Of a stretch of DNA of 32,676 nucleotides, positions 1 to 32,676 are shown in pieces (within the stretch, counting starts at the first letter, position 1; every line of letters starts with the position of its first letter). The translations under genes and the position numbers were made by a program. The notes under the pieces are model-generated. The model did not search any database. It had not been told where the DNA came from and was given only the letters and a program-made list of their open reading frames with translations. Source of the stretch: Cryomorphaceae bacterium BACL11 MAG-121001-bin54 (GTDB lineage: Bacteria > Bacteroidota > Bacteroidia > Flavobacteriales > BACL11); NCBI GenBank assembly GCA_905182255.1, contig CAJJAH010000005.1, positions 10,001 to 42,676 on the forward strand. The letters are read 5' to 3'.

Positions 1-106
1 TGCGCCACTCGTCATCAAGAGCAAGCTCTTATGTTACCGTTCGACTTGCATGTGTTAGGCCTGCCGCTAGCGTTCATCCTGAGCCAGGATCAAACTCTTC
101 GTTGTA
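1..106 (-). rRNA. rrs: 16S ribosomal RNA, 5' end only (partial)
   Basis: Read on the minus strand, this stretch holds the universal 16S start AGAGTTTGATCCTGGCTCAG (complement of about 79-98), followed by GATGAACGCTAGCGGCAGGC, which is typical of Flavobacteriales. Only about 100 nt of the gene lie in the window; the rest continues to the left of position 1. The mature 5' end is estimated at about 105 by comparison with the usual 7-8 nt preceding AGAGTTTG. A break inside 16S is the usual result of a collapsed multi-copy rRNA operon in assembly. Confidence 0.97.
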
Positions 107-176
107 TAAAAAAATTGTAATTGACTGTAATTGGATGTTATTTAATTCTATCTTCAATAATTCAATGAACTGTTTT

Positions 177-219
177 TCAAAAAGGGCTGCAAAGATAATA
201 CGTTAATATCAGCTAGCAA
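177..219 (-). promoter_or_regulatory. rrn promoter, gene-proximal copy
   Basis: Minus-strand Bacteroidota-type promoter: -7 element TATCTTTG (complement of 190-197), exactly 19 nt of spacer, and -33 TTG (complement of 217-219). The start region that follows, GCAGCCCTTTTTGA (complement of 177-190), is shared with the two copies farther upstream. It is the nearest of three promoters to 16S, giving a leader of roughly 75-80 nt. Confidence 0.85.
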
Positions 220-267
220 TTTATTTTGAAACTTTTTTGTTCTTACTATAAGTAAGTTTAAATTCCT

Positions 268-311
268 TCAAAAAGCGGCTGCAAAAATAGTAATACTTTT
301 AACTCTTGCAA
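268..311 (-). promoter_or_regulatory. rrn promoter, middle copy
   Basis: Second minus-strand copy: -7 element TATTTTTG (complement of 282-289), 19-nt spacer, -33 TTG (complement of 309-311). The start region GCAGCCGCTTTTTGA (complement of 268-282) matches the other two copies. The -7 lies 92 nt upstream of that in the gene-proximal copy. Confidence 0.87.
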
Positions 312-365
312 CTTTTAATTAAAAAAGATTTCAAACCTAAATATTTTAAAGAACATGTTTTTCTC

Positions 366-410
366 TCAAAAAGCGGTTGCAAATATATACCGATTTTATT
401 CTCACAACAA
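366..410 (-). promoter_or_regulatory. rrn promoter, distal copy
   Basis: Third minus-strand copy: -7 element TATATTTG (complement of 380-387) and a -33 TTG either 17 nt (405-407) or 20 nt (408-410) upstream. The start region GCAACCGCTTTTTGA (complement of 366-380) again matches. It lies 98 nt upstream of the middle copy. Confidence 0.83.
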
Positions 411-848
411 AAAATCAAAGAAAATTAAAATAAAATATACTCTTCTTGTTAATTCATATATTAAACTCTGATTACATGACAGTTAGATAATAAATATATT
501 ATAATTAAATTTAGATTTAAATATCAATAGCCCAGAAAACAATAGAAATACTAACTACAAACAGTCTATTTCAAAATAATAAATGTGTTTTTTAGATCAA
601 CTGCAATAGCCTAAAGTAGTGTGAAAAAACATAAACATATTAAAACGTTAAGTAAAAAGAAGTCTTTTACAGTTTAACAATAGTTTATTTAACTGTTTTA
701 TTGATGCCAATTTCCAAAACAGAGCTAATAATAGTTTAGATATAAACTCTTATATATAATGTGTCAATATAAATACTAAAATGAATAAGCATTGAGTAAG
801 CAGTAGAATATAATAAACAATATATTTGCAAATAAAAAAAATAAATAT
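411..848. other. intergenic spacer without a gene; -7 element for purE at 821-828
   Basis: A very AT-rich divergent spacer between the rrn promoters and purE. I see no convincing reading frame, RNA gene or large repeat. The only clear signal is a plus-strand -7 element TATATTTG at 821-828, which would start purE transcription at about 833-836 and give a leader of about 15 nt. No TTG lies at the preferred 19-nt spacing; the nearest is at 792-794, 26 nt away. Confidence 0.6.
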
Positions 849-1361
849 ATGAAAGCAACAGTTAGTATAATCATGGGAAGCACTTCTGATATGCCAGTAA
901 TGAAAAAGGCCGCAGAATTTTTAAATGATATGGAGATTCCATTTGAAATAAATGCATTATCTGCACATAGGACACCTGAAATGGTAGAAGATTTTGCGAG
1001 TAACGCAAGAGAATCAGGAATTAAAGTAATTATTGCAGGTGCAGGTGGAGCAGCACATTTACCAGGAGTAGTTGCCGCATTCACAACAGTTCCTGTTATT
1101 GGAGTTCCTTGCCGATCATCTATTTCGATTGACGGATGGGACTCTATACTTTCAATATTACAGATGCCACCTGGCATACCAGTTGCAACAGTTGGATTAG
1201 ACGGCTCTTTAAATGCTGGAATTTTAGCTGCCCAAATATTAGCTACTGACAATGAAGAAATTCATAATAAAGTACAAGCCTATAAGGACAATCTTAAGCA
1301 GAAAATTGTAAAAGCCAACAATGAACTAGCAAGTCATACATACTCATTCAGAGTTCAATAA
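849..1361 (+). CDS. purE: N5-carboxyaminoimidazole ribonucleotide mutase PurE (class I)
   Basis: Rearranges N5-CAIR to CAIR in de novo purine synthesis, in the cytoplasm. The 170-residue length and motifs fit class I PurE: the N-terminal phosphate-binding GSTSDMPVM (residues 10-18), SAHRTPE holding the catalytic His (about 38-44), the glycine-rich GAGGAAHLPG (about 64-73), and the PVIGVP and QMPPGIPVATV segments. The start ATG follows an A-rich stretch, as is usual where Shine-Dalgarno is not used. In many Bacteroidota purK lies next to purE; here the downstream neighbour 33 nt away is a flavin-dependent oxygenase instead, and purK is not in the window. The plus-strand -7 element at 821-828 is a likely promoter. 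Confidence 0.97.
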   Translation: MKATVSIIMGSTSDMPVMKKAAEFLNDMEIPFEINALSAHRTPEMVEDFASNARESGIKVIIAGAGGAAHLPGVVAAFTTVPVIGVPCRSSISIDGWDSILSILQMPPGIPVATVGLDGSLNAGILAAQILATDNEEIHNKVQAYKDNLKQKIVKANNELASHTYSFRVQ

Positions 1362-1394
1362 ATTTCAAAAGATCTTTAGTTCTAAAACTTGTAA

Positions 1395-2342
1395 ATGAAA
1401 AAAACATCTTTAACCCAATTACTTGACATAAAATATCCAATAATAATGGCTCCTATGTTTTTGGTAACCAATACCAAAATGATGATTGAAGCAATGAACT
1501 CAGGAATTGCTGCCTGTATACCTGCATTAAATTACAGAAATGATAATCTTTTCAGAAAAGCAATACAGGAAATAAGAGATAACACAACAAGCAAAGGATT
1601 AGGCATCAACTTGATTGTCAATAAATCGAATATAAAAATGAAACAACAATTAAAAACTTGTGCTGAGTTAGGAGTAGATTTTATTATCACCTCATTAGGA
1701 AGTCCAAAGCAAGTGATTGAACAATGCAAACCTAAAGGGATAAAAGTATTTTGTGATGTAGTAGAAGAAAAATATGCTGTAAAGGTAGAGCAATTAGGTG
1801 CAGATGCAGTAATTGCGGTCAACATTAACGCTGGAGGGCATGCTGGAAAATTAACACCAGAAGAAATTATCCCACTTCTGAATAAGCATTGCAATATTCC
1901 TGTAATATCAGCTGGAGGAATTGGTACAAAAGATGGAATTAATGAGATTATGGACTTAGGTGCTGCCGGACTTTCAATTGGATCTCCTTTTATTGCTTGT
2001 GAGGAAGCGCATATTTCAGAAGAATATAAAAATGCCTGTGTAGATTATGGAAAAGAGGATATTGTATTCACTACTAAGATTTCTGGAACACCTTGTACAG
2101 TAATCAACACACCTTACGTTCAGCAAACAGGAACTTCTCAGAATTGGTTGGAACAACTTATGAGTAAAAATAGGAGAATAAAGAAATGGGTAAAGATGAT
2201 TACCTACTTTAAAGGAATGAAATCAGTAGAAAAAGCAGCATTTAGCAGTACTTATAAAACAGTTTGGTGCGCAGGACCCTCAATTGAATACACTAAAAAA
2301 ATACTTCCTATAAAAGAAATTATATCAAGTTTAACTACTTAA
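1395..2342 (+). CDS. nitronate monooxygenase-like flavoprotein (NPD/2-nitropropane dioxygenase family)
   Basis: A 315-residue FMN-binding TIM-barrel protein. The N-terminal YPIIMAPM segment, NAGGHAGK with the family's His (about 145-152), ISAGGIGTKDGI and the phosphate-binding GAAGLSIGSPFIA near residue 195 are all typical. Relatives oxidise alkyl nitronates or, as FabK, reduce enoyl-ACP with FMN; sequence alone does not separate these, and many Bacteroidota copies have no known substrate. It follows purE by 33 nt on the same strand with no terminator, so the two are probably cotranscribed. The last 8 bases overlap the 3' end of the convergent helicase gene. Confidence 0.85.
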   Translation: MKKTSLTQLLDIKYPIIMAPMFLVTNTKMMIEAMNSGIAACIPALNYRNDNLFRKAIQEIRDNTTSKGLGINLIVNKSNIKMKQQLKTCAELGVDFIITSLGSPKQVIEQCKPKGIKVFCDVVEEKYAVKVEQLGADAVIAVNINAGGHAGKLTPEEIIPLLNKHCNIPVISAGGIGTKDGINEIMDLGAAGLSIGSPFIACEEAHISEEYKNACVDYGKEDIVFTTKISGTPCTVINTPYVQQTGTSQNWLEQLMSKNRRIKKWVKMITYFKGMKSVEKAAFSSTYKTVWCAGPSIEYTKKILPIKEIISSLTT

Positions 2343-3456
2343 CTGAGTTTATTTTAAAGAAAGAAATCTTTAAGTTTTTCTCATATTCCCTAATCGTCCT
2401 AAGATCATAACCGTTTGCTAAAACTAAAGAGACACCCTCTTTACCTGCACGAGCAGTTCTACCACTTCTATGTGTATAGTATTCATCTTGGTCTGGGAGT
2501 TGGAAATGCACCACAAAAGTTAAATCCGCCACATCAATTCCTCTTGCAGCAATATCAGTAGCTACAATAATGCTTAAGTTTTCATTCTTAAAAGCACGCA
2601 TTACTTTATCTCTTTCTTTTTGCAATAAATCTCCATGAATGGTATCAGCAGCAACATTTTTAGCAATAAGCTGAGATGCTAACTTTTTAGCAGTATTTCT
2701 AGTTCTACAAAAAACAATTCCTCTTTGTCCTTTTACAGAGTTCAAAAATTGCAATAGAACATGAAACTTTTCAGTATCTTCACAATGTACAAATTTATGT
2801 TCGATTTTCGAATTAACTACATTACTGCCACCTACAGTAATTCTATGTGCAGAAATACTCATGTGTTCATTTACGATTTGTTTAATTTCTTGTGGCATAG
2901 TTGCTGAAAACAACCATTTACTTTGTACTTCAGTAAGAAAACACAGTATCTCATCTAATTCTTTTTTGAACCCCATACTTAACATTTCATCTGCTTCATC
3001 CAAAATAACTGTTTTCACTTTACTTAAGTCAACCGCTTTACGATTCACCAAATCAATCAAACGACCAGGAGTTGCTACTATTATATGTGTAGTCCTTTTT
3101 AAGTTTGCAATCTGTTTGTCAATTTTTTCTCCACCATAAACTGACTCAGTGAAAATTTTATCAGAATATTTAGTATATCTAAACAATTGTTTAGCAACTT
3201 GCTGTCCTAATTCACGAGTAGGACACAAGATTAAGCCTTGTACATAATCTTTTTTAGGATCAATTTTATGTAAAAGTGGCAAGCCAAAAGCAGCAGTTTT
3301 TCCTGTTCCTGTTTGGGCTTGTCCAACCAAATCAGTATTTCCATCTAATAACAAAGGGATAACTTGCTTTTGAATTTCAGTTGGACTGATGATTCCCAAA
3401 TCATTTAATCCCTTAACAAAATCAGCTTTTACTCCTAATATTTTAAAATTTTCCAT
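2335..3456 (-). CDS. DEAD-box RNA helicase, minimal core (RhlE-like)
   Basis: ATP-dependent RNA helicase of superfamily 2. All core motifs are visible in order: Q motif with PTEIQ, motif I AQTGTGKT, Ia PTRELGQQ, Ib TPGRL, II DEAD, III SAT, then in the second RecA domain IVFCRTRNTAKKL, IHGDLLQKERD, ATDIAARGID (V) and HRSGRTARAG (VI). At 373 residues it ends about 20 residues after the conserved fold, without the C-terminal tail or DbpA/CsdA RNA-binding domain of longer relatives. RNA targeting would therefore have to come from the core or partners. Its stop codon lies inside the 3' end of the nitronate monooxygenase gene (8-base convergent overlap). A -7-like TATTTTTA at 3461-3468 sits 4 nt before the ATG. 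Confidence 0.93.
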   Translation of the reverse strand: MENFKILGVKADFVKGLNDLGIISPTEIQKQVIPLLLDGNTDLVGQAQTGTGKTAAFGLPLLHKIDPKKDYVQGLILCPTRELGQQVAKQLFRYTKYSDKIFTESVYGGEKIDKQIANLKRTTHIIVATPGRLIDLVNRKAVDLSKVKTVILDEADEMLSMGFKKELDEILCFLTEVQSKWLFSATMPQEIKQIVNEHMSISAHRITVGGSNVVNSKIEHKFVHCEDTEKFHVLLQFLNSVKGQRGIVFCRTRNTAKKLASQLIAKNVAADTIHGDLLQKERDKVMRAFKNENLSIIVATDIAARGIDVADLTFVVHFQLPDQDEYYTHRSGRTARAGKEGVSLVLANGYDLRTIREYEKNLKISFFKINSVK

Positions 3457-3487
3457 GCTGTAAAAATAAGGATAAAGTAATCAACTT

Positions 3488-5275
3488 CTAGAATACCTTA
3501 ACTTTTATTCTATCCCAAATTCTATAAAGTAGATAAGCTGCAAGTAAAGCAATAAACATTAGAATTCCTGATAATAGTAAATTTCCATAAATAAAATATC
3601 CTGTAGCAAAAAGCAAACAATAAATCATGGCTAAAGCTAAAAGCATAGCCAAAATTCCTGAAGGAACTGACCAACCTTCACTTTTAATTTGTACATCCCC
3701 TATTATAGCTTTCCAGCCCGGACCACCAGGAATTGTTTTTTTATAGAAACTAAGCAATACTTCTTTATCCTCAGCTGGAGTAGCAAAAGTTACCACAAGC
3801 CAAACGACAGTAGTAATCAGTACTACCATTGGGAATTTCATATACTCTGGCATTAGCGCATTTACACCAAATAGAACAGAAAATACAAATTCCATATTGA
3901 ATAATACAGAAACTATTCCTGAAACAAAAATGGCTGAAATTTCACTCCAAGCATTTATTCTCCACCAAAACCATCTAAGGATAAAAATAAGACCAGTTCC
4001 GGCACCGAACATCAAGATGAAATCAAATAATTGTAATGCATTGGTTAATAGCAAAGCCAAAGCAGCGGAAGTTAAAAATAAAATTACGGTAGATAAACGC
4101 CCTACATTTACTTTTTCCTTTTCAGTAGCAGAGGGATTAATTTGTTGTAGATAAAAATCATTGACAATATAGGATGCCCCCCAATTCAGATGGGTAGAAA
4201 TGGTGGACATATAAGCAGCTATGAGAGAAGCCAAAACCAAGCCCAATAAACCAGTTGGCAACTTAGTTAGCATAGCCGAATAAGCTAAATCATGACCCAG
4301 CTTATCCTCACTCACTGCTGGAAAAGCATCTTGAATACTAGCAATATCAGGGAAAACAACCAATGATGCCAATGCAACCAAAATCCAAGGCCAAGGACGA
4401 AAAGCATAATGCATAATATTAAAAAATAATGTTGCACCAATTGCATGATTTTCATCCTTAGCAGCTAACATCCTTTGTGCAATATAGCCACCACCACCTG
4501 GTTCTGCCCCCGGATACCAAGCAGACCACCACTGTACAGAAAGGGGAATAATTAGCAACATAATAAGTTGTTCAGTATTACTAAAATCAGGAAACATAGA
4601 AATTTTATCTGACACATTAGGATGGGAAATTAAAGCTTGAATCCCACCAATTTCAGGTATATTTACTAAATAATATGCAGCACCAATTGACCCTACCATC
4701 GCCACAAAAAAGAGAAGAAAGTCAGTATAAACTACACCTTTAAAACCGCCCATTGTACTGAACAGAACAGTAATTACTCCTGCAATCCCAATAGTTTCAA
4801 AAGCAGTAAGACCTAACATGACTTGACCAATTTTAATAGCAGCTAATGAAATTCCTCCCATAGCCAACACATTAAAAATAACACCTAGATATAATGCTCT
4901 AAAACCTCGTAAGAATTTTGCAGGCTTACCAGAATAACGCATTTCGTAAAATTCGATATCAGTATTTACATTTGATTTTCGCCATAGTTTAGCATAAACA
5001 AAGACAGTTAACAATCCTGTAAGCAAGAATACCCACCATACCCAATTTCCTGCAACTCCATTATTCCTAACAATATCAGTTACTAGATTAGGAGTATCAG
5101 TTGAAAAAGTAGTTGCAACCATTGAGATTCCTAATAACCACCAAGGCATATTTCTACCAGAAAGAAAAAATTCAGATGAATTTTCACCTGATTTCCTAGA
5201 AACTATTAATCCGATTAACAAAGTAATTGATAAAAAAGAAATGATTATAATCCAATCAAGATTTGCAATATTCAT
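3488..5275 (-). CDS. sodium:solute symporter family protein
   Basis: An inner-membrane secondary transporter of the SSS family, 595 residues from the ATG at 5273-5275. A string of hydrophobic helices covers nearly the whole protein; recognisable family segments are SEFFLSGRNMPWWLLGISMVAT near residues 35-55, GGFKGVVYTDFLLFF, and AAYMSTISTHLNWGASYIVND, the sodium-site region of TM8. The substrate cannot be deduced; sugars, amino acids and carboxylates are all used by relatives. An upstream in-frame TTG at 5294-5296 is rejected as start because it is the end of a minus-strand -7 element TAGATTTG (complement of 5294-5301). It lies head-to-head with the rRNA methyltransferase gene, 63 nt apart. 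Confidence 0.93.
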   Translation of the reverse strand: MNIANLDWIIIISFLSITLLIGLIVSRKSGENSSEFFLSGRNMPWWLLGISMVATTFSTDTPNLVTDIVRNNGVAGNWVWWVFLLTGLLTVFVYAKLWRKSNVNTDIEFYEMRYSGKPAKFLRGFRALYLGVIFNVLAMGGISLAAIKIGQVMLGLTAFETIGIAGVITVLFSTMGGFKGVVYTDFLLFFVAMVGSIGAAYYLVNIPEIGGIQALISHPNVSDKISMFPDFSNTEQLIMLLIIPLSVQWWSAWYPGAEPGGGGYIAQRMLAAKDENHAIGATLFFNIMHYAFRPWPWILVALASLVVFPDIASIQDAFPAVSEDKLGHDLAYSAMLTKLPTGLLGLVLASLIAAYMSTISTHLNWGASYIVNDFYLQQINPSATEKEKVNVGRLSTVILFLTSAALALLLTNALQLFDFILMFGAGTGLIFILRWFWWRINAWSEISAIFVSGIVSVLFNMEFVFSVLFGVNALMPEYMKFPMVVLITTVVWLVVTFATPAEDKEVLLSFYKKTIPGGPGWKAIIGDVQIKSEGWSVPSGILAMLLALAMIYCLLFATGYFIYGNLLLSGILMFIALLAAYLLYRIWDRIKVKVF

Positions 5276-5293
5276 AAGCGAAATTAATTTGAA

Positions 5294-5334
5294 CAAATCT
5301 AAGGAAATCTTTTACGTAATAAGCATTACCTTTG
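5294..5334. promoter_or_regulatory. divergent -7 elements for the symporter (-) and rRNA methyltransferase (+)
   Basis: On the minus strand TAGATTTG (complement of 5294-5301) would start the symporter transcript about 15 nt ahead of its ATG. On the plus strand TACCTTTG at 5327-5334 ends only 4 nt before the ATG of the methyltransferase, so transcription should begin at or next to the start codon. Neither has a clear TTG at the usual -33 spacing. Confidence 0.55.
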
Positions 5335-5338
5335 CAGA

Positions 5339-6496
5339 ATGAAAGATGAAAATTTTTATATGCTAGCCAAAACTATGTTTGGCTTAGAAGAAATACTAGC
5401 TGAAGAGCTTAGAAAATTAGGAGCACAGAATATCCAAACCATAAATAGAGCCGTAAGCTTTAAAGGAGATAAAGGATTTATGTATAAAGCGAACCTTAAC
5501 TTAAGGACCGCACTAAGAATATTAAAACCCATTGCGCACTTTCAGGCACATGATGAAAAAGAATTGTACCGTAAATTATGTGAAATTAATTGGACTGAAA
5601 TTTTTGATTTAGACGCAACTTTTGCGACTCATGCCACAACTCATTCAGAAGTTTTTAATCATAGTAAATATGCTTCATTAGTAATGAAGGATGCTATTGC
5701 TGATACTTTTAGAAAGAAATTTGACGAGCGCCCAAATGTTGATCCTGAAACTCCAGATGTAAGTATCAACTTACATATTGCAAAGCATACTTGTACTGTT
5801 TCACTAGATAGCTCTGGCGATTCACTTCATAAAAGAGGATATAAATCGGATGCTGTAATAGCTCCAATGAATGAAGTCTTAGCTGCAGGATTAATTTTAC
5901 TAAGTGATTGGAATAGAATTGCCAATTTTCATGATCCAATGTGTGGTAGTGGAACTTTATTGATTGAAGCAGCTCTCATAGCACACAATATTCCAGCTAA
6001 TATTTTTCGAGAAAGATTCGGATTTGAAAGTTGGAAGGATTATGATGAAGAACTTTGGGGAAAAATAAAAGAAATATCTTTAGAAAAAGAAACTCATTAT
6101 TACGGTGAAATTACGGGAAGTGATAATTTCCAAAAGGCAGTACGAATCAGTAGAGAAAATATTGATAATGCTTTGATGTATGACAATATCAAGGTTACAA
6201 AAACTGACTTTTTTGAAACTGAAGTAGCACAAGGAACCTTTGTAATGTTTAATCCTCCTTACGGAGAACGAATAGATCTAGGCGTTAATGATTTTTATGA
6301 AAAAGTAGGAACAACTTTAAAACATAAATATGAAGGATGTGGTATCTGGATTATTTCTTCAGATATAGAAAATATGAAATATATTGGTCTACGCCCTTCT
6401 CGAAAAATAAGAGTAATGAATGGAAAGCTAGACTGTAGTTTTCGTAAATTTGAAGTCTATGAAGGAAGTAAGAAAACTAAAAAACAACAAGACTAA
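5339..6496 (+). CDS. THUMP-domain class I SAM-dependent 23S rRNA methyltransferase (RlmL N-terminal type)
   Basis: Predicted to methylate N2 of a guanosine in 23S rRNA, as the N-terminal half of RlmL does at G2445 in E. coli. At 385 residues it matches the single-domain version, lacking the RlmK half. Residues 1-60 form the ferredoxin-like N-terminal region (FGLEEILAEEL), about 60-165 the RNA-binding THUMP domain, and the rest the Rossmann methyltransferase. The latter has DPMCGSGTLLIEAA (SAM-binding motif I), TGSDNFQKAVRISREN, and the catalytic NPPYGER. The start codon is 4 nt after a -7 element, pointing to a leaderless transcript. Function is well supported; the exact target base is inferred. 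Confidence 0.9.
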   Translation: MKDENFYMLAKTMFGLEEILAEELRKLGAQNIQTINRAVSFKGDKGFMYKANLNLRTALRILKPIAHFQAHDEKELYRKLCEINWTEIFDLDATFATHATTHSEVFNHSKYASLVMKDAIADTFRKKFDERPNVDPETPDVSINLHIAKHTCTVSLDSSGDSLHKRGYKSDAVIAPMNEVLAAGLILLSDWNRIANFHDPMCGSGTLLIEAALIAHNIPANIFRERFGFESWKDYDEELWGKIKEISLEKETHYYGEITGSDNFQKAVRISRENIDNALMYDNIKVTKTDFFETEVAQGTFVMFNPPYGERIDLGVNDFYEKVGTTLKHKYEGCGIWIISSDIENMKYIGLRPSRKIRVMNGKLDCSFRKFEVYEGSKKTKKQQD

Positions 6497-6560
6497 ACTA
6501 AACAACAATTAATTACAATAAGAAAGTTATAATTTAATCTTTCTTAATAGATAGTTTTTA

Positions 6561-8855
6561 TTATTTTAATAATCCAATTGCTTGCTCAATTGTTATTGCT
6601 TCACCATCCAATTCTGCAGATATAAAAGCATCTTTATATCCTTCCAATATTACTTCAGCTAAGCGATTATTAGCTTCTTCCAATAATATATAAGTACCTA
6701 AATTGTAAGAGTATTTAGCCTCTTCAAAAGCAATTCTTTTACCGCCTAAATTTGCAAATACAAAAGCATCAGAATATCCGTCAATTTTTACTTCTGCTAA
6801 TCGAATATTAGCATCCTCTAATGAAGAAAAAGTACCTAGAATTTCAGAATATGTCGTTTGCTCAATAGTAATCCTCTTTCCGTCTAGCTTTGTAAATACA
6901 AAAGCATCTTCATATCCAACTGCTCTAGCTTCTTCTAAGCGGATATTAGCATCAATAAGAGAAGAATATGAACCTGCGAAATAACGATACATTTCTTCTC
7001 CTTTAGATTCCTTATCAATATTTCCAAGCTTACTCATTTTAGATAAATCCTCAGGTTTTAAAGAATTTTCAGTTACTACAATTTGCACTACAAATTCAAT
7101 ATTTGGTTTCGTCATCAAAACTTCAACTTCAAATTCAACATTTGGTTTTATCAACAAAACTTCCACTGTAAATTCAATATTTGACTTTACAACTTCTTTC
7201 TTAACAACTAAATCATCATTAAAAGTGGTTTTTTCTGTTTTAATTGCAACATTTAAACTAATACGCTCTCCATTTTTATATGTAACAATAAATGCATCTT
7301 CAAACCCTCTCGCCTTCATTTGCGCCTGATAGTTAATTGCATCTTTATATTCAGTAAATGAACCAGCCATATATCTGTACACACCATCCTTTCCTGAAAA
7401 AGAAATTACATTATCAACTCCTTTAAAAACCTTATCAGATAATTCCTTGTCAAAGGCTCCAATTTGAATTCTATATGTAGTTTCTTTTGAATAAATAACT
7501 GTTTCTTGATCGGAGACTTTTTCAATTTTAATTTCATCAATATTTGGAACAACAACCTCTTCATCTATTAATAGCTTAGAGACAGAATTTACATAATTCG
7601 AAACAGTTCCATTATTATCCACTAAAATATATGTATCGTCAAATCCTTTTAACTCTAAATCAAATTTTCTTCCTAAAGCATCTTCCATTGATTCGTAAGT
7701 TCCTACAGCATAAATCACCATTCCATCTTCTTGAGGAATACTTTCTAAGTCATCTAAACTTAAGAACTTATTAATCACGCTTGCAGGTACACCATCAATG
7801 AAAGAACCTATCTTAACCTTATAATTTAATTTTTCTACAGTATTTTCAAAATCTTTTCCTTCATTATATGCTTTGTTAAAGGCATTTGCTTTTGCAATTA
7901 AATATGCATCAATAGTTTTATAATTTTCACGCTTAATTTCATTTTCATTATAAAAATTAGCATATTTTCTAGATGCAGCTTCATATCCAGAATACATACT
8001 TTGGTATTTTTTATCAGTCAATTTTACTCCTTTCTCATCAACAATAGAACCTTCAACTGTATTTTTTTGCTGATCTAGATAATTTGCAATACCATCTTTA
8101 TCATCATCCAAAGGACAACCATTATTATCAACTTTAACACCAATTGGTGTTTTGGGACAAAAGTCATCAACATCAGCTACTAAATCTCCGTCTTCGTCTT
8201 CTGATTCCAATTTAGTAAAATCGACATCTGAATAATAACTATCATCAAAATAATTATTCTTTCTAGGGTTAGGAGTAAATAAATCATAATGAATTGTGAA
8301 ATCCAATGATTTGTAACCATCAGCCTTATCTTCATTTTCTTTTGACATGTCAATATCACCTAATCCCATTCCAAAATTTAATTTAATATCAAATTGCAAT
8401 CTATCTGAAACATTCATTCGCAAACCAAAACCTAAAGGAACATTAATAGCACTAATATTCTCACCAGCATTTCTTACATTAAAATTTTGAACTCCTAAGG
8501 TTAGTAATGGACTAATCTTAGATTGCTTAAAAATCTGATTAATTGTATATCCTACATGTAAACCAAATCCATCAATATCAGATTTAAAATCCTCAATACC
8601 ATTATTTGCGGAAAAAGCAGTTTTAATTAACAAAAATGATAAATCTAAATTATTTGAAAGCTCAAACTTCATCCCTGCATTAAACCCTGCTATTCCTTTT
8701 AAAAAACCTGTATTTTGATTCTGAATATCACCAGTAAGTGTATACAATCCTGAACCAAATGTGAATTTAGGGCTAAATGACTGCTCTTGCGCGTAAACAG
8801 ATATAGAAGATATTAAAGCAAAAAGAACAAATACTTTTTTAAAAAATTGATTCAT
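6561..8855 (-). CDS. outer-membrane beta-barrel protein with TSP3 and tandem SPOR-like repeats
   Basis: A 764-residue exported protein. Residues 1-22 are a signal peptide ending VYA. About 25-195 look like an outer-membrane barrel with alternating strands (FTFGSGLYTLTG; LGFGLRMNVS). Residues 219-262 are acidic calcium-binding TSP3-type repeats (DEDGDLVADVDDFCP; DDDKDGIANYLD). In place of the OmpA peptidoglycan domain that usually follows this layout are SPOR-like units: YKVKIGSF at 346, YRIQIGAF at 461, then three clear 46-residue copies starting at 623, 669 and 715, each with a G-T/S-F/Y turn, a helix with ANxRL and a GYxDAF strand. Between them, 558-594 is a separate 13-residue beta-strand repeat. 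Inferred role: tethering the outer membrane to the cell wall, since SPOR domains bind denuded glycan. The gene is last in the rfbC-to-LOG run. Confidence 0.8.
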   Translation of the reverse strand: MNQFFKKVFVLFALISSISVYAQEQSFSPKFTFGSGLYTLTGDIQNQNTGFLKGIAGFNAGMKFELSNNLDLSFLLIKTAFSANNGIEDFKSDIDGFGLHVGYTINQIFKQSKISPLLTLGVQNFNVRNAGENISAINVPLGFGLRMNVSDRLQFDIKLNFGMGLGDIDMSKENEDKADGYKSLDFTIHYDLFTPNPRKNNYFDDSYYSDVDFTKLESEDEDGDLVADVDDFCPKTPIGVKVDNNGCPLDDDKDGIANYLDQQKNTVEGSIVDEKGVKLTDKKYQSMYSGYEAASRKYANFYNENEIKRENYKTIDAYLIAKANAFNKAYNEGKDFENTVEKLNYKVKIGSFIDGVPASVINKFLSLDDLESIPQEDGMVIYAVGTYESMEDALGRKFDLELKGFDDTYILVDNNGTVSNYVNSVSKLLIDEEVVVPNIDEIKIEKVSDQETVIYSKETTYRIQIGAFDKELSDKVFKGVDNVISFSGKDGVYRYMAGSFTEYKDAINYQAQMKARGFEDAFIVTYKNGERISLNVAIKTEKTTFNDDLVVKKEVVKSNIEFTVEVLLIKPNVEFEVEVLMTKPNIEFVVQIVVTENSLKPEDLSKMSKLGNIDKESKGEEMYRYFAGSYSSLIDANIRLEEARAVGYEDAFVFTKLDGKRITIEQTTYSEILGTFSSLEDANIRLAEVKIDGYSDAFVFANLGGKRIAFEEAKYSYNLGTYILLEEANNRLAEVILEGYKDAFISAELDGEAITIEQAIGLLK

Positions 8856-8914
8856 TAGTGTGATTTTTATATTGCTGTAAAAATAGGAAAAAAATCAGAA
8901 AGCTATCCTTTATG

Positions 8915-9604
8915 CTAGAAATTAGGTTTTAAAGTATATTTGTTATAAAAATTATTGATAATATCGACAGCCTCTTCAGGAGTATCAACTACATTAATCA
9001 AATCTAAATCTTCAATACTGACATTATTCTCTTTCTCTAGCATAGTCACTTTTATCCAGATTAACAACCCATCCCAATATGATTTACCTAAAAGTACAAT
9101 TGGGAACTTTCCTATCTTTCTAGTTTGCATTAAAGTAATTGCTTCAAACAGCTCATCTAAAGTACCTACTCCACCAGGAAGCACTACAAAACCTTGTGCA
9201 TATTTCACAAACATCACTTTTCTAATAAAGAAATAATCAAAATTAATCAGTTTATCATTATCTATATAATCATTGGCAGAATGTTCAAATGGAAGCTTAA
9301 TATTTAATCCTACGGATTTCCCCTCACCTTTAGAAGCCCCTTTATTAGCTGCTTCCATAATCCCCTTGCCACCACCTGTAATAACTCCATAACCACTTTG
9401 AGTAAGCAAGTAACCAATTTCTTCAGCCTGTTTGTAGTATTTATTATTTGGCTTTGTTCGGGCCGACCCAAATATAGAAATACAAGGTCCGATTTTAGAC
9501 ATGATTTCAAATCCTTGAATAAACTCTGAAACAATTTTAAAAATTTGTATTGAATCAGAAGTCTTTATAGTATTCCAACTTTTTTCTTTAGAAGCACTCA
9601 TCAT
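8915..9604 (-). CDS. LOG family nucleoside 5'-monophosphate phosphoribohydrolase-like protein (TIGR00730 type)
   Basis: A 229-residue Rossmann-fold protein with the family hallmarks: SIFGSARTKPNN near residue 43, VITGGGKGIMEAANKGA (about 75-90), and PGGVGTLDE (about 142-150). LOG proteins hydrolyse the ribosyl bond of nucleoside monophosphates, including cytokinin precursors. Older annotations call them lysine decarboxylases, which the family does not support. Two adjacent ATG codons (9602-9604 and 9599-9601) are possible starts. It is 58 nt downstream of uvrA on the same strand. The physiological substrate here is unknown. Confidence 0.88.
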   Translation of the reverse strand: MMSASKEKSWNTIKTSDSIQIFKIVSEFIQGFEIMSKIGPCISIFGSARTKPNNKYYKQAEEIGYLLTQSGYGVITGGGKGIMEAANKGASKGEGKSVGLNIKLPFEHSANDYIDNDKLINFDYFFIRKVMFVKYAQGFVVLPGGVGTLDELFEAITLMQTRKIGKFPIVLLGKSYWDGLLIWIKVTMLEKENNVSIEDLDLINVVDTPEEAVDIINNFYNKYTLKPNF

Positions 9605-9662
9605 TTTTTTTCATCTATACTCATACTGAATCTAAATTAATTTATCATCTAATATAGTAAAT

Positions 9663-12488
9663 TTATTGCAATTCTCTTTTTAAGTATTTAGCCGTGTAAC
9701 TATCTTTGTTATTTATGATACTTTCTGGCGTTCCGCTACAAATTATATGCCCTCCTTTATCTCCTCCTTCTTTTCCAATATCAATGATGTGATCTGCCAT
9801 TTTAATTACATCCAAATTATGTTCTATAATCAATACGGTATTTCCTTTCTCAACTATAGTGTCAATTACTTTTAGAAAAATTTTTACGTCTTCAAAATGC
9901 AGACCCGTAGTTGGTTCATCCAAAATATAAAAAGTGTTTCCTGTACTTTTTTTAGATAATTCTGATGCCAACTTAATTCTTTGCGCTTCTCCCCCACTTA
10001 AAGTAGTTGCTGATTGACCTAAAGTAATATATCCCAAACCAACATCTTGCAAAGTTTTTATTTTTCTATAAATGGACGGAATCATCTCAAAAAATATAAC
10101 TGCCTGATTAATGGTTAAATCTAATACATCAGAAATTGAGTTTCCTTTAAAACGAACTTCTAAAGTTTCACGATTATAGCGTTTTCCATTACAATCCTCA
10201 CAATGCACCTCAACATCAGGTAAAAAATTCATTTCTATAGTTTTCATACCCCCACCCCGACAACCTTCACACCTACCACCAAGAACATTAAAAGAAAAAC
10301 GTCCTACTTTATAGCCTCTAATTTTAGACTCTGGAAGATTTGCAAATAAAGATCTAATGTCAGAAAAAACACTAGTATACGTAGCTGGATTAGACCTTGG
10401 TGTACGGCCAATAGCTGACTGATCTATCTCAATAACCTTATCCAAATGAGATAAACCATCAATACTTTTATAGGGCAAAGGCTCTTTTTCCCCTCTGTAA
10501 AAATATTTATTCAGTATTGGGTACAGAGTTCCATTTATTAATGTTGACTTGCCACTACCTGAGACTCCAGTAACACAGCACAATAAACCCAAAGGAATAT
10601 CAACATCAATATTTTTTAAGTTATTTCCTGTTGCACCTCTTATTTTTAAAGTATTTCCATTCCCTTTTCTTCTATTAATAGGAACTTCAATTTTTTTAAT
10701 ACCATTTAAATAATCAGAAGTAATATGATTGTCATTTAGAATAGTCTGATAATTTCCTTCAGAAACCACCTCACCCCCATGCACTCCAGCTCCAGGACCC
10801 AGATCAACAATAAAATCAGCTGACTTAATCATATCCTTATCATGTTCAACAACAATAACTGAGTTTCCAATATCTCTCAATTTTTTTAAAGAATTAATTA
10901 ATTTTAAATTATCCCTTTGATGTAACCCAATACTTGGTTCGTCTAGTATATAAAGAACATTAGTTAGTTGTGTTCCAATTTGAGTTGCCAAACGAATTCT
11001 TTGCGCCTCACCACCACTTAATGTTTTTGAACTTCTGTTTAATGAAAGATACGATAATCCAACATCAATAATAAATTGCAAACGCTTAGATAATTCTTTG
11101 ATAATTTGATTAGCAATTTTTAACTCATTCTCATTTAATGACTTTTCAATAGAAAGCACCCATTTAGAAAAAGAGAAAATATCTAAGTTTGATACTTCAC
11201 TTATACTTTTGTTAGACACTTTAAAATTAGACGACTCAATATTTAACCTACTCCCATTACAACTTTTACAATCGTATTCAGACATATATTTACCTGCCCA
11301 CTTTTCAATAGATTTTACAGATGATAATTTAGATTGTTCCTCAATAAAATTAATAATCCCATCAAAATTTAATTTATAAGTTTTTGAAATTCCTGCTGAT
11401 TTTAATTTTACTTTCAAACTTTCAGTAAGTCCGTATAATATTGCGTCAGTTCCTTGAATTGGAATTTTATAAATCGGAGTATTTAAAGTGAAGTCAAACT
11501 TCTTCCCAATCAATTCAATTTGACCAAATATCCAATCAGATTTACGATTTGCAATAGGAGCTATTCCTCCTTTATTTATACTTAAATGTTTATTTGGAAA
11601 TATTTTTTCTTCATCAACAATTTTAAATTTTCCCAACCCGTTACATACTTTACATGCTCCTTTTGGAGAGTTAAAAGAGAAGGAATTTGGTTCTGGATTT
11701 TTATAAGCAATTCCTGTTTCGGGACACATTAGAGCTCTTGAAAAATATCTTGGAATTGCAGATAACTTCTCAATCACCATCATTACACCATCACCATCCT
11801 CCATTGCTAACTTCAAAGAAGAAATTAGACGTTTTTTATTTGGTTCGTTTACTTTTAAGCGATCTATAACTACTTCAATATCATGTGTTTTATATCTATC
11901 TAGCTTTAGAGAAGGAGTTATATCAATAATTTCACCATCTACTCTAACTTTTAAATACCCTTTTTTAGCTAACTGATGAAAAAGCTCAGCATAATGCCCC
12001 TTTCTCGAACGGACAATAGGAGCTAAAACATTAATAGATTTATTATTAAAGTCTAATTGTATTAAATCTAAAATCTGCTCATCAGTAAATCGCACCATTT
12101 TTTTTCCTGATTTGTAGGAATAGGCAGTTCCTACTCTAGCATAGAGCAGTCGTAAATAATCATAAATTTCAGTAATTGTTCCTACAGTGGATCTTGGATT
12201 TTTAGAAGTAGTTTTCTGCTCAATAGCTACCACAGGACTCAATCCTGTAATCATATCTACTTCTGGGCGCTCCATATTGCCTAAAAATTGACGAGCATAA
12301 GCGTTAAAGGTTTCTAAGTATCTCCTTTGCCCTTCTGCGTGAATAGTATCAAAAGCTAATGATGATTTTCCACTTCCACTCTTTCCAGTAAAAACAACAA
12401 GTTTGTTTCTAGGTATTTGTAGGGTAATATTTTTTAAATTGTGAACTCGAGCGCCATAAATTGATATTTTATCTTTCTGACTTGCCAT
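9663..12488 (-). CDS. uvrA: excinuclease ABC subunit UvrA
   Basis: Damage-recognition ATPase of nucleotide excision repair; it acts as a dimer, loads UvrB on lesions and is released. The 941-residue length is standard. The first ATPase has Walker A GKSGSGKSSLAFDTI near residue 36 and signature LSGGEAQRIRLA with ILDEPSIGLHQRD. The second has GVSGSGKSTLINGTL and LSGGEAQRIKLA with ILDEPTTGLHFED. The C-terminal zinc finger is complete (CEGCRGGG, then HCEDCNGKRYN), while the first keeps only one cysteine in its leading half (CPETG) before CKVCNGLG, a loss seen in some relatives. The start ATG is one base after the stop of the lytic transglycosylase gene, so the two are translated from one message. 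Confidence 0.98.
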   Translation of the reverse strand: MASQKDKISIYGARVHNLKNITLQIPRNKLVVFTGKSGSGKSSLAFDTIHAEGQRRYLETFNAYARQFLGNMERPEVDMITGLSPVVAIEQKTTSKNPRSTVGTITEIYDYLRLLYARVGTAYSYKSGKKMVRFTDEQILDLIQLDFNNKSINVLAPIVRSRKGHYAELFHQLAKKGYLKVRVDGEIIDITPSLKLDRYKTHDIEVVIDRLKVNEPNKKRLISSLKLAMEDGDGVMMVIEKLSAIPRYFSRALMCPETGIAYKNPEPNSFSFNSPKGACKVCNGLGKFKIVDEEKIFPNKHLSINKGGIAPIANRKSDWIFGQIELIGKKFDFTLNTPIYKIPIQGTDAILYGLTESLKVKLKSAGISKTYKLNFDGIINFIEEQSKLSSVKSIEKWAGKYMSEYDCKSCNGSRLNIESSNFKVSNKSISEVSNLDIFSFSKWVLSIEKSLNENELKIANQIIKELSKRLQFIIDVGLSYLSLNRSSKTLSGGEAQRIRLATQIGTQLTNVLYILDEPSIGLHQRDNLKLINSLKKLRDIGNSVIVVEHDKDMIKSADFIVDLGPGAGVHGGEVVSEGNYQTILNDNHITSDYLNGIKKIEVPINRRKGNGNTLKIRGATGNNLKNIDVDIPLGLLCCVTGVSGSGKSTLINGTLYPILNKYFYRGEKEPLPYKSIDGLSHLDKVIEIDQSAIGRTPRSNPATYTSVFSDIRSLFANLPESKIRGYKVGRFSFNVLGGRCEGCRGGGMKTIEMNFLPDVEVHCEDCNGKRYNRETLEVRFKGNSISDVLDLTINQAVIFFEMIPSIYRKIKTLQDVGLGYITLGQSATTLSGGEAQRIKLASELSKKSTGNTFYILDEPTTGLHFEDVKIFLKVIDTIVEKGNTVLIIEHNLDVIKMADHIIDIGKEGGDKGGHIICSGTPESIINNKDSYTAKYLKRELQ

Positions 12489-12489
12489 A

Positions 12490-13455
12490 CTAATCTTCTA
12501 AAGTTGAATTAGTTTCCAAATCATCAAATACTAACAAATCAGTATTAGTTGGAATCTTTAAAAAATACTTTTTTCTAGATTTATCTGGCAAAGAAGAAGT
12601 TCTTAACCAAGGATTAAACTGCTTTAACAATTTATAATTTATTTTGTTTGATATTGCAAAATCACTCAGATTAGCAATAGAAGAGTCTACCAATATAGTT
12701 TTATAGTTAGCCATTGTATACAAATCTTTTAATCTAAACATAAAACCATATTTCTTAGGATTTTTCATAATATCTTTAACTGCAATAATTCTAAATACAT
12801 ATCGACCTGTTTCTGAATTAAGATGTAAGTTATAATAATTATTTGTCCCCTGTTCAGTTATTCTTCTACGAGCACCATTTTTACCCATGTTATATGAAGC
12901 CGCAGCCATCGTCCAATTCCCAAACTTATCATAAGCATCATTTAAATAATCACATGCAACCTGAGTAGATTTTTCTAAATTGTAACGTTCATCAATATCT
13001 GAATTTACTTCTAATCCATATTCGCGAGCTGTACCTTTTAAAATTTGCCAAAAACCAGCAGCTCCAGCTGGAGAAACCACATTATCTAATCCACTTTCAA
13101 TTAAAGCTAAATATTTAAAATCATCGGGAATATTATTCTTTTTTAAAATAGGTTCAATAATTGGAAAATACTTATTTGCTTTTTTAAAAAATAACATAGT
13201 ATTAGATTGCCAATACGTATTTTTGAGTAACTCCTTATCAATTCTCTCCCAAATCTCAGGTGAGTTGATTGGAATTTCTTCTCCTGCAAAACTCAAACCT
13301 TGAGGCTGTAAAATAGAAAAAATTCCGTATTTAGTATTAAACTGTTTCTGATGTAACTCATCATCACTACTTAATTCACTTGAAAAAATAAAAAGCTGAG
13401 CAAAAGCAAGAATCAGTAAAGAAGATCCTAAAAAATAAATGTATTTTATCTGCAT
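12490..13455 (-). CDS. membrane-anchored lytic transglycosylase (SLT domain, MltD-like)
   Basis: Cleaves the glycan strands of peptidoglycan, forming 1,6-anhydromuramyl ends. A hydrophobic N-terminus (residues 5-25) is a signal peptide or anchor. The SLT domain covers about 105-220: ALIESGLDN holds the catalytic Glu (about 119), followed by SPAGAAGFWQILKGTAREYGL and AAASYNMG, all standard for this lysozyme-like fold. The C-terminal 80 residues (YKLLKQFNPWLR) resemble the start of a LysM-type region but I see no full LysM repeat. It sits between rfbC and uvrA with gaps of 1 base on each side, a clear operon. Confidence 0.9.
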   Translation of the reverse strand: MQIKYIYFLGSSLLILAFAQLFIFSSELSSDDELHQKQFNTKYGIFSILQPQGLSFAGEEIPINSPEIWERIDKELLKNTYWQSNTMLFFKKANKYFPIIEPILKKNNIPDDFKYLALIESGLDNVVSPAGAAGFWQILKGTAREYGLEVNSDIDERYNLEKSTQVACDYLNDAYDKFGNWTMAAASYNMGKNGARRRITEQGTNNYYNLHLNSETGRYVFRIIAVKDIMKNPKKYGFMFRLKDLYTMANYKTILVDSSIANLSDFAISNKINYKLLKQFNPWLRTSSLPDKSRKKYFLKIPTNTDLLVFDDLETNSTLED

Positions 13456-13456
13456 A

Positions 13457-13999
13457 TTAAAATTGACTTTTAAAATTCTTAAAACTTCCTGCGACTAAAT
13501 CTTTATCTGAAACTAAAGGTTTTATAGCTCCCCAATCAATATTTAAATCTTTATCACTCCATAGTAATGTCTCTTCAGATGCTGAATTATAAACTCCTGT
13601 ACATTTATAAGTAAAAATTGTATCATCCTGAAGTGTAATAAAACCATGAGCAAATCCAGGTGGGATCCAAAAAATAGTTTTATTTTCTTCATTAAGTTCA
13701 ATTGAAAAATACTGTCCATAAGTGTTCGATTCTTTTCTTACATCTACTACAACATCTAATACAGCACCTTTTATCACTCGTACTAATTTACCCTGCGCGA
13801 AAGGTGGGTTCTGAAAATGCAAACCTCTTAACACCCCCTTACCTGAAAGAGACTGATTATCCTGAACAAAATCCAAATCTAAACCATTTTTAGCAAAGGA
13901 TTCTTCACTCCAAATCTCAAAGAAATAACCTCTATCATCTTCAAAAATTTTAGGATTTATAACTAGTAAACCTTCTATTGGGGTTTTTATTATTTCCAT
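13457..13999 (-). CDS. rfbC: dTDP-4-dehydrorhamnose 3,5-epimerase
   Basis: Epimerises dTDP-4-keto-6-deoxyglucose at C3 and C5 in dTDP-L-rhamnose synthesis for surface polysaccharide. The cupin protein is 180 residues, the usual length. Visible are DDRGYFFEIW (about 21-30), DNQSLSGKGVLRGLHFQ with the catalytic His (about 47-63), the IPPGFAHGF segment (about 116-124) and YKCTGVYNSASE with the catalytic Tyr. The other rhamnose genes (rfbA, B, D) are not in the window. It is first in the minus-strand run; a -7 element TATATTTG (complement of 14026-14033) lies 26 nt upstream of the ATG. Confidence 0.96.
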   Translation of the reverse strand: MEIIKTPIEGLLVINPKIFEDDRGYFFEIWSEESFAKNGLDLDFVQDNQSLSGKGVLRGLHFQNPPFAQGKLVRVIKGAVLDVVVDVRKESNTYGQYFSIELNEENKTIFWIPPGFAHGFITLQDDTIFTYKCTGVYNSASEETLLWSDKDLNIDWGAIKPLVSDKDLVAGSFKNFKSQF

Positions 14000-14025
14000 T
14001 TATTATTTATTAATTTTCCAAAAGC

Positions 14026-14085
14026 CAAATATAGAAAAATGAACTACTTATTTTTAAGGAAAATCAAACAATAATTGTAATTTTG
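14026..14085. promoter_or_regulatory. divergent -7 elements for rfbC (-) and the FKBP gene (+)
   Basis: Minus strand: TATATTTG (complement of 14026-14033) ahead of rfbC. Plus strand: TAATTTTG at 14078-14085 ahead of the FKBP gene, giving a leader of about 30 nt. No good -33 TTG is visible for either at 17-21 nt spacing. An in-frame TTG at 14083-14085 is part of the -7 element and so is not the FKBP start. Confidence 0.5.
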
Positions 14086-14121
14086 CAAACAAATTTTACA
14101 AATCTTTTAAAAACAACTATT

Positions 14122-14799
14122 ATGAATAAAACAGTACAATTATTAATCGTTGGTTTTGCGATTGTTTTGAGCTCATGCTCTAATGACGCAACTGACAAAA
14201 CACCAGAAACAGAAATGGAAAAAGTAAGTTACAGTTTAGGAGTAAATGTGGCAACAGGAGTTAAAGCACAAGGGCTAGACACTATTGATGCAAATGCAGT
14301 AGCAAAAGCATTTAAAGATGTATTTGCAGGAAATGATTTAGATATTTCGGAAGAAGAAAGCATGCAAGTATTGCAAGATTATTTCGGAAAATTAGCTGCT
14401 GAAAAAAGCGCTCAAGCAGGTGAGGCAGGATTAGAATACCTTACTAAAAATGGAGCTAAAGAAGGAGTAATAACAACTGAAAGTGGATTGCAATATGAAG
14501 TAATGACTGAAGGAAGTGGTGCTAAACCTAATGCTGATGATCAAGTTACTGTACATTATCATGGTATGCTTACTGACGGAACTGTATTTGATAGTTCAGT
14601 TGATAGAGGAGAGCCTGCACAATTTGGCGTAACTCAAGTTATTCCAGGGTGGATTGAAGCCTTACAACTAATGAGTATTGGTGACAAATGGAAACTAACT
14701 ATCCCTTCTGCATTAGCTTATGGAGATAAAGGTGCAGGAGGCTTAATTGGCCCAGGAGAAACTTTAGTATTTGAAGTAGAACTTATAGGAATTAACTAA
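14122..14799 (+). CDS. FKBP-type peptidyl-prolyl isomerase lipoprotein (FkpA/Mip type)
   Basis: A periplasmic or outer-membrane-anchored folding helper that isomerises Xaa-Pro bonds. From the ATG at 14122 the protein is 225 residues, with a lipoprotein signal and lipobox LSSC (Cys19). About 33-115 is the helical FKBP_N dimerisation domain (KVSYSLGVNVATG; AFKDVFAG). About 118-225 is the FKBP_C catalytic domain (TTESGLQYEV, VTVHYHGMLTDGTVFDSS, VIPGWIEALQLM, PSALAYGDKGAGG, LVFEVELIGI). A longer reading from 14083 is rejected since it begins with TTG inside the promoter and would bury the lipoprotein signal. A strong terminator follows 20 nt after the stop. Confidence 0.95.
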   Translation: MNKTVQLLIVGFAIVLSSCSNDATDKTPETEMEKVSYSLGVNVATGVKAQGLDTIDANAVAKAFKDVFAGNDLDISEEESMQVLQDYFGKLAAEKSAQAGEAGLEYLTKNGAKEGVITTESGLQYEVMTEGSGAKPNADDQVTVHYHGMLTDGTVFDSSVDRGEPAQFGVTQVIPGWIEALQLMSIGDKWKLTIPSALAYGDKGAGGLIGPGETLVFEVELIGIN

Positions 14800-14819
14800 T
14801 TAGCATTATATGCAAAAAG

Positions 14820-14846
14820 AAAGCCGAGCGAATGCTCGGCTTTTTT
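14820..14846. terminator. bidirectional rho-independent terminator
   Basis: A 10-bp stem, AAAGCCGAGC (14820-14829) and GCTCGGCTTT (14834-14843), with loop GAAT and a T-run continuing to 14846. On the opposite strand the stem is followed by TTTCTTTTT, so it can also stop transcripts coming from der. Confidence 0.92.
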
Positions 14847-14992
14847 ATTTATTAATTCTCACTCAATCCAATTTAGAAATTAAAGTGTTGTCAGTCGTCT
14901 TATTTAGAGCTTTAGATAAACATAGCACAAGATTAATGCAAATTTGGCAAAACTTATAGATTAATTATTGCCTAACTATTGAAGTAAATTTA

Positions 14993-16297
14993 TTATTTCT
15001 GTCTAAAGTAAATTTGAATAGGAACACCTGAAAAATCAAAATGCTGACGCAATTGATTTTCAATATAACGCTTGTAAGGATCCTTAATGTATTGGGGTAA
15101 ATTAGCAAAAAAGACAAACGTTGGAGTTTCTGTTGGCAATTGCATACAATATTTAATTCTTATATATTTTCCTTTAGTTGCCGGAGGAGGGTGTTGTTCA
15201 ATTAAAGGTAACATCACCTCATTTAGCACCGAAGTAGCTATTTTTTGCGATCTGTTTTTATGAACTTGTATCGCTGCTTCTAATCCCTTTAACAACCTTT
15301 GCTTATGCAAAGCGGAAACAAATACAACTGGAACATCAGTAAAAGGAGAAATTTTCGCTTTAATCTGCTCTTCTGCTTTTTTAGCAGTTTCAGTTGATTT
15401 ATCTTGCAAATCCCACTTATTTACTAGAATAATAATTCCTTTTTTATTTCTATCTGCAATATGAAAAATTCTTTGATCTTGTGATTCAAAACCTCTAGAA
15501 GCATCAATTACATGAATACAAACATCACAATGCTCAATTGCACGCACAGAACGCATAACAGAATAAAACTCTAAATTTTCATGTACATTTTTTTTCTTTC
15601 TAAGGCCAGCAGTATCTACCAAAGTAAAATCAAAACCAAACTTATTGAATTTTGTATTTAAAGAATCACGAGTAGTACCTGCAATATCAGTAACGATGTT
15701 TTGTTCCTTGCCAATAAGAGCGTTAATAAAAGATGATTTACCAACATTTGGCCTTCCAATAACTGCAAATTTAGGAGCATCATCATCATCTGGCTCAACA
15801 TCATCATCAAAATGTTTTAACAACTCATCTAACAACTCTCCAGTGCCACTTCCACTTATTGAAGAAAAAGGAACATAATCTCCAATTCCTAAGTTATAAA
15901 ATTCAACAGAATCTTCTAGTAAACGTTTATTATCTACTTTATTAACTCCAAGAACTAGCTTCTTATTAGATTTTCTAAGCAATTTAACCACTGCTTGATC
16001 CAAGTCAGTAATTCCTGCTTTTGCATCAACTAAGAACAAAATTACATTAGCTTCATCAATTGCTAATTCCACTTGCTTTCTAATTTCAGATTCAAAAATA
16101 TCATCACTTCCATGAACATAACCTCCAGTATCAATTACTGAAAAATCACGACCATTCCAATCAGCTTTTCCGTAATGCCTATCTCGTGTAACTCCACTTA
16201 CCTCATCTGTTATAGCCTGTCTACTTTCTGTAAAACGATTAAAAATGGTGGATTTACCAACATTTGGCCTACCTACTATTGCTACAATATTACTCAT
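14993..16297 (-). CDS. der: ribosome biogenesis GTPase Der (EngA)
   Basis: Double-GTPase protein needed for maturation of the 50S subunit. In 434 residues it has two consecutive G domains. The first: GRPNVGKST (G1, about 8-16), DTGGY (G3), NKVD (G4). The second: GRPNVGKSS (about 180-188), DTAGLRKK (G3), NKWD (G4). The C-terminal KH-like domain (about 350-434) ends with the typical GVPIQIYFR. Its ATG overlaps the era stop by one base (TAATG), so translation is coupled with era. Confidence 0.98.
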   Translation of the reverse strand: MSNIVAIVGRPNVGKSTIFNRFTESRQAITDEVSGVTRDRHYGKADWNGRDFSVIDTGGYVHGSDDIFESEIRKQVELAIDEANVILFLVDAKAGITDLDQAVVKLLRKSNKKLVLGVNKVDNKRLLEDSVEFYNLGIGDYVPFSSISGSGTGELLDELLKHFDDDVEPDDDDAPKFAVIGRPNVGKSSFINALIGKEQNIVTDIAGTTRDSLNTKFNKFGFDFTLVDTAGLRKKKNVHENLEFYSVMRSVRAIEHCDVCIHVIDASRGFESQDQRIFHIADRNKKGIIILVNKWDLQDKSTETAKKAEEQIKAKISPFTDVPVVFVSALHKQRLLKGLEAAIQVHKNRSQKIATSVLNEVMLPLIEQHPPPATKGKYIRIKYCMQLPTETPTFVFFANLPQYIKDPYKRYIENQLRQHFDFSGVPIQIYFRQK

Positions 16298-17175
16298 TAT
16301 TCGTATCCGAATTTTTTTAACTGCTGATTATCATTTCTCCAGTTTTTCTTTACTTTTACTGGAGTCGCTAAAAAAACCTTCTTATCTAGCATTCTTTCAA
16401 TATCCCTTCTTGCTTCTGTACCAATACGTTTTAAGCCTAATCCTTGGTGACCAATAATAATTCCTTTTTGACTCTCACGCATAACATAAATTATAGCTCT
16501 TATTTTAATAATTTCTTCCTCTTCAAAAAATTCCTCTACTTCGATTTGCACACAATATGGTATTTCCTTTTTATAATGTTTTAATATTTTCTCGCGGATA
16601 ATTTCTTCAATAAAGAATCGTTCGGATTTATCAGTAATTGCATCTTTTTCATAATAAGGAGGAGATATCGGAAGCAAATCAACCAACTTATCCTTTATAA
16701 CATCTAGGTTAAAATTATTTAAAGCAGAAATAGGTAATAACTGTGCATTTGGTAATTCTGCACTCCACTTTTCAATCTCTTGAGCTACAAAATCCTGCTC
16801 GGCTAAATCAATTTTATTCAACAAAACAATAATTGGTACAGAGGTATTTTTTAATCTTTCAAAAAGTTTTTCATCCTTTAGCCCTTTCTCTCCAATTTCA
16901 ATCATGTAGATAAGTATATCGGCATCTTGAAAAGCAGAATGAACAAAATTCATCATGTTTTCCTGTAACTTATAGACTGGTTTTATTACACCTGGTGTGT
17001 CTGAAAACACAATCTGATATCCTTTTTCGTTTAAAATTCCTAAAATTCTATGACGAGTAGTTTGTGCCTTGTTGGTTATAATAGATAGTTTTTGGCCTAT
17101 TAAAGCGTTCATTAAGGTAGACTTGCCTACATTAGGATTACCTATAATATTTACATATCCTGCTTTGTGTTCCAT
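16297..17175 (-). CDS. era: GTPase Era
   Basis: Small-subunit assembly GTPase that binds the 3' end of 16S rRNA. From the ATG at 17173-17175 the protein is 292 residues, the standard length: G1 GNPNVGKST, QTTRHRILGI (G2), DTPG (G3), NKID (G4), then the KH RNA-binding domain with YVMRESQKGIIIGHQGLGLKRIGTEAR. A TTG at 17200-17202 would add nine hydrophobic residues with no match to the family and lies against the upstream terminator, so ATG is chosen. The sequence just before the start (TTTCTTTGCAAAATG) looks like a weak -7 element close to the start codon. Confidence 0.97.
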   Translation of the reverse strand: MEHKAGYVNIIGNPNVGKSTLMNALIGQKLSIITNKAQTTRHRILGILNEKGYQIVFSDTPGVIKPVYKLQENMMNFVHSAFQDADILIYMIEIGEKGLKDEKLFERLKNTSVPIIVLLNKIDLAEQDFVAQEIEKWSAELPNAQLLPISALNNFNLDVIKDKLVDLLPISPPYYEKDAITDKSERFFIEEIIREKILKHYKKEIPYCVQIEVEEFFEEEEIIKIRAIIYVMRESQKGIIIGHQGLGLKRIGTEARRDIERMLDKKVFLATPVKVKKNWRNDNQQLKKFGYE

Positions 17176-17187
17176 TTTGCAAAGAAA

Positions 17188-17217
17188 CAAAAAAAGAGCC
17201 AAGCAAATGCTTAGCCC
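17188..17217 (-). terminator. terminator after the 305-residue outer-membrane protein gene
   Basis: Read on the minus strand: stem GCTAAGCA/TGCTTGGC with a two-base loop (complement of 198-215 past 17000) and one G-T pair, followed by TCTTTTTTT. It separates the upstream membrane-protein gene from era-der. Confidence 0.85.
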
Positions 17218-17240
17218 TTAATTATAATTATTTAGTTAAT

Positions 17241-18158
17241 TTAGAATTTTTGAGAAGCCCCAAACATAGGTATAAATGTACCCTCTGACCCAGGTAAGCT
17301 TAATAATTGAAAATCCCAAGTCTTAGCTCCTGCTCCGTTTTTAGCCGTCACTCTATTAACTTTTCTAAAATACCTTATTCCAGGACCACCAATTATTTGA
17401 ACCTCATTATGCGTAATCATCATTGGATCTAACAACCAAGCCTCAAAAACAAAGGCAAACCTTCTTCCCATCCTAAATGTTCCTCCTGCATTTAAGACTA
17501 ATCGCTGAGCTGGTTCTACATCCGAATTTCTCCAATCTTCAAATGGAGTTGCTAAATTAAATGCGGCACCTAAAGTAATGTTGTTTTCTTTTGATCCTTT
17601 AGTAACAACTGCATAAGGCATATTTAATAAGCTTGTCACTTCTCCATCAGAATAACCAAACAAATCTCCTACCCAAAACCAGCCAATTGCAGCATTTAAA
17701 TTTTTTTTAATATTAAATGAGTACTTTGCATTTACAGTACCAGGAAAGCCAAGTAGTGTGGTACCAGCTCCAATTGAAAATTCGTCAGTAATTCCATATT
17801 GGGCTTGCCACAATAACCAATAAGAATGGCCAAAATACCCTTCTCCTTCTTCTAATCCAAAAGCAGAAGGTGAAAAGAAGTACCTACTATCATGAAGATT
17901 TGGAAACCAGTACTCTCCTCCTTTAAGATTCTCATCAGTAACTTCATGTATTTGAGCCACCATTACTCGTGGAATATAAGTTTCCTTATCTTCCATGTCA
18001 TTAATATAAATATTACCCGCTTCATCTTTTATAAAAGTTCCAATAATTGTGGTGCCATCTCTAAATTCATAAATGTATTTAGCTCCCACAATATCCGTTT
18101 GCGCACTAGCAAATAGTAAACATAAAGCTAATGAAATTGTAAATATTATTTTTTTCAT
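17241..18158 (-). CDS. conserved exported protein, probable outer-membrane beta-barrel
   Basis: I recognise no characterised family. The 305-residue protein has a signal peptide (residues 1-20, cut after SAQ or ASA). Residues 25-75 form a small beta domain (YEFRDGTTIIGTFI, IYINDME) resembling sequences that read as a recognition or stress-sensor fold. The rest alternates polar and aromatic residues in strands such as YWLLWQAQYGI, FSIGAGTTLLGF and LNAAIGWFWVGDLFG, as in outer-membrane barrels of Bacteroidota. It ends in aromatic Phe, common for barrels. It is a single-gene unit with its own terminator; a -7 TATTTTTG (complement of 18188-18195) lies 29 nt ahead of the ATG. Confidence 0.75.
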   Translation of the reverse strand: MKKIIFTISLALCLLFASAQTDIVGAKYIYEFRDGTTIIGTFIKDEAGNIYINDMEDKETYIPRVMVAQIHEVTDENLKGGEYWFPNLHDSRYFFSPSAFGLEEGEGYFGHSYWLLWQAQYGITDEFSIGAGTTLLGFPGTVNAKYSFNIKKNLNAAIGWFWVGDLFGYSDGEVTSLLNMPYAVVTKGSKENNITLGAAFNLATPFEDWRNSDVEPAQRLVLNAGGTFRMGRRFAFVFEAWLLDPMMITHNEVQIIGGPGIRYFRKVNRVTAKNGAGAKTWDFQLLSLPGSEGTFIPMFGASQKF

Positions 18159-18257
18159 AATTTTTTATTTTTAAATTAATTCTTAGGCAAAAATAAAATA
18201 TTCAAATCTTAATACTATGCTGTGCATAGCATTTAGCTATTTAAACATGTAAAAAAC

Positions 18258-20192
18258 TTATTTTATAGCTTCTAACTCTACTACAGCTTGACCCCACTCT
18301 AGTTCTAGTTCTTGTAATTTTAGCTGATTATTCTCATATTCAGAAAAAAAACCATCTTTTTTTGACAACTCATTAAATTTTTCAGGAATAGCTAAGTCAG
18401 CATCTATTTCTTTTTGAGATTTATCCATAACTTCAATTTGCTTTTCCAACTTATTAATCTTGTTCTGAAGCTTTTTTAACTTTTTCTGCTTACTCTTCTT
18501 ATCATTGTAAGATAATTGATCTACTGATTTGTCTTGCTTTGTTTTCTTCTGTTCCTTTTGTGAACTTTCTAAATCTTTAAAATTTTCTAAGTCCTTTTCA
18601 GAAAGGAATGTATCAATATCCCCAACATATTCTTTAATATTTTGATTTCTAAACTCATATACTTTCTCGGTAAGCCCTTGTAAAAACTCTCTATCATGAG
18701 AAACAACAATTAAACTGCCATCATAATTATTTAATGCCTTTTTCAAAAGCTCTTTAGAAGTGATATCCAAGTGATTAGTTGGCTCATCCATTACTAATAA
18801 GTTATAAGGCTCAAGTAATAATTTACAAAGAGCAACTCTAGCTCGTTCACCTCCAGAAAGTACTTTTACTTTCTTTTTTACTTCATCATTACTAAACAGA
18901 AAAGAACCTAAAATAGACCGTACTCTTCCTGCTGTATCTTCAGTAGCAGCTTGCTCAATAGTTTCTAAAACTGTTAAGTTTTCATCTAAAAATTCAGCCT
19001 GATTCTGAGCGTAATACCCCATCTTTACTTGATGACCCAACTGAATATCTCCAGTGAAATCAAGTTCTTTCACTATCATCTTTGCTAGAGTAGATTTTCC
19101 CTCTCCATTCTTACCAACAAAAGCAAGCTTATCTCCTCTTACTATCTCAAGATTTATCTTATCTAGTACATTTAAATCACCATAACTTTTTGAAGCATCC
19201 TTTACTTCTAAACTCATTTTTCCTGAATGAGGAGCAGGAGGGAAACGAAATTGCATACGTGCAACATCTTCCTGTTCTACTTGAATAATTTCAAGCTTAT
19301 CTAGTTTTTTTATTAAAGATTGAGCAAAAGAAGCTTTATTCTTTTTCGCTCTAAATTTATTAATTAAAATCTTTGTTTCATCAATGTATTTATCTTGATT
19401 TTTCTTTGCCTGGATCTGTTTTTCAACTCTATCCTCACGTAAAGTTAAGTACTTAGTGTAAGAAGCTTTATAATCATTAATTTTTGAAAAAGCTACCTCA
19501 ATAGTTCTGTTAGTTGATGCATCTAAAAACAACCTATCGTGTGAAACTAATACTACTGCTCCACTGTAGTTTTTTAACCACCTTTCGAGCCACATTATAG
19601 ATTCAATATCCAAATGATTAGTTGGCTCATCCAATAATAATAATTCAGGTTTCATTAAAAGAATTTTTGCTAATTCAATTCGCATACGCCATCCTCCACT
19701 AAATTCAGTAGTCTGACGTTCAAAATCATATTGGGAAAAACCTAGTCCAGTTAAAACTTGGCTTATTTCAGCTGCAGTATCATGTCCACCCGCCATTCTA
19801 AATCGTTCTTCTAAAACATTAAATTCGTTAATTATATCAAGATAAACATCACTTTCATAATCTGTACGCTCTGTCAACTGCTTATTGGCTTCATTCATTC
19901 TTAACTCAACATCATTAAGAAATTCAAAGGAAGTTTGAGCTTCTTCCAATACAGTTCTACCATCTTCAAACTCTAAATCCTGCCTCAAAAATCCAACAAC
20001 AATACCATTTGGTACAGAAACATTGCCATTATTAGGGTTTAAATCTTTTGCCAAAACCTTTAGCAAAGTCGATTTTCCAGCTCCATTCTTACCTGTGAGC
20101 CCAATTTTATCTCCTTTATTTACCATAAAAGAAATATCTTTAAAAATGTCTTGACCTCCAAAATAGAGGGATAAATTATTTACTGATACCAT
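18258..20192 (-). CDS. ABC-F family ribosome-associated ATPase (Uup/YheS-like)
   Basis: A soluble twin-ATPase protein of 644 residues with no membrane helices; ABC-F proteins act on the ribosome rather than in transport. ATPase 1: GKNGAGKSTLLK (about 37-48), a degenerate signature FSGGWRMRIELAK, LLLLDEPTNHLD. ATPase 2: GKNGEGKSTLAK, LSGGERARVALCK, LLVMDEPTNHLD. The linker between them (about 235-320) is Lys/Glu-rich, and the C-terminal 100 residues form a charged coiled coil (KQKKLKKLQNKINKLEKQIEV) as in Uup and YheS. The second signature-like FSGGWRMR is normal for this family. The -7 element TATTTTTG (complement of 20198-20205) ends 5 nt before the ATG, implying a leaderless message. Confidence 0.92.
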   Translation of the reverse strand: MVSVNNLSLYFGGQDIFKDISFMVNKGDKIGLTGKNGAGKSTLLKVLAKDLNPNNGNVSVPNGIVVGFLRQDLEFEDGRTVLEEAQTSFEFLNDVELRMNEANKQLTERTDYESDVYLDIINEFNVLEERFRMAGGHDTAAEISQVLTGLGFSQYDFERQTTEFSGGWRMRIELAKILLMKPELLLLDEPTNHLDIESIMWLERWLKNYSGAVVLVSHDRLFLDASTNRTIEVAFSKINDYKASYTKYLTLREDRVEKQIQAKKNQDKYIDETKILINKFRAKKNKASFAQSLIKKLDKLEIIQVEQEDVARMQFRFPPAPHSGKMSLEVKDASKSYGDLNVLDKINLEIVRGDKLAFVGKNGEGKSTLAKMIVKELDFTGDIQLGHQVKMGYYAQNQAEFLDENLTVLETIEQAATEDTAGRVRSILGSFLFSNDEVKKKVKVLSGGERARVALCKLLLEPYNLLVMDEPTNHLDITSKELLKKALNNYDGSLIVVSHDREFLQGLTEKVYEFRNQNIKEYVGDIDTFLSEKDLENFKDLESSQKEQKKTKQDKSVDQLSYNDKKSKQKKLKKLQNKINKLEKQIEVMDKSQKEIDADLAIPEKFNELSKKDGFFSEYENNQLKLQELELEWGQAVVELEAIK

Positions 20193-20242
20193 GGCGGCAA
20201 AAATAAACTTTTTAGTAACCTAAAATAAATTTATGGGAATGA

Positions 20243-20272
20243 TTGCCAAATTAATTTATAGCAGTATATTTG
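20243..20272 (+). promoter_or_regulatory. promoter of initiator tRNA-Met
   Basis: Textbook Bacteroidota promoter: TTG at 20243-20245, exactly 19 nt, TATATTTG at 20265-20272. Transcription would start at about 20277-20280, just ahead of the tRNA. The same geometry as the rrn promoters at 190-311. Confidence 0.85.
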
Positions 20273-20283
20273 CAAACCTAAAT

Positions 20284-20353
<70 letters not shown>

Positions 20354-20356
<3 letters not shown>

Positions 20357-20403
20357 CTAAAACAATAAAACGGTTATACTATTATAGTGTAACCGTTTTT
20401 TTA
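20354..20403 (+). repeat. repeat copy 1: tRNA 3' end plus terminator hairpin
   Basis: The last three bases of tRNA-fMet and the next 30 bases (20354-20386) are identical to 21144-21176 and 21633-21665. The segment includes a hairpin, AAAACGGTTA...TAACCGTTTT (20367-20398), followed by T's, which acts as terminator for the tRNA. This copy is the presumed original. Confidence 0.85.
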
Positions 20404-20429
20404 TCAAAACATATTTTTTGTAAATAAAA

Positions 20430-20466
20430 CTTTACATTTTAATTTATTTTGACTACTTTTGTAAAG
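20430..20466 (+). promoter_or_regulatory. promoter with inverted repeat for the membrane protein/HTH pair
   Basis: The -7 element TACTTTTG (20454-20461) precedes the first gene by 23 nt. A perfect 7-base inverted repeat, CTTTACA (20430-20436) and TGTAAAG (20460-20466), brackets the spacer and overlaps the end of the -7. It is positioned where the HTH protein encoded just downstream could bind and repress; that link is inferred. Confidence 0.5.
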
Positions 20467-20484
20467 TAAACATTACATAAAAAG

Positions 20485-20871
20485 ATGAAAGAACAAAAAA
20501 AACAAACAAAAATTTTACTTGGATGGGTATTTGCTTGGGTAGTAAGTACTGCAATTTTATCAGCGGGAGTAAACAATTTATGGGATAACGTATTAATTAC
20601 CAAAATAGGATTATTTATAAATCTTGCTATTGGGGTTGGTATGATTATCGCAAATAAAAATTTATTTAAGCATTATGATGAATTACAAAAGAAAATTCAC
20701 TTTGAATCAATGGCCCTTACATTAGGGTTAACGGTAGTTGTTGGTCTTGTGTATGAGATTTCGTTTGATTTTGGAGTTATTAATTCGGAACCTGAGTTTG
20801 AATATTTAGTGTTTTTCATTTGCTTTTCATACATGACTTCTATTATCGTTAATTCATTAAGATTTAAATGA
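20485..20871 (+). CDS. small membrane protein paired with an HTH regulator
   Basis: A 128-residue protein with four predicted membrane helices: about 8-27 (ILLGWVFAWVVSTAILSAGV), 35-53, 75-93 and 105-123. No catalytic motif is seen. The gene overlaps the next one by four bases (ATGA at 20868-20871), a layout common for small membrane protein/XRE-family pairs in which the regulator controls the pair. The function of such membrane partners is mostly unknown. It is the first cargo after the tRNA and is bounded by two copies of the tRNA-end repeat. Confidence 0.75.
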   Translation: MKEQKKQTKILLGWVFAWVVSTAILSAGVNNLWDNVLITKIGLFINLAIGVGMIIANKNLFKHYDELQKKIHFESMALTLGLTVVVGLVYEISFDFGVINSEPEFEYLVFFICFSYMTSIIVNSLRFK

Positions 20872-21068
20872 AAAATAGATTAAGAGAGTTAAGGAAAAAT
20901 CAAAAATTGACACAAGAAGAATTAGCCAACTTAATTGGTATTTCACGTCAAGCGATAAATGCGATTGAAAAAGAAAAATTTGATCCAAGTTTACCCACAG
21001 CATTTAAGATGTCAAAGTTATTTGAGATAGCTATTGAGGAACTCTTCTTTTATGAGGGATCTAAATAA
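20868..21068 (+). CDS. XRE-family helix-turn-helix regulator (short, YozG-like)
   Basis: A 66-residue DNA-binding protein consisting almost only of a Cro/CI-type HTH: LRELRKNQKLTQEELANLIG (about 5-24) with recognition helix SRQAINAIEKEKFDPSLPTA (about 26-45). It starts within the stop codon of the membrane-protein gene, so translation is coupled. The upstream inverted repeat at 20430-20466 is a plausible operator. It lacks any effector domain, so it would act as a simple repressor. Confidence 0.9.
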   Translation: MKNRLRELRKNQKLTQEELANLIGISRQAINAIEKEKFDPSLPTAFKMSKLFEIAIEELFFYEGSK

Positions 21069-21099
21069 TTAGTTGAATTGATTTATTAACTTCCAAGAA

Positions 21100-21195
21100 T
21101 TCTACTGGTGTAAAACTAATGTTCGATATTTCAATGGAGTTGTCTACTAAAACAATAAAACGGTTATACTATTATAAAGTGTAGCCGTTTTTTTA
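21100..21195 (+). repeat. repeat copy 2, extended module
   Basis: Contains the 33-nt segment identical to the tRNA end region (21144-21176), and a terminator hairpin closing with GCCGTTTTTTT. It also has upstream similarity shared only with copy 3: ATGTTCGATATTTC (21119-21132) is identical in both, and flanking bases back to about 21100 align with few differences. It separates the HTH gene from the 89-residue membrane-protein gene. Confidence 0.8.
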
Positions 21196-21204
21196 TATTT
21201 GAGC

Positions 21205-21474
21205 ATGTCAAAAAGAATTTTTTATCCTCTTTTTTTGTTATTAATTCCTTTAATTGGAATGACTATCACTGATGAAATTAACTGGAGTCCAATTGATTTC
21301 ATTATTATGGGTTCTCTACTAATCTTCCTTAGTATTGGAATTAATTTTGTGAGTAATCGTACAAAGAATTTAAAAAATCGAGTCCTATACATTGGAATAT
21401 TGGTTATAATATTTATGTTAATATGGGCAGAGTTGGCAGTAGGTCTTTTTGGAACTCCTTTTGCAGGTAGTTAA
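21205..21474 (+). CDS. small hydrophobic membrane protein of unknown function
   Basis: An 89-residue protein with three predicted membrane helices (about 5-20, 27-45, 58-78) and a short glycine-rich tail (GLFGTPFAGS). I do not recognise a family. The ATG at 21205 is chosen over an in-frame TTG at 21199-21201, because that TTG is the end of a -7 element TATATTTG (21194-21201). The transcript would then start at or next to the ATG. It lies alone between repeat copies 2 and 3, like a second small cargo. Confidence 0.6.
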   Translation: MSKRIFYPLFLLLIPLIGMTITDEINWSPIDFIIMGSLLIFLSIGINFVSNRTKNLKNRVLYIGILVIIFMLIWAELAVGLFGTPFAGS

Positions 21475-21586
21475 GTAAACAATCGCTTCAGTTTTGCAGC
21501 AGCTTTGAATAATAGGGTGAGGGGAAATCAAAATCATATTAGTTCAACTTTTCATAATAAGAGTCATTATGTGATGAGTGTCGATT

Positions 21587-21684
21587 AAGTCTTTTGGAGT
21601 TAGACTTATGTTCGATATTTCGAATGAGTTATCTACTAAAACAATAAAACGGTTATACTATTATAGTATAGCCGTTTTATAATT
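21587..21684 (+). repeat. repeat copy 3, extended module
   Basis: Carries the same 33-nt core (21633-21665), the hairpin ending GCCGTTTTAT, and the upstream block ATGTTCGATATTTC (21608-21621) shared with copy 2. Directly after it, GAGTTGTCTAC (21699-21709) repeats an 11-mer of copy 2 (21137-21147), followed by a different terminator. So a fourth, partial copy seems to abut it. Confidence 0.8.
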
Positions 21685-21713
21685 AAAAGACTTCGTTTGA
21701 GTTGTCTACACAG

Positions 21714-21742
21714 AAAAAGCCAAGCATTTGCTTGGCTTTTTT
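21714..21742. terminator. bidirectional terminator
   Basis: A perfect 13-bp stem, AAAAAGCCAAGCA (21714-21726) and TGCTTGGCTTTTT (21729-21741), with a two-base loop. It has A/T tracts on both sides, so it works on either strand. It ends the accessory zone on the plus strand and the SHOCT-protein gene on the minus strand, whose stop codon touches it. Confidence 0.9.
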
Positions 21743-22415
21743 ATTCACTATCAAGTATCTTCTTTTTCTCTTCTTGAAATTCTTGCTCTGTTAAAATTCC
21801 TGATTCTTTTAACCTTCCTAACTTCAATAATAAATCATACTTCCCAACACCTTCCAAATCTACTAATTTATTTCCTTTCAGATTATTTAATAGAAGTGCA
21901 TTACCAAAGATCATCTCCCCTGTAGATAATGCTTTTTCAATATCTAGAATAGTTTTTCTAGAATGTGAAAATATTTTTGATATTCCAGCTTTATATTCTG
22001 AAATAAATATACTTACAAATAATGGCATCTCTTTTCTTTTGGGGAACAATTTATATCCATTAAATTTTTCATGAGTAACAAAAAGTGATTTTACAATAAC
22101 CTTGTTTCCTGTATAATTGTGTGGTAGATACCTAAATTCTTTATTTTTTACTGATTTATTTTTTCCAATAACAATATGAGAAAAAACATCATGGTGCATA
22201 TATTTTTGCTTGTCATTTATTGCATATCCAATAGTTAAAGTATCAGCAACCCTTATTGTAATACCATCTTTTGTTGTGTAAGAATCAATGACTGTATTAT
22301 TTTTAAATTGCTTAACAAAATTAATGTCATTTACTTGATTATAATTTAGGTTTTTCTGCTGAGCAATAGCTAATAATGGTAGGCAAAAAACAAACGTTAC
22401 AATTTTTTTTATCAT
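21741..22415 (-). CDS. exported protein with C-terminal SHOCT domain
   Basis: From the ATG at 22413-22415 the protein is 224 residues and begins with a signal peptide (MIKKIVTFVFCLPLLAIAQQ). A farther start at 22511 would put 32 extra residues, including a second hydrophobic stretch, ahead of that signal and is rejected. The middle part is a beta-rich region of unknown function. The last 30 residues (KYDLLLKLGRLKESGILTEQ and on) are a SHOCT motif, a short oligomerisation or regulatory helix pair. A -7 element TATATTTG (complement of 22444-22451) lies 28 nt ahead of this start, supporting the choice. Confidence 0.75.
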   Translation of the reverse strand: MIKKIVTFVFCLPLLAIAQQKNLNYNQVNDINFVKQFKNNTVIDSYTTKDGITIRVADTLTIGYAINDKQKYMHHDVFSHIVIGKNKSVKNKEFRYLPHNYTGNKVIVKSLFVTHEKFNGYKLFPKRKEMPLFVSIFISEYKAGISKIFSHSRKTILDIEKALSTGEMIFGNALLLNNLKGNKLVDLEGVGKYDLLLKLGRLKESGILTEQEFQEEKKKILDSE

Positions 22416-22734
22416 AGTATTCAAAAGAAATATTATTATTAAGCAAATATAGTAAGTTATAGTAATCATAACATATTTATATTTCTTATAGTAAAATACT
22501 CTATATTTCAAACATACTAATTACAACCTTCTTCGCAATTATTAAGAGCCAAAATTTTTATTAATATACATATTAAAGTAATGCCATTCAGATTAAGTAG
22601 TAATAGAATAAAAATAAAAAAACTCCTAAAAGAAGTTTAATTTTTTCTAATTTATAAATTAAAAAAACAAGTTTATAAAAAATCAAATAATAAATAAAAT
22701 ATAATTTTTGCATAGCTTTTAAATAAATAATCTA

Positions 22735-22742
22735 TACATTTG
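22735..22742 (+). promoter_or_regulatory. -7 element for the small membrane proteins and glycosylase
   Basis: TACATTTG at 22735-22742, with a possible -33 TTG at 22708-22710 (24-nt spacer, longer than usual). It is the only good promoter signal ahead of the 56-residue protein gene at 22767 and would serve the three-gene run to 23887. Confidence 0.45.
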
Positions 22743-22766
22743 CATATTAAACACTGAAAAAAAATT

Positions 22767-22937
22767 ATGAAAGAATTTGTTGCCGTTTATTATCCAATAA
22801 TATTAGCATTCATCTGTATGCTATATTCAATTGGTTTCCATATATTTGACATGCCCGAAGAAGCGCAATATTCAGCTCACTGGCCAGGTACAATATTGTT
22901 GTTCGCAATAGCTATCAGACAAAGAAGAAAATCATGA
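22767..22937 (+). CDS. tiny membrane protein, 56 residues
   Basis: An open frame from ATG at 22767 to TGA at 22935-22937. The product begins MKEFVAVYYPIILAFICML and has two hydrophobic segments (about 5-25 and 41-50), a polar acidic loop with FDMPEEAQYSAHWPG, and a basic C-terminus RQRRKS. Signs that it is real: a -7 element 24 nt upstream, an ATGA overlap with the next small frame, and the same strand and tight spacing as the DNA glycosylase. No family is recognised. It was found by reading the gap and is below common length cut-offs. Confidence 0.6.
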   Translation: MKEFVAVYYPIILAFICMLYSIGFHIFDMPEEAQYSAHWPGTILLFAIAIRQRRKS

Positions 22938-23071
22938 ATTCAGGAATGCTTATAGTTGGCTTTATTATTTTCTCAGTGTATATATTTGGACTCATATACA
23001 TGATAAATTATTCTCACAAATCTCAAGAAAAAGATATGAAGAATGATCCTGAATTAAAAAATTTAAAATAA
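22934..23071 (+). CDS. tiny single-helix membrane protein, 45 residues
   Basis: ATG at 22934 overlaps the preceding stop (ATGA), and TAA is at 23069-23071. The product has one membrane helix (MLIVGFIIFSVYIFGLIYMI, residues 5-24) and a charged tail (SHKSQEKDMKNDPELKNLK). This is the layout of small single-pass subunits or regulators, but no function can be named. The glycosylase start follows 18 nt later. Confidence 0.55.
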   Translation: MNSGMLIVGFIIFSVYIFGLIYMINYSHKSQEKDMKNDPELKNLK

Positions 23072-23089
23072 TTTTAAATCCCTATTTAA

Positions 23090-23887
23090 ATGCCAGAAGG
23101 CCCAGAAGTAAAAATAGCTTCAGATTATTTCAACGAATTTTTTTCCAAAAGTAATAAAATAGAATTTGAAACTATTTCTGAGTATTATGATCAAAAATAT
23201 TTTACTGTTTTCAAAACAATTAGCGAATTACTTAAAACACCCAAACCAACTTTTACAGTAGGAAAAAATATATTTCTTGAATTAGAAAACAATCTAATAT
23301 TTAATTTCCATTTAGGCATGACTGGAGGTTGGTCAAATGAGTTAGTTAAACATTGTCACTTTCGTGCTTTTGACTCTAATAATGATCTATTTTTTAAAGA
23401 TGTAAGAAAGTTTGGTAATATGAAGATCATAACACAAGATCAATTTAATGAAAAATTTAATCCTGATTATGATCTTCTCAATAAATCATATTGTTTAAAA
23501 AGTCATTTAGATTATTTAGTGGATAATATTAGAGCCAAAAAAACCATTTGTTCCTTGATTATGGATCAAAAATATTTTCCTGGCGTCGGAAATTACATTA
23601 AATCTGAAAGCTTGTATATATCAAAAATACACCCTGAAGAAAAATGGGGTAACCTTAATAAAGATAAAATAACTAGCTTAATAAGCAATACACAAAAAGT
23701 AATGAAGGATAGCTACAAATCTGGAGGTGCAGAGTTAAAGGATTTTAAAAACCCTTTTAATCCATCCAAATTTAGACTGCAAATTTACGGCAAGAAATAT
23801 ACTGAACAAAATAACATAGTAACATCTGAAAAAACTTCTGATTCTAGAAAGACTTGGTTTTGTTCTAAACAACAGAAATTAATTTAA
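23090..23887 (+). CDS. Fpg/Nei family DNA glycosylase with a degenerate zinc finger
   Basis: A bifunctional base-excision repair enzyme that removes oxidised bases and nicks the strand. The N-terminus is MPEGPEV, giving the essential N-terminal Pro and Glu after Met removal. A conserved Lys is at 59 (VGKN), HLGMTG is at 74-79, and the helix-two-turn-helix MDQKYFPGVGNYIKSE at 158-173. In place of the normal four-Cys zinc finger, residues 230-262 keep the beta-hairpin outline (IYGKKYTEQNN; DSRKTWFCSKQQ) with the finger Arg (253) but only one Cys (258). This resembles the zincless finger of NEIL1-type enzymes. Substrate range cannot be told from sequence. It is last in a run with the two tiny membrane proteins. 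Confidence 0.9.
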   Translation: MPEGPEVKIASDYFNEFFSKSNKIEFETISEYYDQKYFTVFKTISELLKTPKPTFTVGKNIFLELENNLIFNFHLGMTGGWSNELVKHCHFRAFDSNNDLFFKDVRKFGNMKIITQDQFNEKFNPDYDLLNKSYCLKSHLDYLVDNIRAKKTICSLIMDQKYFPGVGNYIKSESLYISKIHPEEKWGNLNKDKITSLISNTQKVMKDSYKSGGAELKDFKNPFNPSKFRLQIYGKKYTEQNNIVTSEKTSDSRKTWFCSKQQKLI

Positions 23888-24037
23888 ATATAATATTAAT
23901 AAAAATTCAATATACTTAATAAGTCTGAATATTACATGTATGATACAATTAGGTATTCACAACTCTATCAGTTGATTGAAAATTAAGATACTTTTTGTAA
24001 TATTCTAAAAACATAAAAAATACTTAAAAAAACGAAA

Positions 24038-24649
24038 ATGAAAATATATAAAATACTTCTTATTGCTCTATTATTAAATAACACATCATTATTTGCACAA
24101 AAATATCCAACAATTAACATTGGTGAACAAATGCCTATGCAAAAAATAGAAATATTTGACACAAATGAAAAGAGCAGAACACTTAATAACAGCCTAAAAA
24201 AAAATGGTCTATTAGTAGTATTTACTTCCAACTCTTGTCCTTTTGTAGTAATGTGGGAAGATAGATATAAATTACTAGAAGAAAAGTGTAAGAACAACAA
24301 CATAGGGATGGTTTACATAAACTCAAATCAAGCAAAAAGAGATGGAGATGATTCAGTTGAAAAAATGATAAATCATTCAAAAGAAATGGGTTATACTTTT
24401 CCATATTTGATAGATAAAAATAGTGCAATGGCAAATGCCTTTGGCGCCAAAACAACTCCTCATATATTTTTATTTAATAACGAAAAAACATTGATATACA
24501 AAGGGGCTATAGACAATAATTATAAGTCAGCTAACGATGTTACTGAAAACTATTTATTAGATGCATTAGAGAACGTTAGTAATCAACAAGCTATTAGTAT
24601 TAAAGAAACTAAAGCCGTAGGATGCAGCATAAAAAGGGTTAGAAAATAA
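24038..24649 (+). CDS. exported thioredoxin-fold (AhpC/TSA-like redoxin) protein
   Basis: A 203-residue periplasmic protein: signal peptide 1-20 (ending LFA), then a thioredoxin fold. The active-site segment is FTSNSCPFVVMWEDRY (about 62-77), with only one cysteine, Cys67; the position occupied by Cys in a CxxC motif is Asn or Ser. The cis-Pro loop is KTTPHIF. The C-terminus has GCSIK, a second conserved cysteine seen in this branch. A single peroxidatic-type cysteine argues for a peroxiredoxin-like or thiol-binding role rather than a disulfide reductase. It is 150 nt after the glycosylase, with no clear terminator between. Confidence 0.82.
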   Translation: MKIYKILLIALLLNNTSLFAQKYPTINIGEQMPMQKIEIFDTNEKSRTLNNSLKKNGLLVVFTSNSCPFVVMWEDRYKLLEEKCKNNNIGMVYINSNQAKRDGDDSVEKMINHSKEMGYTFPYLIDKNSAMANAFGAKTTPHIFLFNNEKTLIYKGAIDNNYKSANDVTENYLLDALENVSNQQAISIKETKAVGCSIKRVRK

Positions 24650-24668
24650 ACCCTATAAACCAAAATTA

Positions 24669-24712
24669 ATTATATAATAGCAGCAATTTTATCTTAACAT
24701 TATATAATAGCA
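24669..24712. repeat. 14-nt direct repeat in the intergenic gap
   Basis: ATTATATAATAGCA occurs at 24669-24682 and again at 24699-24712, a period of 30 nt. It lies in the 199-nt convergent gap between the redoxin gene and blh. No terminator hairpin is obvious in this gap. Confidence 0.5.
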
Positions 24713-24743
24713 CATCTATTAGAGCTATCATCATAACAATCCA

Positions 24744-24812
24744 CTAATTAAATTCACTCCAAATTTTAATCACTTCTGGGGCAGATGTATTTTGCCTAAT
24801 AATTAACACTCT
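24744..24812 (-). pseudogene. possible relict C-terminal tail resembling the flavin reductase at 28727-29390
   Basis: On the minus strand a short frame reads RQNTSAPEVIKIWSEFN and then stops at 24744-24746. The tail of the flavin reductase-like gene reads RLSTTPASEMNKFWKRKI. Both share S/T-x-P-x-x-E-x-x-K-x-W, and the DNA is alike over about 34 bases (24759-24792 against about 28741-28774). An in-frame stop at about 24813-24815 shows that nothing longer remains. It may be a leftover of a related gene; chance similarity cannot be excluded. Confidence 0.3.
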
Positions 24813-24848
24813 TTAAGAACTAAGTATTCAAAATCAAAAATAATTTAC

Positions 24849-25745
24849 TTATTTTTTATTATAAAAATTAGTCATTATTATTGCATGAGGCAATGTTATA
24901 ACTGAGATACCAATTATTGAAAAAAGAAATACCGAAATATCAATGAACCCAAAATTCATTAACAATAAGAAAATTACTAAAAACAAAATAGAAAGTAAAG
25001 TATGAGGATACAATAATTTAATAAAACTAAGAAGGTTTAAATCAGACTGCAAAGATTTCAAGTAATCAAACTCTTGTTTCAAAACTTTAATTGAATGAAG
25101 AAAAATAAAGTATAATGTAAAACTGATAATTATTGGAAATAAATAAAAAGTAATATGAATTAAGATCAACAGAAATATTTCATTCATTAACTGCTGATTA
25201 GAAATACTTGATTTATAATTTTCAAAAAATAACAAAGAAATTATTATTAAATTAGTAAAATAAAAAATATACTTAAAAATTGAAATATTAAATACCAGAC
25301 TAAAATTCTCAGTATCTATAAACTGATTTGATAGTAACAATAATTCCTTATTATTATAAAAAATTAAAGTTGAAAGTAACGCAAATCCCCAAATCAAATA
25401 AATAATTCTTTTCTTATATGTAAAAGAATAATCTACAAGTTGAGATTCACCAAAATGGTAAGATGACAAGAATAAAAAGAAAACAAGTGATATAACTGGT
25501 GTTATCCACCAGAAAAAACAGTAAATAATTATAGTTACAATATATATTAAATAAAATCTAAATCTTGTGATTTTGTTAGATGATAAGTAAATAATATTAT
25601 CAATTGCTCCGTGAGGAATACCAAAAAGAGAAATTAAAATTATAGAACCTAAAACTTGACTCTGCATGCTAATCTCACCATTTAATGTGAAAATTGCAAA
25701 AAGAGCATAAACAAATATGAGATATGTGAATGTAAATTTATTCAA
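24849..25745 (-). CDS. blh: Brp/Blh family beta-carotene 15,15'-dioxygenase
   Basis: Splits beta-carotene into two retinals, the chromophore of the rhodopsin encoded next to it. It is a polytopic membrane enzyme of up to 298 residues. Its iron-binding histidines are recognisable in GIPHGAIDN (about 42-50), SSYHFGESQ (about 94-102), FLHSIKVLK (about 219-227) and LPHAIIM (about 283-289). No ATG precedes the first conserved helix: an upstream stop lies at 25782-25784, and the only early start is TTG at 25743-25745. The next Met, codon 27, would remove the first helix, so TTG is kept with caution. The start lies directly after the T-run of the rhodopsin terminator. Expression may depend on read-through. 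Confidence 0.88.
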   Translation of the reverse strand: MNKFTFTYLIFVYALFAIFTLNGEISMQSQVLGSIILISLFGIPHGAIDNIIYLSSNKITRFRFYLIYIVTIIIYCFFWWITPVISLVFFLFLSSYHFGESQLVDYSFTYKKRIIYLIWGFALLSTLIFYNNKELLLLSNQFIDTENFSLVFNISIFKYIFYFTNLIIISLLFFENYKSSISNQQLMNEIFLLILIHITFYLFPIIISFTLYFIFLHSIKVLKQEFDYLKSLQSDLNLLSFIKLLYPHTLLSILFLVIFLLLMNFGFIDISVFLFSIIGISVITLPHAIIMTNFYNKK

Positions 25746-25786
25746 AAAAAATAAAAAAAATAGGGCAGGATAAATCCTGCCCTATT
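25744..25786 (-). terminator. strong terminator between proteorhodopsin and blh
   Basis: A perfect 12-bp inverted repeat, 25759-25770 with 25775-25786 (AATAGGGCAGGA and its complement), loop of four. On the minus strand it is followed by two runs of eight T's down to 25744. It sits 17 nt after the rhodopsin stop codon and immediately ahead of blh, so most rhodopsin transcripts should end here. Confidence 0.92.
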
Positions 25787-25803
25787 TCTTTAAATTAAAA
25801 CAA

Positions 25804-26535
25804 CTAAGCTACTTTTTTATTTGATTCAGCTATAGCGATAGAATAAACCACTAATCCAAATCCGATTTTGTTAATTGCATCAGCAATGTTATACCATACA
25901 TCAACACTTTCTGGTGCCATAACACTACTTAACCATCCACCCTCCATACACATGTATCCAATTGGATAGATTGACCATCCTACTAATACAAACCAAGCTA
26001 AATATTTAACGCCTTTCTTAATAGCATCAGAATTACTTTTTTCAGCTAATTGAGCAACCTCACCAAACCATACAGTGTAAGCTATGTATAAGTAACCAAT
26101 AGTTGAAAGCACCCCCCATGTTACAGAATGACCAGTAGTTCCATCTGAGAATGCCTCTCCAATATATCCACAAACTAGCATCCAAGTTGAAGCAAGAATT
26201 AACTTCCATAATAGACTTTTCTTAGCTCCAGCCAGTTTAGTAAGTAAATAAAACTCAACACACATCAATGGAACAGTTAAGATCCAATCTACATATCTGA
26301 AGAAAGTTGGAGAAGTTTCAGTTGCTAACCAGTAGTCTCTCATGTAATAATAGTGTACAGCAGCTATACCCGTAATTAGAGCTGATACTAGTAAAGACAT
26401 TTTCCATTTGTCGTCAACACTTCCTCTTTCAACGAAAAAGAATACAGATGCTGCTAACATTGCAATATAACCAATAAAGAATGTGAAAGCCACATAATTA
26501 TCTGGTGCAATTGCTGTAATAACATTTAATAACAT
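25804..26535 (-). CDS. proteorhodopsin, green-type proton pump
   Basis: A seven-helix, light-driven proton pump of the inner membrane, 243 residues. The retinal Lys is K223 (ADAINKIGFG). In helix C, RYVDWILTVPLMCVEF gives Arg80, proton acceptor Asp83, Thr87 and proton donor Glu94, the DTE pattern of outward proton pumps (D97/T101/E108 in the reference numbering). The conserved His61 matches H75. The tuning position (reference 105) is Met91; Met or Leu there goes with green absorption and Gln with blue. It pairs with blh just downstream. A promoter lies 27 nt ahead of the ATG. Confidence 0.97.
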   Translation of the reverse strand: MLLNVITAIAPDNYVAFTFFIGYIAMLAASVFFFVERGSVDDKWKMSLLVSALITGIAAVHYYYMRDYWLATETSPTFFRYVDWILTVPLMCVEFYLLTKLAGAKKSLLWKLILASTWMLVCGYIGEAFSDGTTGHSVTWGVLSTIGYLYIAYTVWFGEVAQLAEKSNSDAIKKGVKYLAWFVLVGWSIYPIGYMCMEGGWLSSVMAPESVDVWYNIADAINKIGFGLVVYSIAIAESNKKVA

Positions 26536-26562
26536 TTTTTTATTTTTTTAATTAATATTCAG

Positions 26563-26590
26563 CAAACTTAATAAAAATAATTGAAATCAA
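26563..26590 (-). promoter_or_regulatory. proteorhodopsin promoter
   Basis: Minus strand: TTG (complement of 26588-26590), 17 nt, -7 element TAAGTTTG (complement of 26563-26570). This gives a leader of about 20-25 A/T-rich bases before the rhodopsin ATG. Farther upstream an imperfect palindrome pairs TGTATA (26610-26615) with TATACA (26634-26639), a possible regulator site without further support. Confidence 0.65.
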
Positions 26591-26727
26591 GTAATTAAAT
26601 CTTTTATTTTGTATAATTTTTTATTGATAAAACTATACATTTATTAAATAATTATATATAATTTAAAATATTGCTAGAAAATAGTGCTATTTAAGAAATA
26701 TTAAAATAAAAAATGAGCTATTTTCAT

Positions 26728-28578
26728 TTATTCAATAATTACCTTCTTTTCAACCGATCCATCATCATAGATGTAAAAAAGAGATTGATCTCTTAAAATT
26801 GTATTAATTGTCACTTCCCTTCCAAGTACATCGACAATACGAATCAATTGTCGGTTTTGACTAAAACTATATTCTTCTATTACTAAAGGACTTTCACAAA
26901 GCTGTTCAAAAAAAAGCCATACTTCTCTACTAGCAGAAATATCCATATTACCATAAGCTCCAGGCCAATCGTGACCACCACCGTCTACCGAATAAAGCCA
27001 CACCTGAGTGCAAGAACCAGATTCTGTGTGTTTATCAGAATTTACTGAACTTCCATCTGTTGGGTCAATGTCTGGAAATGTATTTGAATTTAATTCAGTT
27101 AATCCAAACATATTTGTAAAAAAACTAATTGTATTAGGAATACTTGGATACGCTCCCCAACCTCCATTGTTGTTGGGGTCGCCCTGCCAATATGTTACAT
27201 TGTCTTGATTTCCATGAATTTCAAGTATGGAAACCTCTTTAACTGGATTACAATTATCCATAATATCTTGCATAATCATACCAGCTACGGGTGCAATAGC
27301 CTTAAATGTTTCAGAAGCCTGACAGGCTAACATATAACTAAAATCACCACCATTTGACATTCCCGTACTAAAAATATCTTGTTCACTCAGGGAATACATA
27401 GCTTGAAGTGAATCTATCAGTCCCTCAACAAAAGCAACATCATCTACTGTTTGATTATTCTGAAAATCATAACCAACATTAAAAAAAGTAGTATTTGAAC
27501 CATCTAGTGTACCTTGAGGATAACACACGGCAAATCCAAATTCTTCAGCTAGCGCATTAAATTGAGAATAATCCATAATGCCTTGTGCACTACCACTATA
27601 TCCATGAAAAACTAATACTAAGGGACAATTAGGCGGAGCAGAACTAGCATGGTAATAAATATAGTCCCTATTGCCAAATGTTGCGTAATCAACAGCTTCA
27701 ATTTGGGTAAATATACTATCGTTTTCTGAATTAAAATCGTTAATCAAACCATTTACATTACTAATAAAAATTTCAAGTGTCTGTAAACCAGATGTATTAA
27801 AAGTAAGGATATCAGGATGAGAAAAATTATAAGTTCCCAAAGAAGGAATTGATAAAGAATTAAAACTGGTAGTGTAAACATTTGCGCCGATAGTCCAAGA
27901 AGCATCGAAGGACTGAATGATATTTAAACCTGTGTTTGTAACAGTACCTTCAATTACATATGGGGTTTGAGTATCTATAGTAGAATTAATTGAATGTGAG
28001 CTAAGCTCCAAATCAGTACCCTCTAATTCAAATACTAATACATCATCAATCCCCCAACCAAACAACCAATTATTGTCATCAAAATAATGAAACGCTAATA
28101 AAACATTTGCATTTCCTGCTAGTGAGCTTAGACTTATTGTTTGCGCATCCCAAGCGCCATCATCAGTACCAATAATTGTTTGGAGTAAATTCCATGAAAT
28201 GCCATTATCAAGCGAATATTCTATTGTAGCTACTTCCGTACCCCCATTTAATGATCCTGCATCAAAATAACTTTGAAATTGAAGCACAGCAGATGTCAGG
28301 TTAGTTAAATCGAAAGGTGGCATAATAAGATAATCAATTGTTTTATCACAATCACATTCATCATCATTGGTAGCAATAAATCTGCCATGCGCTCCTATAC
28401 TCCACCACTGGCTTTGCAACAAAGTGTTAGTACCCAATAACCAACCTCCATCAGAAGAATTGGTAGTTTGTGTCCAACCTGAGGGAAAAGTAAGTCCTTC
28501 AAAATCTTCCTCTAAAAGAATGGTTTGACCGAGTCCAAGTAAAGGTAACCAAAGTAATATAAATAGTAATTTTTTCAT
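26728..28578 (-). CDS. T9SS-exported esterase (PHB depolymerase/feruloyl esterase-like) with choice-of-anchor domain
   Basis: A secreted multidomain enzyme of 616 residues. Residues 1-18: signal peptide. 20-185: a jelly-roll of the choice-of-anchor J/MAM-like type (EEDFEG, GWGIDDVLVFE), often carbohydrate- or surface-binding. 186-295: a CARDB-like beta-sandwich (IEGTVTNTGLN). 300-562: an alpha/beta hydrolase related to LpqC and polyhydroxybutyrate depolymerases, with oxyanion segment HGYSGS (325-330), nucleophile Ser408 in GMSNGG, Asp459 (HGNQD) and His536 (GGGHDWPGA). 565-616: a type A T9SS sorting domain ending YDDGSVEKKVIIE. It likely cuts polyester or plant/algal ester bonds outside the cell; the substrate is inferred from the family only. 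Confidence 0.88.
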   Translation of the reverse strand: MKKLLFILLWLPLLGLGQTILLEEDFEGLTFPSGWTQTTNSSDGGWLLGTNTLLQSQWWSIGAHGRFIATNDDECDCDKTIDYLIMPPFDLTNLTSAVLQFQSYFDAGSLNGGTEVATIEYSLDNGISWNLLQTIIGTDDGAWDAQTISLSSLAGNANVLLAFHYFDDNNWLFGWGIDDVLVFELEGTDLELSSHSINSTIDTQTPYVIEGTVTNTGLNIIQSFDASWTIGANVYTTSFNSLSIPSLGTYNFSHPDILTFNTSGLQTLEIFISNVNGLINDFNSENDSIFTQIEAVDYATFGNRDYIYYHASSAPPNCPLVLVFHGYSGSAQGIMDYSQFNALAEEFGFAVCYPQGTLDGSNTTFFNVGYDFQNNQTVDDVAFVEGLIDSLQAMYSLSEQDIFSTGMSNGGDFSYMLACQASETFKAIAPVAGMIMQDIMDNCNPVKEVSILEIHGNQDNVTYWQGDPNNNGGWGAYPSIPNTISFFTNMFGLTELNSNTFPDIDPTDGSSVNSDKHTESGSCTQVWLYSVDGGGHDWPGAYGNMDISASREVWLFFEQLCESPLVIEEYSFSQNRQLIRIVDVLGREVTINTILRDQSLFYIYDDGSVEKKVIIE

Positions 28579-28726
28579 AACACGAATGTACTTAATAAAT
28601 TAATACAAACACTCTAACCCAATAAGAAATAGACAAGTAAATAGAAAATCATCTAACTATGATTAATAATTCTTATTTAACAAAATCATTAAAATATTAA
28701 AACCAAATTAAGTTAATTTGTAATTG

Positions 28727-29390
28727 TTAAATTTTTCTTTTCCAAAATTTATTCATTTCTGAAGCAGGTGTAGTGCTTAATCTTGGAAAAGGTAATTCAG
28801 CTATCTTGTTCATAGTATAGTAAGAATTTAAGCCACCAACCCCTACTGAATTACTATCCTCCAAATCAATTGATCCTTCTAGCTATAAAATTAATACCAT
28901 CATCTAATAAAACATGCTCTACCTCTCCAATAATAAATTTACAACCGTTACTTTTAATTGGAATTATTTCATGTAATTTAAGACCTATTTTCACTTTACT
29001 TTCCTTTACAAAAGGAGGGGAGTAATTATCAATATAAAAACTTTCTAAATTACAATAATCAAACTCCGATTGGTCTTCATTAAAATTAAGGGAAGTATAA
29101 TGTGCCTTTTCAACAAAATTAGAATTCACATGATTAATAGTGAAATGTTTAGTTTCTAATATGTTGTTTAAGGTATCTCGTTTCACATTATTATTTGGAC
29201 GCATTACAAAACCAATTAGTGCCGGATCACTTCCTAAATGTACAACCGAGCTGAATATAGCTAAGTTTGTATTGCCACTTTCACTTAAAGTACCAATCAA
29301 ATTAGCAGATTTAATTCCAGTAATAGAATTCATTAACCTTAATCTTTTAATTCTGTTTAAATCCTTAATTTCTAATTTTGTATAATGCAT
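28727..29390 (-). pseudogene. flavin reductase-like (FMN-binding split barrel) gene with a +1 frameshift
   Basis: The first 170 codons (from ATG at 29388-29390) read a flavin reductase-domain protein: LMNSITGIKSANLIGT, NLAIFSSVVHLGSDPALIGFV and HFTINHVN are typical of the DIM6/NTAB family, which binds FMN. The frame stops at 28866, but the next frame continues seamlessly with EGSIDLEDSNSVGVGGLNSYY and ends at 28727 (NKFWKRKI). Removing one base at about 28880, within TAGCTAGA on the coding strand, restores a normal product of about 220 residues. So this is either a recent pseudogene or a sequencing indel. It is the last gene of the cluster that starts with the SDR. Confidence 0.8.
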
Positions 29391-29428
29391 GTGAAATAAT
29401 AATTAATTAAAATAATTCAGAGAATTGA

Positions 29429-29933
29429 TTAAACATTTCTTGTATCATAAGCCCAATGCAATAAGGCTTGTCTTTGTTTTTTTCTACAAGATAAATCTCC
29501 TTTTTTACAATTTTTCTTTATTGCACCTAAATGCCTTACGATTGATTTCCATCTCTTAATTTGACGAATATCCTCATCTAGCTAACCTTCTTCCCATAAA
29601 ATACCTGCAATACCACTGAAACCATCCTCTAGGGTCATCATCATAAATCCAACCCTTATTCTTCCAATGCGATAATGGCATAGAAGCATCAATTTTAAAG
29701 AAATTAAGATTAGAATCTTTTTTATGCTCTGATAAGACAGCATTCTCAAACCAATTATCAGGGAATTCATTGTAGCAATCGTTCATATATTTTCCCCCAA
29801 ATATACCTAACTCTAACATTTCCTTAGGCTCAAGCTCAGGCTTAAAATCTGGATGAAAATTTTTCCCTATTTCTTCGCTAAGAAAATAAAAGAAATTTTC
29901 TTGCATCTTATCATTTACAACTATTAATTTCAT
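29429..29933 (-). pseudogene. conserved protein of unknown function, +1 frameshift
   Basis: The frame from ATG at 29931-29933 reads 119 residues rich in aromatic and acidic positions (GIFGGKYMNDCYNEFPDNWF; GWIYDDDPRGWFQWYCRYFMGRRL) and stops at 29574. The next frame carries on with [18 protein letters not shown], then [20 protein letters not shown], to a stop at 29429-29431. Taken together, about 167 residues form a family I recall as conserved in bacteria but without a known role. The two-part Trp/Arg-rich layout suggests nucleic-acid or cofactor binding, which is a guess. The extra base is at about 29579. The ATG is one base after the RND gene stop, so it is operonic. Confidence 0.75.
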
Positions 29934-29934
29934 A

Positions 29935-31973
29935 TTATTTAATATATTTTATTAGCATCTTGGGTAGATATATTATATCAAATATTAATGCTATGATGGC
30001 TGCTAAAATAGTTATTATTGATAATTGACTAATAGATTTGAATTCAGAAAATAATAATGGAAATAAAGTAAATATAATTACTATGGATGTTTTAATTACA
30101 GCCTTGTAAGTATAATTTTGACAATGCGATACAGAGTCTGCAATACTTAAACCCCTATTTCTAGAGAGGCTGTAAGCATTAATAATATGTATTGAATCAT
30201 CAACAATCAAACCAAAAACAATAGCTAAGTATAAATGCATTAGAAAGACTAAAATAAAAACCAAAAACTGATAGAATACCTATAGTAGTTAGTAATGGAA
30301 GAATATTAGGAATTAAGGAAATTGGAAAATAGTACCAATTAAAATTATTTAGTGACACAAACACTATTCCAATTATTATGATTGCAAGTAATAAACCAAA
30401 TATAATTTCAAAAGTCATTTTATTGCTGATTTTATCAAAGAGAAATCCAACTCCAGCAATCTCTAAATCTAATTGCAAGTCTTTAGATTTCATTAGTATA
30501 TCATCAAAAATAATCTTTGATTTACTTGACCAATATCTTGCATTCTGGCCTTAATTGTGTACTGACTATTGTTGAGATTTTGGCTAATTTTCTTTGACAA
30601 AAAATCTGAAGAAAAATCAATAACTAAATTATGACTAAGTATTATGTTTTCTAGAGAATCTAAATTATCTCTTGATGGATTATCATTAATAATAAAAGTA
30701 ACTGGCTTTATACCACCAAATTCTTTATCAAAAAAACTAATATCCTTTATATAGTTAGACTTTTTATTAATCTCATCAGTAAGGAAATTATCAACTCTAA
30801 AATTAGTAAAGGCTAAAGATGAAAGAAATATAAATGATGCTAATAATATATAAAACTGAGATTTTTTAATATTAATAAATGACAATATTAAATCATCTAA
30901 AAATTTGTTGCTTCTAATATTCTTATTGATATTAAATTCAATAATAAATGAATATAAAACTACGATTACAATAAGAGATATAAAAATTGTAATAGTAGTA
31001 ATTACACCGAACCTAAACAAAGGGACTAATGATGAGAACATAAAACTCAAAAAACCTATAGCAGTTGTTAAGGAAGTAATAAAAACTGGCATACCTATCT
31101 TTTCTAATTGATACTTAAAGGATCTAAATTTATTTTTATATAATTTATCAGAATTCAATAGATGCATAAAATCAGAAATAGTAATAATAAAAACTATAGC
31201 TGGTATAAGAATCATTACTAATTCAATACCCTCCAAATAATTTATTAGAAAGAGTAAAAGAAAGAATTAATGAGATACAAACTGATATGAAATTTATTAA
31301 TACTAATTTAAAATTATTTAAATAAAAATATAAAACTAAACTACATAAAATACTACTTAAGATAATAAATAACATCAACTCTTTAGTCACATTATCCTGC
31401 ATATAAATCTCAGATTTAGTCTGACCTGTAATGTATACCTTTAATTTATCTTTAGAAAATTCTTGTGCTAATTTATCTAAGTATAATCTTTTTTGCGAAT
31501 CAGTTTCTAGACTCTTCGATTTAATAATAAATAAAAATGAGCTGAGGTCTTTTGTTGCATATTTAGTTCCATACTTTCTAATTTTAATTATTGAGGATTT
31601 ATAATCATTAAAATTATCAATTTTTAAAATTTTAAGTGCAAATGGAATAACACTTTTTTTAATCAATACTCCTCTCATTAAATATACTTCTAACAGAAGC
31701 TGTATTTTTATCTTTTGAAATATTATTTGAAATAATAGATAAATCTAATAGATCTTGGTAATTGATTGAATCATTAAATTCAACAGCTAGCAAAATTAGA
31801 TTTTTATCATCTAAAGATTTATCAATAATATCCTTACTCTCGTTCGATAATTCAATAATTCGTTCACTATCATAAAAAATTTTTAAACCACTTATATTAG
31901 TTAGTGATAATACAAACATCGATAATATTAACGAAAGTAAAAGGTACTTATATTTCCATATAAATTTTATCAC
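29935..31973 (-). pseudogene. RND/MMPL-family exporter gene with four frameshifts
   Basis: Five consecutive frames together form one transporter of about 678 residues. It has a start helix (YLLLSLILSMFVLSL), a periplasmic domain, a five-to-six-helix block (MILIPAIVFIITISDFMHLL, FITSLTTAIGFLSFMFS), a second periplasmic domain and a second helix block (GLIVDDSIHIINAY, IIFTLFPLLF). This is the duplicated layout of HAE3/MmpL-like transporters that move lipids or hydrophobic compounds. Breaks lie at about 31659-31680 (+1), 31223-31236 (+1), 30521-30523 (-1, in an A-run) and 30200-30264 (+1, probably the T-run near 30234). Their sum fits the total length. The likely start is GTG at 31971-31973, overlapping the SDR stop. 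Confidence 0.8.
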
Positions 31974-32637
31974 TTAACAATTGTTGACAGACCCCCGTCA
32001 ACACTAAAATCTTGACCTGTTATCCAGCTTGAGTCATCAGAAATTAAAAAATTAACCATTGAAGAAATATCCGAAACAGATCCGACTCTATTAAGAGGAT
32101 GTTTATTTGACATTCTTTCAATCATACTCTCATCCTTTAAAAAATTTTGCGACATTGTACTATTAAAAAGTGAAGGTGAAATAGTATTTAATCTTATTTT
32201 TGGAGACCATTCAGCCGCTAGTGTTCTACTTAATGATAAGATAGCTGCTTTACACATTGCTATAGAGCTGTGAAATGGCATTCCAACCTTTGCAGCAATA
32301 GAGCTAAACATTACAATAGACGAATTTTTATTTAATTTTTTTTCATAAAATTTCAAAACATTCAGCAATCCAACAACATTTATATTGTAGTCTTCATTAA
32401 AGTCATCAACTTTTATTCTCTTAAATGGTTTTAAATTTATATTTCCAGGAAAATAAACAATTCCATCTAAATTATCTATTTCAGGAAAAGTTAAAGTATC
32501 TAAAATATCAAAATTTTAAATAATCAGAATAATTATCTGTTACGACTTAAGCTAATAAAATTATAGTGAGCACTATATTTTTCAATTAAATCTATTGACA
32601 CTTTGCTACTTGCTCCTACTAATAAAATATTTTTCAT
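31970..32637 (-). pseudogene. atypical short-chain dehydrogenase/reductase with two frameshifts
   Basis: The ATG at 32635-32637 opens a frame MKNILLVGASSKVSIDLIEK that stops at 32533. Two +1 shifts (at 32538 and in a T-run at 32510-32513) connect it through DNYSDYLK to DILDTLTFPEIDNLDGIVYF and the long frame ending at 31970. The repaired product is about 221 residues. The dinucleotide motif is GASSKVS rather than GASSGIG. The catalytic Tyr-x-x-x-Lys is replaced by Ile-x-x-x-Lys (HSSIAMCKAA), though the Ser region (MFSSIAAKVG) and the C-terminal WITGQDFSVDGGL are standard. I recall SDRs of this kind next to photolyase/cryptochrome genes in marine bacteria. It heads the cluster in this window. 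Confidence 0.78.
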
Positions 32638-32676
32638 AATTATCTTTTAAATAAGAAGGAGCCTAATTATTCATTA

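Follow-up and report, generated by a model that had tools for sequence, protein, structure and literature searches.

Two small membrane proteins, P1 and P2, encoded directly ahead of a DNA glycosylase gene in the Cryomorphaceae bacterium BACL11 MAG-121001-bin54, probably form a light-controlled inner-membrane module that is expressed with the glycosylase, is made together with rhodopsin, carotenoid and photodamage-repair genes, and acts against redox stress. The stretch of DNA that was analysed, hereafter the window, is 32,676 nucleotides long, and its proteorhodopsin gene carries the same promoter dyad as the pair.

P1 (56 amino acids) and P2 (45 amino acids) are encoded on the forward strand at 22767–22937 and 22934–23071, respectively; the two frames overlap through ATGA (22934–22937), and 18 nt (23072–23089) separate the stop codon of P2 from the ATG of the glycosylase at 23090. 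The initial annotation had described these frames, this spacing, and an upstream −7 element, all of which were located exactly; the −7 box (TAnnTTTG, here TACATTTG) lies at 22735–22742 on the forward strand and fits the Bacteroidota −7 consensus, and the key element proved to be the dyad that overlaps it (22710–22737). At a threshold of E ≤ 0.001, 17 of the genomes of 60 relatives contain P1, with no stop codon inside the frame. A search of the named genome collection matched 174 stretches, from which 80 loci were kept, with titles that are nearly all those of marine Flavobacteriia-type organisms. P2 directly follows P1 in 79 of the 80 loci, the exception being L142 (another rule for scoring P2 after P1 missed both L138 and L142), and the junction is an ATGA overlap in most loci and a short gap in some. 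The same gene order in relatives, which the initial annotation had put forward as support, is thus found for the two small genes, but does not extend to the glycosylase, which lies beside the pair in only five of the 80 loci. Pairwise comparisons with L083, L084, L086, and L088 gave dN values of 0.008–0.059 and dS values of 1.2–1.75 for P1, and 0.009–0.047 and 0.43–0.79 for P2; against L085, the dS of P1 was saturated, and P2 gave a dN of 0.056 and a dS of 0.60. The frames are therefore conserved with synonymous-biased changes, which the initial annotation had named as support, and this substitution pattern indicates that P1 and P2 are real proteins under purifying selection. P1 is duplicated within one locus in L204 (G208) and in L138.

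P1, which contains the motif EEAQYSAHWPGTILLFAIAIRQRR, is predicted with high confidence to form a helical hairpin; its AlphaFold2 model has a mean pLDDT of 94.6, with helices at residues 2–26, 30–36, and 39–55. P2 has one hydrophobic helix and a charged C-terminal tail. Profile and sequence searches matched P1 to no Pfam, NCBIfam, PHROG, or PDB family, and neither member of the pair has a relative in the PDB by sequence. The family matches of P2 (MscL, DUF1673, DUF5411, Pex24p, and PspB) were all sub-threshold, and an assignment of P2 as PspB was rejected at 12.6 of 51.7 bits and 13.9 of 90 bits, below the curated cut-offs. A wider relative of P1, termed subfamily C, has about 60 amino acids and stands alone, without P2, in Flavobacteriaceae; it belongs to a broader, unnamed small membrane family. 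In two Flavobacteriaceae loci (L244 and L249), such a lone P1-like protein is encoded shortly 3′ of an mscL-like gene, and in the metagenome-assembled genomes (MAGs) L112, L124, L133, and L141, the pair adjoins genes read as pntA/pntB-like transhydrogenase genes. Derivation of a function from a conserved gene neighbor was rejected because the neighbors differ between clades.

The glycosylase (23090–23887, forward strand) is of the Fpg/Nei type, with its N-terminal and H2TH domains both above cut-off, and is presumed to be the last gene of the operon. Its assignment as an Fpg equivalog or as endonuclease VIII was rejected, the NCBIfam scores being 106.1 of 203.3 bits (Fpg) and 69.2 of 252 bits (Nei). 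It is present in 33 of 60 relatives' genomes, in several of them on a contig other than that of P1, and the pair lies away from any glycosylase of the window's family in 75 of the 80 loci. Because of these separate contigs and the adjacency in only five loci, the glycosylase and the pair are not obligate partners; their adjacency is clade-specific, and a common regulator explains the arrangement. A survey of 30 glycosylase loci and four regulator loci revealed recurrent glycosylase clusters with a CarH-like regulator, DUF2452, fasciclin, MsrA, SOUL, or an SRPBCC-like gene (SRPBCC being a reading without a family match), and some glycosylase clusters or operons in relatives carry the dyad. The window arrangement is one more instance in which genes of the light regulon are united under one promoter. 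The suggestion of a stress-sensing membrane complex that shares regulation with repair is partly supported, insofar as some glycosylase clusters stand under the same dyad, but neither for a sensing function nor in the sense that the glycosylase is a fixed partner.

The dyad ahead of the pair, GCATAG-N16-CTATAC (22710–22737), spans 28 bp and is the proposed operator of a CarH-like MerR/B12 regulator. A strict pattern scan found exactly two copies in the window, one ahead of the pair and the other (26611–26638) 75 nt upstream of the start codon of the rhodopsin gene, and these two remained the only copies in G000, the window's own genome (1.04 Mb), when up to one mismatch was allowed. Upstream of P1 in the window's family, the element reads as the 28-bp inverted repeat GYATAR-N16-YTATAC, with its right arm overlapping the −7 box. 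A scan of 22 genomes of the family, in which ATTTG had to follow the dyad and a single mismatch was tolerated, gave 39 matches, against two for the reversed pattern. The targets in these genomes include crtI, cupredoxins, cupredoxin-fasciclin genes, and glutathione peroxidase, as well as some genes without an evident relation, such as TonB-type receptors; in G001 and G013, crtI diverges from the MerR/B12 regulator gene at the dyad.

A variant of the dyad with GTTTA arms was recognized from rhodopsin promoters. Among spacers of 10 to 22, only 16 is enriched, with either half-site type: 22 sites in the 80 pair loci (0–2 per half-site type for other spacers) and 50 sites in 110 rhodopsin loci (0–5 for other spacers). 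Ten isolate or MAG genomes gave 141 matches to the variant, with the two strands of the palindrome counted separately, against 27 for the control. In Kordia, Psychroserpens, and Polaribacter irgensii, the variant precedes crtI-crtB, right after the regulator gene. These sites come from a survey of chosen regions in five of the ten genomes, with genes named by reading where Pfam gave no call; there the variant also stands ahead of folE, a photolyase, the flavin reductase gene that opens a photolyase cluster, fasciclin, a TetR-like gene, and genes whose relation is unclear.

A strict dyad lies within 70 nt of P1 in 11 of the 80 pair loci (the first type in nine, the second in L118 and the Kordia locus L128), and in L093 and L114 a dyad precedes the gene ahead of the pair. 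Kordia aestuariivivens has the dyad at the pair, at rhodopsin, and at crtI. No dyad could be assigned in the remaining pair loci of the 80; Polaribacter pairs, and pair loci outside the window's clade in general, are mostly without a strict one, so that membership of the pair in the regulon can be read from sequence only in the dyad-bearing lineages. Since the motif was first derived from pair promoters, independent evidence comes from the sites at rhodopsin, crtI, and the other genes and not from those at the pair. The lines of evidence agree, and the regulation of the pair is well supported by sequence.

The candidate regulator has features of a CarH-like protein. The protein of L343, encoded beside crtI, matches MerR_1 and B12-binding_2 above cut-off and the PF02310 B12-binding domain below it (25.1 against 32.1 bits), and a W-x9-EH motif is present in both regulators checked (L343 and L345); according to a published review, this motif is one of two that define CarH, and known CarH operators are described as direct repeats (PMC8156234). 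The dyad was accordingly ruled out as a classic CarH operator (tandem 11-bp direct repeats of nAnnTnnACAn), the element being an inverted repeat. When the dyad was examined for an AnnTnnACA half-site, the position left undefined by the motif was T, in the sense of the 5′ arm, in 44 of 56 arms from regulon loci and 26 of 42 from pair loci, and in 53 of 96 arms from rhodopsin loci and 19 of 40 from isolate sites, the latter two being near the AT background. The search for a CarH-like gene succeeded in 53 of 80 genomes and found none in G000, the assembly of which is 53% complete. A shorter MerR-type paralogue (about 220–240 amino acids), which matches the CarH-like query only up to about residue 185, lies near the glycosylase in L039, L042, and L047 and in genomes G014, G028, and G031.

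Downstream of the pair, the window encodes on the reverse strand a DTE-type proteorhodopsin with M at the tuning position (25804–26535, by family match and residue check) and blh, the beta-carotene 15,15′-dioxygenase of retinal synthesis (24849–25745, by family match). A redoxin-domain protein (24038–24649, forward strand) lies between the glycosylase and blh and is retained in the closest relatives, L083 and L084. A flavin-reductase-like open reading frame (28866–29390, reverse strand) shares 43% identity over 173 amino acids with the dyad-controlled gene that opens a photolyase cluster in Polaribacter filamentus (L600); given this likeness, the 22.7–29.4 kb part of the window may form an island of light-related genes. 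Farther along, a transporter-like segment (29935–31973, reverse strand) shows repeated multi-helix segments split among several frames and might be a gene that has decayed or been frameshifted.

The pair also tracks rhodopsin across genomes. Rhodopsin is found in 97 of 395 genomes of the order, in 34 of 47 pair-bearing against 63 of 348 pair-less genomes (p = 1.3 × 10−13, Fisher test). The 47 comprise subfamilies A and B, with subfamily C excluded and with ten of 57 genomes dropped for weak or partial matches (G017, G052, G177, G179, G182, G253, G256, G299, G308, and G344), among which G017 and G177 have rhodopsin. Near-complete genomes (completeness of 90% or more, contamination of 5% or less) gave 15 of 17 with the pair against 47 of 280 without (p = 1.4 × 10−9). 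The control for phylogeny is a single within-genus test, in 60 Polaribacter genomes, where rhodopsin occurs in 8 of 11 with the pair against 8 of 49 without (p = 5 × 10−4). Fifty of the named pair-bearing genomes behind the 80 loci were tested, and rhodopsin occurs in 41, as it does in every one of the 11 isolates among them (isolate status by title), large-genome ones included: Maribacter halichondriae, M. antarcticus, Psychroserpens burtonensis, Kordia aestuariivivens, Winogradskyella vincentii, Flavobacterium I-STPP5a, and Polaribacter irgensii, filamentus, glomeratus, IC066, and IC073. Rhodopsin was not found in 13 of the 47 pair-bearing genomes. G013, 99% complete, has the pair, lacks rhodopsin, and retains the dyad ahead of both crtI and the pair. 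The pair without rhodopsin likewise occurs in four g8 genomes (g8 being a genus), which are only 58–75% complete, and in Polaribacter G816, G827, and G766. Rhodopsin subtype was rejected as the link: among pair-bearing genomes, 48 of 49 sequences are DTE with M at the tuning position, and among pair-less genomes, 62 of 65 are. Each group has a single NDQ sequence, and the other two pair-less sequences are fragments in which residues are masked. Part of the co-occurrence could be explained by a shared lifestyle.

Copies of the pair are carried by phages, being located on contigs with phage hallmark genes. A scan of IMG/VR yielded 84 relatives of P1, with identity down to 56%; 80 loci were retained, 78 of them with P2 after P1. 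As several contigs are near-identical, these are not 80 independent phages. On different contigs, proteins near the pair match phage families of tail fibre, ssDNA-binding protein, topoisomerase II, ATP-dependent ligase, and thymidylate synthase; a carbamoyltransferase match and several proteins without a match were also found among those scanned. A rhodopsin scan of IMG/VR found none, which, within its reach of close relatives only, makes misfiled chromosomes less likely. A P1 from a viral contig matched none of 50,697 named phage records, and no PHROG family was matched. A flavodoxin-fold oxidoreductase (Flavodoxin_2) is present in 22 and a glycosylase in 17 of the 80 viral loci, frequently in the order glycosylase, oxidoreductase, P1, P2. 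Bacterial genomes of one clade encode the same oxidoreductase, at 73% identity to its phage counterpart, as the first gene of an operon that also contains a DoxX-like gene and the pair; this link is absent in the window, and the phage glycosylase shares only 27% identity with that of the window. The phage copies of the pair are without the dyad, of which a single copy occurs in the 1.19 Mb of viral sequence scanned.

P1 and P2 may accordingly be pictured as two translationally coupled inner-membrane proteins produced with the glycosylase from one light-controlled promoter. In the dark, a CarH-like MerR/B12 repressor would occupy the dyad across the −7 box and keep the promoter silent; light would release it, and the pair and the glycosylase would then be produced at the same time as rhodopsin, the carotenoid enzymes, and the proteins that repair photodamage. 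P1 as a hairpin and P2 as a helix would assemble into a small membrane complex that keeps the illuminated membrane working, most likely by countering stress of photo-oxidative or quinone redox origin; the cytosolic flavodoxin-fold NAD(P)H oxidoreductase would be its partner where it is encoded adjacently. We infer binding by the CarH-like protein, induction by light, complex formation, and the redox role; the biochemical role is suggested by the gene company, which includes repair, peroxide and methionine sulfoxide reduction, carotenoids, and a quinone-type oxidoreductase.

The idea that the pair is an accessory to the nearby rhodopsin region, also raised in the initial annotation, is partially supported. 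In its strongest form, P1 and P2 would bind the proteorhodopsin pump and aid its folding, oligomer, or coupling, which would fit the strong co-occurrence, the dyad common to pair and rhodopsin gene (the only two in the window), the subfamily-B P1 that lies about 300 nt or less from rhodopsin in G261, and the linkage of the pair to blh or rhodopsin in L083, L084, L126, and L150. This form is nevertheless unlikely, given the 63 rhodopsin genomes without the pair, the similarity of rhodopsin type in pair-bearing and pair-less genomes, and, above all, the existence of the pair without rhodopsin in G013 and in phages, because of which a membrane role in redox processes or photoprotection is favored over that of a fixed rhodopsin subunit. 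A separate, more far-reaching reading, which we hold to be possible rather than probable, is that the pair is a previously unknown energy- or redox-coupling membrane complex of rhodopsin-based phototrophy under a CarH-like light switch, and that large phages of marine Flavobacteriia carry a copy with the flavodoxin-fold reductase and a DNA glycosylase, keeping the lit host membrane and DNA serviceable during infection.

It is still less likely that the pair is an unrelated membrane gene of pelagic lifestyle or phage origin (holin-like, or acting in superinfection or ion leak), with habitat producing the rhodopsin correlation. Its presence on many large phage contigs without the dyad and the varied neighbors among host clades are compatible with such an origin, but the association persists inside Polaribacter and throughout the isolates, the dyad connects the pair to light genes, and the pair is under purifying selection in hosts. 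Small size and the lack of a family match are all that would speak for spurious frames or a mere regulatory leader for the glycosylase, which can be dismissed almost entirely: the low dN relative to dS already refutes it, phage relatives remain recognizable at 56% identity, and nearly all loci lie away from a window-type glycosylase. The preferred reading remains a light-controlled module with a redox-stress role.

Our literature search found no paper describing the pair or the dyad; CarH-type light regulons are known, and no description was found of one in flavobacteria that combines rhodopsin, an inverted operator, and a phage-shared, unnamed membrane pair. Kumagai 2018 compared rhodopsin-bearing with rhodopsin-lacking Flavobacteriia and found blh, DUF2237, and photolyases enriched; the sections consulted do not name the pair, and the methods omitted groups of unknown function from annotation (PMC5932025). 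Proteorhodopsin is abundant in the sea, and how it is switched on, how the lit membrane is protected, and what else it needs are poorly known. The present analysis supplies a promoter element of defined sequence, a repressor that may be the photoreceptor, a set of genes that are candidates for co-regulation, and a rhodopsin-tracking, phage-borne membrane pair that hints at an unrecognized part of the life of ocean bacteria with sunlight, and all points are testable in culturable Kordia, Psychroserpens, and Polaribacter.

Among known systems, DUF2237, which lies directly upstream of the pair in five of the 80 loci, resembles it in being uncharacterized and enriched in rhodopsin-bearing Flavobacteriia genomes, but is no membrane pair and is reported from 11 phyla (PMC5932025), whereas P1 is found in Flavobacteriia-like genomes and phages. 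With PspB and MscL, P2 shares the build of a small membrane protein with a charged tail, yet it scores far below their curated cut-offs. Cyanophages carry photosynthesis genes, and the phage copies described here would likewise be those of a host light-related membrane module, although no rhodopsin was found in the IMG/VR collection; if the energy- or redox-coupling reading is true, the pair would be the rhodopsin-world counterpart of those genes. The closest likeness is to the B12-dependent CarH/LitR light regulons of Myxococcus, Thermus, and Bacillus, with which the candidate system shares a MerR and B12-binding architecture, the W-x9-EH motif, adjacency to crtI, a promoter-overlapping operator, and carotenoid genes among the targets. 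It differs in that the candidate operator, to which binding is predicted, is a 28-bp inverted repeat instead of 11-bp direct repeats, and in that the targets here include rhodopsin and the membrane pair.
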